Shown here piece after piece: positions 1 through 64,000 of a stretch of 64,000 nt of DNA (positions are counted from its first letter, which is position 1; each line of letters starts with the position of its first letter). Origin of the DNA: Desulfobacterales bacterium (GTDB lineage: Bacteria > Desulfobacterota > Desulfobacteria > Desulfobacterales > SpSt-501); NCBI GenBank assembly GCA_025454255.1, contig JALOOU010000045.1:1-64000 (forward strand), written 5' to 3'. Both the position numbers and the translations under genes were made by a program. The notes below the pieces were generated by a model. The model ran no database searches, had not been told where the DNA came from, and saw nothing but the letters and a program-made list of their open reading frames with translations.

Positions 1-333
1 TTGTAAAATCCTTTTTATGCCCCCCGGGTCGGCCACCCCGCTCGGCTCAATGACGATAAGGTTCGGATCAAACTCCTCACGGATTGCCTCGATGGACGAC
101 AAGAGGTCGGCCCCCATGGTGCAGCAGATGCATCCGCTGTGGATTTCCTTGACCCGCAGGCCGTATTTCTGCATGACTTTTCCATCGATTCCGATGCGTC
201 CGAAATCGTTGACCAGGATGGCGACTCTTTGCGATTGCAGACGGGACGGCCTTCCCAGGATGGTGAGGATGAGCGTCGTCTTCCCGGAGCCAAGGAACCC
301 TGAAATCAGGGCGATTTTATAACCACTAGCCAT
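1..333 (-). CDS. CobW/P47K-family metal-chaperone GTPase, N-terminal part (runs off the left edge)
   Basis: The ORF track misses this gene because it has no stop inside the window. Read from an ATG at 333 on the minus strand it gives 111 residues starting MASGYKIALISGFLGSGKTT. It carries the Walker A motif GFLGSGKTT (about residues 12-20) and the CobW-type metal motif GCICC (about residue 68), then VIEPSGVADP. An AAGGAA ribosome site precedes the ATG. The family (COG0523) consists of GTP-driven metal-insertion proteins. It lies divergent to a corrinoid methyltransferase and transporter island, so a role in metal or cobamide supply to that island is plausible but inferred. The C-terminal CobW domain is not visible. 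Confidence 0.88.
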   Translation of the reverse strand, partial: MASGYKIALISGFLGSGKTTLILTILGRPSRLQSQRVAILVNDFGRIGIDGKVMQKYGLRVKEIHSGCICCTMGADLLSSIEAIREEFDPNLIVIEPSGVADPGGIKRILQ

Positions 334-781
334 TGAAACCATTTCCTTGACGATGTCCAATGCGCAGGAGATTGAATTGGACGGCATCAGCCGCACGGCC
401 ACGCGGCGATCAGGCCGCTTCCCCCCGATCCGTCAAGCGGTGTTAGTGCAGTGTCCATCTATGAACGGCGTCTTGCGGCGTGTGGCTGGCGTTCTCGCTC
501 TTCGCAAACCTCACCGTAGCATGGAATCCGCCTGCGGTTGCGAAATCGCCGCGGCCTTGGCCGGAGCCGACGTCCACCCTTTCTGGATGGACCTTAGCAT
601 AAATCCTGCCAGAAAGGCTGAGCGGTTTTTGACCGTTCCGGAGAAACCATTCAACTCTTCAGGCGCGGGTGGGCTTCTTGGCCGCGGCCTCGGGTGGGGG
701 CATTCCTCTTATGGCCGCATCTTTGGTGCTATTTTGCGTTTCAGCCCTATATCTGGTTTGATATTGCACCAACTTGCTCGT

Positions 782-831
782 TCCAAAAACTACTTTTTGC
801 ACCGGGCATGATCCAAAAGTATGTTTTTGCA
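782..831 (+). promoter_or_regulatory. Pair of direct repeats, probable activator (UAS) sites
   Basis: Two 20-base copies of TCCAAAA-N5-TTTTTGCA lie at 782-801 and 812-831, exactly 30 bases apart (about three helical turns), so they face the same side of the DNA. They sit about 50-80 bases upstream of the sigma-54 promoter. This is the usual position for enhancer sites of AAA+ sigma-54 activators such as the one encoded at 11707. Which protein binds them is inference. Confidence 0.6.
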
Positions 832-848
832 TCAAAATTTCGATGCAA
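827..848. promoter_or_regulatory. 22-base near-perfect palindrome, candidate operator
   Basis: TTGCATC and GATGCAA arms flank an AAATTT core, and 20 of 22 bases are symmetric. The palindrome overlaps the end of the second direct repeat and lies 15 bases upstream of the -24 element. A dimeric regulator or the sigma-54 activator could bind here. No binding protein can be named from the sequence. Confidence 0.5.
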
Positions 849-862
849 CCGAAAGCCCTGCC

Positions 863-880
863 CTTGGTTCGTTATTTGCA
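863..880 (+). promoter_or_regulatory. Sigma-54 (RpoN) promoter for the ABC/DUF1638 operon
   Basis: The sequence CTTGGTTCGTTATTTGCA has GG at 866-867 and GC at 878-879 with exactly ten bases between. This is the invariant spacing of -24/-12 promoters (consensus TGGCACG-N4-TTGCW). Transcription would start near 891, leaving a leader of roughly 220 bases before the ATG at 1113. A sigma-54 activator gene lies in the same cluster. Confidence 0.72.
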
Positions 881-967
881 TACTTAATAGGGGATTAGAT
901 GGGACAAGGCCGGCAGGAATTAAATAACATCTTAGTATAAGATCAAAATAAAATGATATCGTTTCGA

Positions 968-1010
968 TAGCCATTCCAATCTGGAATTGTTCGACAAACG
1001 GAAATGGCTA
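968..1010 (+). promoter_or_regulatory. Leader RNA with two mutually exclusive hairpins
   Basis: TAGCCATTCC (968-977) can pair with GGAAATGGCTA (1000-1010) with one bulge. Alternatively ATTCCA (973-978) pairs perfectly with TGGAAT (982-987) around a three-base loop. The two folds share bases 973-977, so they compete. The element lies in the predicted 5' leader about 100 bases before the start codon. It matches no riboswitch class that I recognise. Confidence 0.35.
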
Positions 1011-1112
1011 CCACCTCCGGCTTCGTTGCGGCTCAATCCAGTTGAATCGTTCGTCCCGGAAGGGTAAATGATGCAGAAATTTGTTTAACTATTCCAAAAG
1101 GAGAGCCAGACC

Positions 1113-2309
1113 ATGGAAAACCAGGACAAGTTGGCGCAGTTGATCACAGATTATCAGAACGGCCGGATCAATCGCAGATCTTTTATCAAGCGGGCCGTGA
1201 TGTTGGGCCTTGCGCTCTCCAGCATCGGCACGTTTCTATCCTTCGAAAACCTTTCGGTTCCCGAGGCTATGGCTCAAGCTCCGTCCGGCAAGCCGGTCGA
1301 CCTGACCGTCGGCTTCTTCCCCAGCTGGGTCGGCGGATGGTCCGGAGTGGTCATCAAGCATCTCGACCTCTGGAAGAAACACCTCCCCCAAGGCAGCAAG
1401 GTCAGCTGGGACATTCAGGTGGTCGGCCCCCCTATTGTGGCCAACCTCATGGCCGACAAGAGCCAGATCGGTTACATGGGGGACATGCCGGCCCTCGTTG
1501 CGACAACCAAACGCGACATCGCCGACCTTCGTATTGTCGAGATCAACACTTTCTCCGAAACCGGCCAGATTTGCTCCGTAATGATGGTGCGGAGCGACGC
1601 CCCGGACTTCGCAAGCCTGGATGAGGCCGTGAAATGGCTCAAGGGCAAGAAAATCGGCGTCTCGGGCAAAGGCTCCTGCGGCGACCGGTTCGTCTCCAGC
1701 CTTCTCCGCAAGACAGGCGTCGAGGCCGAAGTCCAGTATCTCGACCCGACCATCATCAAGACGTCGCTTCAGGCCAAGAAGGTGGACGCCGCCCAGGCCT
1801 TCCAGCCGCACGTCGCCCAGATAATGAACCACGGCTTCGGCAAGATGGCCTTTTCAGGCTCCACCTGGGCCGCCCAAGATGCCAACTTCATCCTGATGCG
1901 CAAGGATTTTATCGACAAGTACCCTGAAGCGGCCAAGGGATGGATCAAGGCTGACATCGAGGCGATGCTGTACATCATAAAGAATCCTGTCGAGACGGCT
2001 GGCATGGTAGCCAAGGAGCTTCCGGGATACAGCGTCAAGGACCTTTGGATGGCGATGTACGGGCGCTACCCGGACAATACCGGCTCCAAGGAAAGCAACA
2101 CCCTGATGCAGGCAGGCTTCGACGACAAGGTGATGAGCTTCATCGAAGAGAGCTTCAAGTTCCTCCACGAGCGCAACGCCATCACCGTTGAAAAACCGCT
2201 GCCCGGGGGTATTTATACCCAGTTGGTGGAAGAAGCCTTGAAAGAGATGAATCTGAAGGCGCCGCTGGGCGTCATCAAGGGGTTGCCTCTAAGCGAGTTC
2301 AAGGGATAA
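1113..2309 (+). CDS. Tat-exported NitT/TauT-type ABC transporter substrate-binding protein (NrtA/SsuA-like)
   Basis: This 398-residue protein captures the imported compound outside the membrane. The N-terminus has a twin-arginine signal, NRRSFIKRA (about residues 20-28), followed by a hydrophobic stretch and an AMAQA-like cleavage region near residue 54. The mature part has the two-lobe NrtA/SsuA fold hallmarks VDLTVGFFPSW, GYMGDMPALVA and GKKIGVSGKGS. An AAAAGGAG site precedes the ATG. It is the first gene after the sigma-54 promoter, with a terminator-like hairpin after it, which suggests it is made in excess over the membrane parts. Family substrates include sulfonates, nitrate and aromatic acids. 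The actual ligand is unknown, although the downstream genes suggest a methylated compound. Confidence 0.9.
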   Translation: MENQDKLAQLITDYQNGRINRRSFIKRAVMLGLALSSIGTFLSFENLSVPEAMAQAPSGKPVDLTVGFFPSWVGGWSGVVIKHLDLWKKHLPQGSKVSWDIQVVGPPIVANLMADKSQIGYMGDMPALVATTKRDIADLRIVEINTFSETGQICSVMMVRSDAPDFASLDEAVKWLKGKKIGVSGKGSCGDRFVSSLLRKTGVEAEVQYLDPTIIKTSLQAKKVDAAQAFQPHVAQIMNHGFGKMAFSGSTWAAQDANFILMRKDFIDKYPEAAKGWIKADIEAMLYIIKNPVETAGMVAKELPGYSVKDLWMAMYGRYPDNTGSKESNTLMQAGFDDKVMSFIEESFKFLHERNAITVEKPLPGGIYTQLVEEALKEMNLKAPLGVIKGLPLSEFKG

Positions 2310-2313
2310 GGGC

Positions 2314-2340
2314 CGCACCGTTTAGGCTGTGCGATTTTTA
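2314..2340 (+). terminator. Hairpin plus T-run after the binding-protein gene (partial terminator)
   Basis: CGCAC (2314-2318) pairs with GTGCG (2329-2333) around a ten-base loop and is followed by ATTTTTA. The stem is only five base pairs, so it probably trims or attenuates the transcript between the binding protein and the permease and does not stop it completely. Confidence 0.45.
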
Positions 2341-2435
2341 CCACCTCCGGCAGGATAGACTGTGGCGGGAGTTTGAAAGGGCCGGACGCTCATGTGAGCT
2401 CCCGCCATGGCCGCCGGATGAAGGAGACACCCCGG

Positions 2436-3248
2436 ATGTCGACAAGTCGAAAGACCGGGCTCTTGAATCCCCAAATCATGAGGGCCTTGATAGGCATTGG
2501 CGTCTTTCTGGCTCTTTGGTATCTGCTAACGGCCGTTCTGCAACTGCCGCGTTTCAAACTGCTGCCCAACCCCTTGTCGGTCATTGCGGAATGGATCAGC
2601 TTTGAACCGGTTTCCGGAAGGTCCATATTCACCAAGGCCTTTTATCTCGACATGGGCTTCAGCATCGCAAGGACATTGATCGCTTTTTCGCTGGCGACTT
2701 TCCTGGGCGTGCTGTTGGGCCTCATTATGGGATGGAACAGGATTTTTTACGATTTCTCTTTCCCGATTGTCGAAATCCTGCGGCCCATGCCACCGCTGAG
2801 CTGGATCCCGCTTGCGGTGCTCATCCTGCCGGGGGTCGAGTTGGCGGTGGTCTACGTGACCTTCATCGCGGCTTTTTTCGCCACCGTGCTCAACACCCTC
2901 CTGGGAGTCTTTTCCATCGACAAGAATTACTTCCTGGCGGCGAGCTGCCTCGGCTCCAAACCCAAGCATATCTTCATCAACATCGTCGTCCCCGGGGCTC
3001 TGCCGTTTATCTTCACCGGCCTGCAGATTGCCATGGGCGTGTCTTGGATGTCCCTGGTTGCGGGGGAAATCATCTCCGGCCAGCAGGGGCTGGGCTATGC
3101 CATTTATGAGGGCTACTCGCTGTTCCAGTTTGATCAGGTGGTCTGTTACATGTTCACTCTGGGAATTCTGGGATACATCAGCAGCGCGGGGATAAGGGCG
3201 CTCGGCCGCCGCTTGATGGCCTGGGAATCCAGAAGGCGAGGGGCGTAG
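2436..3248 (+). CDS. ABC transporter permease 1 (NitT/TauT, SsuC-like)
   Basis: This 270-residue inner-membrane subunit has about six hydrophobic segments. It carries the cytoplasmic coupling loop typical of the family: AASCLGSKPKHIFINIVVPGALP near residues 170-190. I chose ATG 2436 because AAGGAG lies nine bases upstream; the longer ORF start adds an unrelated tail. Six bases separate it from the ATPase gene that follows. Two different permeases and two different ATPases in one operon suggest a heteromeric transporter of the 2+2 type, or two transporters sharing one binding protein. Confidence 0.9.
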   Translation: MSTSRKTGLLNPQIMRALIGIGVFLALWYLLTAVLQLPRFKLLPNPLSVIAEWISFEPVSGRSIFTKAFYLDMGFSIARTLIAFSLATFLGVLLGLIMGWNRIFYDFSFPIVEILRPMPPLSWIPLAVLILPGVELAVVYVTFIAAFFATVLNTLLGVFSIDKNYFLAASCLGSKPKHIFINIVVPGALPFIFTGLQIAMGVSWMSLVAGEIISGQQGLGYAIYEGYSLFQFDQVVCYMFTLGILGYISSAGIRALGRRLMAWESRRRGA

Positions 3249-3254
3249 GCGTAG

Positions 3255-4091
3255 ATGGCCAGCGAGACGAAAGAGCCTGGAGCGATCCGCATCAAGCACG
3301 TGAGCAAAATCTACGACCCGCAGGGCGTCCACGTCGAGGCGATGCGCGACTGCTCCTTCGACATCGCCGCCGGCGAGATGGCGATCATCGTCGGGCCGTC
3401 CGGCTGCGGCAAGACCACGTTGCTGAACGCAATTGCGGGCTTCGACGACATCACCGCGGGCGAGATCTTCCTGGACGGCGAGCTGATCTCGTCCCCCACG
3501 TATCAGATCAAGCCCAACGTCGATCGTATGGTGGTCTTTCAGAACGGGGCGCTGTTTCCGTGGAAGACCGTCATCGAGAACATCGCCTACGGTCCCATGG
3601 TCCAAGGCAGGCTGACCAAGGCTGCGGCGCGGGACAAGGCCCGGGAGATGCTCGAGTGGGTGTGCCTCAACGGCATGGAGGAAAAGTACCCGGAGGAGCT
3701 CTCCTCCGGCGTCCAGCGGCGAGTCGAAATCCTGCGGGCGCTGATCAACGAACCTCGGGTGGTCATGCTCGACGAGCCCTTCCGCGGTCTCGATGCCGTT
3801 TCGAAGACCGTGATGCATGAGTTTCTGATGCAACTTTTCTGCAACAGAAACCGCACGATGTTTTTCATCACGCACGATCTGGACGAGGCTATTTTTCTTG
3901 GCCACAAGGTCGTCATCATGACGACCCGGCCTGCGCAGGTTAAAAAGATCGTACCGATCGATTTGCCATGGCCCCGGGAGCATCGCATCATGAACTCGAA
4001 GCGCTATCTGGAATTGAAAGGTGAAATCCTCGAAGCGGTGCACGAGGAGGCCAAGAAGGCTTTCCAGGCCGGCGAACGCGAATTGGCATAA
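3255..4091 (+). CDS. ABC transporter ATPase 1 (NitT/TauT, SsuB-like) with unusual signature motif
   Basis: This 278-residue nucleotide-binding subunit has Walker A GPSGCGKTT (about residue 47), Walker B VVMLDEPF (about 172) and the switch histidine in ITHDLDEA (about 207). The C-loop is LSSGVQRR, not LSGGQ/M-QR, so one of the two signature glycines is replaced by serine. That may weaken ATP turnover at one site. It follows permease 1 by six bases and precedes permease 2. Confidence 0.9.
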   Translation: MASETKEPGAIRIKHVSKIYDPQGVHVEAMRDCSFDIAAGEMAIIVGPSGCGKTTLLNAIAGFDDITAGEIFLDGELISSPTYQIKPNVDRMVVFQNGALFPWKTVIENIAYGPMVQGRLTKAAARDKAREMLEWVCLNGMEEKYPEELSSGVQRRVEILRALINEPRVVMLDEPFRGLDAVSKTVMHEFLMQLFCNRNRTMFFITHDLDEAIFLGHKVVIMTTRPAQVKKIVPIDLPWPREHRIMNSKRYLELKGEILEAVHEEAKKAFQAGERELA

Positions 4092-4123
4092 GCTGTGTCC
4101 GAATTCAACAAGGGTCGATTGCT

Positions 4124-4951
4124 GTGTCCGAATCCTCAACGACAATGCCACCGGATGCCGTTTTGAAAACGCCCCGAGGGAAACTGCTCAAGAAGGTGTT
4201 CAGCGCCAGGACGCTGCGGGGCCTATCCTCGATTGTACTCTTCGTGGTTCTCTGGCAGCTGGTGGTCTACCTTAAGGTGCCCTATCTGCAAAACCTGCCG
4301 TACCCCGAGGACGTGGCCTCGCATGGATTGGCCGCCGCCGTCTCTACCGGCTACTGGATAGACTGGGGCTTGAGCCTTTCACGGATCTTCATCGGTTTTA
4401 TCGCGGCGCAGCTGCTCGGGATCCCCCTGGGCCTGGCCATCGGGATCAGCCGGGTCTTCCGGGGGTTCACCTTCCCGGTCTTCGAGATCCTGCGACCCAT
4501 TCCACCGATCGCCTGGATCCCGCTGGCGATCCTTTTCTGGCCGACGCGCGAGCTTTCCATCTACTTTCTGGTTTTCATCGGCGCCTTTTTCATCATTGTC
4601 ATCAACGTGATCCAAGGCGTCTCCAACATATCCGTCAATCTGAAATGGGCGGCCTTCTCGCTGGGGGCCAAACCCAATGATATTTTCTGGCGGATTTTGC
4701 TCCCGGGCTCCCTGCCCTCAATTATCACCGGAATGACCGTCGGAATGGGCGTAACCTGGAACGTGCTCATCGCGGCGGAGATGATCGCCGCCCAGGGCGG
4801 CCTTGGGCGGACCACCTGGGAGGCTTACACGAATCACAACATCCCGTACATCGTGGTCGGCATGGTCAGCATCGGCATAGCCGGCTATCTTTGCAGCACG
4901 CTGCTGCGATGGCTTGGAGAAAAAGCCATGCCATGGAAGCGCAAGTTTTAA
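4124..4951 (+). CDS. ABC transporter permease 2 (NitT/TauT, SsuC-like)
   Basis: This 275-residue six-helix permease is clearly related to permease 1 (shared EILRP-PPI-WIPLAI region and FSLGAKPNDIFWRILLPGSLP coupling loop), so the two arose by duplication or serve as partners. The predicted start is GTG at 4124; ATG 4145 in the same frame is possible. A 13-base direct repeat, GCTGTGTCCGAAT, occurs at 4092 and again across the GTG start, which looks like a small local duplication. The operon continues 17 bases downstream. Confidence 0.9.
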   Translation: MSESSTTMPPDAVLKTPRGKLLKKVFSARTLRGLSSIVLFVVLWQLVVYLKVPYLQNLPYPEDVASHGLAAAVSTGYWIDWGLSLSRIFIGFIAAQLLGIPLGLAIGISRVFRGFTFPVFEILRPIPPIAWIPLAILFWPTRELSIYFLVFIGAFFIIVINVIQGVSNISVNLKWAAFSLGAKPNDIFWRILLPGSLPSIITGMTVGMGVTWNVLIAAEMIAAQGGLGRTTWEAYTNHNIPYIVVGMVSIGIAGYLCSTLLRWLGEKAMPWKRKF

Positions 4952-4968
4952 CAGGAGGCTCGCGCTGC

Positions 4969-5859
4969 ATGAACCAGGTTCTCACCCCGGCCGCGGGGAT
5001 TACGAAAGGCAGCTTCGGGGAAGTTCGCCTCGAGAGGGTCGGCAAGATTTATGAGAAAGAAATCGAGCGGCTGGTCGCCTTGGATGAGTTCAGTCTGACG
5101 ATCGAGCGGGGAAAGCTCACCGTCCTCATGGGCCCCTCGGGCTGCGGCAAGACGGTCTTGATCAACATGATCGCCGGCTACGAACAGCCCACTTCGGGGA
5201 CGATCACCCTCGACGGCCGTCCCGTGCAGGGGCCGAGCTGCGATCGGTTGGTGGTCTTTCAGGAAAGCGCGCTTTTCCCGTGGATGAGCGTCTATTCCAA
5301 CGTCGTTTTCGGCTGCCAGGTGCAGGGCATCGACCCGGCGGAAATCCGCGCCAAGGCCGAACTCATCCTCAGAAAGGTCGGGCTCTTCGAGTTTCGGGAT
5401 AAATACCCGGCCCATCTCTCGGGCGGGATGCAGCGGCGGGCCGAACTGGCGCGGGCGCTGATCAACGACCCCAAGATCCTGATTCTGGACGAGCCCTTTC
5501 GCGGGCTTGACGCCATGACGCGCGAGCTGATGCAGGAATTCTACGTGGGGCTTTTCGAGGAATTCGGCCGGACCAATCTGTTCATCACCCATGAAATCGA
5601 CGAGGCGATCTTCCTAGCGGATAAATTGGTCATCATGACCTATCAGCCCGGGAAGGTGAAGGCGGAAATTGAAATCGACCTGCCGCGGCCACGGGATTTT
5701 AAGATGCTGGCCTCGTCGCGCTTTATGCAGATCAGGGCCCAGACGCTGGAGCTGCTCTATGAGGAGTCCTCCAAGGCTTTCGCTTCCGGAAGCAAGGCTG
5801 CCTTCGATCTGGTCGGGGCCCTGGCGAGCTCAAAGGATTCATGCCGCATTGCCGGATAG
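4969..5859 (+). CDS. ABC transporter ATPase 2 (NitT/TauT, SsuB-like)
   Basis: This 296-residue ATPase has Walker A GPSGCGKTV, signature LSGGMQRR, Walker B ILILDEPF and switch FITHEIDEA. Unlike ATPase 1 its signature is canonical, so the pair may form a heterodimer with one consensus and one degenerate site. That interpretation is inferred. I chose ATG 4969 because ACAGGAGG lies upstream; the ORF track start at 4891 lies inside the preceding gene. The C-terminus is longer than usual (KAFASGSKAAFDLVGALASS) and unrecognised. Confidence 0.9.
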   Translation: MNQVLTPAAGITKGSFGEVRLERVGKIYEKEIERLVALDEFSLTIERGKLTVLMGPSGCGKTVLINMIAGYEQPTSGTITLDGRPVQGPSCDRLVVFQESALFPWMSVYSNVVFGCQVQGIDPAEIRAKAELILRKVGLFEFRDKYPAHLSGGMQRRAELARALINDPKILILDEPFRGLDAMTRELMQEFYVGLFEEFGRTNLFITHEIDEAIFLADKLVIMTYQPGKVKAEIEIDLPRPRDFKMLASSRFMQIRAQTLELLYEESSKAFASGSKAAFDLVGALASSKDSCRIAG

Positions 5860-5987
5860 CAACGGCGGGCACCCGGCCCAACGCCCGTGCGCCTGGGGGG
5901 GGATCCCTGCCGCGGGCCCGGCTAGCGGATCCGCCCGGCGGGCGGCGCGAGAAAAAGGTAAGTCTGTCTTTTTTTCTGGGAGCCTTG

Positions 5988-6656
5988 ATGCCGCCTGACG
6001 TCCAAGTCATTGCCTGTCGTGCACTGGCCCCGGAGCTGAGGGCCTTCGGCGTCCCTCCAGAGCGGCTGCGGCTTCTAGATCAAGGGCTGCACCGTTGTCC
6101 GCAGATCCTCCGAGAGGAGCTGGCGCGAACGCTGGGGGAGGTGGAATCCCAGCCCGGTGTTTCGCGCGTGGTGCTGGTATACGGGTATTGCGGCGGAGGC
6201 CTCGAAGGGCTTGCGCCCCATAAGGCCGAGTTGGTGCTTCCAATAGTGCATGACTGCATCCCTCTGCTGCTCGGTCCTGACGGCGAACCCGGCGCGGCCG
6301 ATGCCGGAGGAACCTATTATCTCAGTCCGGGATTGATCGATTACGGCCAGACTCCCTATACGGAATTCCAGCGGATCCGGGAACGATTCGGCGATGAAGA
6401 GGCCTTATGGGCGGTAAAGGAAATGATTAAGAACTACCGTGAGGTGATTCTGATTCGAACCGCTGCCGGCCTTAAACGGTCCCACCGCCTGCATGCCCGC
6501 AGAATGGCCCACTTGCTGGGGCTCGCCTACCGGGAAGCGCCCGGCGACGGCCGCCTATTGGCAGATCTTTTAGCCGGGCGATGCCGGGAAGGGATCCTGC
6601 GCCTGAAGCCGGGCGAAGCCATGAGCGCGAGCCGTCTGAAGCGCAGCCCCGTATGA
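5988..6656 (+). CDS. DUF1638-domain protein associated with corrinoid methyltransferases
   Basis: This 222-residue soluble protein starts MPPDVQVIACRALAPEL and contains VLVYGYCGGGLEGL, VHDCIPLLLG and GGTYYLSPGLIDYG, the pattern of DUF1638. Members are usually encoded beside corrinoid-dependent methyltransferases and their transporters. Their biochemical role is not known; cysteines in YGYCGGG and HDC could bind a cofactor or metal. I chose ATG 5988 because GGGAG lies five bases upstream. It is the last gene of the first operon, directly before the methyltransferase promoter. Confidence 0.78.
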   Translation: MPPDVQVIACRALAPELRAFGVPPERLRLLDQGLHRCPQILREELARTLGEVESQPGVSRVVLVYGYCGGGLEGLAPHKAELVLPIVHDCIPLLLGPDGEPGAADAGGTYYLSPGLIDYGQTPYTEFQRIRERFGDEEALWAVKEMIKNYREVILIRTAAGLKRSHRLHARRMAHLLGLAYREAPGDGRLLADLLAGRCREGILRLKPGEAMSASRLKRSPV

Positions 6657-6779
6657 CCATAGCGTCTCGCTCAGCCGAGACCGCCGCGGACTGTCGGTTT
6701 TCTTTTATCGAGTAAAATTTAGCCGCACTGGGGTTACTGATGTTTTCGAAAAAGTAGTGATCCGGGGCGGTGTAAAGTT

Positions 6780-6804
6780 GCACCGGCGGAGATGAATCCG
6801 GTGC
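6780..6804. promoter_or_regulatory. Seven-base-pair hairpin in the 334-base gap before the methyltransferase operon
   Basis: GCACCGG pairs perfectly with CCGGTGC around an 11-base loop. No T-run follows, so it is a weak terminator candidate for the upstream operon or an operator. The gap 6657-6990 also contains AAAAAGTAGT (6749-6758), the reverse complement of ACTACTTTTT in the first activator repeat at 782. In addition, a GAATCGA/TCGATTC hairpin near 6887-6904 lies just before the sigma-54 promoter. Confidence 0.35.
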
Positions 6805-6913
6805 GGAATCGAATCGGCGCCGGAAGGCCATGTGAAGAATACGCTTAAACAAAACTATTTGATATTCAAAACAATAACGATAGATCGAATCGATTTCTCG
6901 ATTCAACTCGACT

Positions 6914-6930
6914 CTGGTGCAGAGCTTGCA
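6914..6930 (+). promoter_or_regulatory. Sigma-54 (RpoN) promoter for the corrinoid methyltransferase operon
   Basis: CTGGTGCAGAGCTTGCA has GG at 6916-6917 and GC at 6928-6929 with ten bases between, and an intact TTGCA -12 element. The start site would be near 6941, about 50 bases before the ATG at 6991. Its agreement with the promoter at 863 points to joint control of uptake and demethylation genes. Confidence 0.72.
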
Positions 6931-6990
6931 ATACCTTTCTGACCTGGAATCGAACGTGGAACGCCAAGCGAAGCAAAGAGGAGAGCGGCA

Positions 6991-8049
6991 ATGAATCAAA
7001 TAGGTCGAGACCAAATCAGGCTGCAGGTCGGTTTTTATCCCGACTGGTTTTACAAGCACTACGGCATCTCCTTCGACAAACGGTACTACTTCGATCCGGA
7101 AACCCGCGTGGAAGCGCGCTTGGCCATCGACAAGGCACTTTATGAGCGTTTCGGCGACGTCGGTCTCGGCAGCGCTAAGCCAGTGCCCACTCCCACCATT
7201 ACGGCCGGGATGATCACGCTGCCGGCAGTCTTCGGCTGCGAGATCGTCTATGAAAACGAGGCGATTCCCTGGGCGATGCCCCTCAATCTCTCCGATGAGG
7301 CGGTGATGAAGCTTGAAGTCCCCGACATCTTGAATTCCTGGCCGATGACCGAATGGATCAAGCAGATCGAATACCTGAAGTCGAAGTACGGGAGGGTGGT
7401 CGGAGACATCAACACCACCGGCGTGCAGAATCTCGCGCTCAAGCTTCGCGGGGATCAGCTCTACATTGACTATTTCGAAAACCCGGATCTCTGCCGCCAT
7501 CTGCTCGAGGTCTGCACGGAAAGCGTCCGGCAGATGTTCGAGTTCAACTTCAAGGCGACTGGCACGGGCTCGGTGGACGTCACCCCCATGGCCGATCCGA
7601 AGCTGGCGACATTGGTCAACTGCACGATCGAGCAGATTTCAAACAATACCTACGAAGAATTCCTGCTCGAGTACGACAACCGGATAGCAGACGCATTTCA
7701 GCATGTCGGCTTGGGGGTTCACCACTGCGGCTCCGTCGACCAGGTGCTGCCCGGATACGCGAAGTTGCGGCATCTCAAGTTCGTCGAGGTCGGTTTCGGC
7801 TCGGACGTCCGGAACTGCCGTGACGTTCTCGGGCCCGATGTGGCCGTCAACGCGCGCATCAGTCCGGTCTTGATGAAGAACGGGTCCGCCGGGGAGGTTG
7901 AGGCCGAGGTCAAGCGGCTGATCCGCGACGGAGCGCCGCTCGATAGTTTCTCGATCGACGCGGTGGGGCTGACCTATGGAACCCCGGATGAAAATGTGAA
8001 GATCGCCCGGCGCACGGCAGCCGAATTCGGAAAGATTGGAACGAACTGA
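6991..8049 (+). CDS. Uroporphyrinogen-decarboxylase-like corrinoid methyltransferase (MtvB/MtaA type)
   Basis: This 352-residue protein has the UroD TIM-barrel fold used by methyltransferases that move a methyl group between a substrate and a corrinoid protein. HHCGSVD near residue 244 supplies the His-x-Cys zinc site of this family. GAGGAG lies seven bases before the ATG. It is first in an operon with a methyl-THF methyltransferase, a corrinoid protein and an activator. This is the B-A-C-activator layout of O-demethylase systems such as vanillate Mtv/Odm, so it is probably the substrate-side methyltransferase. A methoxylated aromatic is one candidate substrate; other methyl donors cannot be excluded. 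It shares one base with the next gene. Confidence 0.85.
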   Translation: MNQIGRDQIRLQVGFYPDWFYKHYGISFDKRYYFDPETRVEARLAIDKALYERFGDVGLGSAKPVPTPTITAGMITLPAVFGCEIVYENEAIPWAMPLNLSDEAVMKLEVPDILNSWPMTEWIKQIEYLKSKYGRVVGDINTTGVQNLALKLRGDQLYIDYFENPDLCRHLLEVCTESVRQMFEFNFKATGTGSVDVTPMADPKLATLVNCTIEQISNNTYEEFLLEYDNRIADAFQHVGLGVHHCGSVDQVLPGYAKLRHLKFVEVGFGSDVRNCRDVLGPDVAVNARISPVLMKNGSAGEVEAEVKRLIRDGAPLDSFSIDAVGLTYGTPDENVKIARRTAAEFGKIGTN

Positions 8050-8903
8050 TGGAAACCATACTTCAACGCAACACATGCACGGTGACTATCGGGCCGCAAC
8101 ACCCACTTGTCATCATCGGCGAGAGGATCAATCCGACTGGCCGGAAGAAGCTCGCTTGCGCCCTGGAAAAGGGCGAGCTCGACCTCGTGAGGGATGAAGC
8201 CGTTAAACAGGTGGCGGCAGGAGCGCACGTGCTGGACGTCAATGTGGGCGTTTCGGGCATTGACGAGCCCGGCCTACTCAGAGATGCCGTGAAGGTCGTC
8301 TGCGCCGCGGTCGCGGTCCCACTGTGCATCGATTCGGCCCTGCCGAGCGCGCTCGCGGCCGGGCTGAGCGTCTATGAAGGCAAGGCCCTGGTGAACTCCG
8401 TGAACGGAGAGGAGCGCAAGCTCAAGGAGGTGCTGCCGATCGTCAAGCACTACGGCGCCGCGGTCGTGGGGTTGACCATGGACGATGACGGCATCCCCCG
8501 GGATGCCGGTCGGCGCCTGGCCATAGCGGAAAAAATCGTGAACGCCGCCCAAAAAGAGGGCATCCCGATCGAGGACGTCATCATCGATCCCCTGGCGATG
8601 GCCGTCAGCACGGATTCCATGGCGGCGGTGGAAACCCTCAAAGCCATATCGCGGGTGCGCGAGAAGTTGGGCGTCAACCAGACGCTGGGTGCGAGCAACA
8701 TCTCTTTCGGCCTTCCGGAACGGCATGCGGTCAACGCGCTCTTCACCGCGCTGGCGGTTGCCAACGGCGTCACCTGCCCCATCCTGGATCCCACGGTTTG
8801 GGATATCCGGCGCGCAGCGCTGTTGACTGATCTGCTGCTGGGCAAGGACGAGTGGTGCATGAATTTCATCAGCGTGTACCGGGAGAAATTTCCTTTGGAC
8901 TGA
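8049..8903 (+). CDS. Methyltetrahydrofolate:corrinoid methyltransferase (MtvA/AcsE/MtgA-like, pterin-binding)
   Basis: This 284-residue pterin-binding TIM barrel is of the DHPS/MeTr family. Markers are VIIGERINPTGRKK (about residues 18-31), VLDVNVGVSGIDE, PLCIDSALPSALAAGL, VNSVNGEE and DPLAMAVSTD. It would transfer the methyl group from the methylated corrinoid protein to tetrahydrofolate, feeding the Wood-Ljungdahl pathway, or run in reverse. Its ATG overlaps the TGA of the UroD-like gene by one base, so translation is coupled. The length fits the family (about 260-290). Confidence 0.88.
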   Translation: METILQRNTCTVTIGPQHPLVIIGERINPTGRKKLACALEKGELDLVRDEAVKQVAAGAHVLDVNVGVSGIDEPGLLRDAVKVVCAAVAVPLCIDSALPSALAAGLSVYEGKALVNSVNGEERKLKEVLPIVKHYGAAVVGLTMDDDGIPRDAGRRLAIAEKIVNAAQKEGIPIEDVIIDPLAMAVSTDSMAAVETLKAISRVREKLGVNQTLGASNISFGLPERHAVNALFTALAVANGVTCPILDPTVWDIRRAALLTDLLLGKDEWCMNFISVYREKFPLD

Positions 8904-8935
8904 TGATCGATCCCTTTTCGGAAAGGAGTTGGAAC

Positions 8936-9580
8936 TTGGTGAATCTCGATGCCCTTACAGAAGCCGTGGTCAAAGGCAAGCGCAAGGACGCCGTCGAATT
9001 GACACAGCAGGCCATACGGGATGGTCATGATCCCGAAAAGATCATCAACACCTACCTGATCCCCGGCCTCAACAGGGTCGGGGAAAGGTTCCAAAAACGG
9101 GAGATCTTCGTCCCGGAGATGATGATATCGGCAAAGACGATGCAGGCCTGCGTCGAATTGCTGAAGCCGCTCATCGCTAAAGACACCGCGCCCGCGCTGG
9201 GTGTGATCGTCATCGGAACCGTTTTCGGCGATCTGCACGACATCGGCAAGAACCTGGTCAAGCTGCTCCTGGAGAGCTCCGGCTTCAAGGTGGTGGATCT
9301 AGGGGAAAACGTGCCGTCCCAAAAATTCGTTGAGGCGGCGCGGCTTCACGACGCGTCGGTCGTGGGCCTCTCCTCGCTGCTGACGACAGGGGATCCCTAC
9401 GTCGAGGAGACGGTCAAGGCCATCAAGGCGAGCGATGTCGGCGCCAAGGTAAGGATCATCTGCGGCGGAGCGGCGCTCACCCCGAAATTCGTCGAAGGCC
9501 AATGCGGAGCCGACGCCTATGCCAAGGATGCCGCGGACGGTGTCAATAAAATCAAGAAACTGCTGGAGATCGCCGTCTGA
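8936..9580 (+). CDS. Methyltransferase cognate corrinoid protein (MtvC/MtbC/MttC-like)
   Basis: This protein of about 214 residues has a helical cap (NLDALTEAVVKGKRKDAVELTQQAI) and a B12-binding Rossmann domain. DLHDIGKN near residue 100 carries the histidine that ligates cobalt, with GLSSLLTT and GGAALT completing the cobamide tail pocket. The start is either TTG 8936 (seven bases after AGGAG, preferred) or GTG 8939; the ATG at 8852 in the ORF track lies inside the upstream gene. It carries the methyl group between the two methyltransferases encoded immediately upstream. Confidence 0.9.
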   Translation: MVNLDALTEAVVKGKRKDAVELTQQAIRDGHDPEKIINTYLIPGLNRVGERFQKREIFVPEMMISAKTMQACVELLKPLIAKDTAPALGVIVIGTVFGDLHDIGKNLVKLLLESSGFKVVDLGENVPSQKFVEAARLHDASVVGLSSLLTTGDPYVEETVKAIKASDVGAKVRIICGGAALTPKFVEGQCGADAYAKDAADGVNKIKKLLEIAV

Positions 9581-9643
9581 ACCGGCTGTTTTTGAAGGTC
9601 TACATGGCCTTAGCCGCTGGCATGATGGGACCACCTCGCTGAT

Positions 9644-11509
9644 GTGAAGCAGGTTATGGTACACTTTCCGGAAACGGGCCGCCAGGAAACTGCGCGAGAA
9701 GGGGAAACGCTGCTCGATCTGGCCCGGCGGATATACCTGCCGATCTCCTCCGTATGCGGAGGCCAAGGCCGATGCGGCAAATGCCGGATCATCGTGGAGC
9801 AGGCGGAACCCGGCCTGCCGCCCCCAACGGAAAAAGAAGGTCGGCTCCTGGGGGATCTCATCCATAAAGGCTATCGGCTCGCCTGCGAAACCCCCGCTTC
9901 CGGCGCATCGGAGGTGCGTTTCCCCCTCGCCAGCCGGCATCATGGCCATGTAATTTTGACCGCACCTGCGGCACTCTCCGCCGCGCTGAAGCCGCGGCCC
10001 AACCTGGAAGCTTACGAGGTAATCGTTCCGGAACCCGTTCTGGCACCGCCTGTGGCCGATCGCGAGCGGCTGCTCCAGGCGCTCGGGAATGTCCTGGCGC
10101 TCAAGTCCCGCCGCCTTCAGGCCGATCCGTCGGTTCTGCGGCGGCTGCCGCACGTGCTGCGGTCCGCCAACCACCATGTGACAGTAGTGATCCGCAACCG
10201 GCGCGAAATCGTGGACGCGCGCCCGGGCGGCCGGCAGCGTCTTTACGGCATCGCCTTCGACGTCGGGACGACGACGGTGGTCGGGTATCTGCTCGACCTG
10301 CAAAGCGGAGAGACGCTGGCCGTCAGGTCCGCGCTTAACCCCCAGGCCGCCTACGGGGCCGACGTCATCAGCCGGATCACCCACAGTATGAAGCAGGCGG
10401 CCGGCCTTGTCCAGCTCCAGGCGGCGGTTGTGGATTGCCTAAATAGGATTACCGCGGTTGCCAGCTCGGATGCCGGAATCGCTCCGGACGACATCGTCGA
10501 GGCTTGCGCCGTAGGTAATACCGCCATGCACCATTTTCTCTTCGGCCTGGACCCGCGTTATTTGGCGGCGGCCCCTTACCCGGCGGCGCTTCAGCGCGGT
10601 CAGGAGTTCCGTGCGCGCGATTTCGGCCTCAATATCTGCCCTGCCGGCTATATCTACCTGCCCCCTTTGAAAGCCGGTTTCGTCGGCAGCGATGCCATCG
10701 CCTGCGTCGTCGCCACACGCATGCACCATAGCCGGCTGCCGACCCTTCTTGTCGACCTCGGAACCAACGGAGAGATTGTTTACGGCAACCGAGAGAAAAT
10801 GGCCTGCTGCTCGACGGCGGCCGGCCCTGCGTTCGAGGGCGGCCATATTCGATGGGGCATGCGGGCCGCGAACGGGGCGATCGAGCGCCTCCGTCTATCG
10901 CCCGGCAGCCTCGAGGTGGAGGCCGTCACGATTGGGGGGCAGCGTCCCGTGGGAATATGCGGCTCAGGGCTGATCTCTGCAGCGGCGGAGCTAATCCGGT
11001 ATGGGGTCTTGCTGCAGACGGGAAGTTTCAACCCAAAGCTGCAGCATCCTCGTCTTCGTCGCGGCCGAGATGGGTGGGAATTCGTCCTGGCCTGGGAGCC
11101 GGAGACCGATGTCGGCGAGGACGTCGTCATGACCCAGAAGGATGTCTCCGAATTGATCATGGCCAAGGCAGCCATCCACGCGGGCGCTTCGCTGCTGATC
11201 GAGCAGCTGGGGATCGGATCTCCCGCGCGGATCCTCATGGCCGGTGCCGGCGGCAATTACATCGCGCCCCAGGATGCCGCAGCCATCGGGCTTCTTCCGG
11301 GCTGCGGGCAAGAGAGGCTCCAGGGCGTGGGGAATGCGGCAGGTTATGGCGCCTGCATGATGCTCCTCAACTCGTCCATGCGCGGGACGGCGGAACGGAT
11401 TTCTCGAAGGATCGATTACCTCGAATTGGCCGCCGAAAAGCGCTTCCAGGAGCTCTTCGTATCCGGGATGTTTTTTCCATCCGCCTCCGACTATGGCAAC
11501 GAATTCTGA
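9644..11509 (+). CDS. Reductive activator of corrinoid enzymes (RACE; RamA-type, [2Fe-2S] + DUF4445/ASKHA)
   Basis: This 621-residue protein re-reduces inactive Co(II) corrinoid to Co(I) in an ATP-dependent step. The N-terminal ferredoxin domain has SVCGGQGRCGKC near residue 40 and CETP further on, giving four cysteines for a [2Fe-2S] cluster. A linker and a large actin-like ATPase domain follow (IAFDVGTTTVVGYLLDL, LVDLGTNGEIV, MAGAGGNYI). The C-terminal methanogen RamA ferredoxin repeats are absent, as in bacterial RACE proteins. GTG 9644 or ATG 9656 could be the start. It is the last gene of the methyltransferase operon. Confidence 0.92.
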   Translation: MKQVMVHFPETGRQETAREGETLLDLARRIYLPISSVCGGQGRCGKCRIIVEQAEPGLPPPTEKEGRLLGDLIHKGYRLACETPASGASEVRFPLASRHHGHVILTAPAALSAALKPRPNLEAYEVIVPEPVLAPPVADRERLLQALGNVLALKSRRLQADPSVLRRLPHVLRSANHHVTVVIRNRREIVDARPGGRQRLYGIAFDVGTTTVVGYLLDLQSGETLAVRSALNPQAAYGADVISRITHSMKQAAGLVQLQAAVVDCLNRITAVASSDAGIAPDDIVEACAVGNTAMHHFLFGLDPRYLAAAPYPAALQRGQEFRARDFGLNICPAGYIYLPPLKAGFVGSDAIACVVATRMHHSRLPTLLVDLGTNGEIVYGNREKMACCSTAAGPAFEGGHIRWGMRAANGAIERLRLSPGSLEVEAVTIGGQRPVGICGSGLISAAAELIRYGVLLQTGSFNPKLQHPRLRRGRDGWEFVLAWEPETDVGEDVVMTQKDVSELIMAKAAIHAGASLLIEQLGIGSPARILMAGAGGNYIAPQDAAAIGLLPGCGQERLQGVGNAAGYGACMMLLNSSMRGTAERISRRIDYLELAAEKRFQELFVSGMFFPSASDYGNEF

Positions 11510-11612
11510 TTTAGCCGCCGAAATAGGCCGGTGCACAGCTCTCCGCCTGCCCCTTTATTAATCGCGCTGCGGTTGGTATTCTATCCGGGCGCGGCCTCAT
11601 TGTCCTTACAGG

Positions 11613-11649
11613 GTCATTCCGGCGGGTTCCGGATCAAGTCCGGCATGAC
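11613..11649. repeat. Intergenic inverted repeat (GTCATTCCGG ... CCGGCATGAC)
   Basis: Ten-base arms with one mismatch flank a 17-base centre that contains CCGGATCAAGTCCGG. It sits in the 197-base gap before the activator gene and resembles short palindromic repeats scattered in many proteobacterial genomes. No T-run follows. Confidence 0.5.
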
Positions 11650-11706
11650 GGGACTATTTCCAGGCAGTTTATAGGGCGACTTACTCCCCCATCCAGGAAG
11701 GCACCT

Positions 11707-13455
11707 ATGCCACGATCGGACACCCTTACACAAGAACTGATCTCGGCTGCGGTTGACGCAGGCCCTTGCGGAATGGTCATCAGCGACGCCGATGGCTTCA
11801 TCGTATTTGCGAACCGAAAAGCGGAAGAGCTGCTCTCGGCGAGGCACGGGGGGCTCATCGGACAGAGTGTCAACACCCAGATCACCTTTTTCTCACCCAC
11901 CAAGGAGCAGCCCCACGTTTATCATGCCCCCGCCCACGTGCTGGGAAAGGGGGTCGTGCTCTTCCGCAACCCGCTGGAGGTCAAGGAGCAACCGAGAGGC
12001 GAGTTGTGGCTGCTGTTCGAGGAGAGCTTCATCCTCCCGCTCAAGGCCTCCTGCACCCCGGAGGTCGATCAAACCATCGAGTCGCTCATCGAGGGCTTCT
12101 ACGACGGGATCGTGCTGGTGGAAAAAGATCGTATCATTCGCGTCAACAGCAGCTTTGCCCGCATCACCGGCATCAAGGAGGACGCGATGCTGGGGATCAA
12201 GGTTGGGGAGTTGGATGGCGCAAACCACATCTGTCTTCACACCATCCAGGAAGTCGTGCGGCTCGCCCAGCAGATGCGCAAAAGTGTAACGAGCATGGGC
12301 AAGCTGAGGCATGGAAACGAAATCTACGTTACGGCAACCCCGGTGCAGCCGCGAGCCGATATCGGGTATATCATGGTCAATGTCCGAGACGTCACGGAGC
12401 TTCAGCTTCTCAAGGAGGAGGTGTCGCGGCTGCTAGCGCTTTACCTCTCCACTCCGCAGGAGGTGCGCATCAGCCAAATCACCGGGCAGGAGATCGTGAC
12501 TGAAAACCGCGTCATGCGCGGGATCCTGGATCTGGTCGCCAGGCTGGCCCAGGTCGACTCCACGGTGTTATTCGAAGGGGAGAGCGGTACCGGCAAAGAA
12601 GTTCTGGCCCGGCTCACGCATCGATTGAGTTCGCGAAGAAAAGGTCCCTTCATTTCCGTCAACTGCGGCGCCATCCCGGAGACCCTTTTCGAATCCGAGC
12701 TCTTCGGCTATGCCAAAGGGGCGTTTACCGGTGCGGTAAACGACGGAAAGCCGGGGTTTTTCGAGTTGGCGGACGACGGCGTGCTGTTTCTGGACGAAGT
12801 GAGCGAGATCCCTCTCAACTGCCAGGTCAAGCTGCTGAAGGTAATCGAAAACCTCGAGGTCATGCGGGTCGGCGGGGTGAAGACCACGCAGTTCAACGTG
12901 CGCGTCATCGCCGCCACAAACAAGAGCCTGCCCAAGATGGTCAAAGAAGGCACGTTCCGCGAAGACCTCTATTATCGGCTGTACGTCGTGCCCATCAAAA
13001 TACCCCCGCTGCGCGAGCGAAGGGAAGATATCTTCTCCCTGGCGTGGCACTTTCTGAGGGTATGCAACCAGAAATTCAAGCAGTCCAAGCGGTTTTCCAA
13101 GGAAATCATCCAGGCGATGGAGACGTATGACTGGCCTGGGAATGTGCGTGAGCTCCAGAACGTCATCGAACGGTTGACGCTAACCACGGATGATGAACTC
13201 CTCAGACCCGAGCATCTGCCCTTGAGCATATTCCAGGAGCCGCCGGGCGAAAATGCCATGTTGAAAATCAACGGCTTCCTGCCTTTGGAGAGAGCCCGCG
13301 AGGCGGTGGAAAGGCAACTTATCGTCCAAGCGCTCTCGCTTCGAGGGACTACCCGCGAAGCTGCCCGTTTGCTTGGGGTGAACCATTCGACCGTAGTGCG
13401 GAAAGTCAAACGTTACGGGATAAAGGTCCGGGAAGGATTTCCGGGGAAGTCCTGA
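11707..13455 (+). CDS. PAS-domain sigma-54-dependent transcriptional activator (NtrC/TyrR-type enhancer-binding protein)
   Basis: This 582-residue regulator has two N-terminal PAS-like sensory domains (about 1-110 and 125-240), an AAA+ core and a C-terminal helix-turn-helix. The core has GESGTGKE (about residue 291), GYAKGAFTGA (about 336), the loop that contacts sigma-54, and Walker B GVLFLDEVSE. The HTH is GTTREAARLLGVNHSTVVRKV near residue 556. There is no receiver domain, so it probably senses a small molecule or redox state directly. It lies right after the methyltransferase operon, and the two sigma-54 promoters in this cluster are the obvious targets. Confidence 0.93.
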   Translation: MPRSDTLTQELISAAVDAGPCGMVISDADGFIVFANRKAEELLSARHGGLIGQSVNTQITFFSPTKEQPHVYHAPAHVLGKGVVLFRNPLEVKEQPRGELWLLFEESFILPLKASCTPEVDQTIESLIEGFYDGIVLVEKDRIIRVNSSFARITGIKEDAMLGIKVGELDGANHICLHTIQEVVRLAQQMRKSVTSMGKLRHGNEIYVTATPVQPRADIGYIMVNVRDVTELQLLKEEVSRLLALYLSTPQEVRISQITGQEIVTENRVMRGILDLVARLAQVDSTVLFEGESGTGKEVLARLTHRLSSRRKGPFISVNCGAIPETLFESELFGYAKGAFTGAVNDGKPGFFELADDGVLFLDEVSEIPLNCQVKLLKVIENLEVMRVGGVKTTQFNVRVIAATNKSLPKMVKEGTFREDLYYRLYVVPIKIPPLRERREDIFSLAWHFLRVCNQKFKQSKRFSKEIIQAMETYDWPGNVRELQNVIERLTLTTDDELLRPEHLPLSIFQEPPGENAMLKINGFLPLERAREAVERQLIVQALSLRGTTREAARLLGVNHSTVVRKVKRYGIKVREGFPGKS

Positions 13456-13562
13456 CAGACGAGGCCTCCCTACCGGATTGGGCGCCTGCAGGGGAGATAT
13501 CCGTATCGCTGAAATACCCGGAAGATGGCCGGGAAAAGTCTTAGCTGCCACAAGAGACATGT

Positions 13563-14378
13563 ATGAGCGATATTCTTTATGCCAGTGCTGTCATTGCCTG
13601 CGCCTCGTTTTCGCAATCGGTGTCCGGGGTGGGCTTCGCCATGGTGGCCACGCCGTTTCTATTGACGATCATGAACGTTAAAGACGCCGTGTTGATCGGG
13701 TTCAGTATGGCATGGCTGAGTCAGATAGTTATCGTCTATCGGCACCGGAGTGCGATCCACCCCCAGATGTGCTTCAATTTCGTTTTCGGCAGTGCCGTGG
13801 GCGCCCCGTTTGGTCTATGGATCTTCTCCGCATCCAGCTTCGACTCGCTGAAATTGATCGTTTGCGTTGCGCTGTTTTCCATCGCCCTTTATTCGCTCTG
13901 CACGATATGCCGGAACTGGCGCACCATCGACCGCACCGTTTCCTATCGGTTACTCCAACAAGAGGCCTCTACGCTCTGGGATATAAAGGAGTTCCTGCGG
14001 TGGGGCCGTTCCGGGCGCGTCCAGCTGATCGTCGGAAGCATCGCCGGTTTTTTCGGAGCGAGCATCGGGATGCCCGGAATTCCGTTAACGGTATATTTCA
14101 ACACGCTCAATGTCGAAAAAGACGTCGCCCGAAGCACCTCCCTTGCTTTCTTCATCGTTCTCCTGGGAGCCACACTCGCCATGAACTGGTGGGTGGGAAC
14201 AATCAGCCCGCGCGTGCTGGCGATGGCGCCATGGCTCATTCCTGCGGTCCTCATCGGGATGGTAGTCGGAAACTTGGTTTTCCCGCATATCCCGCAACGC
14301 TGGTTCCAATTGACCTTGAACATGATTCTGCTCTATTCGGGATGCAAAATATTCGTCGACTATCTTGGAATGCCGTAA
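13563..14378 (+). CDS. TauE/SafE-family membrane permease
   Basis: This 271-residue polytopic protein has about eight hydrophobic segments. The repeated TauE motif appears as SQSVSGVGFAMVATPFLL near residue 18 and again as FFGASIGMPGIPLTVYF near residue 165. Family members export sulfite, sulfonates or other small organic anions and are typically 240-300 residues. It follows the activator gene by 107 bases and could export the demethylated product or a counter-anion. That role is inferred from position alone. Confidence 0.85.
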   Translation: MSDILYASAVIACASFSQSVSGVGFAMVATPFLLTIMNVKDAVLIGFSMAWLSQIVIVYRHRSAIHPQMCFNFVFGSAVGAPFGLWIFSASSFDSLKLIVCVALFSIALYSLCTICRNWRTIDRTVSYRLLQQEASTLWDIKEFLRWGRSGRVQLIVGSIAGFFGASIGMPGIPLTVYFNTLNVEKDVARSTSLAFFIVLLGATLAMNWWVGTISPRVLAMAPWLIPAVLIGMVVGNLVFPHIPQRWFQLTLNMILLYSGCKIFVDYLGMP

Positions 14379-14518
14379 GCAAACTGAACTTTATTTCGAC
14401 CGATTCAGGGATCCATGTCGATGCGGATCTTTTCTTACGTCCTCACGGCAGCCACCTTTGCCTATCGGGCTGAAGGGAAGGATGGGATTCCCTTTGCTTT
14501 CACCCGGTTGTCCAAGCC

Positions 14519-14767
14519 TCAGGGGTTGGGCTGCATCTCTACCCAGTCCCCGCGCTGCTTGACATTGGAGTTCTAATTCGGGCTTTCCGTGAGAATATAG
14601 TCCTCGCAGCGGTTGGCCCAGACCTGCCGGTACGTGGAAGGCAGTTCGAAGGACTCTGCTCGGACCGGGTATCTATAGGTCTCGGTTCCACGAATGTACT
14701 CGCTCCATGCGCGGTTGAGGCGGTCCTGGCGGCGGTTGGTGTCCTGCCACTGCTGCTGCGCTGGTCG
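14519..14767 (-). pseudogene. Decayed gene fragment (WSEYIRG...YRQVWANRCEDYILTESPN-type protein)
   Basis: One minus-strand frame reads QQQWQDTNRRQDRLNRAWSE, then YIRGTETYRYPVRAE, LPSTYRQVWANRCEDYILTE, then TAG (14573-14575), NSNVKQRGDWVEMQPNP and TGA. Another TAG (14768-14770) interrupts the frame upstream. The segment strongly resembles the C-terminal tail of a conserved hypothetical protein family whose members end in a similar W...YIRG...LPS.Y...W pattern. Two in-frame stops and no start or RBS indicate decay. It lies with an IS200 remnant in the same gap. Confidence 0.5.
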
Positions 14768-14954
14768 CTAATTTAGGCACTGGTGCGCGACAGCGCCCGA
14801 CCGGCGACCTTCCTCTTCAGGGTACTACGGGTCCAACGGGTCGAAGTTGATTAAGGGGTGATGGCCAACGTGGTGATTGGGGTTGGTTGCAATGCGTTCG
14901 GGCCGGTGCCGGAGTACACGATTATTGTCCCCTTCTGGGATTGGGAGAAAACCC

Positions 14955-15462
14955 TCGCCTTCAGGCGATCCAGTATGGTTGCTGTATGGAACACTATCGT
15001 AGATCGTGCCATACCGTTTACGAGTTGAAATATCATTTGGTATGGATCATCAAATGCCGCAAGCCGGTTTTGACATGAGAGGTCGCCAGCTGGATGCTGG
15101 AGTTGGTGAGATGAGAGATGTTTGCAAGGCGCGAGATGTAGTGATTCTCAAGGGACACATTTCGCGGGAGCATGTGCATATCTTTGTGTCGGTTCTCCCG
15201 CAGCTTTCGATCAGTGAGCTGATGATGTCGATCAAGGGGTTAACGTCACGGAAGATTCTGATGGAGTTCAAGACCCTGAACCGTCAGGTTTGGGGGCGAC
15301 ACTTTTGGACCCGAGGCTACTTTGTGGCCAGCTCGGGGAACATCACAGATAAACGAAATATATCTAACAGCAAAACCAAGAACCTCCGGACGCTGACTTT
15401 AAGATCGGTGGTGATCCGTAAACTTCAGTCGGCTTTCAGTCGACACCAAAGCCACCGGCTTT
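14955..15462 (+). mobile_element. IS200/IS605-type insertion sequence remnant with end hairpins
   Basis: The left hairpin TCGCC-TTCA-GGCGA (14955-14968) lies 18 bases before the transposase ATG. The right hairpin AAAGCC-ACC-GGCTTT (15448-15462) lies at the end of the coding region. Such subterminal hairpins are what IS200/IS605 Y1 transposases recognise. The element ends are otherwise undefined, and the transposase is broken, so the copy is probably immobile on its own. Confidence 0.65.
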
Positions 15463-15465
15463 AGC
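14986..15465 (+). pseudogene. IS200-type TnpA (Y1 transposase), disrupted by stop and frameshifts
   Basis: The reading starts MEHYRRSCHTVYELKYHLVW with IKCRKPVLT, then hits TGA at about 15076. It continues in frame as EVASWMLELVR and shifts frame into EMRDVCKARDVVILKGHISREHVHIFVSV. The HVH metal motif is intact, followed by LMMSIKGLTSRKILMEF and WGRHFWTRGYFVASSGNIT. A further frame shift gives EPPDADFKIGGDP. All parts match the usual order of a TnpA of about 140 residues, with Y1-helix sequence VASSGN. At least one stop and two frame changes make it a pseudogene. Confidence 0.8.
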
Positions 15466-15749
15466 CGCTGTTGTTGTTTGCTTTTTCATTAAAAAAAATC
15501 CCCAAGATGAAGCCACTGCATGATCCGCCGATTAACCGCCCCAATTATCCCAGCAACTTCCTCCGAGATGTCTCCTGAAGGCCGCAGCTGCATCTGATAC
15601 AAATCAGCACATAGCGTGCCTGGTTCGAAACGTATGAAGGATGTCATGGAGGTTGGGATTAACTGAGCAAAGGTGCAGAAGCCGTAAGGGTTGCCTTAAT
15701 CGCCGATATCATTAAGGGCCGGCCATATCATGACATCAATATTTGTGAT

Positions 15750-16544
15750 CTAACGTCGCCACTGGTAAGGCAACTCGCGGATGGTGCCTGGCATGTCCAT
15801 CGTCTTTAGGGCCTCTAAACAATCTAAGACGATGCACCGTTGGCGTTCCACATTTCCAGGCTCGCCAAACATGCTGCCCCGCCCGAACTTGACCCGAAGC
15901 GCGCGTGGCGGCTTGATCTTAGCCATGCGCTCTGGTTCGTTCCCCATAGAGATGGTGTAAAAACCGGATTGCTCCGCAGCGCGCTGGATCAGACCGACGG
16001 TCTGATGGCATTTGGGTCAGACAGGGACCAAAAGGAGGATGTTGACCTCGGCCGCCTTCAGTTGCTGTAATAGTTGTGGGACAGATTCAGTAAGCAACGT
16101 CACAATGTCGTTCACGTAGCTGAAGCTGTAGTGCGTTTTCGCAATCTTGCCGATGATTTTCTCCCTTTCCAGCTCTATCAACCGCTGGAGAGGAAAAATT
16201 ACGTTGATGTCCTGCTCTACAAGGCTATGGTCGTAGTGGGCGTGGGCAATGCCGAAGTCTTCCTGTCGAGCGGTTTTGGGAATTTCCCGGAACGAGGGGT
16301 CGCCGTGAATGGAGGTGGTGTCGAAGGGTGGCTGACTTCTTTTGAGATACAGGCCGCCGCTGGTGATCAGGGCAATGGCCTGCTCCGACGGTTTTCCCCG
16401 GTAGACAGTCCAGGGCACTTCTTCACTAACGATCAGCGGATAGCGCTTGACGACTTCCAGCACGTTGCCGGCCTGGAATTCGGCCAAGCCCTCCTCAACC
16501 CATTTATCGTATGCGATTTTGAACGACTCGAGATTGATAAGCAT
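15750..16544 (-). CDS. GrdB/PrdB-family reductase subunit, selenoprotein (UGA = Sec176)
   Basis: The ORF track splits this gene: 16017-16544 (175 residues) ends at TGA, and 15750-15947 is its tail. Reading the TGA at 16017-16019 as selenocysteine gives one 264-residue protein. It includes PSFREIPKT, HYDHSLVEQDINVIFPLQRL, THYSFSYVNDIVTLLTE and LLLVPV-U-PKCHQTVGLIQR, the GrdB/PrdB pattern with a UxxC redox motif. The tail IKPPRALRVKFGRGSMFGEP also matches the family. A SECIS-like hairpin follows the UGA. Family enzymes reduce glycine, betaine, sarcosine or D-proline, but single-gene relatives like this have no defined substrate, and no partner GrdA/PrdA is visible. GTATTTC lies before the ATG, so the RBS is weak. 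Confidence 0.83.
15988..16006 (-). promoter_or_regulatory. Bacterial SECIS element for the GrdB-like selenoprotein
   Basis: On the minus strand ATCAGACC pairs perfectly with GGTCTGAT around the loop GTC. The loop begins 18 bases after the UGA, and its first base is G. Both fit the described bacterial SECIS pattern (loop 16-37 bases from the UGA, G within the first two loop bases). It would recruit SelB with Sec-tRNA. Confidence 0.75.
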
Positions 16545-16704
16545 GAAATACCTGAAACGGTTGCCATGACGATTTCAGGCCACAAGACCTGCGCAGCAGT
16601 ATTTGATTGCTACATCATCGTCAGCGAGGAGGATTAAGCCACTGACAAAGAATTTGGAGCGCCGATAAAATTATAACTATCTTAAATCATTATAAATTTT
16701 AAAG

Positions 16705-16789
16705 TGCCCGGGGCCGGAATCGAACCGGCACGGAGCTTAGCTCCAAGGGATTTTAAGTCCCTTGCGTCTACCAATTCCGCCACCCAGGC
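16705..16789 (-). tRNA. tRNA-Leu (anticodon UAA)
   Basis: The minus strand begins GCCTGGGTGGCGGAATTGG and ends CCCGGGC plus the discriminator A, with a full seven-pair acceptor stem (one T-G pair). The D-loop TTGGTAGACGC, long type-II variable arm (GGAGCTAAGCTCC) and T-arm GGTTCGATTCC are present. The anticodon loop CTTAAAA gives UAA at 16753-16755. CCA is not encoded. The 3' end faces the lower-GC island on its left. Confidence 0.95.
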
Positions 16790-16845
16790 AGGCGGCGATC
16801 CGAACGGATCAGTTGCCAGCATACACAAAAGCGAGCAGAGGCGAA

Positions 16846-16877
16846 TTGACCCAGATCAAGGCTTCCGGCTTGATAAT
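16846..16877 (+). promoter_or_regulatory. Possible sigma-70 promoter for the PAS-SpoIIE gene
   Basis: TTGACC at 16846-16851 is followed 18 bases later by TTGATAAT. The -10 match is imperfect. It lies about 40 bases upstream of the ATG at 16916. Confidence 0.3.
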
Positions 16878-16915
16878 CCGGCAAGCTGCGCCTAATCTGA
16901 ACGAGGAGCGAGCCC

Positions 16916-18148
16916 ATGCCCATCAACCTGCAGGACCTCAGGGAGTCCAACGAGTTTCTCAACACCATCCTCGACAACATGGGGGCGGCGGTCCTGATCG
17001 CCGACGAAAATTACCAGATCCACCAATTCAACGACTCCTTCCTCGCCCTCTTCGACAGCGCCACCATCTCCGCGATGAAGAGCTTCGGCGAGGTCAGCGG
17101 CTGCGTCAACGCCGTCAGGGAGAACAAGGCCTGCGGCGAGACCTCCGCCTGCGCAGCCTGCGTCCTGCGGCACTCGCTCATCCAAACCCTGGTCGCCGAT
17201 GCGCCGGTGAACCGCAAGCCCCTCGAACGGGTTTTCTACATCCGCGGCCAGGCGGTCCACAAGTACCTGCGCTTCACCACCCGGCGCATCGTCTACCGCG
17301 GCCGCACCATGATCCTCGTCATCATCTACGACGTGTCGGACATCGAGCGCCAGAAAGTCGAGCTGCAGCGCAAGCAGGCGCTGATCGACGAGGATCTCAA
17401 GGCCGCCGCGGCGATTCAGCGCAGCCTGCTGCCCGAGGGGGACCTCTCGCTGCCGAACCTCCGCCTAGCCTGGAAATTCGACCCCTGCGAGCGCATCGGC
17501 GGCGACATTTTCAACATCCAGCGCGTGGACGACGACCAGGTGGGCCTCTACATGATCGATGTCTGCGGCCACGGGGTGCCCGCGGCGCTGATATCGGTGG
17601 CGGCCTCGCAGTATCTCGCGGGGCCGCGCGGCCTGCTGGGAAGCGGCTGCCAGCTGGCCTCCCCGGCGACTGTGCTCAACCACGTCAACGCGGCCTTTCC
17701 GTTCGAGCGCTTCGACAGCTATTTCAGCATCGTCTGCATGAGCATCGACACCCGCCGCGGCATCCTCACCTACAGCGGCGCGGGGCATCCGCCCCCCGTG
17801 CTCGTGCGCGGCCCCGGAACGCTCGAGATGCTGGACCGCCGCGGCCCGGTCATCGGTTCCAGCCCGGGCGACCCCTACGGCCAGAGCGAGGTGCGCCTGG
17901 AGCCGGGGGACAAGATCATCCTCTACACCGACGGCCTCACGGAAAACCGCGGCCGCGCGGGCCGGGCCTTCGGCCGGGAGCGGTTTCACCAAATCCTGCG
18001 GGAAAGCGGTGGCCGGCCGGCCGCTGAACTGATCCGCGGCCTGCACGAGCAGGTCCGGGCGTTTCTCGAGGGCGTCAAACCGGACGACGACATCAGCGTG
18101 CTGGGCGTCGAGTACACCGGGGCGGCGGGCCATCACTACACCATATGA
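16916..18148 (+). CDS. PAS-domain SpoIIE/PP2C-type phosphatase with cysteine cluster
   Basis: This 410-residue soluble signalling protein has an N-terminal PAS-like sensor (LNTILDNMGAAVLIADENYQIHQFN, about 1-150), a coiled linker and a SpoIIE/RsbU phosphatase domain. The phosphatase domain shows AIQRSLLP, ERIGGDIFNI, VCGHGVPAAL, YSGAGHPPPVL and DKIILYTDGLTE with metal-binding aspartates. The PAS part has GC-N10-CGETSACAAC, four cysteines arranged like known metal or Fe-S sensing PAS proteins. It likely dephosphorylates an anti-sigma-factor antagonist. No anti-sigma partner is adjacent. GAGGAGCGAGCCC precedes the ATG. Confidence 0.9.
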   Translation: MPINLQDLRESNEFLNTILDNMGAAVLIADENYQIHQFNDSFLALFDSATISAMKSFGEVSGCVNAVRENKACGETSACAACVLRHSLIQTLVADAPVNRKPLERVFYIRGQAVHKYLRFTTRRIVYRGRTMILVIIYDVSDIERQKVELQRKQALIDEDLKAAAAIQRSLLPEGDLSLPNLRLAWKFDPCERIGGDIFNIQRVDDDQVGLYMIDVCGHGVPAALISVAASQYLAGPRGLLGSGCQLASPATVLNHVNAAFPFERFDSYFSIVCMSIDTRRGILTYSGAGHPPPVLVRGPGTLEMLDRRGPVIGSSPGDPYGQSEVRLEPGDKIILYTDGLTENRGRAGRAFGRERFHQILRESGGRPAAELIRGLHEQVRAFLEGVKPDDDISVLGVEYTGAAGHHYTI

Positions 18149-18159
18149 ACTCGGCCCCC

Positions 18160-18180
18160 GGCCCGGCGGCCGGGCCTTTC
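18160..18180. terminator. Bidirectional hairpin between convergent genes
   Basis: GGCCCGG and CCGGGCC form a seven-pair stem with loop CGG, followed by TTTC on the plus strand. It sits between the stop of the SpoIIE gene and the stop of the converging HD-GYP gene. The short T-run makes efficiency uncertain. Confidence 0.55.
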
Positions 18181-18197
18181 GGGCGTGCCGGAGGGGG

Positions 18198-19388
18198 TCA
18201 GGAGAAAACCGCCGGGGCGAACTCGAAGCGGTGCTGGTGGATGAGGGCCACGCAGGCGTCGACGGCCTCGGGGTCGTAGAGCACGCCCCGTTTTTCCGAG
18301 ATCTCATCCAGCGCCTTGTCCAGCCCCATGGAGGGCCGATAGGGGCGGTGGGAGGACATGGTCTCGACCACGTCGGCCACCCCCACGATGCGCGCCTCCT
18401 GCAGGATGCCCTTCCCGCTCAGCCCCTGCGGGTAGCCGCTGCCGTTGAGCCGTTCGTGGTGCTGGAGCACGATGCGGGCCACCGGCCAGGGGAACTCGAC
18501 GCTCTGCAGGATGTCGAAGCCGGCCTGGGAGTGGCCCCTGACCATGCTCATCTCCAGGGCATTCAGCTGCGCGGGCTTGGCGAGAATCTCCGCCGGCAGG
18601 GAGATCTTGCCGATGTCGTGGATCGCCGAGGCGATGGCGAGCCCCTCGAGCCGCTCGGGCGAGAGGCCCATCTCCCGGCCGATGGCGCGGGCGAGCTCCG
18701 CCACCCGGCGCTGGTGGCCGGAGGTGTAGGGGTCGCGCTTCTCCACCGTCTTGGCGATGGCGAGCACGGTGCCCCCGATGACCTTCTTCAGCTGCTCGAG
18801 GCTCTGCAGCAGCTCCTGCTGGGCGTGCTCGCGGCGTTCGACCTCGCAGCGCAGCAGCTCGTTGCTTTTGAGGAGCTCTTCGGTCCGCTGGCGGACGAGC
18901 CACTCGAGGTTGCAGTTGAGCGTCTGCACCTGCCGCTCCGCGCGCCACTTGGCGCTCAACGCGGACCCGAACTGCACGATCTCCTGGGGGTGGAAGGGTT
19001 TCTGCAGAAACAGCAGCCGGTCGGAGAAGCCCAAAGAGCGCGGCAGGCGGCCGAGTTCGCTGCCGATGTAGCCGGTCACCAGGACGATGTTCGCGGCCGG
19101 GTCCAGGTGCAGGATCTGCTCGGCGGCCCAGATCCCGGAGGGCCCCGGGGGCATGTTCACGTCGAGAAACACCGCGGCAAATGAGTCGCCCCGCGCCGCC
19201 GCCCGGCGGACCTCCTCCACGGCCTCCACTGCCTGGCAGCGGCACACCGTCCGGAAGGAGGCGGCCTCCGGCCATTCAGGATCGCCCCCCTTGCCCGAGG
19301 CCCCGGGCCGGGCCGGGGCGGATTCGAGGATCTCCCTGTAGATTTCTAAGATGGACGGGTCGTCGTCGACCGCAAGGATGCTGAACAC
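18198..19388 (-). CDS. Response regulator with HD-GYP phosphodiesterase domain
   Basis: This 396-residue protein has a receiver domain (VFSILAVDDDPSILEIYREIL, phospho-acceptor D in AVFLDVNMPPGPSG, K in LFLQKPFHP), a coiled-coil linker and an HD-GYP domain (YTSGHQRRVAELARAIGREM, AIHDIGKISLP, HHERLNGSGYPQGL). HD-GYP domains usually hydrolyse cyclic di-GMP. I chose GTG 19388 because receiver homology starts there; the ORF track's extra 82 N-terminal residues are low-complexity and span a strong hairpin. A roughly 20-residue insert rich in G/E/P interrupts the receiver after strand 1. It converges on the SpoIIE gene. Confidence 0.88.
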   Translation of the reverse strand: MFSILAVDDDPSILEIYREILESAPARPGASGKGGDPEWPEAASFRTVCRCQAVEAVEEVRRAAARGDSFAAVFLDVNMPPGPSGIWAAEQILHLDPAANIVLVTGYIGSELGRLPRSLGFSDRLLFLQKPFHPQEIVQFGSALSAKWRAERQVQTLNCNLEWLVRQRTEELLKSNELLRCEVERREHAQQELLQSLEQLKKVIGGTVLAIAKTVEKRDPYTSGHQRRVAELARAIGREMGLSPERLEGLAIASAIHDIGKISLPAEILAKPAQLNALEMSMVRGHSQAGFDILQSVEFPWPVARIVLQHHERLNGSGYPQGLSGKGILQEARIVGVADVVETMSSHRPYRPSMGLDKALDEISEKRGVLYDPEAVDACVALIHQHRFEFAPAVFS

Positions 19389-19458
19389 GTTGTCACCCAA
19401 GGTGCGCGTTTGATCCTTTTCAAGCCAGCGGAACTTCAGCCCGACCTGATGCAAAATC

Positions 19459-19497
19459 GGCACCAACCGGCTGCGCGCAGCGCAGCCGGTTGGTGCC
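19459..19497. repeat. Perfect 18-base-pair palindrome with three-base loop
   Basis: GGCACCAACCGGCTGCGC (19459-19476) pairs with its exact reverse complement (19480-19497) around GCA. It lies in the 378-base gap between divergent HD-GYP and maf genes, about 70 bases before the HD-GYP start. On the minus strand it is followed by GATTTTG, so it could act as a terminator or attenuator in the HD-GYP leader. The rest of the gap (19389-19766) holds no gene that I can support. Confidence 0.6.
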
Positions 19498-19766
19498 TTG
19501 GCTTGGGCGTTTCGGCGCGCGCGGGCCGGCGGCCCACTTTTTTTCCGTAAACTACCCGGAATCACATTTAATAATTTATATCGCAGTTTGCGCCGCGCTG
19601 CGCCGCCGAAAGGGCGCTGGCGGCCGGGCAGCAAGTTCCGGGAGGCGCCGGGAGAGTCGGCGGCCGCAGACCGTCAAGCCCGGCCGCGCCCCTGGGCCCC
19701 GGGCATGCGGTGAACCTTGACGATCGAGCCTTGTCAAGGAGGGGCAGTTCTGTTAGATGGGGCCCC

Positions 19767-20399
19767 ATGAAAGTGCCTGAAGTGAATCCGAAAATCATTT
19801 TGGCGTCGCAGTCCCCGCGGCGCCGCTACCTGCTCGAGCGCGCCGGGCTGAAATTCAGCGTCATCCCCAGCACGGTCGACGAGGCCGCGCTACCGGCGGA
19901 TGACCCGGCCCTGCTGGTGCGGGCCCTGGCCGAGGCCAAGGCCGCCGATGTGGCCGGCCGTTTCCCGCAGAGCTGGGTGATCGCGGCCGACACGATCGTC
20001 CTGGTGGAGGGCCGGGTCCTGGGGAAACCCGGCTCCGAGAACGAAGCGCGCGCGATGCTCGCCCGCCTGAGCGGCCGCACCCACCAGGTGCTGACCGGCT
20101 ACTGCCTCTGCTGCCGCGGCCTGGATCGGCGGGTGAGCGAGGTGGTTTCAACGGATGTGCTCTTCAAGCTGCTGACCCCGATCGAGATCGACTGGTACAT
20201 CCGCACCGGCGAGCCCTTCGACAAGGCCGGCGCCTATGCCATCCAGGGCATCGGCACCTTCCTGGTCAAGCGCATCAACGGCTCCTACACCAACGTGGTC
20301 GGGCTGCCGGTGTGCGAGGTGATCGAGCACCTGATCCGGGAGGGGGTCGTCGGCTGGGACCCGGCCGCGGCCAACGCCCTCGAGGCCAAGACCCCATGA
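19767..20399 (+). CDS. maf: Maf family nucleoside triphosphate pyrophosphatase
   Basis: This 210-residue house-cleaning enzyme hydrolyses non-canonical or excess NTPs to NMP and pyrophosphate. Markers are IILASQSPRRRYLLERAG (about 10-27), SWVIAADTIVLVEG (catalytic Asp near 73), GKPGSENEARAMLARLSGRTHQVLTG and GAYAIQGIG. I chose ATG 19767, where homology begins; the longer ORF adds an unrelated tail. Its TGA overlaps the ATG of yggS (ATGA), so the two are translationally coupled. Confidence 0.93.
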   Translation: MKVPEVNPKIILASQSPRRRYLLERAGLKFSVIPSTVDEAALPADDPALLVRALAEAKAADVAGRFPQSWVIAADTIVLVEGRVLGKPGSENEARAMLARLSGRTHQVLTGYCLCCRGLDRRVSEVVSTDVLFKLLTPIEIDWYIRTGEPFDKAGAYAIQGIGTFLVKRINGSYTNVVGLPVCEVIEHLIREGVVGWDPAAANALEAKTP

Positions 20400-21091
20400 G
20401 CGAGCCCATCGCCCTCCGCCTGGAAGCCGTGGCCGGCCGCATCCGCGCCGCCGCCGCCGCCTGCGGCCGGCACGCCGACAGCGTGCGCCTGGTGGCCGTT
20501 GCCAAGACCTTCCCGCCCGAGGCGGTCCGCATGGCGGCGGCGGCCGGGGCGCAGGACATCGGCGAGAACTACATCCAGGAGGCGCGCGACAAATACGCCG
20601 CGCTCCAGCCGCTGCCGCTGCGCTGGCACTTCATCGGCCGGCTGCAGACCAACAAGGCACGGACCGCCGTGCGCATCTTCGAGCTGATCCACACCGTGGA
20701 CTCCGTGAAGCTCGGCCGCGAGCTCGACCGCTGCGCCGGCCGCATCGCCAAGCTCCAGAAGGTGCTGGTCCAGGTCAACGTGGCCGGCGAGGCCGCCAAG
20801 TCCGGGGTCGCCCCGGAGCAGGCCCCGGCCCTGGTGCGCGAGCTCTCGCGCTTCGAGCACATCGCGGTCAAGGGGCTGATGACCCTGCCGCCCTTCTTCG
20901 ACGACCCGCAGCGGGTGCGCCCGATCTTCGCCGCCCTGCGGCAGCTGAGCGAGCGGATCCGCGAGGCGGCGCCGGCCGGGGTCGAGATGCAGGAGCTCTC
21001 CATGGGCATGACCGGGGATTTCGAGGCCGCGATCGCCGAGGGGGCGACCCTCGTGCGGATCGGAACGGCCATCTTCGGGGAGCGCGCATGA
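20396..21091 (+). CDS. yggS: YggS/PLPBP family pyridoxal-phosphate homeostasis protein
   Basis: This 231-residue single-domain PLP-binding protein has LVAVAKTFPPEAVRMA, with the PLP lysine at about residue 37. GENYIQEARDKY, WHFIGRLQTNKAR, VLVQVNVAGEAAKSGV and LSMGMTGDFEAAIAEGATLVRIGTAIFG complete the conserved pattern. The family buffers PLP supply and has no known catalysis. It is coupled to maf upstream and queH downstream by ATGA overlaps, making a three-gene operon. Confidence 0.95.
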   Translation: MSEPIALRLEAVAGRIRAAAAACGRHADSVRLVAVAKTFPPEAVRMAAAAGAQDIGENYIQEARDKYAALQPLPLRWHFIGRLQTNKARTAVRIFELIHTVDSVKLGRELDRCAGRIAKLQKVLVQVNVAGEAAKSGVAPEQAPALVRELSRFEHIAVKGLMTLPPFFDDPQRVRPIFAALRQLSERIREAAPAGVEMQELSMGMTGDFEAAIAEGATLVRIGTAIFGERA

Positions 21092-21624
21092 GGATCCTGC
21101 TGCACGCCTGCTGCGGCCCCTGCGCCATCTTCCCGGTGCAGCAGCTGCGCGCGGAGGCCATGGCGGTGACGGGCTTCTTCTACCCCCACAACATCCACCC
21201 CTACGCCGAGTGCCTGCGCCGCCGGGAGACGCTGCAGGCGTATGCCGACCGGATCGACCTGCCGCTTGTCATCGACGGCGGCTACGACCTGGAGGGGTTC
21301 CTGCGCGCCGTCGTCCACCGCGAAGAGGAGCGCTGCGGCATCTGCTACCGCGAGCGGCTCACCGCCGCCGCGCGCGCCGCGAAAAACGGGGGCTTCGAGG
21401 GGTTCACAACCACCCTGCTCTACAGTCGGTTCCAAAAGCACGATGCCATCCGCCGCACCGGCGAGGCGGTGGCCGGGTCGATCGGCATCCCCTTCGTGTA
21501 CCGGGATTTCCGTGCCGGGTGGCAGTACGGCGTGCAGGAGTCCAAGCGGCTGGGGATGTACCGGCAGCCATACTGCGGATGCATTTACAGCGAAAAGGAG
21601 CGCTATTTCAGGACGGCTTCGTAG
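21088..21624 (+). CDS. queH: Epoxyqueuosine reductase QueH
   Basis: This 178-residue DUF208 protein catalyses the last step of queuosine synthesis in tRNA, replacing the cobalamin-dependent QueG. It has the expected cysteine sets: LHACCGPCAI (Cys 8, 9 and 12 region), ERCGICYRERL and QPYCGCIYSEKER, plus FTTTLLYSRFQKHD. The start overlaps the end of yggS as ATGA. The length is normal for the short bacterial form. Confidence 0.93.
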   Translation: MRILLHACCGPCAIFPVQQLRAEAMAVTGFFYPHNIHPYAECLRRRETLQAYADRIDLPLVIDGGYDLEGFLRAVVHREEERCGICYRERLTAAARAAKNGGFEGFTTTLLYSRFQKHDAIRRTGEAVAGSIGIPFVYRDFRAGWQYGVQESKRLGMYRQPYCGCIYSEKERYFRTAS

Positions 21625-21677
21625 ACGGCCGAACCTCTTCCCGCCGCCGGCTGGATTCAGCATCCTGCGCGTACCTG

Positions 21678-21698
21678 TCGCGGCTGGAAGCCGCTCCC
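21678..21698. repeat. REP-like element, copy 1
   Basis: TCGCGGCTGGAAGCCGCTCCC occurs here and, identical over 21 bases, at 36817. The core GCGGCT-GGA-AGCCGC is a perfect hairpin. Such elements are scattered between genes in many proteobacteria. Confidence 0.7.
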
Positions 21699-21767
21699 GC
21701 GGGAGAACACTCAACGCATTGACCGAGACGATCCATCGCGGCCCGAACCCTTGACCTCCGACAATTT

Positions 21768-23597
21768 ATGTTCGGCAACTTCATCTATTTCATCCTGGTC
21801 CTGCTGATCTACCTCACCTACACCCCGGCGGAGCAGACCCATTTCAGCGCGGCCGAGAGCCTGCTGCTCGCCGGCCTCCTGAGCCTCGCCTTCGCGGCCG
21901 CCACCCGCCACGGCTTCAAGCGCATCGAGCTCGGGATGGGACGGATCGGCTCGGGTTCGGCCGCGGCCCGCTTCCAATCAGCGCAGCTGCGCGGCTCGGT
22001 CCTGGCAGTGGCCGTGTTCGCCCTGGATGTGTACGGGCTCAACCTGCCCTCCTTTCTTATCGACGCGCCGCTCTTCAGCCGTGCGCCCACGCTGCAGGCG
22101 CTCCTTTTCCTCGCGCTTTTCACCGGGCACCTGTGCCTGGTCTGGGCGTTCGGCTTCGAGGTCTACCGCCGGCTGCACCCCTTCGCCGGGGGGAACCGCC
22201 GCCATTATGTGGGCTCGCATGTCTCCTTCTCGCTGCCGGTGCTGATCCCCTGGGCGCTCACCTCGGCCCTGGCCGATGCCGTCAACGCCCTGCCCTTCGA
22301 ATCGCCCCGGGCCTTTCTATCGACGACCGAGGGCCAGTTCGCCTACTTCGGCCTGATCATGCTGGCCATCGCCCTGGTCGGGCCGTTGATGATCCAGAAG
22401 CTCTGGCGCTGCACCCCGCTGGCGGCCGGGGGGCACCGGGAGCGGATCGAGGCCCTGTGCCGGCGGGCCGGCATGGACTACCGGGACATCCTCTCCTGGC
22501 CGCTCTTCGGCGGCCGGATGGTCACCGCCGCCGTGATGGGGCTGATCCGCCGCTTCCGCTACATCCTGGTGACTCCCGCCCTGCTCGACCTGCTCGAGCC
22601 CTTCGAGGTCGACGCCGTGGTCGCCCACGAGATCGGCCACATCAAGCGCCGGCACCTGGTCTTCTACCTCGTCTTCTTCGCCGGCTACCTGCTGGTCGCC
22701 TACGTCGCCTTCGATCTGATCCTCTACCTGATGCTCTTCGTCGAGCCGGTCTGGTGGCTGGTGCACCACAGCGGGGTCAACGAGGCGACCGCCGCCTCGA
22801 CGATCCTGAGCCTGATGATGATCGGCGTCTTTCTCGTCTATTTCCGCTTCGTGTTCGGCTATTTCATGCGCAACTTCGAGCGCCAGGCCGACACCTACGT
22901 CTACCGGCTCTTCGACAGCGCCCGGCCGCTCGTCACCACGCTGCAGAAAATCGCCTTCACCAGCGGCGAGCCCCGCAACCAGCCCAACTGGCACCACTTC
23001 GGCATCGGCGAGCGCATCGACTACCTGCAGCGCTGCGAGCGCGACCCGGACTGGATCCGGCGCCACGACGTCAAGGTGCGCCGGAGCATCGCCGTCTACC
23101 TGGCCGGCCTCGTCCTGCTGGGGACGGTCGGCTACCAGCTCAACCTGGGCACGATGGGCGCGCGCATGAACAACCACCTGTTCGCGAAGGTCATCGTCCG
23201 CCAGCTCGAGCGCCAGCCTGCCAACCCGGCCCTGCACGGGCTGCTGGGGGATTTCAAGTACGCCCGAAAACAGTACGCAGAGGCGCGCAGCGCCTGGGAA
23301 TCCGCGCTGGCCTTGAAACCCGACACCCCCGCCGTGCTCAACAACCTGGCCTGGCTGCTCGCCACCTGCGAGGAGCCGGGTCTGCGCGACCCCGTCCGCG
23401 CCTTGGAGCTCGCCGAGCGGGCGGCCGGCCTGGAGCAGTCCGCCTACATCCTGGACACCCTGGCCGAGAGCTACCACGTCAACGGCCGCCATGCCGATGC
23501 GGTCGCCGCCGCGCGGCTGGCCCTGCGCCTGGCCACGGGGGACCCCGCCCACTACGAGCGGCAGCTCGCGAAATTCCTCGCAGCCGCGGGGGAGTAA
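21768..23597 (+). CDS. Membrane-bound M48-family zinc metalloprotease with C-terminal TPR region
   Basis: This 609-residue protein has several N-terminal membrane segments. The zinc motif VAHEIGHIKRRH near residue 285 is followed by two more hydrophobic segments (LVFYLVFFAGYLLVAYVAF), then RQADTYVYRLFDSARPLV, which supplies the third zinc ligand region. After about residue 440 come tetratricopeptide-like repeats (PALHGLLGDFKYARKQYAEARSAWESAL, PAVLNNLAWLLATCEEP). It resembles HtpX/Ste24 quality-control proteases with an added protein-interaction tail. No RBS is clear before the ATG. Confidence 0.88.
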   Translation: MFGNFIYFILVLLIYLTYTPAEQTHFSAAESLLLAGLLSLAFAAATRHGFKRIELGMGRIGSGSAAARFQSAQLRGSVLAVAVFALDVYGLNLPSFLIDAPLFSRAPTLQALLFLALFTGHLCLVWAFGFEVYRRLHPFAGGNRRHYVGSHVSFSLPVLIPWALTSALADAVNALPFESPRAFLSTTEGQFAYFGLIMLAIALVGPLMIQKLWRCTPLAAGGHRERIEALCRRAGMDYRDILSWPLFGGRMVTAAVMGLIRRFRYILVTPALLDLLEPFEVDAVVAHEIGHIKRRHLVFYLVFFAGYLLVAYVAFDLILYLMLFVEPVWWLVHHSGVNEATAASTILSLMMIGVFLVYFRFVFGYFMRNFERQADTYVYRLFDSARPLVTTLQKIAFTSGEPRNQPNWHHFGIGERIDYLQRCERDPDWIRRHDVKVRRSIAVYLAGLVLLGTVGYQLNLGTMGARMNNHLFAKVIVRQLERQPANPALHGLLGDFKYARKQYAEARSAWESALALKPDTPAVLNNLAWLLATCEEPGLRDPVRALELAERAAGLEQSAYILDTLAESYHVNGRHADAVAAARLALRLATGDPAHYERQLAKFLAAAGE

Positions 23598-23729
23598 GGA
23601 AGGGAGAGGAAGCGGGGTGCGGGAGTCAACGATCCGTTGTGCGCACTGCGGAGAGGCTAGCGTTTCGGGTTCACGACGGGGGCATAACCGATTGCGGGGG
23701 GACCGGCTGCGGGCCGACCGGCGCTACCC

Positions 23730-23969
23730 TCAGCGCGGCGGGGGGTTGCGTTTGCGGTAGTGGATGAAAAGCTTGCGGGCGCCCCCGGCGACGAGAAAGA
23801 GCGCCACGAAGTAGAGGCTGAAATAGATGAAGGCGGTGGCCCCGGAGAACTGCTCGATCTGCCGAATCTGGGGCATGACCTGGGGGATGCGGAAGCAGAG
23901 GCCGACGCCGGCCAGCACCAGCAGCACCCCCCAGGCGAGTTGAAGTCCCTGCTTAAGATTGTCGTCCAT
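23730..23969 (-). CDS. Small membrane protein of unknown function
   Basis: This is a 79-residue protein if started at ATG 23969 (MDDNLKQGLQLAWGVLLVLAG). It has two hydrophobic segments (about 10-27 and 45-67) separated by an acidic, glutamine-rich loop, and a basic C-terminal tail ending RKRNPPPR, which suggests the tail is cytoplasmic. The ORF track's longer version runs into a TGTTTCGTGTTT-type simple repeat and is unlikely. I do not recognise the family. Confidence 0.6.
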   Translation of the reverse strand: MDDNLKQGLQLAWGVLLVLAGVGLCFRIPQVMPQIRQIEQFSGATAFIYFSLYFVALFLVAGGARKLFIHYRKRNPPPR

Positions 23970-24107
23970 GGATGAAGCAGTAGACAGGGTGTTTCGTGTT
24001 TGGTGTTTCGTGTTTAGTGAATGCAGGGCGCACGGCTGAACCACCTGAAAAAATCGATTCGCGCAACCCCTTTCCTCACCGTAAACCGTGCACCGGGAAG
24101 CGATCGG

Positions 24108-24899
<792 letters not shown>

Positions 24900-24955
24900 G
24901 TTTCCTCCCTGAAGCGGTTCGTGTGGTTGCCGGCCGCGGCACCGGGCGGCGGGGG

Positions 24956-26458
24956 CTACCCCGCGGATCCGGGCGGCGGCGCGCCCAGCGCCGTGGGGCT
25001 GATGTCCTGGATGTAGCTGCGGATGCCGCGTACGATCGAATTGGCCACCTGCTCCTGGAACGCGGGCGTGGTCAGCAGCCGGCACTCGTCGCGGTTGCTG
25101 ATGAAGGCGGTCTCCACCAGGACCGACGGCATGCGCGCCCCGAGCAGCACGTAGAAGGGCGCCTGCTTCACCCCCTTGTCCTTGATGCGCGGATAGCCGT
25201 TGGCGGCGAGGTGCGTGACCATCCCGGACTGTACGAAGGCCGCCAGGCGGCTCGACTCGTTGATCTTGGCGTTCTTGAGCAGATCGTTCAGGATGGAGTG
25301 CAGGTCGCTGATGTTCTTGGTGGAGGTGGCGTTCTCCATGGCGGCGACCCGGATCGACTCGTCGTCGGTCGCCAGGTTCAAAAAGTAGGTCTCCGTGCCG
25401 TAGGCGCGCGGGTCGCGCGAGGCGTTGGTGTGGATCGAGATGAAGAGGTCCGCGCGGTGAGTGTTGGCGAAGGCCGTGCGCTCCTCGAGCGTGAGGTAGC
25501 GGTCGTCGTTTCTGGTCATCAGGACCTCGAGGCCGACATCCTCTTGCAGCTTGCGGGCCAGACGCCGGGCGATCTGCAGCACGATGTCCTTTTCGTGCAC
25601 CCCCGGGATGAACCCGGGCGCACCGAAGTCCTTGCCGCCGTGGCCCGGGTCGATCACCACGCGCCGCACCCCCAGGGCCAGCTGCTTGGCCAGCGCCCCG
25701 CGCGGCATCTTGCGGGTCTTGTCGACGAGCGCCTCGCCGGCCGCCCCCCCTCTGCCGGGGGTCGGCGGGGGGGCCGCGCCGTTTGCGCCCCAGACGTCGA
25801 TGACGATGCGGAAAGGGTCCTTGAGCGAGAAGACCTTGTAGGTCTCGAAGGACTTGATGTCGAGCACCACGCGCACCGAGTCCAGGGTGTTGCGCGCGGC
25901 GCGGGCGTCGCTCAGGAGGTCGTCGTTGATCGGGATGGATTTCTGAACCCCCTCGCCGATGGTGCTGTGGGCCAAATCGACGTAGAGCCGCGGCGGCTTG
26001 TCGATGGAGGGGTCCGCCCGGAGCAGCCGGTGGCTGAAGTCGGTCTCGCGGTCGGCGTAGACCACGACCCGGGTGTAGTCCGGGTTGGACCAGTGGCGCA
26101 GATCCTGCACGATCGAGAGCCCCTCCTCCTCGGGGGCGGGCTTGGCGGGTGGCTTCGCGGACTTCGCCGCCGCCGGCTCGGCCTCGGCCGCCGGCGGCGG
26201 CGCCTGCGGCCGGCGGGCCACACCCGCCGGCGGGGCCCAGGGCCGCGGCATGCCCTGCAGCTCCTTGGTGGCCATGCCGGCGTAGGGGCTCTCCGGGTGC
26301 TCCTTGACGATCTTTTCGAAATTTTCCTGGGCGGCCTTCAGGTCCGAGTTGAACTTGAGCCCCTTGTGCAGGTCGTAGTAGAGCATCCCCTCCATGTAGA
26401 GGCTCGCGGCGACCCACTCCCCGGCCGGGTCCTCGAGGGGCCGATGCACAGCATCCAC
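24956..26458 (-). CDS. N-acetylmuramoyl-L-alanine amidase (AmiC-type), C-terminal part of a frameshifted gene
   Basis: This 500-residue reading contains an AMIN-like domain (YTRVVVYADRETDFSHRLL...RVVLDIKSFETYKVFSLKDPFRIVIDVWG) and an Amidase_3 catalytic domain. The catalytic zinc motifs are VVIDPGHGGKDFGA, HEKDIVLQIA, ISIHTNAS and VLVETAFISN, so the active site is complete. It has no signal peptide. Its first part (VAASLYMEGMLYYDLHKG) continues a repeat that begins in the upstream frame, so the true gene is 24956-27069 with a frameshift near 26440. The enzyme cleaves peptide side chains from glycan strands during cell separation. Confidence 0.85.
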   Translation of the reverse strand: MDAVHRPLEDPAGEWVAASLYMEGMLYYDLHKGLKFNSDLKAAQENFEKIVKEHPESPYAGMATKELQGMPRPWAPPAGVARRPQAPPPAAEAEPAAAKSAKPPAKPAPEEEGLSIVQDLRHWSNPDYTRVVVYADRETDFSHRLLRADPSIDKPPRLYVDLAHSTIGEGVQKSIPINDDLLSDARAARNTLDSVRVVLDIKSFETYKVFSLKDPFRIVIDVWGANGAAPPPTPGRGGAAGEALVDKTRKMPRGALAKQLALGVRRVVIDPGHGGKDFGAPGFIPGVHEKDIVLQIARRLARKLQEDVGLEVLMTRNDDRYLTLEERTAFANTHRADLFISIHTNASRDPRAYGTETYFLNLATDDESIRVAAMENATSTKNISDLHSILNDLLKNAKINESSRLAAFVQSGMVTHLAANGYPRIKDKGVKQAPFYVLLGARMPSVLVETAFISNRDECRLLTTPAFQEQVANSIVRGIRSYIQDISPTALGAPPPGSAG

Positions 26459-27069
26459 TCGCGCCGGTTGGCCTCGGTCGGCTTGCCGCGCCGCAGCTGC
26501 TTAAAACACGCCTCGGCGCTCTGGTAGCCCTGTTTCGCCGCGCGCGCCTCGGCGCTGCTCTTTCGGGGCGCGGCCGGGGCCTCCTTGGGGGCGGCAGCGG
26601 CCGCAGCGGCGGTGCTCTTTTCCCGGGCGGGTGCCTTGCCGGGCTTCTCCTCCCGTGCTGCCGGCTCGCTCATCTTCTGGAGCTCGGCCGCGGCCCGCTC
26701 GCGGTAGGCGCTGCCCGGGAACTGCTTCTGGATCTGCTCGAAGAGTTCGGCCGCCTTCCTGCCGTCGGCCGGTTTTTGGGAAAATTTGGCAAGGTCCCGG
26801 TAAAGCGCACCGGACTGGAAGAGGCTCGCCGGCGCCCAGGGCCCGCGGTTGTCCTGGCGGTAGACCGCCTGGAACTTCTCGATGCACCGCTCCCAGTTCT
26901 GGCGCTGCTTCTGGGCGGCCGGATCCTTGCGCAGCGCGCGCACGCAGGCGTCGGCGTCGAAAAACGCGTTGCTCAGGTCGGCGGCGGCGGTTTCACCGGG
27001 CGGGACGACCCCGGCCAGGAGAAGCCAGAGAAGCGCCCAACAGACCAACTGTGCACGGGCTCGCGGCAT
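26338..27069 (-). CDS. N-terminal part of the frameshifted amidase: signal peptide and TPR-like repeat
   Basis: The reading begins with a signal peptide (LVCWALLWLLLAGVVPPGETAAADL), then a repeat, ACVRALRKDPAAQKQRQNWE to ERAAAELQKM. After an A/K/E/P-rich linker a second copy starts (ACFKQLRRGKPTEANRREWMLCI) and goes out of frame at about 26440. The second copy resumes in the other frame as EDPAGEWVAASLYMEGMLY. Comparison of the two repeats suggests loss of roughly 15-17 bases. The last 40 residues here are out-of-frame nonsense. Without this part the amidase could not be exported. Confidence 0.75.
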   Translation of the reverse strand: MPRARAQLVCWALLWLLLAGVVPPGETAAADLSNAFFDADACVRALRKDPAAQKQRQNWERCIEKFQAVYRQDNRGPWAPASLFQSGALYRDLAKFSQKPADGRKAAELFEQIQKQFPGSAYRERAAAELQKMSEPAAREEKPGKAPAREKSTAAAAAAAPKEAPAAPRKSSAEARAAKQGYQSAEACFKQLRRGKPTEANRREWMLCIGPSRTRPGSGSPRASTWRGCSTTTCTRGSSSTRT

Positions 27070-27112
27070 GCAACCAAGTGTTCGGTGGTGCCCCGGATGG
27101 GCAGATGGATGT

Positions 27113-29803
27113 TTACGGGTCGATTCGTTCAGACTTTACCCCAAATCGATTGGAAATTCCAGGCGAATCGACGGTTTTTTTCGATCCATCGGCCGCATCT
27201 GGCGTGCGCCCGCCGGCCAGCGCCTGCATCCGGCTCAGCGCGTTCAGCGCCTCGAGCGGGGTGAGCGCTTCGAGCTCCAGGCCGCGCAGCTCCTCGAGCA
27301 CCCTGGCCTCGGGGGGGCGGAAGAGCTCCAGCTGCATCGGGCCCGGTTTGGCGTCCCGGGGGGCGGGCATCGAAACCGGGGCGCCGTGCTCCCCGCTCTC
27401 GATGCCGAAGAGGATCCGCTTGGCCCGGCGGATCACCGCCGGCGGGATCCCGGCCAGGCGGGCCACCTGGATCCCGTAGCTGCGGTTGGTGCCGCCGGGC
27501 ACGAGCTTGTGCAGGAAGATGATCTCGTCGTTCCACTCCTTGACCGCGATGTTGAAGTTCTTGACGCGCGGCTTGCGGTCGGCCAGATCGGTGAGCTCGT
27601 GGTAGTGGGTGGCGAAGAGGGTCTTGACGCCGGTGCCGTTCAGGTCGTGCAGGTACTCGGCCACGGCCCAGGCGATGCTCAGCCCGTCGAAGGTGCTGGT
27701 GCCGCGGCCGATCTCATCGAGAATGACCAGGCTGCGGCCGGTGGCATGGTTCAAAATGTTGGCGGTCTCCTGCATCTCGACCATGAAAGTGCTCTGGCCC
27801 TGGGAGAGGTTGTCGAGCGCGCCGACCCGGGTGAAGATCCGGTCGACGATGCCGACGGCGGCCTTGCGCGCGGGGACGAACCCCCCCATCTGGGCCATGA
27901 TGACGAGCAGGGCCGCCTGCCGCAGCACGGTGGACTTTCCGGCCATGTTCGGCCCGGTGATGATCAGCACCTGGTTGGCCGCATCGTCCAGCTCGAGCGA
28001 GTTGGGCACGAAGCGCTCCCCGCCGATCATCTTCTCCACCACCGGGTGGCGCCCCTCCTCGATGAGCAGGCGCCCGTCCTCGAGGATCTCCGGTCGGCAG
28101 TAGTGGTTCTGGTCGGCCGCCTCGGCCAGGTTCAAAAGGCAGTCGAGCTCGGCCAGAAACCGCGCCACCGTCTGCAGCTGCGGATGGCGCTCCGCGGCCG
28201 CCGCGCGCACCTGCTGAAACAGTCGGTGCTCGAGTTCGGCGCGCTGCTGCTCCGCGCCCAGCACCTTGGCTTCAAAGCGCTTGAGCTCGTCGGTGATGTA
28301 GCGCTCGGCGTTGACCAGGGTCTGTTTGCGCACGTAGTGGGCCGGGGCCGCGTGCGCGCGCGCCTTGGGCACCTCGATATAGTAGCCGAAGACCCGGTTG
28401 TAGCTCACCTTGAGGCTGTTGACCCCGGTCGCCTCGCGCTCCTGTTTCTCCAGCCGCGCGAGGTATCCTTTGGCGTCGCGGCTGATGGCGGCCAGCTCGT
28501 CCAGCTCGGCGTCGAAGCCGGCCTTGATGAGGTGGCCCTCGTGGATCCCCGGCGGGGCGTCCTCGCGGATGGCGCGCTCGATCAGCCCGGCCAGCCGTTG
28601 GAGCTCCTCGATCGGCCCCGGCGGCGTGAAGCGCTCCGCCGAGAGCCCGCCGAGCTCGGCCCAGAGGACGGGCAGGACCTGAAGCGAGCGCATCAGCGCC
28701 AGGAGGTCGCGCCCGTTGGCCTGGTTCATGACGGTCTTGCTGCCCACCCGCTCCAGGTCGTGCACCGCCTTGAGCCGCTCGCGCAGCGCGCGCCGCGCGA
28801 TCACCCGCTCGCGGGCCTCGGCCACGGCTTCCTGGCGCTGCGCGATGGCCTGCCGGTCGCGCAGCGGGCTGAGCAGCCAGCGCTGGAGCAGGCGCGCCCC
28901 CATGGCGGTGCGGGTGTGGTCCAGCACCGAAAGCAGGGTGCCGCGGCGCGAGCCGGTGCGCAGGTTGCGGGTCAGCTCCAGGTTGAGCCGGCTGGTCTCG
29001 TCGACCACCAGGCAGGCGTCGAGCGAATAGCTTTCCAGGCGCGTAAGGTGCGCGGTCTGCTGCTTCTGGGTCTCGGCGACATAGGCCATCAGCGCCCCGG
29101 CCGCAGCCACGCCGGCGCGGAAGTGCTCGCAGCCGAACCCTTCCAGGTTGACGGTCTGGAATTGCTCGGTCAGCCGGCGGTAGGCCCGGCGGTAGTCGAA
29201 CTCCCGGTCGTTCAGATAGGTGACCGCCGCCGCAAGGCCCTGCTCCGCCTCGGCCCCGCCCCGGGCGCTCTCGGGCAGCAGGATCTCCTTCGGTCCCACC
29301 CGCCGAACCTCCTCCCGCAGCGCCTCGGGATCTGCCGATTCGGTGGCGCGGAAGGTGGCGGTGGAGATGTCGAGGTAGGCCAGCCCCGCGGCGCCGCCGG
29401 CGCGCGCCAGCGCCAGGATGAAGTTGTCGGTGCGGGCGTCGAGGAACTCCTCGTCGACGATCATACCCGGCGTGATGACGCGCACGACCTCGCGGCGCAC
29501 CAGGCCCTTGGCGGCGGCCGGGTCCTCCACCTGGTCGCAGACGGCCACCTTGTAGCCGTTTTCGATCAGCCGGGCGATGTAGCCGGTGGCGGCGCGGTGG
29601 GGCACCCCGCACATCGGCACGGGGGACTCGTCGTTTTTGTTGCGGGAGGTCAGGGTGATGTCGAGCACACGCGCGGCGGTCTCGGCATCTTCGAAGAACA
29701 TCTCGTAGAAGTCCCCCATGCGGTAGAACAGAATGGCATCCGGGTGCTCCCCCTTGATCTGGAGGTACTGCCGCACCATGGGGGTCGACTTGGGGGCGGT
29801 CAT
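27113..29803 (-). CDS. mutS: DNA mismatch repair protein MutS
   Basis: This 896-residue ATPase recognises base mismatches and starts repair. The N-terminal mismatch-binding motif is FYRMGDFYEMFFEDA (Phe-x-Glu near residue 34). Connector, lever and clamp domains follow, then the ATPase with Walker A TGPNMAGKSTVLRQ (about 617), LVILDEIGRGTSTFDG and FATHYHELT. The helix-turn-helix dimerisation tail ends near the C-terminus. Full length matches the family (about 850-900). It lies 43 bases upstream of the amidase start on the same strand. Confidence 0.97.
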   Translation of the reverse strand: MTAPKSTPMVRQYLQIKGEHPDAILFYRMGDFYEMFFEDAETAARVLDITLTSRNKNDESPVPMCGVPHRAATGYIARLIENGYKVAVCDQVEDPAAAKGLVRREVVRVITPGMIVDEEFLDARTDNFILALARAGGAAGLAYLDISTATFRATESADPEALREEVRRVGPKEILLPESARGGAEAEQGLAAAVTYLNDREFDYRRAYRRLTEQFQTVNLEGFGCEHFRAGVAAAGALMAYVAETQKQQTAHLTRLESYSLDACLVVDETSRLNLELTRNLRTGSRRGTLLSVLDHTRTAMGARLLQRWLLSPLRDRQAIAQRQEAVAEARERVIARRALRERLKAVHDLERVGSKTVMNQANGRDLLALMRSLQVLPVLWAELGGLSAERFTPPGPIEELQRLAGLIERAIREDAPPGIHEGHLIKAGFDAELDELAAISRDAKGYLARLEKQEREATGVNSLKVSYNRVFGYYIEVPKARAHAAPAHYVRKQTLVNAERYITDELKRFEAKVLGAEQQRAELEHRLFQQVRAAAAERHPQLQTVARFLAELDCLLNLAEAADQNHYCRPEILEDGRLLIEEGRHPVVEKMIGGERFVPNSLELDDAANQVLIITGPNMAGKSTVLRQAALLVIMAQMGGFVPARKAAVGIVDRIFTRVGALDNLSQGQSTFMVEMQETANILNHATGRSLVILDEIGRGTSTFDGLSIAWAVAEYLHDLNGTGVKTLFATHYHELTDLADRKPRVKNFNIAVKEWNDEIIFLHKLVPGGTNRSYGIQVARLAGIPPAVIRRAKRILFGIESGEHGAPVSMPAPRDAKPGPMQLELFRPPEARVLEELRGLELEALTPLEALNALSRMQALAGGRTPDAADGSKKTVDSPGISNRFGVKSERIDP

Positions 29804-29840
29804 TTCACTTTCGGAACGGGTGCGACGGAAGCTCCCCGCC

Positions 29841-30221
29841 TCAACGCGGGTGGGTCGGGGAGGTGATGGAGGACTCGGGCGGGTCGCCGGGCAACGGTTC
29901 GCCCTTGAGCCGCGCCAGCTCGGATTTGAGCGCGTTGGCCTCGGCCTCGCGGTCGGCGGCGGCGGCCGAGAGCTGCTTCAAGGCCTTGCGTTTGCGCACC
30001 TTGTCGGGCAGCGCGAAGACAAAGGCCACCAGCAGCCCGAAGACGAAAAAGATGAGGTAGAACACCGCCAGCGGCAGCTGGGGTGAGCGGTATTCAGGCG
30101 TCACGCCGAGGTTGAACCGCAGACTCTGATCGGTTCCGAAAAAATGGCTCTCGTTCTGGTACATCGCCAGACCCATGACGGCCAGGATGATCAGCCAGAT
30201 GACCAGCTTCGACTTGTTCAT
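29841..30221 (-). CDS. LapA (DUF1049)-domain membrane protein
   Basis: This 126-residue protein has two transmembrane helices: KLVIWLIILAVMGLAMYQNE (4-23) and LPLAVFYLIFFVFGLLVAFVFAL (50-72). A coiled-coil cytoplasmic tail (KALKQLSAAAADREAEANALKSELARLKG) follows, the pattern of LapA/YciS-type proteins that help LPS assembly control. The tail is polar and ends in proline-rich sequence. It lies 37 bases before mutS in the same direction, within a HIT-LapA-mutS-amidase run. Confidence 0.75.
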   Translation of the reverse strand: MNKSKLVIWLIILAVMGLAMYQNESHFFGTDQSLRFNLGVTPEYRSPQLPLAVFYLIFFVFGLLVAFVFALPDKVRKRKALKQLSAAAADREAEANALKSELARLKGEPLPGDPPESSITSPTHPR

Positions 30222-30245
30222 GTGAGCGTCTCCGGAAGAGTGGAT

Positions 30246-30737
30246 TCAAGGCGCGATCGCCGCGAAATGTGGTTTCAGGTTGTCGCAGGTCTCCTTCAGG
30301 TGCTGGGGGATGACGCGAACGTCGGCGAAGACCGCCAGGGCGTTGGTGTCTCCCAGCCAGCGGGGGACCACGTGCAGGTGCAGGTGCTCCTCGATACCGG
30401 CGCCGGCCACCCGGCCTAAATTCAGCCCCACGTTGAAGCCCTCCGGCCGCATCACCCGCTTGAGCACCGCAACCGCCTGCTCAACGGTGGACATGAGCAG
30501 ACCCATCTCCTCGCGGTCGAGCTCCGCGAGGGAAGCTACGTGCCGCAGCGGGGCCACGAGCAGGTGGCCGTTGATGTAGGGAAACTTGTTCATCAGGACC
30601 ATGGTGCGCCGTCCCCGGTAAAGGAGCAGTTCCGCGCTGCCGGAGAGCGCCTGGCAGAAGACGCAGCCGTCAACCTTGTCGGCCAGGATGTACTCGATCC
30701 GCCAGGGGGCCCACATGGTTTTCATCGTCGTCGTCAT
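30246..30737 (-). CDS. HIT-domain nucleotide hydrolase/phosphorylase
   Basis: This 163-residue histidine-triad protein begins MKTMWAPWRIEYILADKVDG-like and has CVFCQAL, then NKFPYINGHLLVAPLRHVASL and the triad HLHLHVVPRW with the catalytic histidine. This subgroup is usually annotated as AP4A phosphorylase/hydrolase-like. Start at ATG 30737 or at the internal ATG 30725, which matches family N-termini better. It is the first gene of the run leading to mutS. Confidence 0.92.
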   Translation of the reverse strand: MTTTMKTMWAPWRIEYILADKVDGCVFCQALSGSAELLLYRGRRTMVLMNKFPYINGHLLVAPLRHVASLAELDREEMGLLMSTVEQAVAVLKRVMRPEGFNVGLNLGRVAGAGIEEHLHLHVVPRWLGDTNALAVFADVRVIPQHLKETCDNLKPHFAAIAP

Positions 30738-30812
30738 CCGCCGCTGCCCATTTGCCCGAGCTCAAATCCGCTGTGCGCGCAGTTCAATATGTAAATGCTT
30801 CGGGGCCAAAAT

Positions 30813-31589
30813 TCAACCCTTTTCTAGCGCCAGCGGAACCAGCTCGATCGCACCCCAGAGCGCCATCTGCTCGCCCGCCACGATCACCATCCCCTCCACC
30901 CCGGGGATGCGGCGCCCGTATGCGATGGCCCGGCGCAGATCCCTGGGCGACTGCACGAGGTTGCCGATCGCCGTGGCGGCGGCGTCCGCCAGGGCGCAGG
31001 AGCGTGCCACCACGCAGGCCGCATCGGCCCGACCGAAGCTGAGCGAGTGCCCGACGGTCCCGGAGGAGGTGCACACCGCCGCCGGCTCCCCGCCCCCGCC
31101 CACGACCACCCCGATCCGCAGGCTGAGGGGCGATGCTCCGGCGTAGAGCGCCACCGTGGCCGGGGCCGCGGTCTTCATAAAAATATCGCCCCCGTTTTCG
31201 ACGATGACCTCCTCGCAGCGCTCGAGCAGCCCGCAGCCCACGCGGGCGGCGATGGCCCCGGCGACCGCGGCCATCGGCCCCACCCCGGCCGCCGCCGCGG
31301 CGGCGATCATCTCCCTGACCACCGCGGGGGCCGGGCCCCCGGCCCTCCAGGGGGAGAGCGCGTGCAAGAACCCGGGGTGTTCGCGGAGGTAGGCCTCCAG
31401 GCTCTCCCGTTGCGCGCACACCAGGCGGCGCGCGGCCTCGCGCTCCTCCCGCGAGGCCCGGATCATGAGGTCGGTTTCGCCCACGACCACCTGAAAGCTG
31501 GCCAGCCGGCCGCCGGCCGCGAGGCTGCGGTAGGTGCGCGGTTCGAACCCGCCGGCCGAGGGCGCGCGCGTGAAAGGTGCGCCCGTCAT
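30813..31589 (-). CDS. UPF0280 family protein (ApbE-like fold)
   Basis: This 258-residue protein is common in methanogens and Desulfobacterota. Recognisable parts are SFQVVVGETDLMIRA, MAAVAGAIAARVG, EEVIVENGGDIFMK, TVGHSLSFGRADAACVVA and ADAAATAIGNLV. The fold relates to FAD:protein transferase ApbE, but function is unproven. I chose ATG 31589 because it overlaps the TGA of the dGTPase gene (ATGA). The ORF track start at 31634 would lie inside that gene. Confidence 0.85.
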   Translation of the reverse strand: MTGAPFTRAPSAGGFEPRTYRSLAAGGRLASFQVVVGETDLMIRASREEREAARRLVCAQRESLEAYLREHPGFLHALSPWRAGGPAPAVVREMIAAAAAAGVGPMAAVAGAIAARVGCGLLERCEEVIVENGGDIFMKTAAPATVALYAGASPLSLRIGVVVGGGGEPAAVCTSSGTVGHSLSFGRADAACVVARSCALADAAATAIGNLVQSPRDLRRAIAYGRRIPGVEGMVIVAGEQMALWGAIELVPLALEKG

Positions 31590-32764
31590 CCCCCGCCGCT
31601 CTGGATATAGGCCGGCCGCAGATGCGCGGGGCACTGGTCGATGAAGTAGGTGTCGGTCATGCCGGCGATGAAGTCGCGCACGATCTCAGCGGGGGAGTGC
31701 CCCGCGACATACTCCGGCGACATGCCGTTCAGAAACCCCCGGAAGATCACCGAGTCCAGCCGCTGGTCGGAGATGGCGGCGAGGTACTCCGCGAACAGGC
31801 GGCGGAAGAGCTCCCGGATGGCGCCGGTCTGCGGCTTCATGCGCGGGTTCAGGTAGATGCGATCCAGGTTGAACTGCTTAAGCCGGCGCAGGGCCTCGGA
31901 GACCTCCGGGCTGAAGGCCACGTACCCCTTTTCGTGGCTGGTTTTCAGGATGTCGGTCACCAGGTGGTAGACGATCGTGCCGTTGGTGTCGCCGAGCAGG
32001 CGCACGCTCGCCTGCGGCAGATCCTCGCGGCGGATCAGCCGCAGGCGGATGGCATCCTCAATGTCGCGGCCGATGTAGCTCACGGTGTCGGCCATGCGCA
32101 CCACGCAGCCCTCCAGGCTCATGGGGGTGAGCTCGGTGTCGGGCCGGTCCTTCTTGGCCTGCATCTCGGCCGCGAGGCTCGCGAAGCTCTTTCCCGGCAG
32201 CGGCGCAAGGCTCTGGTTGTGCACCTCCCCGTCGTGGCAGAGGATCCCGTCCAGGGTCTGCAGGCAGAGGTTCCAGCCCTGCCCCTTGCGCTCGACCAGG
32301 TCGAGGAAGTGCACGCTCTGCACGTTGTGCTGGAAGGTGCCGATCCCGTGCTCCACGCACAGCTCGGAGAGAAACCGCTCGCCGTCGTGGCCGAAGGGGG
32401 TGTGGCCGATGTCGTGGCCGAGAGCGATCGCCTCGATCAAATCCTCGTTCAGGCCGAGGAAGCGGCCGATGCTGCGGCTGATCTTGGAGACGAGCTGGAC
32501 GTGCAGCACGCGGTGGGTGATGTGGTCGTTGCGGATCAGGTAGAAGACTTGGGTCTTGTCGATGTAGCGCGCGTAGGCGCGCGAGTGCAGGATCCGGTCC
32601 ACGTCAACGGAAAACGCCTGCCGGTAGCCCTCGGTCAGAAACTCCTCCGTGCGCCGGCGCAGGGCGTCCGTGTTCCTGACGGCGTGGGCCGAGAGGCCGG
32701 CGGCGTGGCGCAGGTCGAGCTGCTCGCGGATGCTGCGCAGCGGCGGCGGGTCAGATCTCTCCAT
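31586..32764 (-). CDS. Deoxyguanosinetriphosphate triphosphohydrolase-like HD-domain protein
   Basis: This 392-residue HD-superfamily enzyme splits dNTPs to nucleoside and triphosphate. Markers are RTEEFLTEGYRQAFSVDVDRILHSRAYARYIDKTQVF, then THRVLHVQLVSKISRSI and the metal motif GHDIGHTPFGHDGERFL. FNLDRIYLNPRM and the DFIAGMTDTYF tail (usually F-x-AGMTD) are also present. I chose ATG 32764; the track's start at 32770 is TTG. It overlaps the end of the ATP-grasp gene by 14 bases. Confidence 0.92.
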   Translation of the reverse strand: MERSDPPPLRSIREQLDLRHAAGLSAHAVRNTDALRRRTEEFLTEGYRQAFSVDVDRILHSRAYARYIDKTQVFYLIRNDHITHRVLHVQLVSKISRSIGRFLGLNEDLIEAIALGHDIGHTPFGHDGERFLSELCVEHGIGTFQHNVQSVHFLDLVERKGQGWNLCLQTLDGILCHDGEVHNQSLAPLPGKSFASLAAEMQAKKDRPDTELTPMSLEGCVVRMADTVSYIGRDIEDAIRLRLIRREDLPQASVRLLGDTNGTIVYHLVTDILKTSHEKGYVAFSPEVSEALRRLKQFNLDRIYLNPRMKPQTGAIRELFRRLFAEYLAAISDQRLDSVIFRGFLNGMSPEYVAGHSPAEIVRDFIAGMTDTYFIDQCPAHLRPAYIQSGGG

Positions 32765-33536
32765 TTGCAATCATCGTCTCCATGAGCTGGGTGTGGTCGA
32801 TCCCGGCCCGGCGGAAGCCCTCCAGGCCGTATTTCATGTTGGCCTCGAGCACGCCGTAGCCTTCGCCGCAGCGGCAGATGTCGACGCCGACATCGTCCCA
32901 GCCGCAGGCCTCCGCCGTTCGCGCGGCGAGCGTCCGGGCCGCCGCGGGGACCGGCGCGAGGTCCACCCGGCCGCCGGCGGCGAGGTTCGAACGGAACTCC
33001 CCTGCGGCGCAGATGCGCCAGTAGGCGTGCACGACCCGGCCGCCGATGACGACCACGCGCATGTCCCGGTCGGCCGGCAGGTACTCCTGGATGTAGGCGA
33101 TCCGGGTCTTCGCGCAGTAGTCGTGCAGCTCGCCCGGGGTGGTGATCAGGTAGACGCCCCGGCCCAGCGCGGAGCCGCGGGGGATCTTGCCCACGAACGG
33201 AAAACGGAAATGCTCGCGGATGCGCGCTTTCTGCACCGGCCCGTAGAAGACCCGGGTCCGCGGGTGCGGAATGCCCAGCAGCGAAAACAGGGCGCTCTGC
33301 CGGATCTTGTCCTGGGCGCAGGCATAGGTGTTCCAGCTGGGGAAGGTGCGTTTGCCCAGGGTGTGGAACAGGCTGGCGTAGAAGGCCGACGGGTAATAGA
33401 CCGTCCCGGCCGCATGCATCAGGGCCCGCTCCCCCTCGCTGTAGTCCTCCAGGTTGGGTCGCACGCCGAGCGTCTGCACGTTGCGGCAGTTTCGCAGTCG
33501 GCGCTCAAGGGCGATCACTTTGCGCGTAACGCTCAT
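32751..33536 (-). CDS. RimK-like ATP-grasp family protein
   Basis: This 261-residue protein has YYPSAFYASLFHTLGKRTFPSWNTYACAQDKIRQSALFSLLGIPHPRT in the pre-ATP-grasp region. FPFVGKIPRGSALGRGVYL (ATP-binding Lys and glycine loop), RIAYIQEYLPADRDMRVVVIGGRVV and VGVDICRCGEGYGVLEANMKYG (metal-binding Glu and Asn) complete the ATP-grasp signature. It probably ligates an amino acid or similar to a carboxylate; the substrate is unknown. I chose ATG 33536, which overlaps the Mut7-C stop as ATGA. The genes from 34066 down to 30813 form one overlapping operon. Confidence 0.85.
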   Translation of the reverse strand: MSVTRKVIALERRLRNCRNVQTLGVRPNLEDYSEGERALMHAAGTVYYPSAFYASLFHTLGKRTFPSWNTYACAQDKIRQSALFSLLGIPHPRTRVFYGPVQKARIREHFRFPFVGKIPRGSALGRGVYLITTPGELHDYCAKTRIAYIQEYLPADRDMRVVVIGGRVVHAYWRICAAGEFRSNLAAGGRVDLAPVPAAARTLAARTAEACGWDDVGVDICRCGEGYGVLEANMKYGLEGFRRAGIDHTQLMETMIANGEI

Positions 33537-34066
33537 GGCCTCGCTTCGAACAGTCTCTGGATCCGCTCCAGGCTGCGGGCGGTGTGGGTCCCGGCCCAGT
33601 AGAGTCTCAGGCAGCGCGGGCAGCGGCCGAACCCGGGTGCGGTCTGCCAGACGTAGTCGGGCACGGCGCCGCGGGCCTGCTGCCGGCCGATGGCCTCGAT
33701 CGGCAGATTGCAGCGCAGGCAGCGGCTGAAGGGCCTGAGGTCGCACGCCGACAGCCCCAGCTCCCGGAGCACCTGCGCGGCCTGCGCGAACGGGTCGTCG
33801 GCGCGGATGAAAATCGCGGCCCGCTCCGGGAGCGCGGCGAGCACGCGGCGCGTGCGCGTCAGCAGAATGCGCCCCTCGCCGCAGCGCTGCGGGAACTTGG
33901 CCGGCGGGCACTCGGTTTCAAGGAGCGCATCGAAGCCCAGCAGGCGCAGCCATTTGCCCAGCCGGCCCAGCGTGCGTTCGACGGCGAATGCGGGGGCTCC
34001 TGGCGGCGAAGCGCCGGAGGGCGAAGCGTGCGTATGCATCGATAACCCGGGCACGTGGCGTTTCAC
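33533..34066 (-). CDS. Mut7-C RNAse-domain protein (DUF82, PIN-like plus zinc ribbon)
   Basis: The 177-residue reading has FAVERTLGRLGKWLRLLGFDAL (PIN-like start with conserved Asp), GRILLTRTRRVL, then a zinc ribbon CLRCNLPIEA...FGRCPRCLRLYWAGTH. The family is predicted to be an RNase related to the C-terminal domain of Mut-7. It is the first gene of the UPF0280 operon. The first 26 residues are unrelated to the family, so the real start may be ATG 34039 or later. Confidence 0.85.
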   Translation of the reverse strand: MKRHVPGLSMHTHASPSGASPPGAPAFAVERTLGRLGKWLRLLGFDALLETECPPAKFPQRCGEGRILLTRTRRVLAALPERAAIFIRADDPFAQAAQVLRELGLSACDLRPFSRCLRCNLPIEAIGRQQARGAVPDYVWQTAPGFGRCPRCLRLYWAGTHTARSLERIQRLFEARP

Positions 34067-34316
34067 GGGGGTTTCCGTCCAAACCCGGCCAGCGGCACTA
34101 TAGCCAAAGCCTGCGGGCAGGTCAATTGCAGGAATTAACCACCGCTCAAGAATTCCCGCAAGTTGCCGATACTTCTAGAGCTGGCTTCGCAGCCGCTGCT
34201 GTCTGTCCGCCGGCGCCGCCCCAACCGCCCGACCGGCGGTGCGGCCGGGCCCCGATGGGGGCGCGAGCGGCTGCCGGCGCATCAACGCAAATTGCCATAA
34301 GAATGGACCCCGACGC

Positions 34317-36767
34317 ATGCGCAGGCGGAAACTTCTTCTGGGCGTTTTTTTAATTTTGATAGTTGGTGTTGTCGCGATGGTGGCGGCCGAGCTGAACCGG
34401 GAGGTCATCCAGCTGCACGACGGCAGGCTGATCCCGGTCGAGCGCATCTGGCAATCGGGAACCGACCTCTTCTACGAGAACGGCAAGGAGATCGGTTTTG
34501 TGAGCCGGGCGCAGGTCAAATCGGTCGGGGCGCTCGGCGCCAAGCAGAGCCTGCAGGCGGCCGGCGGCCGGGTCGCACGGTTTTTCGACCGCCGCCTGAT
34601 CGACCTCGGCCCGCTGCTCGGGCGCGCGGCCGCCTCGACGGCCGCCTGGCCGATCCACCCGGCAGCGGCGGCGGCGCCGCTCGCTCTCGTCCTGCTCGTC
34701 GTGGCGCTGCGCCGGCTCCGCGGCCGCCTGCCCGCCGGGCGCACCGCGGCAGCCGCCGCCGATGCCCCGGCCCCCCCGCGCGCGCCCAAAACCGATGAGC
34801 TCCCCCGCCGCGCCGACGTGGTCCGGTTTTTTCTGAACCTCTACCGCCACCAGCTCGGGGCCGACGCCGATGCCCCGGCGGAGTTCATCCACCTGCCCTG
34901 CGGCTCCGGGCCCAACCGGACCTACGAGCTGCGCGTCAAACACCATGCCGACTGGATCAAGCGCCGCATGAGCATCGGCCCGCTGGGCGAGGACAGCGGC
35001 AGCAAGAGCACCTGCTACTACGTCATCTTCGACCAGCACCTGGTGGTCAAGATTCCGCCCAAGCCCATCCTCAACTTCGAGGACTACGTGACCGGCCTGA
35101 AAAAAGAGCGCCACATCGTCGCGCGCCTGGCGCCGCGGGAGTGCATCGTCCCGACGGTCTCGGTGATCCTGGATCGGCTCCACCCGACGTCGGCCGGTCC
35201 CGGCGCGACCGCGGAAACCCAGGACGAGAAGCACATCGGCTGGCTGCAGAAATCGGTCGAGGCCCAGGAGCACCTTAAGATCAACGGCACCTTCGTCTAT
35301 TTCATGGACCTCTCCCAGCATCGCTTCCTCAGCCACATCATCGACGCCGCCCACGACATTACCGACGCCGTGCACGCGGAAATCACCGCCGTGCCCGAAA
35401 TTCTGCGCAACCCGGGCAAGTTCAAGGACCGCTACGTCGCCGAAAACGAGTCGGTGGGCTTCGAGATCCGCGACCTGTTCAACCAGTGCGAAGTCGAGAT
35501 CACCCGGCAGTTGAAGCAGCTGGGCAAATCGGCGGTCGTGCCCCCCTACCGGATCCAGAAATGGTTTCTGCAGTACCTGGAATCCCGCGCGCTGGGGGAG
35601 ATGGGGGAAGGCATCACCGCCGAGCTGGCCAACTCCATCACCTATGTGTTCGCCGCCCAGTTCCAGAAGCACCGCGCGAGCGTCGAAGCCTTCCTCGCTG
35701 CGGCCCGGCGCTACTCGGCGCGGCTGGCTCTGGACCAGAACCGGCAGGTCGTCTCCGGGATCATCGCCAAGCTGCTGGACCTGCTGGCGGAACTCGACCA
35801 AAAGCAGGTCGCCATGCGCGACCTCAAACCCGACAACCTGCTGGTGGCCGGCGACCCGCAGCGCTACCCGGCCTTCCTGCGAACTCCAGGGGAATATTCG
35901 CTGGGAATCATCGACGTCGAGACGGCGGTGGTCTTCGAGCCGGCCGAGGCGGGCCCGATCCGCCAACCCCTGCTGGGCGGCACCCCCTACTATGCCACGC
36001 CCTCGCACCTGCTGCCGAACGCGGTGCTCGCGCGCTGCTACGCGCAGCCTGGCCGCATCCTGCACTTCCAGGATTGGCACGCCGTTCTCGTCATGATCTA
36101 CAAGACCGTCACCGGCGAGCTGCTCTTCGAGCGCACCGCCCAGAAGTTCGTAGAGACCAAGACCGAGGTGATCCAGGCCCTGAAGGAGCGGCGCGCTCTC
36201 GAGGAGCTGGTGCCGGAGTTGAGCCGCGGCTTCTGGCGCAACGCCGTCGCGGAGTTCCAGGCCGGCATGCGGGCGCGGGAGGCCTCCCTGCGGCAGATCG
36301 AGGTCGACCTGCCGGCCTCCGCGCGGAAGTTGTTTTTGCAGACCCTGCGGCGCGATGCGGCCGCGACGGTGGATGCCATCCGGCGCCTCGTCGCCGCCCA
36401 GACCCAAATCCAGTCGGCCGCGGAACGCGAGCAGCTGATCGCCTGCTCCCACGCCCGCATCGGCCGGCTGATGCAGGAAATCGAGTTCAAATCCCGAGCC
36501 GGGGCCGTTTCGGCCGAGTCGGCCCGGCAGGCCCTCACGGTGTTCAAACGCCTCATGAACCTCAAGGCCCTCTACGAACGCAAGGCCCAGCTCGCGGCGG
36601 CCGTGGCGAGCCCGTCGATCCGTTTGAGCGCCTACGAGCTGCTCACTTTCATGTTCAACATGGTGCTCAAGACCATGTACCGCGAGGAGTGGACGCCTTT
36701 GGCGGAAGAGGCGGCCGCGACGGCCTGCCGCGCGGACGACGAGCTCTCCCTGGCGACCACGATCTGA
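34317..36767 (+). CDS. Membrane-anchored eukaryotic-like protein kinase homologue with large insertion
   Basis: This is an 816-residue protein. One N-terminal helix (KLLLGVFLILIVGVVAMVAA, 5-24) is followed by a short SH3-like segment with DGRLIPVERIWQSG. A second helix (APLALVLLVVALRRLRG, about 115-135) leads to a cytoplasmic kinase-like domain. HLVVKIPP (Lys near 243) is the ATP lysine, VAMRDLKPDNLLV (about 497) the catalytic loop, and SLGIIDVETAVVF the metal site (D in place of DFG). Lys-to-catalytic-loop spacing is about 255 residues, far more than the usual 90-100. GGTPYYATPSHLL looks like an activation-segment end. The C-terminus is helical. Function is unknown. Confidence 0.75.
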   Translation: MRRRKLLLGVFLILIVGVVAMVAAELNREVIQLHDGRLIPVERIWQSGTDLFYENGKEIGFVSRAQVKSVGALGAKQSLQAAGGRVARFFDRRLIDLGPLLGRAAASTAAWPIHPAAAAAPLALVLLVVALRRLRGRLPAGRTAAAAADAPAPPRAPKTDELPRRADVVRFFLNLYRHQLGADADAPAEFIHLPCGSGPNRTYELRVKHHADWIKRRMSIGPLGEDSGSKSTCYYVIFDQHLVVKIPPKPILNFEDYVTGLKKERHIVARLAPRECIVPTVSVILDRLHPTSAGPGATAETQDEKHIGWLQKSVEAQEHLKINGTFVYFMDLSQHRFLSHIIDAAHDITDAVHAEITAVPEILRNPGKFKDRYVAENESVGFEIRDLFNQCEVEITRQLKQLGKSAVVPPYRIQKWFLQYLESRALGEMGEGITAELANSITYVFAAQFQKHRASVEAFLAAARRYSARLALDQNRQVVSGIIAKLLDLLAELDQKQVAMRDLKPDNLLVAGDPQRYPAFLRTPGEYSLGIIDVETAVVFEPAEAGPIRQPLLGGTPYYATPSHLLPNAVLARCYAQPGRILHFQDWHAVLVMIYKTVTGELLFERTAQKFVETKTEVIQALKERRALEELVPELSRGFWRNAVAEFQAGMRAREASLRQIEVDLPASARKLFLQTLRRDAAATVDAIRRLVAAQTQIQSAAEREQLIACSHARIGRLMQEIEFKSRAGAVSAESARQALTVFKRLMNLKALYERKAQLAAAVASPSIRLSAYELLTFMFNMVLKTMYREEWTPLAEEAAATACRADDELSLATTI

Positions 36768-36816
36768 AAGCGCTTGCCCTGCCTGCGGCCCGAATGCAGC
36801 GTCAAGCCAGTCGCTA

Positions 36817-36837
36817 TCGCGGCTGGAAGCCGCTCCC
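36817..36837. repeat. REP-like element, copy 2
   Basis: This is identical over 21 bases to the element at 21678, again in the gap after a gene. Its core is the GCGGCT/AGCCGC hairpin. Confidence 0.7.
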
Positions 36838-36868
36838 ACACCAGCTGAAGCATATCGTCGAAATCGTT

Positions 36869-36896
36869 CCGCCGCGCGTTGACATGCGCGCGGCGG
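36869..36896. terminator. Ten-base-pair GC-rich hairpin downstream of the kinase-like gene
   Basis: CCGCCGCGCG pairs perfectly with CGCGCGGCGG around TTGACATG. No T-run follows, so it is at best a rho-assisted terminator or an mRNA 3'-end stabiliser. Confidence 0.4.
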
Positions 36897-36977
36897 CGGG
36901 TTGACAGCGGCGTGCCGGGCGGGGTAGGCTCCCCACGCCCCGGATGGGGGCTCGAGAAAGAGAGGTTGGAGCAGACG

Positions 36978-37574
36978 ATGCCCGAGAGCGCAGAACCGCC
37001 CCCGGAACTGACCCATGAGCAGGGCCGGGCCCTCCTCCGACTGGCCCGGCGGACGATAGCAGAGAAGCTGGGGCGGCCGCCGGGGCCTTGCGGTGAAGAG
37101 CCGCCCGCCTTGACGGACCCGGCGCTCGAGAGGCGGGCCGGGGTGTTCGTGACCCTGGAACTCGGAAAGCGCCTGCGCGGCTGCATCGGCACGCTCCACC
37201 CCAACGAGCCCATCGTTGCAGGGGTGCGCAGCAACGCGCTCAATGCCGCCTTCCACGACCCGCGCTTCAAACCCCTGGCCGGGCGCGAGCTCGACCGGGT
37301 GCGCATCGAAGTGAGCGTGCTCTCCCCGCCCCGGCCCCTGAGCTACACCGGCCCCGCCGAGCTTCTCGCCCAGCTCACGCCCCATGTCCACGGGGTCATC
37401 ATCCGCCGCGGCCACGCCGGCGCCACCTTCCTGCCCCAGGTCTGGGGGCAGCTGCCCAAGGCGGAGGATTTCCTCAACCACCTCTGCCAAAAGGCCGGCC
37501 TGGCGCCGGAGGAGTGGCGGCGCGGCGGACTGGAGGTCTCGACCTACCGGGTCCAGTGCTTCAAAGAAGAGTAG
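36978..37574 (+). CDS. AMMECR1-domain protein (AmmeMemoRadiSam protein A)
   Basis: This 198-residue single-domain protein contains AGVFVTLELGKRLRGCIGTL (the conserved LRGCIG motif), NALNAAFHDPRFKPL, VRIEVSVLSPPRPL, GVIIRRGHAGATFLPQVW and GLEVSTYRVQCFKEE. AMMECR1 proteins often occur with Memo and a radical SAM enzyme, but neither is in this window. The molecular role is unsettled. ATG 36978 follows a GAGGTTGGAGCAG stretch. Confidence 0.9.
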   Translation: MPESAEPPPELTHEQGRALLRLARRTIAEKLGRPPGPCGEEPPALTDPALERRAGVFVTLELGKRLRGCIGTLHPNEPIVAGVRSNALNAAFHDPRFKPLAGRELDRVRIEVSVLSPPRPLSYTGPAELLAQLTPHVHGVIIRRGHAGATFLPQVWGQLPKAEDFLNHLCQKAGLAPEEWRRGGLEVSTYRVQCFKEE

Positions 37575-37608
37575 CCGCAGGCTCTCGCCCGCGGCGACGC
37601 TTAGGGTG

Positions 37609-37655
37609 AGCAAGCGAAGGGGGCGGCGGCCCCCTCGCTCGTCTTGCTGTTTTTC
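37609..37655. terminator. Strong hairpin and T-run between convergent AMMECR1 and PilY1 genes
   Basis: AGCG-A-AGGGGGC pairs with GCCCCCT-CGCT around a short loop, with additional AGCAAG/TTGCT pairing outside. It is followed by GTTTTTC on the plus strand. It should terminate AMMECR1 transcripts. Confidence 0.7.
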
Positions 37656-37722
37656 TCCCTGCCCTCCTCTTCCCTGCCCATTTCAGCCCTGCGCCTTGAG
37701 CCGTGCGGCGCGGAGCGATTTT

Positions 37723-40700
37723 TCAATTATGCTTCCAGGACTCCACCCGGATTCTGTTCTGCGGGATGTTGACCTTGAAGGCGTTCAGGCCCGTCGGGTT
37801 GCCCAGCCCATTGTTGCCCAAGTTGCCGTCGAAGTCGGTCAGGTTGGAGTTGGAGGTCGTGACGAACATCGTGTCCTGGTGCAGCACCGGCTGGGAGCCC
37901 ACCCCGCGGCCCACGTAGACGCCGACCGGCGCGACCTTGCTGCCGTCGATCGTCAGTTTGTCCGCGTCGGTGAACTTGCCGTCGGCGTTGAGGTCGAAGA
38001 CCGGCTTGGTCGGCGGCAGGCCGGTCTTGTAGTCCAGGGCGAAGAGCCAGGTGTCCCCGCTACCGGTGCACTGGTCCGCGTCCGGCACGAAGGTGGTGAA
38101 GAAGACGATCCCGCCCACCACGAGCGGCTTGGTGAAGACCCGCTCGCTGCCGCCGCTGCCGGCCGGCCCGTTCCAGCCGGCTTGCCCCGCGTAGAGCTTG
38201 AGGGCCCAGGAGTTCGCGGAGGGGTTCGCGCCGTAGACGGTGCGCACCGTGCGGGTGCGGTCCCCGAAGGTGGCGCTCGTGAAGCGTGCCTCCAGCGCGC
38301 TCAGGTCGGCCAGGCTGAGAGCGGTCGCCCGCGGGGCGGCGTTGTCCTTCAGACCGAAGAAATACTGCTGCTGGCTGCTGACCTTGTCGCCCGCGGTCTC
38401 GTAGCGGCCGGTGCCATAGAACACCCAGATCAGGTCGGCGGCGTCGCTGTAAGCGGTGCTGGCCTTGCCGCGGATCGGCTGCAGGTCGGGGCTGGCCGGA
38501 TAAGGGTTGAACTTGAAGAGCCGGGAGACGCTGGGGCTCTGGCCTTTGCCGATCGTGTCCACGCGGAACAGAGTGCCGTAGAGGTCGCCCACGTAGATGC
38601 AGTCCTCCTTGCCGTCGGCGGGGTTGAAGTTGGCCGTCACCGGGCTGTTGAGGGCGTTGTTCGGCTGGGCCCCGATGGTCTGCTGCATGTTCGTGTTGGC
38701 GGTTGCCATGCGGCTGGTCGGGGCCCCCGGCACGATGTTTCCCGGGAAAAAGATGGGGTCGTTCGTTTTGATCGTATCCGTTCCAGTGACGTTGGTCAGG
38801 TACAAGGTCCCGGAGGTGGGGCTGGTCGCCGTCACCGAGGCGACCGTGGCTTCAAAAGTGGTAGGCCGCGTGAAGATGAGGGCTTTCATCCCGGGGAAAA
38901 GCGCTCCGCCCAGAAGATCCCGGTAATCCACTTTGTACTGCTCCGCAATGAGCTTGACCTTGCTCTGCCCGCCGGCCCAGAGGCCGGCGCCCGTGTCGGC
39001 CTGGACCCCGAAAAGATAAGCCTCCTTGGTGGGCTGCAGGTTTTTGTTGACGGCGTAGCCCGAGCTGACGAAGACGCCCCAGGCGGAGCCGCTGGCGCCA
39101 TCGGCCACGCGCTCGATGGCCGCATCCGTCCAGGTTTCGCCCATCTCGGCGTCCGTCAGTTCCCACAGGAATCTGGCCGGGCCGGATGCCGCGCCGGGCG
39201 AATTGCCCGTGGTGATGTCGAGCGCGGTGTAGGCCGCGCCGCCCTGGCGCTGGCCGATGACCAGCAGGGTGCGCCACTGGTCGCTGAGCGCGCCGAACTT
39301 GGCATAGACGTCGGCCACCTGCGGCGAGCCGTCCAGCAGGTACTGGTGGCAGTAGCCGGTTGCGCAGGGGTTGGTCAGCGGGTTGGCGAGCGCCTCCGCC
39401 AGCTTGGGCTTGAGGCTGGGCGGCAGAAACGCCCATTTCTCGGCCCCGGTCGCCAGGTCGATGGCGTGCAGCAGCCCGTCGTTGGCGCCCACGTAGATCG
39501 TCTTCGGCCGCGGGGCCGAAACCGAGTGCTGGCGCTTGAAGGCCGGATAGTCGTCGAAGCGGTAGAAGAAGGGCGGAGCCCCCACCACCACCGGGGTCGA
39601 GTTGATAATGTCGCCGATCGGCCGGCACAGGTAGTCGGAGAGCGCACTGCCGTAGTCGATGGTGTTGCCGCTTTCGTCTACGGTGAACACCTTGCGGACC
39701 GCGGGCACTTCGTCCTTCGCATCCCACAGCAAATGGCTCCAGGAGCCGTCGCTGTTCTTGGCGATGGCCTGGAGGTTGCCGGTCCAGTTGGCGCCGTTGA
39801 AGGAGGAGAGGATGACCGTGTCGCCCAGGTCGGTGGAGGTGGTGGCCGCCGGCGCCGAGCCGTAGAAGACGATGCCCTTCACGTTGTTCATGATGGCGCG
39901 GAAGGCGTTGGTCAGGTCGTCCTTGTTGCCGGCCATGTAGGGCAGGGCCTTGCCGCCGGCATCCTCGGTGTGCATCGCATACAGGCTGTCGCTGCTCGAG
40001 GCCTTGCCGCGGGCGTTGGCCACGGCGGCAAAAGCGAAAATCTGCTCCTTCTCCCCCTCCGGGACCCCGAAGCCGATGCCCACCGCGCTCACGCCCTGGT
40101 CGGCGAGCAGCCCGGTGCGCTGCATGACGTTCTCGTTGGTGGAGTCCACGTTGCCCAGCCCGTCGGTCACCTGGATCAGAAACTTCGGCTGGCAGGCGGC
40201 CGGCTGGAAGAGAGCGCCGTAGGCGTCCGCCTTCTCCGCGGCGAAATACTTCTTGGCCGCGAGGATCGAGGGCGAGAAGGGCGTGTCGTTCTTGGGCTGC
40301 ATCAACAAGTCCAGGGCCGCATAGATCTTGGCCTGGTGCTCGGCGGTGTGCGGGCTGCAGCCGACGTGGACCTTGGTGAAGTCGATCGCGGCGCCGTAGC
40401 CGTCGGCATCGCTGTTGACCCAGGTGGCGAAGCCCCAGGCGATGCTCGTGTCCTTGACCAGCTCCTTGATCACCGTCTTGGCCGAGTCGATCTTCTTTTC
40501 GATCGTCACCCCGACCCACGGGTTGGGGCTCCAGACGACGTTGGCGAGAGTCCGCGGCCGCGAAGCCATGCTGACCCCGTTGAAGAAGGTCGCGGAGTTG
40601 TTGCTGTCGTCCGCCGAGATCTTGAGGTTGAGCGCGCCGTCGTTGCTCTGGAAGGGCACGAAGCGCAGGTGGGCCTTGTTGATGACCGCGTTCTTGGGGA

Positions 40701-42702
40701 TGGTGATCTCCTGAAACCTCACCCCCACCGCGCCGGCGCCCAGGTCGAGGTAGGCCGTGGTCGTGTTGATCGCGCCGACGCTCCCGGCGATGGCGTCGTC
40801 GGAGGGCTGCTTGACGCTCGCATAAAGCGTCTTGACCTCGTCGCCGTCCACGTATTCGACCTCGAGCTTCGCGGCCGAGGGGCTGTAGCCGTCGAAGGAG
40901 CGCGCCGGCCGCCGGCCGGCGCCGCCGACGGGGTCGATGAGGAAGCTGATCGCGTTACCCGCGACCCACCCGCTCCTGTTCACGATGGCCTGAACCACTG
41001 CTTTCAGGTCGGGGGTGGTGCTGGCGGTCCAGTCGAAGTAGTCGGGGATGACGTCGACCTCGTCGCGCATGCTGCCGGAGAGGTCCAGAAAAATCATCAC
41101 CGCCGGGCTGACGATGTTCTGGGTGTAGAGCGGGATGTCCCCGCAGCTGACGCTGCCCTCCTTCAGCACGCTCAGGCTCACCCGGACCACCGTTTCGGCC
41201 GGTTCGGCGCCGGGGGCGCTGAAGGTGATGAAGGCTTCGTAGGTGCCCGCGGTGAGGCCTGTCGTGTCGAAGACGAGGCTGAAATTCTGACGCTCGCCGG
41301 CGCCCAGCGTGCCCGAGGCGGCCGCCGGGTAGATGCTCAGCCACCCCGTCGGGGAGCTGGGGGTGAAGCTGATGGTCCGGGTGTAGCTCATGGCCGAGCC
41401 GCCGCTGTTGATCAGCTCGAAGAAGTGGCCCTCCGGCGCGCCGCCCTCGAAGCAGGAGCGGCCGAGCTCCGATTGGCTCAGCTGCATGGCCGCCGGCGTG
41501 CTGACCCCGCCGCCGCCGCTTTCGCCGTATTCGATGTAGAGCTGGGCGGCCTTGTTGGGATCGTTTTCAAACGCAACCACCTGCCGCGTCTGGCCGTTGA
41601 GGCTCGGCGTGGCCGTATAGAAGATTAGCGCCAGCGACTTCGAGCTGTTGTTCCAGCCCGGCTGGCCCACGATCTCCTGCACGATGCTCTTGACGTCCAC
41701 CGATGCGTATTCCACGCCCGCCTGCCAGGCCGGCAGGTTCGACCACTGCACATATGCCGTTTTGGGAATGGCGCTGTTCAGGTAGCGTCTCATCGGCGTG
41801 TCGGCGTGGTTGAGTGCGGTGGTAAACGTGGGGGCATTGAGCCGCCGCTCCCCCAGCAGCCGATAGGCCCCGGTCACGGCGTTGTAGCTGCCGGTGGATA
41901 CGAACTTGAGAAAGGCCGATTTGATCGTGGTGCCCTCGGGGACATCCACGTTTTGAAAGCGCCAGCCCGAATACATGTATAAGCTGGTGGACAGGAGCAC
42001 GGACACATTGTTGTTTACGACCGTCCCGGTGGAGCTTTGGTGGAGGTCGTCGGTCGAGGCGGATATCCGCGCGGTGAAAATGGAGGCTGTGTACTCGATG
42101 TGCAGCAGGGGGGCCTTGGCCGGGTCCATGTCCCAGGATTTGGCCCGGCGGAAGACCTCGCCGGTGCCCTCGATGACGAAGGCCATGGCGTTGCCGGAGG
42201 CCCAGCCCGGACGCTTGACGAGGGCCTGGACCAGGGTTTTCAGCTCGGGGCTCTGGTGCACCATGTCCACCGTTTGCCAGGCATAATCGATCGTCCACTC
42301 GATCGGCGGATCGAGCATGACCCGGGTTGAGATATCGAAGGCGGCGGTGCTGAATTGAGACGGGTTGTCGGTGGCGTGCGCCGAAACCTTGACTTTCGTG
42401 CTGGCGCTGTCGGCGCCGCCCACGGTGAACTCGATGTAGGCGCGCGTGATCACCGCGTCCCGGGGGATCGTGATGTTGGCGAAGCGCAGACCCACCCGGC
42501 GGTAAAGCCCACCCAGGTCCAGCACGGTTTCGCCCAGGGCCACGGTACCGAGATGGTTCTCCTCGGCGTCGTTGGCGCTGCCGGAGAGGCGCACCTCGAA
42601 CACCTGGTCGACGGCCCCGGCCGGCACGGGAACAGACAGCCATGCGGCCGCGATCAAAAGCACGGCCGCCGCTGCACGCTGGATCTCGGATCTGGTCTTC
42701 AT
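37723..42702 (-). CDS. PilY1/PilC-like type IV pilus tip adhesin with vWA domain and repeated N-terminal modules
   Basis: This is a 1659-residue secreted protein. The signal peptide (about 1-30) is followed by two related beta modules of about 180 residues (FEVRLSGSANDAEENHLGTV and FTARISASTDDLHQSSTGTV) and an Ig-like domain (about 405-510). Next is a vWA start AVMIFLDLSGSM (MIDAS), where a third beta module is inserted before the vWA resumes near KTVIKELVKD. The C-terminal half is the PilC beta-propeller (KTIYVGANDGLLHAIDLATGAEKWAF) with the calcium loop DLNADGKFTDADKL. PilY1 proteins prime pilus assembly and mediate adhesion. No other pilus gene is in the window. A sigma-54 promoter lies just upstream. 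Confidence 0.88.
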   Translation of the reverse strand: MKTRSEIQRAAAAVLLIAAAWLSVPVPAGAVDQVFEVRLSGSANDAEENHLGTVALGETVLDLGGLYRRVGLRFANITIPRDAVITRAYIEFTVGGADSASTKVKVSAHATDNPSQFSTAAFDISTRVMLDPPIEWTIDYAWQTVDMVHQSPELKTLVQALVKRPGWASGNAMAFVIEGTGEVFRRAKSWDMDPAKAPLLHIEYTASIFTARISASTDDLHQSSTGTVVNNNVSVLLSTSLYMYSGWRFQNVDVPEGTTIKSAFLKFVSTGSYNAVTGAYRLLGERRLNAPTFTTALNHADTPMRRYLNSAIPKTAYVQWSNLPAWQAGVEYASVDVKSIVQEIVGQPGWNNSSKSLALIFYTATPSLNGQTRQVVAFENDPNKAAQLYIEYGESGGGGVSTPAAMQLSQSELGRSCFEGGAPEGHFFELINSGGSAMSYTRTISFTPSSPTGWLSIYPAAASGTLGAGERQNFSLVFDTTGLTAGTYEAFITFSAPGAEPAETVVRVSLSVLKEGSVSCGDIPLYTQNIVSPAVMIFLDLSGSMRDEVDVIPDYFDWTASTTPDLKAVVQAIVNRSGWVAGNAISFLIDPVGGAGRRPARSFDGYSPSAAKLEVEYVDGDEVKTLYASVKQPSDDAIAGSVGAINTTTAYLDLGAGAVGVRFQEITIPKNAVINKAHLRFVPFQSNDGALNLKISADDSNNSATFFNGVSMASRPRTLANVVWSPNPWVGVTIEKKIDSAKTVIKELVKDTSIAWGFATWVNSDADGYGAAIDFTKVHVGCSPHTAEHQAKIYAALDLLMQPKNDTPFSPSILAAKKYFAAEKADAYGALFQPAACQPKFLIQVTDGLGNVDSTNENVMQRTGLLADQGVSAVGIGFGVPEGEKEQIFAFAAVANARGKASSSDSLYAMHTEDAGGKALPYMAGNKDDLTNAFRAIMNNVKGIVFYGSAPAATTSTDLGDTVILSSFNGANWTGNLQAIAKNSDGSWSHLLWDAKDEVPAVRKVFTVDESGNTIDYGSALSDYLCRPIGDIINSTPVVVGAPPFFYRFDDYPAFKRQHSVSAPRPKTIYVGANDGLLHAIDLATGAEKWAFLPPSLKPKLAEALANPLTNPCATGYCHQYLLDGSPQVADVYAKFGALSDQWRTLLVIGQRQGGAAYTALDITTGNSPGAASGPARFLWELTDAEMGETWTDAAIERVADGASGSAWGVFVSSGYAVNKNLQPTKEAYLFGVQADTGAGLWAGGQSKVKLIAEQYKVDYRDLLGGALFPGMKALIFTRPTTFEATVASVTATSPTSGTLYLTNVTGTDTIKTNDPIFFPGNIVPGAPTSRMATANTNMQQTIGAQPNNALNSPVTANFNPADGKEDCIYVGDLYGTLFRVDTIGKGQSPSVSRLFKFNPYPASPDLQPIRGKASTAYSDAADLIWVFYGTGRYETAGDKVSSQQQYFFGLKDNAAPRATALSLADLSALEARFTSATFGDRTRTVRTVYGANPSANSWALKLYAGQAGWNGPAGSGGSERVFTKPLVVGGIVFFTTFVPDADQCTGSGDTWLFALDYKTGLPPTKPVFDLNADGKFTDADKLTIDGSKVAPVGVYVGRGVGSQPVLHQDTMFVTTSNSNLTDFDGNLGNNGLGNPTGLNAFKVNIPQNRIRVESWKHN

Positions 42703-42768
42703 GGCAGGCCTCCTCGCCTCGCTCGGTCATCGATAGATCATCAATAAAACCCTTCGAAAACATCAGCA

Positions 42769-42784
42769 AGCAAGTTGAATGCCA
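42769..42784 (-). promoter_or_regulatory. Sigma-54 (RpoN) promoter for the PilY1-like gene
   Basis: On the minus strand TGGCATTCAACTTGCT has GG and GC separated by ten bases, with good -24 (TGGCA) and -12 (TTGCT) elements. The start site would be near 42758, some 55 bases before the ATG at 42702. Type IV pilus genes are often sigma-54 dependent. The remaining part of the 309-base gap (42703-43011) shows no gene. Confidence 0.65.
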
Positions 42785-43011
42785 TAGTTTTTTAGCGTGC
42801 GCCGGCGGGGAGTGAAATTGATCTCATCTTTCTGGATTATATTGGTTTTGTTTCTTGCGGACGCGATGGGAGGCATGCCGGTGAGAGAAGGGCGGGATGG
42901 CTCGGCGCGATGGGGGCTGCGGCAAAATGTTTTCAGGCTATTAAAATCTTTTATGGCCTCTGCGGCCGGGGGGAATACGGCGGTGCCGGCGGATTTGCGG
43001 GGCGGGGGGGA

Positions 43012-43395
43012 TCAGGCCGGCTTCGCCGCGGCAGACCGGCTGCCGCTCTTCGCCGCGGCCGGATCGATCATCCTGGATGTGCCTTCGAAAACCGCGCCTT
43101 CGCGGATTTCAAAGGATGCGGCCGTGCACTCGCCGTGGAAACGCCCGGTGGGCTGGATCTCGAGCTGCTGGCGGGCGGTCACCTTGCCGGCGAGGCTGCC
43201 CTGGACGACGACGTTGCGGGCCTCGACCTCGGCCTCGACCACCCCGCCGGCGCCCACGAAAAGGTCCCCGGAGAGGCGCACGAACCCCTTGACGCGGCCG
43301 TCCACGTGCAGGCTCTCCTCGCCGCTGATTTCACCCTCGATGAGGAGCTCGCGGCTGACGAGCGAGGTGGATCCAGGGGGCACGCTGGCGTTCAT
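43012..43395 (-). CDS. Bactofilin 2
   Basis: This 127-residue polymer-forming cytoskeletal protein is built of short beta-helix repeats (LLIEGEISGEESLHVDGRVKGFV, LFVGAGGVVEAEVEARNVVVQGSLAGKVTARQQLEI) with a variable A/K-rich tail. Its ATG overlaps the stop of bactofilin 1 (ATGA). Paired bactofilins usually co-assemble and organise cell-shape or polar structures. Confidence 0.9.
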   Translation of the reverse strand: MNASVPPGSTSLVSRELLIEGEISGEESLHVDGRVKGFVRLSGDLFVGAGGVVEAEVEARNVVVQGSLAGKVTARQQLEIQPTGRFHGECTAASFEIREGAVFEGTSRMIDPAAAKSGSRSAAAKPA

Positions 43396-43823
43396 GGCTC
43401 ATCCTTTCCGGCCGCGGCCTTTTTGGGCTCCGCCCGCTTCGCGCTCGCGGCGCTCTGCGGCCCGGGGGGCATCCGGCTCTCGCCGTTGAAAAATGCCCCG
43501 TCTTCGACCGCAAGCCGTGGGGCTGCCAGCGTGCCCTGCACCCGGGCGCTCTTTTCGAGGTGGATCCGCTCGCGCGCGCTCAACGTGCCCTGGACCGCGC
43601 CGCTGACGGAGAGCGTCACCGCCTTGACCTCGCCCTTCACCTCGGCCGGGGGGGAGATGACGAGCTCGCCGTCCAGGTCGAACTCGCCCTCGAGCCTGCC
43701 CATCATGATGAGGTTGCCGCTTCCGGAAACCTTGCCCTTGATCGTCAGGCCGGCCCCGATGAAGGCGGTCCCTTGACCCCCCTTGGCCGGCGCGCTCGTC
43801 TTCGTTTTGCCGAATAGGCCCAT
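43392..43823 (-). CDS. Bactofilin 1
   Basis: This 143-residue bactofilin starts at ATG 43823, MGLFGKTKTSAPAKGG, a typical short N-terminus. The beta-helix core follows: TAFIGAGLTIKGKVSGSGNLIMMGRLEGEFDLDGELVISPPAEVKGEV. The Lys/Ala tail is disordered. The longer start in the track (43904) adds unrelated sequence. It is divergent from the secreted isoaspartyl methyltransferase; the 233-base gap between them should hold both promoters. Confidence 0.92.
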   Translation of the reverse strand: MGLFGKTKTSAPAKGGQGTAFIGAGLTIKGKVSGSGNLIMMGRLEGEFDLDGELVISPPAEVKGEVKAVTLSVSGAVQGTLSARERIHLEKSARVQGTLAAPRLAVEDGAFFNGESRMPPGPQSAASAKRAEPKKAAAGKDEP

Positions 43824-44056
43824 GTGGCGGATGCTCCGTGACGGTCTCCCCGGCGGCGGGCAGGCGGCCTGCTCGAGGGCACACCGCCTTGCTCCATATG
43901 ACATCGCATGCGCCGGGAAATTGCATTCAGGTGCGGGTGCGCCCTTGTTCCGACTATATATGAAATCGGGAAAAAAACAAACCGCTCACCCTGCCTTACC
44001 GCCGCCGGGACTTTGTGCTATAGACTGGAAACAGACGCCGCCCCGGGAGGTGGATC

Positions 44057-44770
44057 ATGCGGATGCTTTTTTGGTGCCTCTGCTCTCTTTTGCTTGTCAC
44101 CCAACCGGCAAAGGCCGATGAGACCCCGCAGACCTCGGCGGCGCGCGAGCGCATGGTGCGCGAGCAGATCAAGGCGCGCGGGATCGCCAACCCGGCCGTG
44201 CTCGCGGCCATGGGCACCGTGCCGCGCCACCGTTTCGTGCCCGCCGATCAGCTGCGCGCCGCCTACGACGACCGCCCGCTTCCCATCGGCGAGGGCCAGA
44301 CCATCTCCCAGCCCTACATCGTGGCGCTCATGACCGACCTGCTCGGGCTTGCACCCGCCGCGCGCGTGCTCGAGGTCGGCACCGGCTCCGGCTACCAGGC
44401 CGCCGTGCTCGCCGCCCTGGGCGCGGAGGTCTACACGGTCGAGATCAAGCAGCCGCTGCATGCGAAGGCAGCCGCCGCTTTCGAGCATCTCGGCTACCGC
44501 AGCATAAAGAGCCGCCATGGCGACGGCTACTTCGGCTGGGAGGAGGCAGCGCCCTTCGATGCGATCATGATCACCGCCGCCGTCGACCACATCCCCCCGC
44601 CCCTGCTCGCCCAGCTCAAGGAGGGCGGCCGTCTGGTGCTGCCGCTGGGAAGCCCGTTCGGCTACCAGAACCTCGTCCTCGTCACCCGGCGCGGGGGCGA
44701 CCACGAGGTGCGCCAGATCGCGGGCGTGCTCTTCGTGCCCCTGACCGGCCGCGCGCTGGAGAAAAAGTAG
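44057..44770 (+). CDS. pcm: Protein-L-isoaspartate O-methyltransferase with N-terminal signal peptide
   Basis: This 237-residue SAM-dependent methyltransferase repairs isoaspartyl residues. Motifs are PRHRFVPADQLRAAYDDRPLPIGEGQTISQPYIVALM, VLEVGTGSGYQAAVLAALGAEVYTVEI (SAM site) and LKEGGRLVLPLG. Unusually, it begins with MRMLFWCLCSLLLVTQPAKA, a probable signal peptide, so it may act in the periplasm, where SAM supply is unexplained. GGGAGGTGGATC lies upstream. Six bases separate it from the next gene. Confidence 0.9.
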   Translation: MRMLFWCLCSLLLVTQPAKADETPQTSAARERMVREQIKARGIANPAVLAAMGTVPRHRFVPADQLRAAYDDRPLPIGEGQTISQPYIVALMTDLLGLAPAARVLEVGTGSGYQAAVLAALGAEVYTVEIKQPLHAKAAAAFEHLGYRSIKSRHGDGYFGWEEAAPFDAIMITAAVDHIPPPLLAQLKEGGRLVLPLGSPFGYQNLVLVTRRGGDHEVRQIAGVLFVPLTGRALEKK

Positions 44771-44776
44771 GCCGCC

Positions 44777-47128
44777 ATGACCCTGGCCGCGGTCTTCCTG
44801 GTCTCGTTTTCCACCCTGGCCTTCGAGGTGCTCCTGGCCCGGGTGTTCGCCGTCAGCCAGTGGAACCACCTCTCGTTTCTCGTGATCAGCGTCGCCCTGT
44901 TTGGTTTTGCGGCCAGCGGCACGGTTTTGGCCGCATTGAAGTCGACCCGCTCGGACGGCAGCGACCCGTTTCCGCAGCGCTGGGTCCCTTTTGCGGCGCT
45001 CCTCTTCGCGGCATCGCTCTTGGCCGTGCTCGTCTGCCTGAACCGCGTGCCCCTTGACTACCACCGCCTGCCGCATCAGCCGGCCCAGGCGCTCTATCTG
45101 CTCGTCGTCTACCTGGCGGTCGCCGTGCCCTTTTTCTTCTCGGGCGCCCTGGTCGCGGGGGCCTTCATCCGCCTCCCCGCGCACCCCGGCACCGTCTATT
45201 GGGCCTCGATGTCCGGCTCGGCCCTGGGCGCGCTGGCGCCCGCGCTGCTGCTGCCTTTTTTAGACGAGGCGCGCCTTCTGATCGCGGCGGCTCTGCTGCC
45301 GCTCGCGCTTTTCGCCTTCGGCGCCGGCCCGGGGCGGGGTGCGGCGGCCGCCGCGCTCCTGGTCGCGGCCGCCGCAATATTCCTGCTCACGCCGGGGGCG
45401 GCGCCGTTGCGGGAGATCGCACCCTCCGAGTTCAAGTTCCTCTCCCAGGTCCTGCAGTTTCCGGAGACGCGCGTGGTCGAGGCCCGCACCTCGGTGCGCG
45501 GCCGGATCGAGCGGGTCGCAAGCCCGCACCTGCGCTTTGCGCCGGGGCTGAGCCTTCAATACCCCGGCGCGCTGCCCGCCGCCCAGGCCGTCTTCAGCGA
45601 CGGGGACCGGCCCCTCTTCCTCTACGACACCGCCGCCTCCGGGTGGCCGGATTTCGCCCGCCACAGCCTCTCGTTCACGGCCTACGCGGTTGCCCCCCGG
45701 CTGGAGAGGGTGCTGGTGATCGCGGGCGGGGGCGGGCTCGCCATCGCCTGCGCGGCGGCCTCCGGCGCAGCCGAGGTCCTCATTCTGCACCCGAACCCGG
45801 CGGTGGCGCAGATGATCGGCCGCCACTACCGGATGAACGCAGCTCCCGAGCAGGCGCGCACGCGCCTCGCGCGGGCCGAGGAGCGCTTCGATGTCATCCA
45901 CCTCGAAAACTGGGGGGCGACCATCCCGGGCGCCGGCGCGCTCGACCAGGACCACACCCTGACGGTCGAGGCTTTTTCGGCCTACCTGCAGCGCCTGACC
46001 CCCGAGGGACTCTTCGTCGTCTCGCGCCGGCTGCTCCTGCCGCCGGCCGACTCCCTGCGCCTGTGGTCCGCCGCCCGCCAGGCGCTGGCCGCGGCCGGGG
46101 TGGCCGAGCCCGAGCGCTGCCTGGCGCTCCTGCGCAGCTGGGACAGCTTCACCCTGCTCATGGCCCGCAGCCCGCTGCGGGCCACCGCGCCCCTTCTGGA
46201 AAGGGCCCGCAGCCTCAACTTCGACGTGGTCTTTTTGGCGGAGGCCGGCGCGGAGCTCGCCAACCGCTACAGCGTCTTCGATGCGCCCTATCACTATCAG
46301 GAGCACCTGCGGCTGGCGCAGGCCTATTCGGCCGGCCGGGCGCAAGAGTACTTCCGGGACTACCTGATCGATGCCGCGCCCCAATCGGACCTGCGCCCCT
46401 TTCCGGAGCGCTTTCTCAAGTGGAGCCGGGCCGGGGAGCTGCACCGCACGCTGGGCGGCCGCAGCCACGTCTTTCTTTTCTCCGGCGAGGCCGTCGTCGC
46501 CGTGGTCTTCGCCGAGGCGCTGCTGGTCAGCCTCGCGCTGCTTCTGATCCCGCGGCGGCTGGGCCCGGAGGGCACCCCTCGCTTGCGCCCGGCCGTTCTT
46601 TTCTTCTTCCTTTCGATCGGGGCCGGTTTCATGTCGGCCGAACTTTTTCTGGTCTATGCCGGCACCTTCTTCCTGGGGGACCCGGTCCTCAGCCTGACCC
46701 TGGTGGCCGCGGGCGTGCTCGTCGCCGCCGGCGCCGGGGGGCTCGCAGCGCAGCGCCTGGGCGCATCCGCCCTCCGGGGCTCGGCCGTGGCGGCCGTTTT
46801 CTGCGTCGCGCTCGCCGCCCTCGGGCTAGGGGCGGCGGCGGAAACGCTCTTGGCCCTGCCCTGGACCGGGCGCTGCGGCCTGGTGCTGGCGGCGGCCATG
46901 ACCCCGGGCTTCGCCATGGGGATGCTCTTTCCGCTGGGGATGCGGTTTGCGGCCCCGCGGCCGGCAGACAAGGCCTACGCCTGGGCCGCAAACGGCTGCG
47001 CTGCGGTGCTGGCCGCCATCGCCAGCGCTCAGCTCGCCATCGGCATCGGGATCCACGCGATCGCGGCCGCCGCACTCCTCTGCTACGTTGCGGCGGCGCT
47101 GGCAGGCGGCTATGCGCATCGAGGTTGA
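44777..47128 (+). CDS. Membrane protein with spermidine-synthase-like (Rossmann) domain
   Basis: This 783-residue protein has about seven N-terminal transmembrane helices (1-210). A soluble domain related to spermidine synthase/SAM methyltransferases follows (RVLVIAGGGGLAIACAAASGAAEVLILHPNP near 310-340, then FDVIHLENWG, LDQDHTLTVEAFSAYLQRLTPEGLFVVS). The C-terminal helix bundle spans about 580-783. The glycine-rich motif is GGGGG, not the canonical GGGDG, and the acidic residue is replaced, so aminopropyl transfer is doubtful. Such fused proteins are widespread and uncharacterised. It overlaps the next gene by 17 bases. Confidence 0.8.
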   Translation: MTLAAVFLVSFSTLAFEVLLARVFAVSQWNHLSFLVISVALFGFAASGTVLAALKSTRSDGSDPFPQRWVPFAALLFAASLLAVLVCLNRVPLDYHRLPHQPAQALYLLVVYLAVAVPFFFSGALVAGAFIRLPAHPGTVYWASMSGSALGALAPALLLPFLDEARLLIAAALLPLALFAFGAGPGRGAAAAALLVAAAAIFLLTPGAAPLREIAPSEFKFLSQVLQFPETRVVEARTSVRGRIERVASPHLRFAPGLSLQYPGALPAAQAVFSDGDRPLFLYDTAASGWPDFARHSLSFTAYAVAPRLERVLVIAGGGGLAIACAAASGAAEVLILHPNPAVAQMIGRHYRMNAAPEQARTRLARAEERFDVIHLENWGATIPGAGALDQDHTLTVEAFSAYLQRLTPEGLFVVSRRLLLPPADSLRLWSAARQALAAAGVAEPERCLALLRSWDSFTLLMARSPLRATAPLLERARSLNFDVVFLAEAGAELANRYSVFDAPYHYQEHLRLAQAYSAGRAQEYFRDYLIDAAPQSDLRPFPERFLKWSRAGELHRTLGGRSHVFLFSGEAVVAVVFAEALLVSLALLLIPRRLGPEGTPRLRPAVLFFFLSIGAGFMSAELFLVYAGTFFLGDPVLSLTLVAAGVLVAAGAGGLAAQRLGASALRGSAVAAVFCVALAALGLGAAAETLLALPWTGRCGLVLAAAMTPGFAMGMLFPLGMRFAAPRPADKAYAWAANGCAAVLAAIASAQLAIGIGIHAIAAAALLCYVAAALAGGYAHRG

Positions 47129-47342
47129 GTGCTACGCGGGCTACCGCGGCGAGGAGACGCCGCGGGTTATCCGCTTTCGCGACCGGAGGGTGGCCGCCGT
47201 CGAGGTGCTCGACCGCTGGCTCGCGCCCGACCACCGCTATTTCAAACTCCGCGGGGAGGACGGCGGGATCTACATCATCCGCCACGACGTCGCCGGCGGG
47301 CAGTGGGAGCTGTGCGTTTATGACGCCGAGCGCGCAATCTGA
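47112..47342 (+). CDS. Small conserved hypothetical protein (76 residues)
   Basis: The start is ATG 47112 inside the end of the membrane protein gene. The sequence begins MRIEVECYAGYRGEETPRVI and has RFRDRRVAAVEVLDRWLAPDHRYFKLRGEDGGIYIIRHD, with alternating hydrophobic residues suggesting a small beta-barrel. Similar short proteins occur beside unrelated genes in sulfate reducers. No function can be assigned. It overlaps the hydrolase start by 23 bases, which implies coupled translation. Confidence 0.72.
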   Translation: MRIEVECYAGYRGEETPRVIRFRDRRVAAVEVLDRWLAPDHRYFKLRGEDGGIYIIRHDVAGGQWELCVYDAERAI

Positions 47343-48390
47343 GCTGGCACGGCCCTACCGGCCGCCGCTTTTTCTGCGAAACGGGCTGCTCCAGACCCTC
47401 CTGGCCAGCCTGCGCCTGCGCGCCGCGGGGGCGAACCCGATGCGCACGGCCGCCCGCGAGCTGATCCTGGAGACCTCCGCTGGCGTGCGCCTGCTGGGGG
47501 CGCACTCGCCCCAGGCTCCGGCCCCGGGGCGGGGGCTCGCCATCCTCCTGCCCGGCTGGGAGGGCGGCATCGATTCCACCTACATGCTCTGCACGGGCCG
47601 CGCCCTCTTCCGGCGCGGCTTCGACGTCTTCCGCCTCAACTATCGCGACCACGGGCGCAGCCACCACCTGAACCGGGGGATTTTCTACGCGGTCCTGCTG
47701 GATGAGGTGTTCGAGGCCGTCGCCCGGGCCGCGGCCCTGGCGGCGGGCCGGCCGGTGCTCTTGGCAGGCTTTTCGCTGGGCGGAAACTTCGCGCTGCGCA
47801 TCGGCCGGCGCTGCGGGGCGCAGCCCATCCCCGGCCTGTGCCGCATCGTCGCCGTCAGCCCGGCGCTCGACCCGGCCGCGGCCACCGCGCGGATCGACCG
47901 CCACCCGCTGATCCGGGGCTATTTCCTCGAAAAGTGGCGCCGTTCCCTTGCGCTCAAGCAGTCCCTTTTCCCGGAGCTCTACGATTTCGCCCCCGCCCTG
48001 GGGATCCAAACCGTCATGGGGTTGACCGAGCACCTGCTCGCCCACCACAGCCCCTATGCCTCGGCCGCCGCCTATTTTGCCGACTACACCCTGACCGGCG
48101 AGGCCTTGGCCTCGCTGCGCGTGCCGGCCAGCCTGTTGACCGCCGCGGACGACCCCATCGTCGCGGCCGCCGATTTCGAGGCGCTGCGCTGCGGGCCTGC
48201 GACCGAGGTCGTGGTCCATCGCCACGGCGGGCACAACGGGTTCCTGCAGGGCTGGCGCCTGCAAAGCCGCTATGAAAGCGACATCCCCGAGCTCTTCGAG
48301 CGGGTTTGCGCGGGTCGCACGTTGCCATCGGCCGGCGGGATGAATATTGTCCAAGGCGATGCGTCGAGTAAAAGCGATTGCAAGGGATGA
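47320..48390 (+). CDS. Alpha/beta hydrolase (YheT-like)
   Basis: This 356-residue protein contains RPPLFLRNGLLQTLLASL, LLPGWEGGIDSTYMLCTGRALFRRGFDVFRLNYRDHGRSHHLN, nucleophile elbow LLAGFSLGGNFAL (Ser near residue 151), the acid in TAADDPIVAAADF and the His in VVVHRHGGHNGFL. The order and length fit YheT/EMB8-type esterases. The start ATG 47320 lies within the preceding small gene; the 1063-residue ORF is mostly a shadow of the membrane protein. Confidence 0.88.
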   Translation: MTPSAQSELARPYRPPLFLRNGLLQTLLASLRLRAAGANPMRTAARELILETSAGVRLLGAHSPQAPAPGRGLAILLPGWEGGIDSTYMLCTGRALFRRGFDVFRLNYRDHGRSHHLNRGIFYAVLLDEVFEAVARAAALAAGRPVLLAGFSLGGNFALRIGRRCGAQPIPGLCRIVAVSPALDPAAATARIDRHPLIRGYFLEKWRRSLALKQSLFPELYDFAPALGIQTVMGLTEHLLAHHSPYASAAAYFADYTLTGEALASLRVPASLLTAADDPIVAAADFEALRCGPATEVVVHRHGGHNGFLQGWRLQSRYESDIPELFERVCAGRTLPSAGGMNIVQGDASSKSDCKG

Positions 48391-48479
48391 GAGCCAAGCG
48401 CAACGGCGCGCGCGGCACGGGGTTCCGACCGAGAGATGGATGTTTGGATGTCGACCGACAGCCAGAAACAGGAGGATGG

Positions 48480-48980
48480 ATGAGCGAGGATAGAGCGACC
48501 GAGATTTTAAAGAATGCGATCCTGCTGGAGAAGCGGGGGCAGGCCTTTTACGGCAAGGTGGCCGCCCAGACCTCCGCCGGGGCCGTGAAAGAGTTCTTCG
48601 CCCTGATGGCCGCGGAGGAGGCCCGGCACGTGCAGATCCTCTCGGAGCAGTTCAAGAGCTTCCGGGACACCAAGAAATTCAAGCCCGAGCGCTACACCGA
48701 GCCGGATTTCGCCACGGCCTCCCGCATCCTGACCGAGGAGCTCAAGCGCCAGATCGCTGCGGCCGACTTCGAGGCGGCCGCCGTGGCCGCCGCCATGGCG
48801 ATGGAGAAAAACGCGATCGAAATCTACAACCGCCGGGCGGGCGAGGCGCAGGACCCCGACGAAAAGGCGCTCTACGCCTGGCTGGCGAAGTGGGAGGGCG
48901 AACACCTCGCGTTCCTGTCCAAGCTCGACCGCGAAATCACCGAGCAGGTCTGGAACGACAACAACTTCTGGCCTTTCTGA
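48480..48980 (+). CDS. Ferritin-like (rubrerythrin-type) diiron protein
   Basis: This 166-residue four-helix bundle has conserved iron-ligand positions: LLEKRGQAFYGKVAAQ (Glu in helix 1), MAAEEARHVQILSEQF (ExxH in helix 2), AMAMEKNAIEIYNRRA (Glu in helix 3) and LAKWEGEHLAFLSKL (ExxH in helix 4). There is no rubredoxin domain. It probably detoxifies peroxide or stores iron. ATG 48480 follows AGGAGGATGG. The protein ends with WNDNNFWPF, typical of this subgroup. Confidence 0.9.
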   Translation: MSEDRATEILKNAILLEKRGQAFYGKVAAQTSAGAVKEFFALMAAEEARHVQILSEQFKSFRDTKKFKPERYTEPDFATASRILTEELKRQIAAADFEAAAVAAAMAMEKNAIEIYNRRAGEAQDPDEKALYAWLAKWEGEHLAFLSKLDREITEQVWNDNNFWPF

Positions 48981-48997
48981 GCATCCGCGAGCCGCGG

Positions 48998-49774
48998 CTA
49001 TCGGTTTTTCCAGACCGGGTTTTTTTTCTCGATGAACGCCCGGATCCCGGTCTGGGCGTCCGCGGCCTGAAGGTTCAAGGCGATGGTGTGCGTTGCCAGC
49101 TGCAGGGCCTTGTCGTCCGGCTGGTCCACCTGGGCGTAGAAGCCCTGTTTGCCGATGGCGAGCACCAGGCGGCTCGCCTCCGCGATCTGCGCCGCCAGGC
49201 CTTCGGTTTCGGCTTCCAGCCGGTCGAGCGGCACCACCCGGTTGACCAGGCCCAGCGCCTGGGCCTCCGCGGCGCTGTAGTAGCGGCCGGTCAGCAGCAT
49301 CTCCATCGCGGCCTTCCGGCCTACGGCGCGCGTGAGCGCGGTCATGGGCGTCGTGCAGAAGAGCCCGATTTTGACCCCCGGGGTCGCGAAGCGGGCGCCC
49401 TCCTCGGCCACGACCAGGTCGCACCAGGCCGCCAACTGGCAGCCGGCGGCGGTGGCGACGCCCTGGACCTGGGCGACCACAGGCTGGGGGATGGTGTGCA
49501 GCCGCTGCATCATGCGGCTGCAGCGCTCGAAGATCTCAGTGCTCGCGCGCATCCCCCGGCCCACCATCTCCGTCAGGTCGTGGCCGGCGCAGAAGTGCGC
49601 GCCCGCCGCCCGGAGGATGAGCACCTTGAGGGCCTCGTCGGCCGCCGCGCGCTCCAAGGCGTCGGTCAGCTCCGCGATCATCCGCTGGGAGAGGGCGTTG
49701 ATCCGGCGCGGGTTGTTGAGGGTCAGGATGCCGACGGGGCCCTTGCCGGTGAAGAGGATCTCCGCGTAGGTCAT
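48998..49774 (-). CDS. ECHDC3-type crotonase-fold protein lacking both catalytic glutamates
   Basis: This 258-residue protein has the oxyanion-hole motif HFCAGHDLTEM. The catalytic segment reads TAAGCQLAAWCDLVVAEEGARFATPGVKIGLFCTTP. The first Glu of hydratases is Gln (GCQLAA), and the second (PEI) is Gly (PGV). This matches ECHDC3-like members and argues against simple enoyl-CoA hydration. The tail IRAFIEKKNPVW is standard. I chose ATG 49774; the ORF track's longer N-terminus is unrelated. It faces the ferritin-like gene tail to tail. Confidence 0.88.
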   Translation of the reverse strand: MTYAEILFTGKGPVGILTLNNPRRINALSQRMIAELTDALERAAADEALKVLILRAAGAHFCAGHDLTEMVGRGMRASTEIFERCSRMMQRLHTIPQPVVAQVQGVATAAGCQLAAWCDLVVAEEGARFATPGVKIGLFCTTPMTALTRAVGRKAAMEMLLTGRYYSAAEAQALGLVNRVVPLDRLEAETEGLAAQIAEASRLVLAIGKQGFYAQVDQPDDKALQLATHTIALNLQAADAQTGIRAFIEKKNPVWKNR

Positions 49775-49898
49775 GTCGGCCTCCCGCAAAAAAATGGGGC
49801 CTTGCCCGGAACCGCTTCCCGAACAAAGCCCGTGGCTTCGGCAGCTGCGCGGACGGAGCCGGGAGCCCGGCCCCCGCCCGCCGCGCACGGCGCTGAGA

Positions 49899-50099
49899 CT
49901 ACACCCCCGAGCGCCCGTCGTCGCAGGCGTCGTCGTCGCCGGTGAACCGGCTGTGTTCGGCCGTGGTGCTGACCTCGCACACCGGCAGCTTCTCGGTTGC
50001 CCGCATGGGCTTGCCGCAGCACTCCGGCACCTTGGCAGCCGCCTTGATCTCAGCGGTCTTGCCGCAGTTCTCGCATTCGAATTTGCGCGTGTCGGCCAT
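49899..50099 (-). CDS. Small zinc-ribbon protein
   Basis: This 66-residue protein starts MADTRKFECENCGKTAEI and has PECCGKPM, giving CxxC...CC metal ligands as in FmdB-like or desulforedoxin-type ribbons. The tail is acidic (GDDDACDDGRSG). An AGGAGTTC site precedes the ATG. It may bind zinc or iron; the function is unknown. Confidence 0.75.
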   Translation of the reverse strand: MADTRKFECENCGKTAEIKAAAKVPECCGKPMRATEKLPVCEVSTTAEHSRFTGDDDACDDGRSGV

Positions 50100-50165
50100 G
50101 AACTCCTCCTGGATGGATTCGGCGTGATCGGAACGGCCGCAGGATAGAAAATCCCCGCGGGCGTG

Positions 50166-51416
50166 TCAAGAAAAAGCGCCGATGATGCCGACGACCGCTC
50201 CGGTCATGCAGGTCGCGAGCGTGCCGGAGACGATGGCGCGCGGACCCAGCGCGACGATCTCGTTGCGCCGGCCGGGAGCCATTGTGCAGAGCCCCCCGAG
50301 CATGATCCCGAGGCTTCCGGGGTTGGCGAAGCCGCACATGGCGTAGGTCATGATCAGAAGCGTGCGCGGACTGAGCGTGTCGGGGGGCAGCCGGCTCATG
50401 TCGATGTAGGCGATCAGCTCGTTTAGGATCGTCTTCGTTCCCATCAGCGCCCCGGCCGCCGCGGACTCGGACCAGGGCACCCCCATCAGCCAGCAGACCG
50501 GCACCATGGCGAGCCCGACGATGCGCTGCAGGCTGAGGGGCTCCCCCGCGATTTCAGGCAGCAGCCCCAGCGCCAGGTTGAGCAGCGTCACCAGGGCCAC
50601 CAGCACGATCAGCATGCCGACGATGTTGACGAGCAGCTGGATCCCCTGCAGCGTGCCCTGCGTGAGGGCGTCCATGGCGCCCGCGGCCGTCGCGGGCGGG
50701 CGCATCTCGCCGGGGGTTGGATCGCCGCTCTGCGGTATCATGATGCGCGCGATCGTGACGGCGGCCGGCAGGCTGATGACCGAGGCGATGAGGATGTGCC
50801 CCATGGCATCGGGCACCTGCTTTCCCAGGATGGTGGCGTAGAGGGCCATCACGGTGCCGGCGACGGTGGCCATGCCGCAGGTCATGACGGAAAAGAGCTC
50901 GCTGCGCGTCAGGCGCGCGAGGTAGGGCCGGATGAAGAGCGGCGCCTCCACCATGCCGACGAACACGTTGCAGGAGTTGGCCAGGCCCTCCGCCCCGCCC
51001 ACCCCCAGGCACTTGCGCAGGCCCCAGGAAAGCCCTCTCACCACCGCCGGCAGGATCCGCCAGTGGAAGAGCAGCGCTGAGAGGGCGCTGACGAGCAGCA
51101 CCAGCGGCAGGGCCTGGAAGGCCAGGATGAAGCTGCTGCCCACGTGGTTCTCGTCGTAGGGCAGCGCATCGCCCCCCAGGTAGCCGAAAACGAACGCGGT
51201 GCCCGCGCCCGCAGCCTCCTGGAGGGCCAGCACCATCCGGTTGAGCAGCACGAACAGCTCGCGCGACAGGGGCAGGTGGATCAGGACGGCGGCCAGGCCG
51301 ACCTGCAGCGCGATCCCTGCGAGGACGAGCTTCACGCTCACCCGCCGCCGGTCTTCGCTGAAAAGCCAGGCAATCCCGGCGAAGGCGGCCAGCCCGGCCA
51401 TGCTCTGCCAGATCAT
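50166..51416 (-). CDS. Concentrative nucleoside transporter (NupC/CNT family)
   Basis: This 416-residue membrane protein has the CNT order of hydrophobic segments and the motifs VGGAEGLANSCNVFVGMVEAPLFIRPYLARLTRSELFSVMTCGMATVAGTV, LMGTKTILNELIAY and MTYAMCGFANPGSLGIMLGGL. The usual GQTEAP is GMVEAP here. It imports nucleosides with H+ or Na+. I chose ATG 51416, which starts MIWQSMAGLAAF; AGGAGGGTCC lies upstream. Confidence 0.92.
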   Translation of the reverse strand: MIWQSMAGLAAFAGIAWLFSEDRRRVSVKLVLAGIALQVGLAAVLIHLPLSRELFVLLNRMVLALQEAAGAGTAFVFGYLGGDALPYDENHVGSSFILAFQALPLVLLVSALSALLFHWRILPAVVRGLSWGLRKCLGVGGAEGLANSCNVFVGMVEAPLFIRPYLARLTRSELFSVMTCGMATVAGTVMALYATILGKQVPDAMGHILIASVISLPAAVTIARIMIPQSGDPTPGEMRPPATAAGAMDALTQGTLQGIQLLVNIVGMLIVLVALVTLLNLALGLLPEIAGEPLSLQRIVGLAMVPVCWLMGVPWSESAAAGALMGTKTILNELIAYIDMSRLPPDTLSPRTLLIMTYAMCGFANPGSLGIMLGGLCTMAPGRRNEIVALGPRAIVSGTLATCMTGAVVGIIGAFS

Positions 51417-51507
51417 GTGAGGACCCTCCTCGGGCAAAAAAAGGGGGCAAGGATTCAAGGGGTCGAGGGCCGCCGGACCTGTCGATTTCAGGCCGTTTCG
51501 CCTTTGC

Positions 51508-52062
51508 TCACTTTTTGACGGCGACCAGCGCCGCCATGACCCGCTCCCCCTCCCGGCCGGTTTCGCCGCCCTCGCGGTAGTAGATGACGTTAAGGGACAA
51601 AAACGCGTGCAGCAGCTCGTTTTCGCGCAGCAGGTAGTCGCGGCAGTGGCCCTCCTCGGCAGCGCTGCCCGGCGCGGCCACCAGGGTCTCGAAGATCAGA
51701 ATCCCCCCCGGGGCGAGCCCCTCGCAGATCTGCGGAAAAAGCCGCCGGTTGAGGTAGAGCACATCGACGATGAGATCGTAGCGCGCCGCGGGGATGTCGA
51801 AGAGCTCCAGGTCGGCGCAGATGATGCGAACGGCGGGGTGTCTCCCGGCAAACAGCGAAAGCCCCGCATCGGCGATGTCGACCGCGTCGACGCGGAAGCC
51901 CTGCCCCGCCAGGTAGAGCGCGTGGCGCCCGTTTCCGGCCGCGATGTCGAGCGCCCGCCGCCCCGGCGCAAGCCGGGCGAACTCCCGCACGACGGCGGCC
52001 GGCGCGCCCGGATGCTCCTGGCGCCGGTACCTCTCGTTCCACTTGAGGCGGTCGGATTTCAT
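51508..52062 (-). CDS. Class I SAM-dependent methyltransferase (TehB-like)
   Basis: This 184-residue protein begins MKSDRLKWNERYRRQEHPGAPA and has ALDIAAGNGRHALYLAGQGFRVDAVDIADAGL (motif I and the acidic residue), IICADLELFDIPAARYDLIVDVLYLNR and FPQICEGLAPGGILIFETLV. It resembles TehB/UbiE-like methyltransferases. The substrate is unknown. I chose ATG 52062; 52077 is also in frame. Confidence 0.85.
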   Translation of the reverse strand: MKSDRLKWNERYRRQEHPGAPAAVVREFARLAPGRRALDIAAGNGRHALYLAGQGFRVDAVDIADAGLSLFAGRHPAVRIICADLELFDIPAARYDLIVDVLYLNRRLFPQICEGLAPGGILIFETLVAAPGSAAEEGHCRDYLLRENELLHAFLSLNVIYYREGGETGREGERVMAALVAVKK

Positions 52063-52117
52063 ATCGCTCCGGCACACACGTTATCAAGGGTCTCATAATT
52101 GTCAGGACAATGGTTGA

Positions 52118-52245
52118 AAATCCCCCCGGCCTCCCTTTTTTATGTAGGGAGGGGGAACCCCTCTTTAGCAAAGAGGGGATAGGGGAGATTTGCCGCAGAG
52201 GCCGAATCCCTCCCTTGGCAAAAAGAGGTGCGGAGGGATTTTCGG
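52118..52245. repeat. Multi-hairpin intergenic repeat, copy 1
   Basis: An AAATCCC...GATTT-bounded unit (52118-52191) contains two hairpins (CCTCCCTTT/GGGAGG and CCCCTCTTT/AAAGAGGGG). A third hairpin follows (AATCCCTCC at 52205, GGAGGGATT at 52232). The first unit matches 54783-54854. It lies just downstream of pdxA. Confidence 0.7.
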
Positions 52246-52248
52246 CGT

Positions 52249-53292
52249 TCAGCCCTTTTTGCGGCCGGCCGCCAGCCTGGCGGCGAGCTTTATGGCCTCG
52301 ATCATCGACTGGGGCGTGGCCCGGCCCTCTCCGGCCTTGCCGAAGGCGGTCCCGTGGTCCACCGAGACCCGGATGATCGGCAGCCCCAGAGTGACGTTGA
52401 CCCCCGCCATCTGGCCCCAGGTGCCGGTCGCGTCGTCGTACTGAAACCCCATGAGTTTGGTGGGGATGTGGCCCTGGTCGTGGTACATGACGACGACCAG
52501 GTCGTACATGCCCCCGCGCATTTTGGAAAAGACCGTGTCGGCCGGCAGCGGACCCTCCGCCCGGATCCCGTCGGCCCGGGCGGCCGCGACCGCCGGCGCG
52601 ATCTCCCGGTCGTCCTCCTCGCCGAAGAGGCCCCCCTCCCCGCAGTGCGGGTTCAGCCCGGCGACGGCGATCCGCGGGGAGTCGATCCCCATCCGCCGCA
52701 GCGCCTCGTCGGCCAGACGGATCACGGTCAGCACCCGCTCCTTCGTCACGCGCTCGCAGGCCGTCTTCAGCGACACGTGGGTCGACACGTGGGCCACGCG
52801 AAAGCGGCCCTCGGCCAGCATCATCGAATAGTCCCGCGTTCCGGTCAGCTCGGCGTAGATCTCGGTGTGGCCGGCGTAGTGGAACCCGCCGGCGTTGATG
52901 GCGGCCTTGTTGATCGGGCCGGTGACGGTGGCGGCGATCTCGCCGGCCATGGCCAGCTCGATCACCTTGGCCACGTATTCGAAGGAGGCCCGCCCCTGCG
53001 CGGCGGTCACCTGCTTGTGGCGCAGCTGCGAAAGCGGCAGGTTGGCGAGGTCGAGCACGTCGACGGCGCCGAGCGCAAACTGCGCCTCGGCCACCTTTTG
53101 GCGCGCGGCGGTTGCGAGCTTCAGGCCGCTGAAGCGCACGGCGTCTTCCATGACACCCGCATCCCCCACCACGATCGGCCGGCAGATGCCGTAAATTTCA
53201 TCCAAGGCCAGCGCCTTGGCGCAGATCTCCGGCCCGATCCCCGCCGGGTCCCCCATGGATATGCCGATGATCGGCAAGCTTTTGTTTTCCAA
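52249..53292 (-). CDS. pdxA: PdxA-family 4-hydroxythreonine-4-phosphate dehydrogenase-like protein (PdxA2 type)
   Basis: This protein of about 347 residues has LPIIGISMGDPAGIGPEICAKAL at the N-terminus. Metal-binding histidines are in GFHYAGHTEIYAELTG, HVSTHVSL and VVVMYHDQGHIPTKLMGF, and the active-site region is VTGPINKAAINAGG. The preferred start is TTG 53292 with AAAGGGGG upstream; GTG 53319 is the alternative. Beside a LarA homologue and a GatZ-like gene, it may be the catabolic PdxA2 that oxidises four-carbon phosphosugar acids, and not the vitamin B6 enzyme. That is inferred from context. Confidence 0.88.
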   Translation of the reverse strand: MENKSLPIIGISMGDPAGIGPEICAKALALDEIYGICRPIVVGDAGVMEDAVRFSGLKLATAARQKVAEAQFALGAVDVLDLANLPLSQLRHKQVTAAQGRASFEYVAKVIELAMAGEIAATVTGPINKAAINAGGFHYAGHTEIYAELTGTRDYSMMLAEGRFRVAHVSTHVSLKTACERVTKERVLTVIRLADEALRRMGIDSPRIAVAGLNPHCGEGGLFGEEDDREIAPAVAAARADGIRAEGPLPADTVFSKMRGGMYDLVVVMYHDQGHIPTKLMGFQYDDATGTWGQMAGVNVTLGLPIIRVSVDHGTAFGKAGEGRATPQSMIEAIKLAARLAAGRKKG

Positions 53293-53393
53293 ACGAACCC
53301 CCTTTCCGCATTCGTTCACGGCGAATGCCTTTTCCCCTCTGGAACGATGGGGTTAGCGGCATTCTGGTAATGAACCCAACACTTGCCCCCGGC

Positions 53394-53499
53394 GTCGACT
53401 TCGTAATAAGCCCAAGTTCAAGGCGTGAGAGTTTCGCAGAGCGAGGCGTAGCTGCGAAATGAAGCACAACGCCGAAATTGGGCTTATTCCGAAGTCGAC
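53394..53499. repeat. 106-base palindromic element overlapping the 3' end of larA
   Basis: Terminal arms of 22 bases (starting GTCGACTTCG and ending CGAAGTCGAC) match with one mismatch. Inner arms (AAGGCGT/ACGCC and TTTCGCAG/CTGCGAAA) extend the structure. The right arm supplies the last codons and TAA stop of larA. It looks like a MITE or large REP-type insertion. Confidence 0.7.
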
Positions 53500-54764
53500 C
53501 CCCGGATCGGCAGCAGGTCCGGCGCATGGGTCAGCACCGCCACCCGGGCGCCCGGCCCCCGGCGCCGCAGGGCCTCCGCCAACGCCCACTGCAGGCTGGG
53601 CGCGTGGGTGTGGCCGAGCTTAACCTTGTGCTCGGCCGGAATGCCCGGCGAAAAGGTGATCACCGAGGCCTTCTCGCGCACCAGGGCCCAGGCCACGGCC
53701 AGGGCCGCGGCCACCCCGTTTTTGATCCGGCCCTCCCGGTAGGCGGCCCTGATCCGGCGCGAGGGCCAGGCGGTGTAATCGAGCAGGTCCGTGTGCACCG
53801 GGCTCACCCCCTCGGGCGCCGGGGTGCAGACGATGATCGTGCCCCCGGGCTTGACCATGCGCTGGGCCGGGTACTGGGCCTTGTGGGACTGCCAGAAGTC
53901 GAGGTCGCAGGGGGCGGAGTTCGCGATCACGATGTCGGGTTGCTCGCGGTAGGCCACCCCGTAGATCCGCCGGGCCGCGCGGACCCCGGCCGCGAAGGCC
54001 GCGCGCATCTCTCCGAAGAAAAGGTCTGTGACCCGCCCCTGGCTGTCCATGACGACGTTGAAGATCGTGCGCATGCCCACCCGGTCGGCCATGTCGTCCA
54101 TGTCCCGGCGCACCGGGTTCTCCTCGATCCCGAGCAGGGAGTCCCCTCCGCCCTCGCAGGAGAGCATGTGGGTTTCGGCCGTGGTCTGCGGGCCGCAGAC
54201 CCCGGGCTGGATGATCTTGGAGCTGCCCGAGAAGCCCGGGATGTGGTGCGGGACGATGGCCCCCAGGCCGATGACGACATCCGCCGCCACCACGGCGCGG
54301 TTGACCATGAGCGGGGTCCCGGCGGCCGAACGGCCCAGATCGACCAGGTTGTCGGGCTCCCGCCACTCGTGGTTGAACACCCGGATCCGCCGCCGGACGG
54401 CGGCGCCCACCTTGGCGTCGATCTCGGGCTCGCTCATGTAGCGGTGGGTGCCCAGGGCCAGAATGCAGCCGATGCGGCCGTCCGGCACGCCGGCCGCATT
54501 GAGCCGGTCGAGCAGCGGGGGGATCATGCGGTCGACCGGGGTGAGCCGGGTGTTGTCGTCGCTTACCAGCAGCACGCGGTCGCCCGGCCGCACCCACTGC
54601 TCGAGCGGCGGCTGCCCGATGGGGTCGGCGAGGGCGGCCGCAATGGCCGCCTGCAGGTCCGCCAGCGGGACGGATGCATGCGGGGCGATGACCTGCGCGA
54701 GGTTGGCCTCCGGGATATCGACGCCCAGCGGTTGGCCGTCGAAGGGGATGGTGACGGTCGTCAT
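53484..54764 (-). CDS. larA: Nickel-pincer-cofactor racemase/epimerase, LarA family
   Basis: This 426-residue LarA homologue has VLLVSDDNTRLTP, ILALGTHRYMSEPE (first His), VPHHIPGFSGSSKIIQPGVCG (His and the cofactor-linking Lys) and TTAETHMLS (last His), so all catalytic residues of lactate racemase are present. LarA-like enzymes racemise or epimerise 2-hydroxy acids using a nickel pincer nucleotide. GFSGSSKII in place of GYSGGRK suggests a non-lactate substrate. No larB/C/E genes are nearby. The last five codons (GSTSE) come from a palindromic repeat. Confidence 0.88.
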   Translation of the reverse strand: MTTVTIPFDGQPLGVDIPEANLAQVIAPHASVPLADLQAAIAAALADPIGQPPLEQWVRPGDRVLLVSDDNTRLTPVDRMIPPLLDRLNAAGVPDGRIGCILALGTHRYMSEPEIDAKVGAAVRRRIRVFNHEWREPDNLVDLGRSAAGTPLMVNRAVVAADVVIGLGAIVPHHIPGFSGSSKIIQPGVCGPQTTAETHMLSCEGGGDSLLGIEENPVRRDMDDMADRVGMRTIFNVVMDSQGRVTDLFFGEMRAAFAAGVRAARRIYGVAYREQPDIVIANSAPCDLDFWQSHKAQYPAQRMVKPGGTIIVCTPAPEGVSPVHTDLLDYTAWPSRRIRAAYREGRIKNGVAAALAVAWALVREKASVITFSPGIPAEHKVKLGHTHAPSLQWALAEALRRRGPGARVAVLTHAPDLLPIRGSTSE

Positions 54765-54782
54765 GCAGGATCCTGTTCGGCA

Positions 54783-54854
54783 AAATCCCTCCTGACCTCC
54801 CTTTGCCGAAGGGAGGGATCACCCCTCTTTGACAAAGAGGGGCCAGGGGGATTT
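54783..54854. repeat. Two-hairpin intergenic repeat, copy 2
   Basis: This is the same design as 52118-52191: AAATCCC...GGGATTT ends, CCTCCCTTT/AAGGGAGGG and CCCCTCTTT/AAAGAGGGG hairpins. It lies just upstream of larA, so the pdxA-larA pair is bracketed by the two copies. The rest of the 283-base gap to 55048 shows nothing else. Confidence 0.7.
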
Positions 54855-55047
54855 CGGAAACGATGTCAATTCAATTTCGAGACGATCAATAGGTTCGGGA
54901 GAGATGAGTTACTCGATTAGGCGGCTGGAGTCAACCTGGGCCGGAGAACGCGCGCCGGCCGGAGGCCGCTTCCCCCGGCCGTTGACCGCCCCCCGACTGC
55001 TGCGATATCATACGGCATTTTTCGGAATCCGGCGAGGAGAGCTGCAA

Positions 55048-56334
55048 ATGGCGCTCGAAGAGCTGAAAGCGGACCACCTCGCCTCCCGCCGCGGGGGGCA
55101 GGCCGCCGTCTGCTCGGCGCACCCCGAGGTGCTGGCGGCCGCCATCGAACTGGCCGCCGACAACGGCCGCCCGCTTCTGGTGGAGGCCACCGCCGGCCAG
55201 GTCAACCAGTTCGGCGGCTACACCGGAATGACCCCCGCCCGCTTCGCATCCTTTCTGAACGGCGTCGCGGACGGCATGGGGTTTCCCCGCGACCGGCTGC
55301 TGATGGGGGCCGACCACCTGGGGCCCTACGTCTGGAGGTCGGAGACGGCGGCGGCGGCCATGGCCAAGGCCGCCGAGCTGGCCCGCCAGTGCATTTCGGC
55401 CGGCTTCGTCAAAATCCATCTGGACACCGGCTTCGGCTGCAGCGACGATGCCGCCGCGATCCTCCCCCCGGCGCTGGCGGCCGAGCGGGCGGTTGGCTTG
55501 TGCGGCGCCTGCGAGGCGCAGGCGGCCCGCCTGCCGGCCGGCCGGCGGCGCCCGCTTTACGTGATCGGCGCCGAGGTGCCGCCGCCCGGCGGCGCGTTGG
55601 AGCAGCCCGAGGCGGTCGAGCTCACCCGGCCCGAAGAGGTCGCCGAATTCATCGGCTTGGCCGAGAGGGGGTTCCGCCAGGCCGGCCTGGCCCAAGCCTG
55701 GGAGCGGGTGCTCGCCGTCGTCGTCCAGCCCGGGGTCGACTTCGGGGACGCGGGCGTGGCCCGCTACGCGCCGGACAAGGCCCGGGCCCTTTCGCAGTTC
55801 CATGCCGCGCTGCCCGGGATCATGACCTACGAGGTCCACTCCACCGACTACCAGCCGCCCGAGGCCCTGGCGCAGATGGTGGCCGGCCATTTCACCCTGC
55901 TCAAGGTCGGCCCCTGCCTGACCCACGCCTTCCGCGAGGCCGTGTTCGCCCTGGAGCAGATCGAGCTGGAGCTGCTGAAGGCCCGGCGCTCCGCGGCGCC
56001 CTCCGAGCTGAGCCGGGTCATGGAGGGGCTCATGCGCGCACACCCGGCGCACTGGCGTTCGCACTATCGCGGCAGCGCGGAGGAGCTCCGCCGCAAGCGG
56101 CGCTCCAGCCGGCTTGACCGGATCCGCTACTACTGGTCCATGCCGGAGGCGCAGGCGGCGCTTGCGCGGCTGCGCAGCAACCTGGCGCCGGCGGTCCCGG
56201 CCGAACTCGCCGCGATCCATTTCCCGGAAGCCGGCCGGTGGCCGCAAACGGACGGCCGGGGCTGCGAGCCCACCCGGCTGGTCCGCCGCCGGATCCGCGC
56301 GGCACTGGAGCCCTACGCCCTTGCATGCCGGTGA
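55048..56334 (+). CDS. GatZ/KbaZ-like class II tagatose-bisphosphate aldolase non-catalytic subunit family
   Basis: This 428-residue TIM-barrel protein has AVCSAHPEVLAAAIELAADNGRPLLVEATAGQVNQFGGYTGMTPARFASF, DRLLMGADHLGPYVW and LLKVGPCLTHAFREAVFALEQIE, the GatZ/KbaZ pattern. In enteric bacteria GatZ stabilises the aldolase GatY. Here no GatY is adjacent, so it may act alone on a sugar-phosphate. The start ATG 55048 follows GGCGAGGAG; the ORF track extends too far upstream into the repeat. It is divergent from larA. Confidence 0.88.
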   Translation: MALEELKADHLASRRGGQAAVCSAHPEVLAAAIELAADNGRPLLVEATAGQVNQFGGYTGMTPARFASFLNGVADGMGFPRDRLLMGADHLGPYVWRSETAAAAMAKAAELARQCISAGFVKIHLDTGFGCSDDAAAILPPALAAERAVGLCGACEAQAARLPAGRRRPLYVIGAEVPPPGGALEQPEAVELTRPEEVAEFIGLAERGFRQAGLAQAWERVLAVVVQPGVDFGDAGVARYAPDKARALSQFHAALPGIMTYEVHSTDYQPPEALAQMVAGHFTLLKVGPCLTHAFREAVFALEQIELELLKARRSAAPSELSRVMEGLMRAHPAHWRSHYRGSAEELRRKRRSSRLDRIRYYWSMPEAQAALARLRSNLAPAVPAELAAIHFPEAGRWPQTDGRGCEPTRLVRRRIRAALEPYALACR

Positions 56335-56388
56335 AGAAGACGATAGGAGTAGCCAGCAGCCTCTAACCCATACCCGCGGAGGTGTCTC

Positions 56389-57204
56389 ATGGCAAAGCGC
56401 GCTCTGTGCATCGGCATCAACGACTACCCCGGGACCGGCAGCGACCTCGCCGGGTGCGTGAACGACGCCAACGACTGGGCGGCGGCCCTCGCCAAGCGCG
56501 GGTTCAGCGTCGCAACGCTCTTCGACCGCAAGGCCACCGGGGCCGGCATCCGCACGGCGATCAGGACCCTCCTCGATGCCTCCAAGCGCGGGGACAGCCT
56601 GATCGTCCAGTACTCCGGCCACGGCTCCTTCGTGCCGGACGCGGACGGCGACGAGCCGGACGGCACCGACGAGTGCCTCTGCCCCTACGACATCGGCAGC
56701 CGCGGCCCGATCACCGACGACGAGCTCTTCGAGCTGTTCAACGCCAAGGCCGCGGGCGCCCGGCTGGTGATGATCTCCGACTCCTGCCATTCGGGCACCG
56801 TGTCGCGCTTTGCGCCGATCTCCACCCCGCCCACCATGCCCGGCCCGGCGGCGCCCCGGCGCATCGTGCGCTTCCTGCCGCCGGCGGTGTTCCTCTCCAG
56901 GCGCGAGGTGGGCAAAATGGGTCTCTCGCGCGCCCTGCACCGCTCGAGCCCCCCCGGCCGCTACGCCTCGCTCCTGATGTCCGGCTGTCAGGACACCGAA
57001 TACAGCTACGACGCCTGGTTCCAGGGCCGTGCCAACGGGGCCTTCACCTACGTCGCCCTGCGCGCGCTCGCGTCCCTGCCGGCCAAGGCGACCTACCGCG
57101 ACTGGTACAACGCGATCCGCAAGGCGCTGCCCTCGCAGCAGTACCCGCAGACGCCCAACCTGTACGGCTCCTCCAGCATGAAGCGCTGGAAGGCGCTGGG
57201 GTGA
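56389..57204 (+). CDS. Caspase-like peptidase (orthocaspase/metacaspase, C14 family)
   Basis: This 271-residue protein is a p20-like caspase fold: KRALCIGINDYPGTGSDLAGCVNDANDW, catalytic His78 in VQYSGHGS and catalytic Cys133 in MISDSCHSG, with an acidic pocket (PDADGDEPDGTDECLCPYD). No extra domain, signal peptide or membrane segment is visible. Prokaryotic members cleave after Arg or Lys and need calcium. AGGTGTCTC is the only hint of an RBS. It follows the GatZ-like gene by 54 bases. Confidence 0.9.
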   Translation: MAKRALCIGINDYPGTGSDLAGCVNDANDWAAALAKRGFSVATLFDRKATGAGIRTAIRTLLDASKRGDSLIVQYSGHGSFVPDADGDEPDGTDECLCPYDIGSRGPITDDELFELFNAKAAGARLVMISDSCHSGTVSRFAPISTPPTMPGPAAPRRIVRFLPPAVFLSRREVGKMGLSRALHRSSPPGRYASLLMSGCQDTEYSYDAWFQGRANGAFTYVALRALASLPAKATYRDWYNAIRKALPSQQYPQTPNLYGSSSMKRWKALG

Positions 57205-57611
57205 CCGCGGGGGCTCTGGATGGCCCTCGTGAAGTTCTACGAGGTCCAGAAGCACTCGATCCTGAAGGGCCGTCTGTAACGCCCCATTCCCGCCTTCATG
57301 GACGAGACGTTTTTTCCGGACCAAGCTCGGTGCCGAGCAGCGCGCGATCGCAGCCGAAGCGGCCGTGTTTCTGGCCCCCCACCCAGCGGCTTTTCGCAGG
57401 AAGCCGACATCCAGGGATCGAGAAGCTCGAGATTGAAGCGGACATTCGCTTCGGCTCGAGGCAAACCGTCTGGGCGGATCGCCGTTACCCCGCGATCTGG
57501 CTGGGCGAGGTGCTCCACCCGGCGGAGCTGATGGCCCGACCCCATGGCCCGGGGGGAATGCGGCGGGGATGAACGCCCCGCCGCTAACAAAATCGCCCAG
57601 GAGAGGTCCGC
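57205..57611. other. 407-base gap, no confident gene
   Basis: A short frame (MALVKFYEVQKHSILKGRL) follows the caspase gene. Two other frames give coding-like stretches, RFFRTKLGAEQRAIAAEAAV and KLEIEADIRFGSRQTVWADR, separated by frame changes and stops. These may be the remains of a decayed gene that I cannot identify. An AGGAGAGG ribosome site for the next gene lies at the right end. Confidence 0.4.
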
Positions 57612-58772
57612 ATGCCCTTGTTGGCCGAAGAGCTTGCCTGCGTCATCGACCTGCGGCGGCGACTGCACCGCACGCCGGAGCAGGCCGGCAACGAAGCCGC
57701 CGCCGCCGGCCTGCTTTTGGGCTTCATCTCCCGCTTTCGGCCGGATGAGGTGATCACAGGCCTCGGCGGGCATGGGGCGGCCGCGGTCTTCAGGGGGCCT
57801 GAGCCCGGCCCCACCGTGGCCTTCCGGGCCGAGCTCGATGCGGTGCCGGTCGCGGAAGTCGACGGCGCCGCCCACTGCTCCCGCGCGCCGGGTGCGTCCC
57901 ACACCTGCGGCCACGACGGCCACGCCGCCATCGTGGCCGGCGTGAGCTGCGTGCTGGCCCGCCGGCCGGTTCGCCGGGGCCGCGTGGTGCTGCTGTTCCA
58001 GCCTTCCGAGGAGACGGGCGAAGGGGCGCAGCGGGTCATCGCGGACCCCAAGTTTCAGCGCATCAAACCGGACTGGATTTTCGCCCTGCACAACCTGCCC
58101 GGCCATGACCGGGGGCAGGTGCTCGTCCGCGCGGGGGTCTTCGCCTGCGCCTCCAGCGGCATGGTGGTAGAACTCACCGGGGCCACCTCCCACGCCGCCC
58201 ACCCTGAGCAGGCCCGCTGCCCGGCCCTGGCCATGTGCGCGATCATAAAAAACTTGATCGCCCTGCCCCGCAGCTTCGACTTTTTCACCCTGGTGACCGT
58301 GGTGCATGCCCGTCTGGGAGAGATCGCTTTCGGCACCACACCCGGCCGGGCGGAGATCATGGCCACGCTGCGCGCCGCCGGGGACGATCAAATGCAGCAG
58401 CTGCTGGCGGCAGCGCGCCGCCTGGCCGCGGAGCAGGCCGCCCGGGAACGGCTGGAGCTCGCGACCCGCTTTTGCGACCCGTTCGCGGCCCTGGCCAACG
58501 ACCCGGCCGCCGTGGACCTGATCCGCCGCGCCGCCTTCGAATCCGGCCGAGAGCTCCGCGAGACCGCCGAGCCCTTCCGCTGGTCGGACGATTTCGGCCG
58601 CTTCACGGCGGTCGCGAAAGGGGCCATGTTCGGCCTGGGTGCGGGCCGGACCCACGCACCCCTGCACAGCCCGACATACGACTTCCCCCACGAGCTGATT
58701 CCCATGGGGGTGGAGCTGTTCGAGCGCATTCTCGCCGGAGTCTCCGCTCCGCCCGAACAAGAGCGTCGTTGA
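57612..58772 (+). CDS. M20D-family amidohydrolase (hippurate/IAA-amino-acid hydrolase type)
   Basis: This 386-residue metal-dependent amidohydrolase has LRRRLHRTPEQAGNEAAAA, VAFRAELDAVPV, the metal motif ASHTCGHDGHAAI, LLFQPSEETGEGAQRVI and FALHNLPG. ELTGATSHAAHPE in the dimerisation domain and APLHSPTYDFPHELIPMGVELF at the end carry the remaining ligand region. Family members split N-acyl amino acids. The first residues match typical starts, and CAGGAGAGG lies upstream. Confidence 0.93.
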   Translation: MPLLAEELACVIDLRRRLHRTPEQAGNEAAAAGLLLGFISRFRPDEVITGLGGHGAAAVFRGPEPGPTVAFRAELDAVPVAEVDGAAHCSRAPGASHTCGHDGHAAIVAGVSCVLARRPVRRGRVVLLFQPSEETGEGAQRVIADPKFQRIKPDWIFALHNLPGHDRGQVLVRAGVFACASSGMVVELTGATSHAAHPEQARCPALAMCAIIKNLIALPRSFDFFTLVTVVHARLGEIAFGTTPGRAEIMATLRAAGDDQMQQLLAAARRLAAEQAARERLELATRFCDPFAALANDPAAVDLIRRAAFESGRELRETAEPFRWSDDFGRFTAVAKGAMFGLGAGRTHAPLHSPTYDFPHELIPMGVELFERILAGVSAPPEQERR

Positions 58773-59016
58773 AATCCCCGGGCGCAAGGCCGGCGCGGGA
58801 TCAGCGCCGCCCGCCCCGGCTAACTCCGCGGGATGCAGCTGGTTGCTCCGAGGCTGAACCATCTTCATCCGTCCGGCGGCATGGGGGGCTTTCCGCTCGA
58901 GCGCCTTGAATTGCCAATTCAGCCCGCCGGTGGTACAACCCATTCACTCGCCGCCACAAGGCGAACACTTTGTTCCCTGAAGATCGGCCGAAGAAATCTG
59001 CTCTGGAGGGGCACCC

Positions 59017-59433
59017 GTGGACGAACGAAAACCTGCCATCATCGTGTCATCGCTCGACTTCGAGCGGCTCGAGGCGCTGCTGGACTCGCTGCCGCCCAAC
59101 AGCTTCCCGGAGGCGGAGCTGCTGGCGGCGGAGCTCGACCGGGCCCGGAAGCTCGATCCGCAAAAAATGCCGGCCGACGTCGTCACCATGAATTCCAGGG
59201 TGCGCTTCGCCGTGGAGCCCTCCGGCAAAGAGTACGAGCTGACCCTGGTCTACCCAAAGGCCATCGACGAGTCCGCCGGCAAGATCTCCATCCTCGCCCC
59301 CGTCGGCAGCGCCCTGCTGGGCCTCTCCGTCGGCCAGGAGATCGAATGGCCCGCGCCGGGCGGAAACATCGTCCGCGTGCGGATCATCGACATCCTCTAC
59401 CAGCCGGAGCGCGCCGGGGATTTCCACCTCTGA
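59017..59433 (+). CDS. rnk: Rnk/GreA-C-terminal-like regulator of nucleoside diphosphate kinase
   Basis: This 138-residue protein starts with GTG (GGAGGGG six bases upstream). IIVSSLDFERLEALLDSLP and EAELLAAELDRARKLDPQKMPADVVTMNSRV form the N-terminal Rnk helices. The C-terminal half (YELTLVYPKAIDESAGKISILAPVGSALLGLSVGQEIEWPAPGG) is the GreA/B C-terminal fold that binds RNA polymerase. The 244-base gap before it contains no other gene. Confidence 0.9.
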   Translation: MDERKPAIIVSSLDFERLEALLDSLPPNSFPEAELLAAELDRARKLDPQKMPADVVTMNSRVRFAVEPSGKEYELTLVYPKAIDESAGKISILAPVGSALLGLSVGQEIEWPAPGGNIVRVRIIDILYQPERAGDFHL

Positions 59434-59459
59434 CGATAGAGGCGGCGCTTTTGGACGTT

Positions 59460-59591
59460 ATGCTTTCCAGGGAGGCTCTGGTCCTGCGGGAGGAGGCACG
59501 CGAGCTGGTGCGCCGGGGCTCCGTGCGGGATGATCCCGGAGATGGAGCAGGAGCGCATCCGCCGTCGCAAAGGACCCCGCGCGGGTTTTAG
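59460..59591 (+). pseudogene. Remnant of an acyl-CoA dehydrogenase N-terminus
   Basis: One frame reads MLSREALVLREEARELVRRG followed by SVR. A +1 shift then gives MIPEMEQERIRRRKGPRAGF and a stop. Together they resemble the first helices of acyl-CoA dehydrogenases (REEVRxFVR...VPREMxxEMDxExI). The rest of the gene is absent because fdhD follows on the other strand. The evidence is short, so confidence is modest. Confidence 0.4.
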
Positions 59592-60430
59592 CAGAGGATG
59601 CGCTCCCTGCCGCAGGCGATGATGAGCTCGGACCGCCGGGCGGTGCAGGCGAGGGTCATGTTGAGCGCCCGGCCCATTTCGGCGGCGAGCGCGGTGGGCC
59701 GCGACATCCCGACCACGATGGGCAGCCGCGCGCGGGCGGCCTTCTGAACCATCTCGTAGCTGATGCGCGAGGAGAGGATCAGAAGCGCGGCCGCGGAGAG
59801 CTTCCGGCCGACGAAGGCCTTGCCGATGGCCTTGTCGAGCGCGTTGTGCCGCCCGACGTCCTCGGCGAAGGAGAGCGTCTCCAGGCGGCGGTCGATCAGC
59901 ATCGCCGCGTGCGCGCCCCGCGTGCGGCGGTGGATGACCTGGTTTTCGGCGAGCCGCTCGATGCATTTCAGGAGCTGGTCGATCGAAACCCGGAACGGGT
60001 CCGTGTTGGGGGCGACGACCTGGTAGATATCCTTGACCATCTCCTTGCCGCAGATCCCGCAGCTGGTCTGGCTGACGAAGCTCTTGCGCTCGAGCAGCTC
60101 GCCCACCTTTTCGCGCCGCTCGGGCTTCAGGCGCACCTCGATGATGTTCGGGTCCAGGTCCTTGCAGTAGCCGATGGAGGCAAAATCATCGGGGGAGTCC
60201 GCGATCCCCTCCCCCAGGCAGAACCCCGCCGCGTGGAACAGCTCCTCCCCGGGGGTGCGCATCACGACCGAGTAGGGCTTGCCGTCGATGCGGATGAGAA
60301 GCGGCTCCTCCCCGATGAACTCGCACGCATCGGGCCGGCATGCGCCGGCCTCGCAGCGGAAAATCGAGTTGGGGTGGGCAACCAAGCCGGCCATGTCCGC
60401 GGCGGGCCCGCTGCATGGGTCTTCGCTCAT
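59588..60430 (-). CDS. fdhD: Formate dehydrogenase sulfurtransferase FdhD
   Basis: This 280-residue protein moves sulfur to the molybdenum/tungsten cofactor of formate dehydrogenase. It has EEPLLIRIDGKPYSVVMRTPG, the sulfur-carrying cysteines in QTSCGICGKE (Cys124 and Cys127), FAEDVGRHNALDKAIG and the tail STRISYEMVQKA-like region (SSRISYEMVQKAARARLPIVVGMSRPTALA). The ATG overlaps the mvhD stop as ATGA. No formate dehydrogenase catalytic subunit lies in the window; one may be upstream of the hdrA gene beyond the right edge. Confidence 0.95.
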   Translation of the reverse strand: MSEDPCSGPAADMAGLVAHPNSIFRCEAGACRPDACEFIGEEPLLIRIDGKPYSVVMRTPGEELFHAAGFCLGEGIADSPDDFASIGYCKDLDPNIIEVRLKPERREKVGELLERKSFVSQTSCGICGKEMVKDIYQVVAPNTDPFRVSIDQLLKCIERLAENQVIHRRTRGAHAAMLIDRRLETLSFAEDVGRHNALDKAIGKAFVGRKLSAAALLILSSRISYEMVQKAARARLPIVVGMSRPTALAAEMGRALNMTLACTARRSELIIACGRERILC

Positions 60431-61284
60431 GCGGCCGACGGGCTCTTTTCAGCCCCTTTGGTTTTGCGGGCGAGCGTGCGCCGCTCTTCGGGGATCGGCG
60501 GGGGCGCAGGCTGGCCTGAAATTTTGCACACCGCAGCGAAGCGCTCGGGGCAGGCCTCGAAGCAGGTGCCGCACTTGATGCACTTTTCCTGGTCGACGAC
60601 GTGGATGCGGTTTTTGCCCCCGTCGATGGCCTCGACCGGGCACTTGCGGGCGCAGATCATGCAGGCCTGGCATTTTTCGGGGTCGATGTAGTAAGTGACG
60701 ACCTCGCGCAACACCCGCTCGACCTCCTCCCGCGCGAAGAGCTCCCGGTACTCCTCCTCCCGGCTCAGCCGCGAGGCGAGCTTCTCGCGCTGGGTCAGCT
60801 TCAGGTAGGGGACGAGCTTCGCCACGCGCTTGAGCCTTGCGGCCAACTCCCCCCGTTCCAGCCCCTCGCCTTCCCCCAGCGGCCCCAGCGCCTTCATCTT
60901 CTTGCCGAAATCGTTGACCGCCTCGGTAAAGAGGATCCCGTCGGCGGCGGACATGAACTCGATCCGAAGCCGCTCCGGGTTCAGTTCGACGTGCTCCATG
61001 ATCCTGCGGCAAAGGAGCGCCATGTTCAGGGCGTGGAAATTCCCGTGCGTGACGTAGTTGCACTCGTTCAAGCGGCAGCCGCCGATGAACACCCCGTCCA
61101 TCCCGTTTTGGAAGGCGCGCAGCACAAAGGCGAGGTCCACCCTGCCCGCGCACATGACGCGGATCAGCCTCATATCGGTCGCATATTGCAGTCTGGAAAC
61201 TCCAGCCAGGTCAGCAGCGCCGTACGCTCACCAGTGGCATACGAAGCCCAGGAGCCTGGGCCTGAACGTGTGTCCTGCACGCAT
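60427..61284 (-). CDS. mvhD: MvhD-like electron-transfer subunit, selenoprotein (UGA = Sec19), with 4Fe-4S domain
   Basis: The ORF track starts at 61173, which cuts off the cofactor motif. Extending upstream past a TGA (61228-61230) gives ATG 61284 and the N-terminus MRAGHTFRPRLLGFVCHW-U-AYGAADLAGVSRLQY, continuous with IRVMCAGRVD and GGCRLNECNY. MvhD proteins normally read CxxC here; selenocysteine replaces the second Cys, as in methanogen VhuD. GAGGGTGA lies before the ATG, and a SECIS-like hairpin follows the UGA. Residues after about 165 add a two-cluster ferredoxin domain (CQACMICARKCPVEAI, CIKCGTCFEACP). The 285-residue protein sits between hdrA and fdhD and should pass electrons between HdrA and a partner enzyme. 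Confidence 0.88.
61193..61205 (-). promoter_or_regulatory. SECIS-like hairpin for the MvhD selenoprotein
   Basis: On the minus strand CTGGA pairs with TCCAG around loop GTT, beginning 22 bases after the UGA. The loop lies 27 bases from the UGA and starts with G, both within the bacterial SECIS description. The stem is short (five pairs). Confidence 0.55.
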
Positions 61285-61337
61285 GCGGGTTCACCCTCTT
61301 TTGTGGTGTTGCCGGTCGTCGCGACGGCCGTTTGAAA

Positions 61338-64000
61338 CTACGCCTCCACCGCCGCGTCGATCTGGCAGAGGAGCTCCTCGTCGGTGAAGTGCTTGAGCAC
61401 GATCGCCCCGGTCGGGCACTTGGCGTTGCACAGGCCGTCGCCCTTGCAGAGCACCGGGTTGACGGCGGCCTTTTTGCCCTGCCGCGTCTCGCGGAACTCG
61501 ATCGCCCCGTAGGTGCAGGCCGCGATGCACTCCCCGCAGGCCATGCACCTCTTCTCGTCCACTTCGCACACCGCGCCGGAGGCGACGACGGTGTCGTGGG
61601 AGAGCAGCGTCAGCACCCGACCCGCCGCCCCATAGGCCTGCTTGATCGTCTCCGGGATGTGCTTGGGGTAGTGCGCCAGCCCGCAGAGGTAGACCCCGTC
61701 GGCCGCGAACTCGACCGGGCGCAGCTTGACATGGGCCTCCTTGAAAAAGCCGTCCGGGCTGAGCGACACCTTGAACAAGCCGGCGATCTCTTTGGTTTGT
61801 TCGGAAGGGACGACCGCAGCGGCCAGCGCGAGCACATCGGCATCGATCACCAAGCCCCGCCCCAGGATGGGGTCGTTTGCCGTCACCCTCAGAACCGCCC
61901 TGCCGCCCTCCTTCAGGGGTTCCACCTGCGGCGGGTCCTGCGGCTCGTAGCGGATGAAACGCACCTCCTTGTCCGCAGCCTCCCGGTAGTGGTCCTCGCT
62001 GAACCCGTAGCTCATCATGTCCCGGTAGAGGATGTAGATCTCAACTGCAGGGTTGAGCTCTTTGAGCTTCAAGGCGTTCTTGATGGCGGCGCTGCAGCAG
62101 ATCCGGCTGCAGTAGTTCCTCTCCGCGTTGCGGCAGCCCACGCACTGGATCATGACGATCCGCTCGGCGTTGACGACCCGCCCCTCCGCCGCGGCGATGC
62201 GCTCCTCGAGCTCGAGCAGGGTCATGACCCGCTCGTCCTGCCCGTAGCCGTATTCACCGGGTTGGTAAAGCTCCGCGCCGATGGCGATGACGGCGGCGCC
62301 GTGTTTGATCTCGGCGGGCCCGCGCTCGGATCGGACCTTTGTGACGAAGTTGCCGACGTAGCCGGTCGCCTCCGTGATGGCGGCATGGGTGTAGACGTGG
62401 ACGAGAGGGTGCCGGTAGATCGTCTTGACGAGCTCGCGCACATAGGCCTGTACGTCCATCCCGTCCAGGGTGTAGTGCAGCCGGCGTGCGATCCCGCCCA
62501 GCTCCGCGTCCTTTTCCACCAGGTGCACCTCGTGGCCCTGCCGGGCGATGGAGAGCGCGCAGGTCATGCCGGCGACCCCGCCGCCGACCACGAGCGCCGC
62601 CTTGTCGACCGGCAGGTCGAACTCCTGCAGCGGCTCCAGGCGGCCGGCGCGCGCCACCGACATGCGCACGATGTCCTTGGCCTTGCGGGTGGCCTCCTCC
62701 TTCTCCTTGGAGTGGACCCAGGAGCAGTGCTCGCGGATGTTGGCCATGTCGAAGTAATATTGGTTGAGCCCCGCCTCGCGCAGGGTGTCGCGGAAGAGCG
62801 GCTCCAAGGTCCGGGGGCTGCAGGCGGCTACCACCACGCGGTTGAGCCCCTTCTCCTTGGCCAGATCCGTGATCTCCTTGGCGCAGTTGGAGGCGCATGA
62901 AAAGAGCTGCTCCTGGGCGTAGACGACGTTGGGCAGCCCGCGCACATAGTCGACCGTTGCGGGCACATCGACGATCCGCCCGATGTTGGCCCCGCAGTGG
63001 CACACGAAGACCCCGATCCGCGGCTCTTCGGCGGCGACCTCCGTTTCCGGCGGGTAGGTCCGCTCCCGGGTCAGCTTGCCGCGCCGGTAGTCCAAAAGCG
63101 CGCCGCAGTGGGCCCCGGCGCCGCTGGCGGCGAAAACCGACTCGGGGATGTCGATCGGCCCCTGGAAAGCGCCGCTGACGAAAACTCCGGGCCGGCTCGT
63201 CGCCATGGGGGCGAAGGGGTCGACCTTGCAGAAGCCGTGCGCGTTGGTCTCGATGCCGAAGGTTGCGGCCAGCCGCTTCGCATCGGCGGGAGGGGTCAGG
63301 CCGACGGAGAGCACCACGAGGTCGAACGCCTCCTCCTTGACGCCGTCGGCAGGGGTCGCATAGCGGATGACCACGTTGTTCGTCTCCGGCAGCTCCTTTA
63401 CGACCGAGACGTAGCTGCGGATGAAGCGCACCCCGGGCAGCTTTTCGGCCCGCTCGCAGAAGCGCTCGAAATCCTTGCCGTAGGAGCGGATGTCGTTGTG
63501 GAAGACGGTGCACTCGGCCGCCGCGTCGTGGTCCTTGGCCAGGATCACCTGCTTCTGGGTGTAGGTGCAGCAGACCGCCGAGCAGTAGCTGTTGTCGCCC
63601 GGGGTCACGCGCCGGGAGCCGACGCACTGGATCCAGGCGATCTTGTGCGGGTGCCTGCGGTCGGAGGGGCGCAGGATCTCGCCCTCGTACGGCCCGGTGG
63701 CGCACAGCAGCCGCTCGAAGTCCATGCTGGTGACCACGTTGGGCATCCGGCCGTAGCCGTAGTCGCCACGCAGCTTGGGATCGAAGGGCTCGAACCCGGG
63801 GGCCAGGATGACGGCGCCGACCTTGATCGCCATCTTCTCGGGCGCCTGGTGGAAGTCGATGGCGTTGTTTTTACAGACGCCTTCGCAGATGCGACATTTC
63901 TTCTCCTTGAGGTAGAGGCAGCTCTCGTCGATGTAGGCGACCAGCGGGATGGCCTGGGAGTAGTAGATGTGGACGGCCTTGTTCGGCGAAAGCTCCTGGT
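61338..64000 (-). CDS. hdrA: Fused double HdrA-type flavoprotein (heterodisulfide reductase A-like), N-terminus beyond the right edge
   Basis: At least 887 residues are visible. The ORF track begins at an internal Met; the frame is open to 64000 with KCRICEGVCKNNAI. The order is: ferredoxin insert, C-terminal half of one HdrA (IAWIQCVGSRR...NSYCSAVCC), then a second HdrA with FVCHCGANIG, YAQEQLFSCASNC and FAD motif ALVVGGGVAGMTCALSIARQG. A second MIQCVGCRNAERNYCSRICC follows, and two ferredoxin motifs (CMACGECIAACTYGAI, CKGDGLCNAKCPTGAI) close the protein. HdrA is the flavin-based electron-bifurcating subunit. It leads an operon with mvhD (53 bases downstream) and fdhD. Confidence 0.93.
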   Translation of the reverse strand, partial: QELSPNKAVHIYYSQAIPLVAYIDESCLYLKEKKCRICEGVCKNNAIDFHQAPEKMAIKVGAVILAPGFEPFDPKLRGDYGYGRMPNVVTSMDFERLLCATGPYEGEILRPSDRRHPHKIAWIQCVGSRRVTPGDNSYCSAVCCTYTQKQVILAKDHDAAAECTVFHNDIRSYGKDFERFCERAEKLPGVRFIRSYVSVVKELPETNNVVIRYATPADGVKEEAFDLVVLSVGLTPPADAKRLAATFGIETNAHGFCKVDPFAPMATSRPGVFVSGAFQGPIDIPESVFAASGAGAHCGALLDYRRGKLTRERTYPPETEVAAEEPRIGVFVCHCGANIGRIVDVPATVDYVRGLPNVVYAQEQLFSCASNCAKEITDLAKEKGLNRVVVAACSPRTLEPLFRDTLREAGLNQYYFDMANIREHCSWVHSKEKEEATRKAKDIVRMSVARAGRLEPLQEFDLPVDKAALVVGGGVAGMTCALSIARQGHEVHLVEKDAELGGIARRLHYTLDGMDVQAYVRELVKTIYRHPLVHVYTHAAITEATGYVGNFVTKVRSERGPAEIKHGAAVIAIGAELYQPGEYGYGQDERVMTLLELEERIAAAEGRVVNAERIVMIQCVGCRNAERNYCSRICCSAAIKNALKLKELNPAVEIYILYRDMMSYGFSEDHYREAADKEVRFIRYEPQDPPQVEPLKEGGRAVLRVTANDPILGRGLVIDADVLALAAAVVPSEQTKEIAGLFKVSLSPDGFFKEAHVKLRPVEFAADGVYLCGLAHYPKHIPETIKQAYGAAGRVLTLLSHDTVVASGAVCEVDEKRCMACGECIAACTYGAIEFRETRQGKKAAVNPVLCKGDGLCNAKCPTGAIVLKHFTDEELLCQIDAAVEA

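Follow-up and report, generated by a model that had tools for sequence, protein, structure and literature searches.

Which bases does the putative activator of this methyltransferase gene cluster recognise, and how far does its control region extend? In the window, the whole 64,000-nucleotide stretch analysed here and the start of contig C5, the genes at 1113-14378 all lie on one strand and a CobW-type gene diverges from them (Table 1). The initial annotation had placed a complete sigma-54 control region at 782-880 and had proposed TCCAAAA-N5-TTTTTGCA as the binding motif of the PAS activator encoded at 11707-13455. The two repeats 30 bases apart, the 22-base palindrome and the promoter that it described are all present at the positions it gave. 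With a probability of about 0.82, however, we read 723-880 as the sigma-54 control region of a gene cluster for the uptake and demethylation of a methyl compound, whose activator would bind TTGGTGC-N6-GCACCAA, act by looping and serve a second promoter as well.

Table 1. Coordinates of genes, putative activator sites and promoters in the 64,000-nucleotide window
Feature	Position	Strand	Sequence, domains and remarks
CobW-family GTPase	1-402	-	PF02492; cut by contig end, likely start 333
Possible divergent sigma-54 promoter toward CobW-type gene	596-612	-	CTGGCAGGATTTATGCT; tied 4th-8th of ~128,000
Distal dyad	723-742		TTGGTGC-TATTTT-GCGTTTC; left half-site perfect (723-732, rank 5 of 127,982), right half degenerate
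Main dyad	753-772		CTGGTTT-GATATT-GCACCAA; top-scoring match of the window, 17.5 bits (E 0.04)
Repeat A	782-801	+	TCCAAAAACTACTTTTTGCA; its TTTTTGCA runs into half-site 796-805, TTTGCACCGG
Five A/T tracts	785-840		Centres 787, 796, 816.5, 826, 837; spaced by roughly one helical turn or multiples of it
Repeat B	812-831	+	TCCAAAAGTATGTTTTTGCA; its TTTTTGCA runs into half-site 826-835, TTTGCATCAA
22-bp palindrome	827-848		TTGCATCAAAATTTCGATGCAA; 10 of 11 pairs match
-24/-12 promoter of transporter operon	864-880	+	TTGGTTCGTTATTTGCA; TTGGTTCG-TTAT-TTGCA
ABC transporter substrate-binding protein, SsuA/TauA-like	1113-2309	+	PF13379; below NCBIfam cut-offs
Two permeases and two ATPases	2436-3248, 3255-4091, 4124-4951, 4969-5859	+	PF00528 in 2436-3248, PF00005 in 3255-4091; other two by sequence and conserved order in relatives
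DUF1638 protein	5841-6656	+	PF07796; start uncertain
Second-region dyad 1	6767-6786		GCGGTGT-AAAGTT-GCACCGG; second among single matches of the window, 14.0 bits
Second-region dyad 2	6798-6817		CCGGTGC-GGAATC-GAATCGG; 31 bp from 6767-6786
Candidate -24/-12 promoter	6914-6930	+	CTGGTGCAGAGCTTGCA; ~60 bp before methyltransferase gene
UroD-superfamily methyltransferase, MtaA/CmuA-like	6991-8049	+	PF01208; TIGR01463 below cut-off
Methyltetrahydrofolate:corrinoid methyltransferase	8049-8903	+	PF00809; NF005719 above cut-off
Corrinoid protein	8852-9580	+	PF02607, PF02310
RACo-type corrinoid activase	9644-11509	+	PF14574, PF17651
Sigma-54 activator	11707-13455	+	PF00158, PF13188, PF18024; PAS, AAA+, Fis/TyrR-type HTH
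TauE/SafE-family permease	13563-14378	+	PF01925

By its domains, a sigma-54 interaction AAA+ domain (PF00158, 8e-66) and a C-terminal HTH (PF18024, 1.2e-11), the protein encoded at 11707-13455 qualifies as a bacterial enhancer-binding protein. Its HTH is conserved in relatives and gave weak matches only against the PDB, among them TyrR, Fis and NtrC. PrdR was the best NCBIfam model for the whole protein, and its identification as PrdR was rejected at a score of 376 bits against an equivalog cut-off of 795. The gene cluster has a UroD-superfamily methyltransferase in common with the type 1 mlp clusters and with the UroD-type O-demethylases OdmB/VdmB named in the same paper (PMC10418091); like it, type 1 mlp clusters further encode a corrinoid protein together with a reductive activase. 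A type 1 mlp cluster has two or more Mlp proteins and lacks a tetrahydrofolate methylase nearby (PMC10418091), and assignment to this type was rejected, given the single UroD-family gene and the folate methyltransferase at 8049-8903. In Phaeobacter, DUF1638 and RamA-like proteins are paired in B12 reactivation (PMC5764234). A PDB search with the UroD protein gave no informative match for a substrate. Enoyl-CoA hydratase genes adjoin the UroD cassette in L036, L039, L056 and other cassette loci, and in L039 an AMP-binding ligase gene does so as well; these neighbours may point to the substrate.

The UroD protein, used as query against genome contigs, yielded 21 loci, and activator searches added further ones. 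In five relatives (L081, L082, L083, L085 and L087), the same transporter genes and DUF1638 are oriented divergently to the UroD gene and the activator gene adjoins them, and both operons diverge around one site pair that lies 128-133 bp from the transporter promoter, which is of the TTGGCATG type and stands at the place matching that in the window. The intergenic regions have TTGGTGC and GCACCAA in common, and the conserved site is a 20-bp dyad, TTGGTGC-N6-GCACCAA, which occurs as a pair, at a spacing of 29-31 bp, ahead of sigma-54 promoters. In an unbiased 7-mer count over the upstream regions of 11 relatives, with the window excluded, GCACCAA ranked first (19 observed versus 1.24 expected; seven of nine groups).

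A matrix was built from relatives only, with leave-out versions omitting each locus and its near kin. With the leave-out matrices, the intergenic pair was the best 29-31-bp pair in all nine activator-bearing training loci (27-44 bits), and outside the training set L039 and L056 scored 28.6 and 34.6 bits, respectively. Apart from L039, no cassette locus lacking such an activator in its vicinity, and no locus of a more distant activator, exceeded 11.4; the maximum was 5.9 among 29 loci belonging to this genome's other activators. The L039 contig showed no activator gene; a search of the L039 genome retrieved the closest activator found (69% identical), whose gene directly follows the RACo gene, the same arrangement as in the window. 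Resemblance to the window helped to draw attention to the motif, so the matrix was not chosen entirely blindly. The 7-mer count and the left-out loci were blind and, like the L039 prediction, protect against circular reasoning. The computed co-occurrence of homologous activators with these paired and regularly spaced sites, at nine matrix loci and two independent ones, bears out the earlier choice of the 11707-13455 protein as the cognate activator. The conserved dyads precede the promoters of genes beside that of the activator and on that ground count as putative upstream activator sequences.

The relatives also showed variations on this arrangement. The high-scoring pair in L056 (912-962) does not adjoin the methyltransferase gene of that locus and lies near CoA-transferase genes, a possible further target. 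Two pairs in L036 (14045-14093 and 14201-14249) lie between a TRAP transporter operon and a divergent methyltransferase cassette, which couples this type of activator to another transporter. In L084 (8462-8481) and L086 (11328-11347), one conserved site immediately precedes the activator gene and suggests autoregulation. Same-genus genomes yielded neither a transporter ortholog (E 1e-60) nor an activator (1e-110).

In the window, the two top-scoring pairs sit in the two operon upstream regions, the best at 6767-6786/6798-6817 (20.9 bits) and the second-best, with its members 30 bp apart, at 723-742/753-772 (20.2 bits). The next unrelated pair in the window reached 8.1 bits, and the best of 100 shuffles 14.5. 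Half-site 763-772 ranked first of 127,982 positions with the relatives' matrix, and half-sites 796-805 and 826-835 ranked seventh and eighth; together with 723-732, four of the eight best half-sites of the window thus fall within 723-835. The first promoter-proximal half-site follows the main half-site at 33 bp and the second comes 30 bp later; neither has a second half. In this genome the strict paired pattern matches at 6767 only, and around the other single motif matches the best pair scored 13.1 bits (L095). The region at 782-880 was therefore drawn too narrowly to be complete: it extends upstream to 723, with its best pair at 723-772, and a putative second sigma-54 control region at 6767-6930, before the methyltransferase genes at 6991, had been missed.

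The promoter at 864-880 has GG at 866-867 and GC at 878-879, ten bases apart (GG-N10-GC), and is the third-best sigma-54 match among ~128,000 positions by our own consensus score. The candidate at 6914-6930 is weak, with a score of 0.785 that is equalled or beaten at 32 positions in 64 kb and a -24 part that resembles and overlaps a half-site. We tentatively read 596-612 on the minus strand as a divergent sigma-54 promoter; the relatives, too, place their sites between divergent promoters. Half-site ACTGCACTAA at 443-452, also on the minus strand, ranks sixth in the window, and with 596-612 it raises the possibility that the region drives divergent transcription.

What, then, are the repeats and the palindrome? 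Repeats A and B are identical at 15 of 20 positions, and each is a near-palindrome by itself, TSCAAAA-N6-TTTTGSA. Neither the repeats nor the palindrome is striking alone, because the 64 kb contain 66 cases of two direct 20-mers that agree at 15 or more of 20 positions and lie within 60 bp of each other, and six 22-bp palindromes with at least 10 of 11 pairs matching. Each repeat runs into a strong single half-site, and the palindrome looks like half-site 826-835 (+) set back to back with a weaker one at 840-849 (-), which ranks 165th in the half-site scan of the window. These half-sites support the idea of a sigma-54 control region with phased activator sites. The proposed motif survives in its TTTTTGCA(CC/TC) end, which belongs to the conserved dyad as a half-site, and fails in TCCAAAA, which is not conserved in the scanned relatives; as a conserved motif, TCCAAAA-N5-TTTTTGCA was ruled out. 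The activator might still bind the repeats as whole 20-bp dyads and use them as its main sites, given that each has the 7-6-7 geometry of Fis/TyrR-type sites and that the perfect form is found only here in the genome. We regard this as very improbable: the whole 20-mers score -30.2 (A) and -32.3 bits (B) in the relatives' matrix, occur in none of the 12 scanned activator or cassette loci, relatives with a homologous activator included, and another dyad of the same geometry is the conserved one. The genome search that had been suggested for the repeat motif returned, at zero mismatches of TSCAAAA-N6-TTTTGSA, only the two known copies in the 4.1-Mb assembly, and matches with up to two mismatches were not commoner there than those of a reversed control; a genome-wide regulon of the repeat motif was rejected accordingly. 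The half-site scores and the 723-772 pair thus indicate that the repeats are phased activator elements, and that their relevant bases and the extent of the control region had been misread.

The same stretch is also predicted to be bent. The 63 bp from 789 have the highest predicted curvature of the 63,937 63-bp segments in the window, a value reached by 12 of 2000 dinucleotide shuffles in a wedge model and by 9 of 2000 in an AA-only version, which agrees on the top segment. The peak lies between the main sites and the promoter and, by prediction only, would make this an intrinsically bent sigma-54 promoter, in which the phased A/T tracts of the repeats would help looping. Excess curvature was likewise predicted on the methyltransferase side in L081, L082, L087 and L053 and not in other relatives; L083 and the window's own methyltransferase side had none. 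The repeats could accordingly be a bend and nothing else, their half-site likeness being accidental, and a precedent exists in the K. pneumoniae nifLA promoter, where A/T-tract curvature takes the place of IHF (Cheema 1999, as cited in PMC3897727). We hold this to be unlikely, since the half-sites rank seventh and eighth of 127,982 and keep a 33- and 30-bp register with the main half-site. Binding of the repeats and palindrome by another regulator, either a repressor or a bending protein (IHF, for example), that modulates the promoter is a poorer prospect still. The elements occupy the usual place for such proteins, between main sites and promoter, and D. vulgaris sigma-54 promoters without intrinsic bends need IHF (PMC3897727). 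However, 773-863 contains no IHF-like site within one mismatch of WATCARNNNNTTR, the repeats harbour strong activator half-sites, and the activator is the only regulator identified among the neighbouring genes.

For the sigma-54 switch that we favour, we infer activator binding, looping, signal and promoter use as follows. RNA polymerase with sigma-54 would wait at 864-880, while the activator would bind the TTGGTGC-N6-GCACCAA sites through its C-terminal Fis/TyrR-type HTH, at the main pair and aided by the single half-sites inside the repeats. On sensing a signal through its PAS part, presumably the substrate, the activator would assemble, loop to the polymerase across the DNA bent by the phased A/T tracts, and open the promoter by ATP hydrolysis. 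The second promoter near 6914 would be driven by the same activator from 6767-6786 and 6798-6817, and import and demethylation would therefore rise together.

A sigma-54 switch is a known kind of system, and the new part would be the activator motif. The NtrC enhancer is a dyad of TGCACC and GGTGCA half-sites; the dyad here has the half-site letters GCACC/GGTGC in common with it but in the opposite order (GGTGC first) and at another spacing. Closer in geometry is the PrdR group of Fis-type sites, TGT-N10-12-ACA (PMC6615313), with which the present dyad shares the 18-bp layout (outer bases TGG-N12-CCA) and multiple sites per target operon, whereas the inner bases (TGC/GCA) and the target genes differ. 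Several sites at one target operon are usual for sigma-54 activators (PMC6615313). In the D. vulgaris orp system with its activator DVU2106 (PMC3897727), as in the relatives, the sites lie between two divergent sigma-54 promoters, but orp uses IHF without an A/T-rich bend and its genes are unrelated. The order of activator sites, intrinsic bend and -24/-12 promoter is also that of nifLA as cited in PMC3897727; nifLA has NtrC sites and differs in activator, site and genes, and the bend here also carries activator half-sites.

No TTGGTGC-N6-GCACCAA site or regulon was described in the literature that we searched, and this argues weakly for novelty; a search with the letters of the site retrieved unrelated work. 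As a tentative extension, the half-sites in the bent linker may be composite, the same bases shaping the loop and recruiting further subunits of the activator, with the repeats thereby tuning the response, and TTGGTGC-N6-GCACCAA may define an activator family, so far undescribed, that serves corrinoid methyltransferase clusters of the UroD type. The dyad, paired at 29-31 bp, offers an experimentally usable site for this uncharacterised family and ties it to such clusters, and through it the hidden orthologous activator in the L039 genome was predicted. A reporter built on 700-900 could help find the substrate of the cluster.
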